Part shown: positions 1-11,221 of the stretch, piece by piece
Numbering within the stretch: position 1 is the stretch's first letter
How the letters are laid out: every line of letters starts with the position of its first letter
DNA from: an uncultured Burkholderiales bacterium
GTDB taxonomy: Bacteria; Pseudomonadota; Gammaproteobacteria; Burkholderiales; Burkholderiaceae_D
Direction of reading: 5' to 3'
Assembly: GCA_903904635.1 (NCBI GenBank)
Contig: CAIVDH010000359.1
Location: forward strand, 1 to 11,221
Length of the DNA: 11,221 bases
Made by a program: the position numbers and the translations under genes
Notes under the pieces: model-generated
Told to the model about the DNA's origin: nothing
The model's database searches: none
Seen by the model: the letters and a program-made list of their open reading frames with translations, nothing else

Positions 1-1121
1 CTTTTATCGCCCCAATAGCCCATCATCACGCAATCACTACGCGTGACCACTTCGCCAACTACGCCTGATGGCAAAAAATCACCGGCTTCATTCATAATTT
101 TTACCTCAGTACCTGAGCGCGCATAGCCGACAGATCCAAGTCGCAAAAGTCTGCCATCCATATCATCAACCAGATGCAAATACTTGGACAATCCGGTAAT
201 CGTCATAGGTGATTCACCCTGGCCGTATAGCTGATAAAGCCTGGGGCCAAATACCGCCAATGCCTCTTCAAGATCAGCCACATACATAGGCGCACCGCCA
301 TAGTGCAGACACTTGATATTTTCAGGCCGCATAGCTCCAACTGCGTCGCTGTGAATCAACCTCGTTACCATGGTCGGCGCAGCAAACATCGAAACGGAAG
401 TGTGATGATTAATACAAGCGATGACTTCTTCTGGTTGAAAACTGCTCAGAATAATCTGATGACCGCCAGCCAAAATATGCGGCAAACTGTACATGCCCGA
501 ACCATGGGAAAGTGGCGCTGCATGCAGTTGCGTATCACCCGGCCAAATTTGATCAACGTCGGCATAATAGGCCTGACACATGAAGAGCAAATTGCGATGA
601 CTGAGCATCGCGCCCTTGGGGCGGCCGGTCGTGCCACTGGTATAAAACAACCAGGCCAGCGCAGCAGGCTCGAGCTGCATAACAGACGCTGGCGTTGTAT
701 CAAGCATGCGCTGATAATTTTTTGCGCTATCCTCAGCAACGACAATCCGATGCGCAGGTAAATTAATAAGCGCGCAATCCGCGAGCACACTTGCCAATGT
801 ATACGAGACAAACGCAAATTGCGCATCGCAATTCTGCGCAATGAACGCCACTTCTTTAGGATGCAGTTTCGCATTCACCGGCACAGCACATAAACCGGCA
901 GCCCAACACCCAAAAAGAATTTCAAAGAAACGCGGTTGATTTTCCATCAAGATCAGCACACGATCCCCAGGCTTTAGGCAATGATCGTGACGTAACGCGG
1001 TAGCAATCGCGGTCATGCGATTGCACAAATTACCAAACGAGAGGTGGAATCCGTTGCCGCTGACCGCTGGCGCATTGGGCATGCGGCGCGCCACTTGCAC
1101 AAGCAGGGCAGCCAGACTCAT
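1..1121 (-). CDS. AMP-dependent acyl-CoA synthetase/ligase, C-terminus cut off by the window edge
   Basis: Member of the adenylate-forming (ANL) superfamily, expected to activate a carboxylic acid with ATP and join it to CoA in the cytoplasm. The ATG at 1121 opens 373 codons without a stop to the left edge. The P-loop motif A3 is YTSGTTGRPKG (residues about 160-170) and the A5 motif is YGQGES (about 299-304), where many relatives have YGxTE. Near residues 352-371 the segment GVVGEVVTRSDCVMMGYW matches the region just before motif A7. The A7 aspartate, the hinge and the catalytic lysine (A10) lie outside the window; the family's usual length of about 510-550 residues implies roughly 140-180 missing. 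It starts 11 bases after the stop of the preceding ligase, so it belongs to the same operon, although no good Shine-Dalgarno is visible. The sequence is clearly different from the neighbouring ligase, so it is not a recent tandem copy. Substrate is unknown; a medium/long-chain or aromatic acid is equally possible. Confidence 0.9.
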   Translation of the reverse strand, partial: MSLAALLVQVARRMPNAPAVSGNGFHLSFGNLCNRMTAIATALRHDHCLKPGDRVLILMENQPRFFEILFGCWAAGLCAVPVNAKLHPKEVAFIAQNCDAQFAFVSYTLASVLADCALINLPAHRIVVAEDSAKNYQRMLDTTPASVMQLEPAALAWLFYTSGTTGRPKGAMLSHRNLLFMCQAYYADVDQIWPGDTQLHAAPLSHGSGMYSLPHILAGGHQIILSSFQPEEVIACINHHTSVSMFAAPTMVTRLIHSDAVGAMRPENIKCLHYGGAPMYVADLEEALAVFGPRLYQLYGQGESPMTITGLSKYLHLVDDMDGRLLRLGSVGYARSGTEVKIMNEAGDFLPSGVVGEVVTRSDCVMMGYWGDK

Positions 1122-1132
1122 AAAGGCTGCGC

Positions 1133-2908
1133 TTAAGCAGTCACTGGGGCTGACAGCCCTAGTTTTTTAATCAAGCTTGCACGCAATGCAAACTTCTGCG
1201 GCTTACCTGTTGCCGTATGTGGAAACGCATCAACAAATTCTATATAGCGCGGCACTTTGTAATAAGCGATCTGATCTTTGCAAAATGCCTGCAAGGCAGC
1301 GGCATCCAGTGCATGATCAGGCCGCAAAATCACGCAGGCTGCGACCTCTTCACCAAACTGAGCATCAGGCACACCAAACACTTGCACCTGCATCACTGCC
1401 GGATGACGCAGCAAAAATTCTTCCACTTCACGCGGGTAAATATTTTCACCACCGCGTATCAGCATATCCTTCACCCTGCCAACGATGTTGAGATAACCAT
1501 CGTTATCTAACACTGCCAAGTCCCCGGTATGCATCCAGCCTGCAGGATCAATTGCCTCGGCTGTTTTAGTGTCATCTTTCCAGTAACCGCGCATCACCGC
1601 ATAGCCGCGTGTGCACAACTCACCAGACTGTCCAACCGGCACAATACGACCATCGCGATCAATAATCTTTGCTTCACAATGCGGCTGCACTCTGCCTACA
1701 GTAGAAATACGGCGCTCCAGCGTATCACCAGGATCAGACTGAAAGGAAATGGGCGCCGTCTCTGTCATGCCATAAGCAATCGTGACTTGTTGCATATGCA
1801 TTTCGCGAGTAATGCGCCGCATCGTCTCAACAGGACAAGGCGCGCCCGCCATAATGCCCGTGCGTAGCGAGGATAAATCGACACTGCCAAACTCAGGATG
1901 CTCAAGCATGGCCACAAACATCGTAGGCACACCATGCAGAGCCGTGCAACGATGCTTTGCCACTGATTGCAGCGTCTGCAAAGCATCAAATCCCTCAGAG
2001 GGGAACACCATCTTCGCGCCACTAGCCACAGCGCACAGCACACCCAGCACCATGCCAAAACAATGATAAAGCGGCACAGGAATACAAAGCGTATCTCTGG
2101 CAACTAACGCCATCGCCGCGGCACAAAAGCGGGCATTATTAAGAATATTAAAATGTGACAGCGTGGCACCCTTGGGCGAACCTGTGGTGCCACTAGTGAA
2201 CTGAATATTGATCGCGTCATCCGGATCCAGCGCGGCACTCAAGCCATCCAGCCTGGCCATATGCGCAGGACCGGCCATAGCCAGCACTTCAGCATAAGAC
2301 ATACAACGCTGAGGTACTTGCACCGGCTCCGACACTGACCCAGAATCCAGCAAAACCACATGCTTCAAATCCGGCAGACGCACGCTATCAACCACGCCCT
2401 TCGTACCCGGCAAATGCAGCTCAGGCATGATGGCCGAGAGCATACCCAAGTAATCGCCAGTTTTGAAACTGCGCGCCATAATCAGCGCACGACAACCCAC
2501 TTTTTTCAGCGCATATTCCAGCTCTGACTGCCGGTAAGCCGGATTAATATTGACCAGCACCAGACCAATGCGTGCAGTCGCAAATTGCGTGACCAGCCAT
2601 TCATGTCGGTTAGGTGCCCAGATACCAATACGATTACCCTTGCGCAGTCCCATCGCCAGCAAACCTGCTGCCAGCCGATCAACCCGCGCCGATAACTCAT
2701 ACCAGGTAAGACGCAAATTTTCGCTATCAAACACAGCCGCATCATGAGAGCCATGCTCACTCACACAGCGCTTGAAAAATTCAGGAATCGTCGTAAATTC
2801 AAGCGCAGGTGCAGACGCACCAACCACATAAGACAGCGTCCCCTTAGGCTTGGCGCCGCCGTGCGCCTGCGTATCGAGCCAATCTGATTTAAAGGGATTG
2901 CTACGCAT
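1133..2908 (-). CDS. AMP-binding acyl-CoA synthetase (FadD/ACSF2-like), full length
   Basis: A 591-residue adenylate-forming enzyme that would convert a free carboxylic acid to acyl-CoA through an acyl-AMP intermediate. All core motifs are present: A3 [11 protein letters not shown] (237-247), A5 YGMTETAP (379-386), A7 HTGD (460-463), hinge/A8 [20 protein letters not shown] (477-496) and A10 TATGKPQK (565-572), with the likely catalytic lysine at 569. Length and motif order fit medium/long-chain fatty-acid-type ligases such as ACSF2 rather than acetyl-CoA synthetases, which are longer. The ATG is 5 bases after the stop of the ATPase-amidase gene and has no recognisable Shine-Dalgarno, which suggests translational coupling. 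Following an amidase, the likely job is to activate the acid released from the amide; that is inference from context. The true acid (short-chain, fatty or aryl) cannot be read from sequence. Confidence 0.93.
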
Positions 2909-2913
2909 AAGAA

Positions 2914-5436
2914 TCAGAAATTACGCCAGTCGCCAAGTTGCTCAAAGGCGTGCGCTGCACGATAAATTGTCGACTCATTAAAATGCGCCGCAGTCAGCTG
3001 CATACCAATTGGCAAACCAGCGCTCATACCGCACGGTACATTCATTGCAGGATGGCCGGTCACATCAAAGCCCTGCGTATTGGTAAGCATCTCAAAACCA
3101 CGTTGGCAATACAACTCCAGCGACGCATCCATAGGCGGCAGTGGCGTAGCCTTCATCGCTGTAGTCGGCATCAGCAGCAAATCACAACGCGACAGCGCAT
3201 CGTCATAAGATTTGCGCAATGCGCGCGCGAGGTTTTGCGCCTTTGCATAAAAATGGCCACGATGCTCTTTAATGCCATATTCACCGACCATCATCGAAAC
3301 TTTTAGCGTGCGCGAAAGATCATTAGCGCGAGCGCGCCAGTTCGCATGTGCATCGAGCAAACTAGTCGTATACAAACCTTCCCAGTTAAAACCCATGCCA
3401 TTACCATGCATCATCTGCGCGACCAAACCTTCAAGCGCAATCGGCGCCCAAATAGCTCCGCCATCCAAATGCATAGGAACCGAAATCTCTTCAACTTGCG
3501 CACCCAGCGCACGCAAACGTTCCGCAGCCTGCCTGACTTTTTCCATCACATCCGGCTCGCATCCCATCGCCTCGAAACCTTCAATTACGACACCTATGCG
3601 CAGACCTGCCACACCGCGCCCCAGCGCAGCGGTATATTTTTCAGTGCGCACGTTGTACTGACGCGGATCCAGGCCGTCAGGACCCGCAATCACTTCCAGT
3701 AGCAGCGCATTATCAGCAACGGTCGCTGTCATCGGACCGGCATGATCAATGGTTGCTTCTATCGGCATCACGCCGGTGTAGGGAACCAGACCATGGGTGC
3801 CCTTCATGCCATAAATGCCGCACCATGAAGCAGGAATACGGATCGAACCACCCTGATCCCCGCCTATCGCCATTTCAATTTCACCAGCACCAACCAGCGC
3901 GCCGGAGCCGCTGGAAGAACCGCCTGCTGAATAACCCATACGATAAGGATTGTGTACCGGGCCTGAAGAATTTGTATGGCTGCCGCCGGAAAGACAAAAA
4001 TGTTCGCAATGCGCCTTACCTGCAATCGTGCCGCCTGCATCAAGAATTCGCGCAACCAGCGTTGCATCCACATCTGGCACATAACCTTCGAGCGTGCTCG
4101 AGCCATTCATCATCGGCACGCCCGCCAGACAGATATTGTCTTTCAAGACCACACGCTTACCAGCCAGCGGACCATAAGGCGCGCCCTTCACCTCAGACTT
4201 GACTGCCCATGCGCCCAGCGGATTATCACGCGCAGATGGTTTCATACCAGGCGTGCGCGGATAGCGCACTTCCGGCAAATTGTCCGGCAGCTGCGCAATA
4301 CGATCATAGGCATTGAGCGTGCTGTCGACTACGGCCAGATAATCACTGACCTCAGCATCCGACATACTCATATGAAGAGAGCCCACTATTTTTTTCAATT
4401 GCTCGTGAGTAGGCCGCTTAACTTGCGTCATGAGTTCACCTCGTTGATAGGATTCTTCTGGCATCGCGCGCGCAGCAGTGCGCGATGCGTTTGGTGTTTG
4501 CTTGGTAGCAGAGTAGTCGCGCGCAGGTGTTGCCTGATGCGGCGACTGATAAGCAGTGTTCTGACTCGATGAAAAATTATGCTGGGTAGGTGATGCCGGC
4601 GCATTGGCGCGCGGTGCCGCAGCAGCATGAGTTTGCGCTGCCTTCGGTGCAGTTGAACGCGGCTTGTTGTCACGCGTCATACGCGCTGCACCCATGCCCA
4701 TTAATTCAGACAAACCGCCAGCACCAATAGCCGAGACCGACATCTCGCGCTCTATGCGGCCACGCTCCATCACAAAAATTCTGTCGGCCACATCCAGCAC
4801 CAAATCAAGATTTTGCTCAACCACGATCAATGACAATTTTTCGCGCTTGCGTAGCCCACTCAGAATCTCACCGATCTCCTGCACGATCGATGGTTGTATA
4901 CCCTCTGAAGGTTCATCTAACAACAGCAACCAGGGCGCCGGCATCAATGCCCGCCCCAGCGCCAAAATCTGCTGCTCACCACCGGAGAGCGCACCACCTT
5001 TGCGGTCCAATACGCTATTCAAGCGCGGCAACGTATCCAATACCCGTTCCAGCGCCGCCTGTTCGGTGTCACCTGAATCTGCAGACCAGCCCAATCGCAG
5101 ATTTTCTAAAGCAGTCAGTCCGGGCATGATGCCGCGACCTTGCGGCACATAGCCTATGCCCAACTGGCTACGCTCATGTGCCTTGGTATGCGTGACATCC
5201 AGACCATCAATCGTAATGCGCCCGGCTTTTGCCGCCACTAATCCAACCAGCGTTTTCATCAGCGTAGACTTGCCCATGCCATTGTGGCCAACAATGCCTA
5301 TCGCTTCGCTTTCATGCAATTGAAATGACACACCCTGCAAAACCGGAATGCCAGAATAACCGGCACGCAGCTCAGCCACATCAAGCACTACATCGGTGCC
5401 GCCAGCGGCCGTCGTGTCAGACTTAAATGACGTCAT
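2914..5436 (-). CDS. Fusion protein: UrtE/LivF-type ABC transporter ATPase + amidase-signature hydrolase
   Basis: One continuous 840-codon frame with two complete enzymes. Residues about 15-252 are an ABC ATPase of the branched-chain/urea type: Walker [10 protein letters not shown] (50-58), Q-loop VPQG (97-100), signature LSGGEQQ (150-156), Walker B LLLLDEP (170-176) followed by SEGIQPSI as in UrtE, and the E-Q switch pair VVEQN (205-209). Residues about 253-335 are a low-complexity Ala/Pro/Ser/Thr/Gln/Asn linker, probably disordered. Residues 336-840 (505 aa) form an amidase-signature enzyme, with the Lys/cis-Ser/Ser triad at K432 (VLKDN), S507 (GGSSSGSG) and S531 ([12 protein letters not shown]). 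These spacings equal those of Rhodococcus nitrile-pathway amidases (K96/S171/S195). Motifs such as DVTGHP (791-796) and the helical N-terminus also fit that subfamily. It should hydrolyse an amide to acid plus ammonia. Its ATG overlaps the stop of the preceding ATPase gene (ATGA), with GGGAG/AGGG sequence upstream. The fusion is the unusual point; the two halves are normally separate genes. Confidence 0.92.
4432..4442 (-). promoter_or_regulatory. Internal ribosome binding site before an in-frame ATG at the amidase start
   Basis: On the minus strand GAGGTGA (4442-4436) is followed by ACTC and then ATG at 4431-4429, which is codon 336 of the ATPase-amidase gene. Seven bases match the anti-Shine-Dalgarno, and this is stronger than the signals before most other starts in the operon. 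The codons after this ATG ([12 protein letters not shown]) look like the natural N-terminus of an amidase. This is either a remnant of a formerly separate amidase gene or an active internal start giving a free 505-residue amidase. Confidence 0.6.
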
Positions 5437-6158
5437 TTAGCCCTGCTCCCTATGTACACTTCGCGCACCTTCTGATCTGCCAGCACTTCATCAACCGGAC
5501 CTTCACGCAGAATTGCCCCCTGATGCAGCACCGTTACTTTGCCACCCAGCATGCGCACAAACTGCATATCGTGATCCACCACCACAATGGTTGATTTCTG
5601 ATTAACCTGATGAATAATTTCAACCAGTCGGTCTGCTTCAGCGCTGGTAATGCCGGCAGCCGGCTCATCCAGCAAAATCAGCCACGGCCGCTGCGCCAGC
5701 ACCACACCAATTTCCACTAACTGACGCTGACCGTGAGCAAGCTCACCTAACTGTCGCCGCGCTATCGCTTCCAGACCAACTTGCGTAATCACTTCCTGTA
5801 TCACTTCGCGTGTGGCCGCTGGTGAATTCACGCGACGTGCAGAGAGCCATAAATTTTCTTCTACCGTTAAGCTGTTCATCACCGATGGCGTCTGGGTCTT
5901 AATACCCACGCCGAGCCGCACAATATCGTAAGGACGCCAGCCAGTCACATCCTGACCACGAATAAAAACCCGGCCACTGTTATGACTGACAGCGACTTGA
6001 CCCGTAATACATTTGAAGAAAGTACTTTTACCTGCGCCATTAGGGCCAATCAGGCAGCGCAACTCGCGTTCACGCAAATTGAAATTAACATTATTGACAG
6101 CATGCACGCCGCCAAATCTGACTGACAAATCACGGGTTTCAACGACAGAATCACTCAT
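5433..6158 (-). CDS. ABC transporter ATP-binding protein, UrtD/LivG type
   Basis: A 241-residue cytoplasmic ATPase that would pair with the ATPase half of the next gene to drive the two permeases. Motifs seen: Walker A GPNGAGKST (38-46), Q-loop glutamine near 89 (KTQTP), signature ELAHGQRQ (139-146), Walker B LILLDEP (160-166) and H-loop histidine 196 (VVVDHD). The signature reads LAHGQ rather than LSGGQ; LSHGQ-like variants followed by QxxEIG are characteristic of UrtD-type subunits and point to the urea/short-chain-amide branch rather than to a classical amino-acid LivG. The ending VYIGS is typical of the family. The start overlaps the stop of permease 2 by four bases (ATGA) and is preceded by GAGGA with a 6-base spacer. 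Its own stop overlaps the start of the fusion gene in the same way, so the three products should be made in linked amounts. Confidence 0.93.
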   Translation of the reverse strand: MSDSVVETRDLSVRFGGVHAVNNVNFNLRERELRCLIGPNGAGKSTFFKCITGQVAVSHNSGRVFIRGQDVTGWRPYDIVRLGVGIKTQTPSVMNSLTVEENLWLSARRVNSPAATREVIQEVITQVGLEAIARRQLGELAHGQRQLVEIGVVLAQRPWLILLDEPAAGITSAEADRLVEIIHQVNQKSTIVVVDHDMQFVRMLGGKVTVLHQGAILREGPVDEVLADQKVREVYIGSRAK

Positions 6159-7207
6159 ACGCCATCCTCGTGATTGCGCCTGCGCCGACGCGTGCCACTC
6201 GTCTTGCGTCGCAAAATAGCCGCCTGCTCGCGACCCAGATACCAGCGCTTAAATGTAGGCACGATACCGCTGGGTAGCAACAACACCACCAACACCAATA
6301 TCAGCCCCAGCAACAGCGAGTTATCAATCAGCGTCTGCTCACCAAGCAAAAGCTTTAAAGAGCCCAGCACGATTGCACCTAAAATCGGACCAACCAACGT
6401 GCCCAAACCACCCACAATCGTCCAGATAATCACTTCAGCAGATTGCCCCAGACTGAACAAACCTGGCGTGACGATTTCGGCCCAGTTCGCAAACAGGCAA
6501 CCAGCCAACCCTGCCATCGCAGCACTCACCGTAAAAATGCCCGTCTTGTACAGCGGCGCGCTATAGCCTAGCAACTCCGTACGCACTTCATTTTCACGTA
6601 TGCCGATTAACACACGACCAAAATAAGAACTCAGTATCCAGCGCGAGATCAAATAACAAATCAACAGCGCAGCGGCGGCAACATAATAAAGCCCGATACC
6701 GTAAATCTGTATACCAGGATCACCCGGCACATTCAAAATCGGAAAAGCCGGAATACCATTAAATCCACCCAGACGCGCGTCGCCAATACGATAAGCATCG
6801 CCCGCAGTGGAATTTATATATTTAAATAAAATCAGCGTGACCACCAGCGTGATCACACCCATATACACATCACTAATGCGACCATAAAACATCATCGCAC
6901 CAATCAGCCCTGCAAAAATAGCCGGCACCAGCATCGCAAGAATCAGGGGCACCGTGCTCTCGCCAAAATTCATCGAGGCCACTGCATACGTATACGCTCC
7001 CAGACCAAAATAAGCGGCATGACCAAAACTGAGTATGCCCGCATAGCCCCACATCAGACCCAGCGACAAAGCAAACAGCGCCCAGATCAGCAGCACCGTA
7101 CTCGTGTTGACATCATAGAAGGCCGGCAGCACCAGCAAAAACAGGCAAGCTAGCGCAAACCAGATCCAGCTTATGCGACCTGTGCCAAACGTAGAAGTGA
7201 TGTTCAT
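6155..7207 (-). CDS. ABC transporter permease, LivM/UrtC type
   Basis: A 350-residue integral membrane protein, the second permease of the importer. Hydrophobic segments run through most of its length, beginning at about residues 13-30 and 36-54. The family motif region LSFGHAAYFGLGAY (59-72) and the cytoplasmic coupling loop around GIRENEVRTELLGYSAPLYK (202-221) are clear, as is IWTIVGGLGTLVGPILGA (261-278). The start overlaps the stop of permease 1 (ATGA). No Shine-Dalgarno is visible, so initiation probably depends on coupling. The C-terminal tail from about residue 333 is strongly basic with five consecutive arginines (340-344), and its coding sequence also carries the ribosome binding site for the following ATPase gene. 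Transport direction is import; the substrate is inferred from its partners. Confidence 0.92.
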   Translation of the reverse strand: MNITSTFGTGRISWIWFALACLFLLVLPAFYDVNTSTVLLIWALFALSLGLMWGYAGILSFGHAAYFGLGAYTYAVASMNFGESTVPLILAMLVPAIFAGLIGAMMFYGRISDVYMGVITLVVTLILFKYINSTAGDAYRIGDARLGGFNGIPAFPILNVPGDPGIQIYGIGLYYVAAAALLICYLISRWILSSYFGRVLIGIRENEVRTELLGYSAPLYKTGIFTVSAAMAGLAGCLFANWAEIVTPGLFSLGQSAEVIIWTIVGGLGTLVGPILGAIVLGSLKLLLGEQTLIDNSLLLGLILVLVVLLLPSGIVPTFKRWYLGREQAAILRRKTSGTRRRRRNHEDGV

Positions 7208-8070
7208 GCTGAGTTTTTGAAGAATCGGCCCGTAATACCCTGCGGCATAAGGCGTAACAAAATAATGGCCAGCGTGAGCATGGCGATCTCACCGACCACA
7301 GGCATGAAAGCAAAAGAAGCAATCTGGTTCACTGCACCGAAGAGCACAGAACTCGACACCGTACCCGTAATAATGGCTGCACCACCCGTGATGACGGTGA
7401 TGAAAGACTTGGCAATATACGCACTACCAACAGAAGGAAGCAAGCCCGTCAGCGGAGCCAACACGCCACCGGCCAATCCGGACAAGGCGGCACCGACGGT
7501 AAAGGTCCACATATAAATACGTTCAGGGTTGTAACCCAGCGAAGCGGCAACATCACGATTTTGCATCGCACCGCGCGCAATCAAACCCACTCGCGTGAAA
7601 CGCATCACCATCCACATTGCCAGCAACAACAAAATGGCAATACCAATGATGAAGAGGTTATAGCCACCCATCTGGAACTGACCAATCTCATAAAAACCGA
7701 TCGGTGCCTGCACGCTAACTGCAGAATTTCCGAATATGAGCGTAATCAGACCAACGATAAGCAAACTCAGACCCCAGGTCGCCAGCATCGTATCGATCAA
7801 GCGACCATACAGAAAACGAATCACGATACGCTCAACCAGCAAGCCCATCAGACCCACAACCAAAGGCGCCACCACCAACATGGAAAACCAGATATCCAGC
7901 CCGGCATGAAAGCAAGCGATGGTCGTATAACCACCGACCATCACAAACTCACCATGCGCCAGATTAATCACACGCATCATCCCGAACACAACAGCCAACC
8001 CCGCACTAGTCAGTGCGAGGAAGGCAATCATATAAAGGATTTCCAGCACAACCACTGCTGCATAGTCCAT
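7204..8070 (-). CDS. ABC transporter permease, LivH/UrtB type
   Basis: A 288-residue membrane protein, the first permease of the importer. The motif NLAHGEFVMVGGY (36-48) is the hallmark of LivH/UrtB permeases. The cytoplasmic coupling loop RGAMQNRDVAASLGYNPERI (166-185) is followed by the conserved segment SGLAGGVLAPLTG (197-209). The rest is made of long hydrophobic stretches, consistent with about eight membrane helices. The start has GGAG 9 bases upstream and lies 49 bases after the stop of the binding-protein gene. A short UrtB-like protein without the large N-terminal extension of cyanobacterial and some proteobacterial UrtB proteins fits either a urea/amide or an amino-acid importer; the adjacent binding protein and ATPases favour the amide side. 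Confidence 0.92.
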   Translation of the reverse strand: MDYAAVVVLEILYMIAFLALTSAGLAVVFGMMRVINLAHGEFVMVGGYTTIACFHAGLDIWFSMLVVAPLVVGLMGLLVERIVIRFLYGRLIDTMLATWGLSLLIVGLITLIFGNSAVSVQAPIGFYEIGQFQMGGYNLFIIGIAILLLLAMWMVMRFTRVGLIARGAMQNRDVAASLGYNPERIYMWTFTVGAALSGLAGGVLAPLTGLLPSVGSAYIAKSFITVITGGAAIITGTVSSSVLFGAVNQIASFAFMPVVGEIAMLTLAIILLRLMPQGITGRFFKNSA

Positions 8071-8119
8071 GAATCAGCTCTCCGGAAAAAGCAACAGCAG
8101 ATGCAAGTTCATTTTAGAA

Positions 8120-9346
8120 TCAGACCGTCACTTCAAACTGCTTGTTTTCTTTCGGATTCTTAATCAGATCACATGAACGCCCAGTATCAGAAGGCTGACG
8201 CTGCTTGGATGTGCTCTTGATCGTCAGCTTCTGGCCTTTGACTTCCATCACATTGATATCCAATGCAGCGTGGTGCGTCTTAGGATCGATAGAGACGGTA
8301 CCAGATGGTCCCTCGATAGAAACACCTGACTCAATTGCCTTGAGCATCGCATTGCGTTCCAGCGAACCCGCTTTGCGCACGCATTCAGCCCACAGCATCA
8401 CGCCTTGATACTGAGACACCGCAATTTCATGCACCTGCTTGGTGTCACCAAAACGCTTGGCCCACTTGGCGAGGAAGTTTTTGTTCGAAGCGTTTTGCAA
8501 TTCCTGGCTGTAGTTACCAGTAATCAGAATGCCGTCACCTTCAGCAGCAGACAAAGCGAGTTGCTCATTGCCGGCACCGAACACGGTAGCTGCTAATGGA
8601 ATCTTTTTGTTCATGCCTGAAGCTGCCCACTGGCGATAGAACGACATATGCGCGCCACCAACTAAAGCCGACACCACAAAGGCTGGCTTCTCTTGCTGAA
8701 TCTTGGCGATGGTTGAACCAAAGTCAGCCACATCGAGCGCGAAGAATTCTGTCTTGGCGACTGAACCGCCACGCGCCTTCACATAAAAATCTATCCACTT
8801 TGCCGTGATCTGACCGTAGTTATAGTCAGCAGCCAGTACGTATACTTTTTTGCCCCACTGCTTCATTGCAGTTTCAATCAATGGCTCAACAGCTTGTGCC
8901 GGCGTGGTACCAGTAACAACGGTGTTGCGATCGCAAACGCCGCCTTCGTACAGTACATTATAAAAATACAGCGTATTGGAACGGGTAAATGTCTGACGGA
9001 TCGCTTCGCGTGACGCAGAAGTGATACCACCGTGGACTACATCAACTTTGTCCTGACGAACAAGTTGTTGTGCAAATTTTGTGTAAAGCGCAATGTCAGA
9101 CTGCGTGTCATATTGAATCGCTTGCAGCTTGCGACCCAGCAGGCCACCGGCAGCATTGATTTCATCAACGGCCAATGTCGTCGCCATCACCATAGGCTTG
9201 CCATAAATATCAAGGTTGCCAGAATTGTCCAGCACTGAACCAACTTTGATTGGACCATCTGCAGCAAATGCATCAGCGAACGGTATAAAAGAACCAAGTG
9301 CAGCTCCGGAAACTGAGCCTAGAAATTGACGACGATTAAAAGTCAT
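8120..9346 (-). CDS. Tat-exported periplasmic amide/urea-type substrate-binding protein (UrtA/FmdD/AmiC family)
   Basis: A 408-residue type-I periplasmic binding protein that would capture the solute and deliver it to the permeases. The N-terminus carries a twin-arginine signal (NRRQFLG, residues 4-10), a hydrophobic stretch and a likely cut after AFA near residue 28, so it is probably exported folded. The mature part begins IKVGSVLDNSGNLDIYGKP, typical of the family. TSASR (109-113), FYNVLYEGG (128-136) and DYNYGQ (174-179) align with landmarks of UrtA, the urea-binding protein, and of the amide-binding AmiC/FmdD group, and differ from the leucine-binding LivJ/K pattern. The last 30 or so residues are rich in Lys and polar residues. 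The start has GGGAG 8 bases upstream. It is the first gene of the transporter-amidase operon. A short-chain or other amide ligand is inferred; a branched-chain amino acid is less likely. Confidence 0.9.
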   Translation of the reverse strand: MTFNRRQFLGSVSGAALGSFIPFADAFAADGPIKVGSVLDNSGNLDIYGKPMVMATTLAVDEINAAGGLLGRKLQAIQYDTQSDIALYTKFAQQLVRQDKVDVVHGGITSASREAIRQTFTRSNTLYFYNVLYEGGVCDRNTVVTGTTPAQAVEPLIETAMKQWGKKVYVLAADYNYGQITAKWIDFYVKARGGSVAKTEFFALDVADFGSTIAKIQQEKPAFVVSALVGGAHMSFYRQWAASGMNKKIPLAATVFGAGNEQLALSAAEGDGILITGNYSQELQNASNKNFLAKWAKRFGDTKQVHEIAVSQYQGVMLWAECVRKAGSLERNAMLKAIESGVSIEGPSGTVSIDPKTHHAALDINVMEVKGQKLTIKSTSKQRQPSDTGRSCDLIKNPKENKQFEVTV

Positions 9347-9402
9347 TTACTTCACTCCCTATAGTTATAAAATTAACTTCAACATGACGCTACTTGCACG
9401 AC

Positions 9403-9435
9403 AAATCAGGACCGCTTCCTGCCGCGGCCTGATTT
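9403..9435 (-). terminator. Hairpin between the flotillin gene and the transporter operon, possible weak terminator
   Basis: About ten bases after the flotillin stop, the minus strand reads AAATCAGG-CCGC, then an eight-base loop, then GCGG-T-CCTGATTT. That is a 12-bp stem with one bulged T. Only three T residues end the stem and no longer T run follows, so Rho-independent termination would be weak. It may protect the 3' end of the flotillin mRNA or let some transcripts read through into the binding-protein gene. Confidence 0.5.
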
Positions 9436-9445
9436 ATTTCCTTGA

Positions 9446-11080
9446 TTATTTTTCCTGAGATTTTTTATTCGCGGCTGGCGTACCCTGATCTCTCAGCGGA
9501 GTCACAGCAGAAGATAAATCCACACCAATGGCATCGCCTATGGTTTTCAAAGCAGGCAATTGCAAAGCCATGCCCATGATGCTGTCCATCACTTGCGTAA
9601 CTGGCGGCTTGGAATTATTACCACCGTTGCCGCCGTTACCACCCTCACCAGCATCACTCAAATGGGAAGAACCACCAAAACCATTCACCTGATGTATACG
9701 GATACTGTCGATTTTTTCAGCTGGCTTCATCATCTGCTCAACAATGCCCGGCAATCTATCCAGGCGATATTGTTCCAGCTGCATATGCATGAGTTCAGCC
9801 GAGCGCGAATTTTCAGCGTTAATGACAGCACGCGTGCCTTCAGACTCCGCCTGCAAACGTATACGATCGGCTTCAGCAGTAGCGCAGGTTGCTTCTGCCT
9901 CTGCCTTGGTGCGCATCAGCAGAACCCGGGTTTCAGAATCTGCCTTGGATGATTCAACTTCGCCGCGTTCCTGTTCACGCATTAAAGCAATCTCACGCGA
10001 ACGTTCTGCCACGGCGCGCTCACGCTCAGTTTGCAATCTCTCCTGCGCCAACACGATTTCAGTGCGTGCATTTTCAGCCTTGGCTTCTGCATGCGCTTCT
10101 TCTGCATGCTTGCCAGCCAAAGTAATTGCGCTTTCCACTTTACGAATTTCAGAGCTCAACTGCGCATCAATTTCCATCTGGCGCAAATCACGCTGCTTAT
10201 CAATTTCAGCCTGACGAATTTCTTTTTCACGACCAAGCCTGGCGCTTTCTGATTCAATCATCGAAGCCTCACGCGCACGTGCAGTTTCAGCATCACTGGC
10301 GGACTTCATTTTTTCAATTTCCAGGCGCTGACTAATCTGCGCCTCTTCTTCTTGTCGGGAGATCTCCAGCCGCTGCTTGATCACTGACAGTTGAGTCTGT
10401 CGCACCGATACTTCCGCATCAGCTTCAATCTCAGCGCGTTTCTTTTTACTGTCCGCGATAATCTCAGCCAACTTGCGCATGCCCACTGCATTAAACGCAT
10501 TGTTTTCGTCCAGTGATGCAAATGCAGCCTGATCAAAGCGCGTAAGCGAGACTGATTCAAGCTGAATACCACTGTGGGCAAGATTATCTCTAACTGATTC
10601 GCTGATACGGCGCACAAACTCGGCGCGTTGTGTGTGCAGGTTATCCATCATCTCGCTCGATGCAATCGCCTGCGTTGCATCGACAAACCGGCCTTCAAGC
10701 AGATTACGTACACCATCCGGGCTCAGTGATTTTGAGCCTATAGCCTGAGCAGCAGTGGCCACGCCATCCATCGTAGGCTGCACGCGCAGATAAAATTCAA
10801 TTTCAACATCGACCCGCATACGGTCGCCGGTAATGAGCGATTTAGGGCCGGAACGTGCAATTTCTATACGCATGGTGCGCATATTAATTTCATCGACTTT
10901 ATGCAGAAACGGCAGGGCTAGACAGCCGCCTGAGAGAATAATTTTTTGACCGCCAAAACCGGTACGGATAATCGCCACATCTCGCGAAGTTTTCCGATAA
11001 AACCGATTAAGGAATGCAACAAGAATTGCGACTACGAGGATCGCAAGAATAAAAAGAAATAACGCAGCGATAATTGCCAT
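9446..11080 (-). CDS. Flotillin/YqiK-like SPFH-domain membrane protein
   Basis: A 544-residue scaffold protein of the flotillin family, which forms oligomers in membrane microdomains. Residues 4-24 are a single hydrophobic anchor, followed by basic residues. An SPFH/band-7 domain covers about 30-200 (landmarks AIIRTGFGGQKIILSGG and RMRVDVEIEFYLRV). Residues about 205-450 are a long charged Ala/Glu/Arg-rich coiled coil with repeated EAEA/RA-type heptads. The C-terminal part holds a glycine run GEGGNGGNGG (478-487), then a mildly hydrophobic segment (494-527) and a polar tail. Size and domain order match E. coli YqiK and bacterial flotillins. An NfeD/YqiJ-type partner often sits beside such genes, but none is seen here; it could lie to the right of the window. 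The start is preceded by GAGGGTGGG. It is separated from the transporter operon by 99 bases and a hairpin, so a functional link with amide uptake is not established. Confidence 0.92.
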   Translation of the reverse strand: MAIIAALFLFILAILVVAILVAFLNRFYRKTSRDVAIIRTGFGGQKIILSGGCLALPFLHKVDEINMRTMRIEIARSGPKSLITGDRMRVDVEIEFYLRVQPTMDGVATAAQAIGSKSLSPDGVRNLLEGRFVDATQAIASSEMMDNLHTQRAEFVRRISESVRDNLAHSGIQLESVSLTRFDQAAFASLDENNAFNAVGMRKLAEIIADSKKKRAEIEADAEVSVRQTQLSVIKQRLEISRQEEEAQISQRLEIEKMKSASDAETARAREASMIESESARLGREKEIRQAEIDKQRDLRQMEIDAQLSSEIRKVESAITLAGKHAEEAHAEAKAENARTEIVLAQERLQTERERAVAERSREIALMREQERGEVESSKADSETRVLLMRTKAEAEATCATAEADRIRLQAESEGTRAVINAENSRSAELMHMQLEQYRLDRLPGIVEQMMKPAEKIDSIRIHQVNGFGGSSHLSDAGEGGNGGNGGNNSKPPVTQVMDSIMGMALQLPALKTIGDAIGVDLSSAVTPLRDQGTPAANKKSQEK

Positions 11081-11115
11081 CCCACCCTCTCACTACATTA
11101 AAAAAATGTTGCCGT

Positions 11116-11143
11116 AGCATAATCCACAGAATTTTATTTGCAA
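11116..11143 (-). promoter_or_regulatory. Possible sigma-70-type promoter upstream of the flotillin gene
   Basis: The 141 bases between the flotillin start and the right edge hold no gene and are AT-rich. On the minus strand TTGCAA (11143-11138) and TATGCT (11121-11116) are separated by 16 bases; each matches the -35 or -10 consensus at four of six positions. Transcription would start some 25-30 bases before the ATG, leaving room for the GAGG ribosome binding site. The match is modest and AT-rich sequence gives such hits easily. Confidence 0.3.
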
Positions 11144-11221
11144 AGAATTATTTTGCGAACCCACTGCAATTCCAGAGTTTTATATAAAAAAATGTAAACA
11201 AAACTCTTACACATAATCAAA

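Follow-up and report, generated by a model that had tools for sequence, protein, structure and literature searches.

The locus and its fusion gene

The window (the whole 11,221-nucleotide stretch of DNA analysed here) carries an importer gene set in which one ATPase is joined in frame to an amidase, preceded by a flotillin-type gene and followed by acyl-CoA ligase genes. The features, all on the minus strand, are as follows, in the direction of reading:

9446..11080, minus strand: flotillin-type protein (PF15975, PF01145), in the same place as in other fused operons
8120..9346, minus strand: substrate-binding protein, UrtA-like (below cut-off; PF13433, PF13458)
7204..8070, minus strand: permease, UrtB/LivH-like (below cut-off; PF02653)
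6155..7207, minus strand: permease, UrtC/LivM-like (below cut-off; PF02653)
5433..6158, minus strand: second ABC ATPase, UrtD/LivG-like (below cut-off), with a 4-nt ATGA overlap with the fusion gene
2914..5436, minus strand: ATPase-linker-amidase fusion gene, 840 codons
4687..5436, minus strand: UrtE/LivF-type ABC ATPase half, residues 1-250 (PF00005 at 33-177; 1ji0 match at 14-235)
4432..4686, minus strand: variable linker rich in Ala, Pro, Ser and Thr, residues 251-335, about 85 residues
4436..4442, minus strand: Shine-Dalgarno-like GAGGTGA inside the frame, 4 nt before the internal ATG
4429..4431, minus strand: internal in-frame ATG, predicted second start, residue 336 (Met in 121/121 proteins)
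2914..4431, minus strand: predicted free amidase, 505 codons (NF005565 positions 2-505 of 506 at residues 338-839)
1133..2908, minus strand: AMP-forming acyl-CoA ligase (PF00501, PF13193), conserved directly behind the fusion gene
3..1121, minus strand: second AMP-forming acyl-CoA ligase (PF00501), cut by the contig end

The first-pass annotation had proposed that a transporter ATPase and a complete amidase share one 840-codon frame, and this is confirmed: on the minus strand the frame runs from an ATG at 5436 to a stop codon at 2916-2914, giving 840 amino acids without internal stops, while a plus-strand reading of 2914..5436 is interrupted by stops. Both Pfam domains are found in the protein: ABC_tran (residues 33-177) scores 108 bits against a cut-off of 25, and Amidase (residues 414-824) 309 bits against 27. 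The curated NCBIfam model NF005565 (PRK07235) aligns with residues 338-839, covering its positions 2-505 of 506, and scores 796.8 bits against a cut-off of 545, which places the second half among PRK07235-type amidases; as the model is covered almost throughout and far above its cut-off, the amidase half is a full-length, whole enzyme. Three residues which we take to be the catalytic Lys and two Ser of the amidase signature, K432, S507 and S531, are all present here, as this amidase type requires, and are invariant in 24/24 aligned fusions. The closest solved structures are those of a Rhodococcus amidase of the same family (3a1k/3a1i), which aligns with residues 365-834 of the fusion; presumably the three residues correspond to its K96, S171 and S195, whose spacing is equal, and 3a1i has Ala where the fusion has S531. 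The Rhodococcus chain is 521 residues long and has no ATPase, unlike the enzyme of the window, which forms one chain with an importer subunit.

On inspection the ATPase half shows stretches that we assign as Walker A, the LSGGE signature and Walker B. The earlier claim that all catalytic motifs are intact holds for these and for the three amidase residues, but not for the place that we assume to belong to the H-switch His found in many ABC ATPases, where the fusion reads VEQN and its unfused partner ATPase (5433-6158) reads VDHD. The same VEQN occurs in 1ji0, the best solved relative of the ATPase half, and for that reason it looks like a family trait rather than damage.

The importer is of the HAAT type in the broad sense: one operon encodes a binding protein, a pair of BPD_transp_2 permeases and a pair of ABC_tran ATPases. 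ATGA overlaps of four bases join three of the gene pairs (5436/5433, 6158/6155 and 7207/7204), and the set therefore reads as one operon. This is the same five-gene set as in UrtABCDE and Liv systems, from which it differs in that one ATPase carries an enzyme and all five proteins score below the cut-offs. The urea importer UrtABCDE was rejected as an identity for the system, all five proteins falling under the curated Urt cut-offs (UrtE 245.7 against 285.8, UrtD 254.2 against 304.1, UrtC 191.2 against 296.2, UrtB 201.8 against 250.3, UrtA 237.2 against 492.75). So was the Liv branched-chain amino acid importer (LivF 151.3 against 441, LivG 153.8 against 362, LivM 82.7 against 366, LivH 54.1 against 379). 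The initial label of the ATPase as UrtE/LivF-type thus stands as a resemblance and not as membership of either family. The putative substrate is probably an amide. A comparable arrangement has been described in Bradyrhizobium japonicum, where a Urt-like five-gene cluster lies beside amidase genes, as here, and was read by its authors as importing an amide other than urea (PMC3098086). The genes there are separate, however, and the amidases belong to other families, namely formamidase PF03069 and PF00795 (PMC3098086).

Spread, neighbours and ancestry of the fusion

The protein database search suggested earlier found both Pfam domains in 120/120 of the best of 7969 protein matches under the E-value limit, at lengths of 791-888 amino acids. 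Read as DNA, 24 fused loci including the window (20 among loci L001-L100 and four from an order-level search) contain no stop between the halves; one of them, L046, ends at its contig end inside the amidase. In the scan of named genomes the best 80 of 587 relatives were kept. Fused loci were found in Burkholderiales, a Chromatiales symbiont (L016), SAR324 (L029), a Xanthobacteraceae MAG (L027) and the isolate Limnohabitans sp. T6-20 (L079). When the two best candidates per genome were scored, a full-length fused match was found in 1/392 genomes of the window's GTDB family and 1/369 of its class (in both cases the window's own genome), and in 6/399 genomes of its order. Searches of the genera or families of three fused relatives found no further fusions. 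The fusion gene is thus patchy in distribution, and its horizontal spread is likely. Among the papers listed by the literature searches, no title or abstract opening described this ATPase-amidase fusion.

An artefact of assembly or binning that joined two genes might be suspected from a window that is the whole of an 11.2-kb contig, from a genome 88% complete, with the fusion present in just this genome of the 392 searched in its GTDB family. Its probability is negligible, since one 93%-identical and many 70-79%-identical fusions come from other sources (among the matches listed), and fusions lie on a 3.0-Mb chromosome record (a MAG, L021) and on a 1.3-Mb contig of the Limnohabitans isolate. 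At 0.53, the GC content of the window's locus (L001) falls within the range of seven other loci from this genome (0.49-0.53). The independent fusions refute an artefact as the origin of the architecture itself.

Same-order genomes (L010-L014 and L107-L137 except L110), three of them in the window's genus, hold unfused relatives of the amidase, ~53-60% identical, without a LivF-type ATPase directly before them. Separate yet adjacent ATPase and amidase genes occur in related operons of Rhizobiales, actinomycetes and Rokubacteria. Among 118 amidases scoring above 500 bits, 23 are fused, 31 are separate and directly behind a LivF-type ATPase, and 64 lie elsewhere; the gap in the 28 adjacent pairs measured is 22-155 nt in 27 and 258 nt in one. 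A quick tree was built from 104 of these amidases, the 118 having been thinned by 14 stand-alone rows; in it the fused label needs two changes, so that the fusion was either born once and undone once, or born twice. One starred branch holds the 23 fused rows and a single stand-alone gene from Cupriavidus basilensis (L033, 3529-5061), sister to the Limnohabitans fusion, which is possibly an undoing of the fusion or else marks its second origin.

The gene order common to the fused loci is flotillin, binding protein, two permeases, ATPase, fusion and acyl-CoA ligase. Simple gene calling missed some operon genes in GC-rich loci; neighbours were counted by tblastn (1e-20). A flotillin gene lies upstream in 10/11 fused loci with at least 9 kb upstream, and also in the window and L046; the window's protein is a flotillin by Pfam cut-offs (PF15975, Flot, 120.1 against 27; PF01145, Band_7, 61 against 23.6). 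An acyl-CoA ligase lies directly behind the fusion in 22/23 fused loci. In split adjacent operons with room, the same search found flotillin in 0/26 and the ligase in 0/30. The only fused locus with room that has neither flotillin nor ligase is L021, in which tblastn did not find a similar binding protein either. The pairing of flotillin and fusion is an association and not proof of joint function, because one clade may have inherited one operon and the tree is close to a single event.

The operon of L017 is followed by a further amidase and a further ligase, together with a thiolase and a relative of enoyl-CoA hydratase, which fits a route from amide to acid to acyl-CoA and on to beta-oxidation. 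Distant second amidase-signature genes, 28-31% identical to the fused amidase, are found past the ligase in L017 (14075-15472), L016 (14088-15500) and L024 (13992-15464), and for that of L017 none of the best listed NCBIfam models reached its cut-off. Relatives of the window's second ligase (3-1121), 48-49% identical, stand at a similar place in L017, L018, L023 and L026.

The junction between the two halves

The linkers of 121 proteins are 47-117 residues long, with abundant Ala, Pro, Ser, Arg and Thr. For comparisons between lineages, the 24 fusions were clustered at 90% identity in the first 160 residues of the amidase, and a single member of each cluster was taken, 13 in all. Their linkers are barely more similar than shuffled sequences: over 78 pairs the identity is 0.462 against 0.436, and z exceeds 3 in 4 pairs. 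AlphaFold2, run on the whole fusion with 24 sequences, gave a weak model (mean pLDDT 52, pTM 0.36), fair for the ATPase and below 50 at residues 245-342, which weakly suggests a flexible linker; much of the amidase core was low too, despite a solved homologue.

The end of the linker behaves differently. Met336 is kept in every one of the 121 proteins, at the start position of unfused amidases, and Gly stands three residues ahead of it in 119/121. The window reads GAGGTGA-ACTC-ATG at this junction, and in other lineages the purine-rich stretch is read as other residues (AGAS, GGEN, PGGI, PGET, SGVT, QGVF, EGKY). What is new here is that the linker is scrambled across lineages while its end is conserved. 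The gene thus carries both marks of a two-product gene, a conserved internal start codon and a Shine-Dalgarno-like (SD-like) signal.

Several comparisons bear on this signal. Ranked against ~800 in-phase positions of the same gene, anti-SD pairing at the junction gave p 0.005-0.17 in the 13 lineages, with weak ranks in two (L025 0.15, L079 0.17), and 9e-9 combined; combined p-values treat the lineages as independent though they share ancestry. None of the 13 lineages uses GGC for the junction Gly, compared with 39-84% GGC across these genes as a whole (product 1.6e-6 from own-gene usage); this is the lowest count among 75 conserved Gly columns, the next having 4. Predicted mRNA at the junction is more open than the gene mean in 13/13 lineages (mean z 1.62). 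When 789 columns were ranked, a control that shares the ancestry of the compared rows, the four with the strongest SD pairing were residues 336-339 and the seven most open all lay within 336-346, while other SD-like places (150-152, 374, 533-534) were not, or hardly, open. Fused junctions (23 genes) have a mean SD energy of -7.49, similar to the inferred starts of adjacent amidases (31 genes, -7.00) and of stand-alone ones (62 genes, -7.58); two of the 118 amidases, in which no start lay close to the predicted position, were omitted. By absolute folding energy the predicted mRNA is less open at the junction (mean -14.9 kcal/mol) than where unfused amidases begin (-11.4 and -11.8), base composition being unmatched. 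Recoding seven codons by own codon usage gave single-gene p-values of 0.05-0.78, which are not significant, and in 2/24 fused genes the recoded versions were on average stronger than the natural site. The start-like signal is conserved at the nucleotide level.

Three other explanations of the junction can be weighed against these data. The gene may make a single polypeptide, with one amidase per importer and no internal initiation, the tether alone providing co-localisation and the start signal being an idle leftover of a split ancestor. With an open frame across the junction at 24 loci, the long protein should indeed be made, but Met, pairing, codon choice and openness persist beside a linker scrambled to near-shuffled identity, along with which an idle signal should have decayed; we therefore regard this explanation as rather unlikely. 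Intragenic SD-like stretches have also been proposed, with dispute, to slow ribosomes, and the stretch might be a pause site that lets the ATPase fold first, the Met being unused as a start. Its location at a domain border would suit such a role, which nevertheless predicts neither an invariant Met at the amidase start nor open mRNA around it, and we consider it improbable. Cleavage of the linker by a protease into separate ATPase and amidase, finally, would be in keeping with a linker that is long, variable and of low predicted order; it is still more improbable, as a common linker motif was not seen and the nucleotide-level signal is left unexplained.

A proposed pair of products: tethered and free amidase

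The reading that we favour, at a probability of roughly 0.68, is that this is a two-product gene, predicted to encode both an importer-tethered amidase and a free 505-residue amidase. Initiation at the first ATG would give the 840-residue protein, a LivF-type motor subunit whose flexible linker carries the amidase on the cytoplasmic side. The in-frame ATG at 4431 has an SD-like signal of its own, and initiation there would give a free amidase identical to the tethered half. Both forms of the enzyme would hydrolyse the imported amide to acid and ammonia, and the acid would then be activated by the acyl-CoA ligase encoded next door. We infer from the gene sequences the use of the internal start by ribosomes, an amide as the substrate, and the pairing of free with tethered amidase. 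Amidases of this type are usually dimers; if this one is too, a free subunit could fill the second place of the dimer without pairing two transporters.

Tethering had been proposed from the outset, and part of that proposal holds: a genuine and conserved fusion is present, and the operon order fits import followed by hydrolysis, since importer genes come before the fusion and an acyl-CoA ligase after it. Its fixed one-to-one ratio of enzyme to transporter has become doubtful, because the amidase's own conserved start-like signal inside the frame predicts extra free amidase. Channelling of the substrate and trapping of the product by the tethered amidase are best treated as what we infer from the architecture.

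Long proteins with a shorter C-terminal product from the same frame, acting within one machine, have been described in other systems. The long and short forms of SpaO are reported to act together, both having been shown experimentally (PMC13059759), and the short form of cas8b, Cas11b, is reported to arise from an internal Met, both products likewise having been demonstrated by experiment (PMC11899642). The present case differs in that its long form combines a transporter motor with an entire enzyme, and in that the short form is a prediction.

Flotillins have a role in bacterial membrane microdomains. The genes might, more speculatively, encode a membrane-bound processing station, in which flotillin gathers the importers, each of them bearing one tethered amidase, this amidase forms an asymmetric dimer at the pore exit with a free copy from the internal start, and the ligase takes up the acid; we hold this to be unlikely as a whole. 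If it were true, one gene would determine the tethering as well as how much second subunit is available. The constant flotillin neighbour suggests a concrete client for bacterial membrane microdomains, and an enzyme covalently joined to an importer motor offers a direct test case for import-coupled catalysis. The conserved internal start, if truly used, would mean that an oligomeric enzyme can be kept tethered while the transporters are not locked together.
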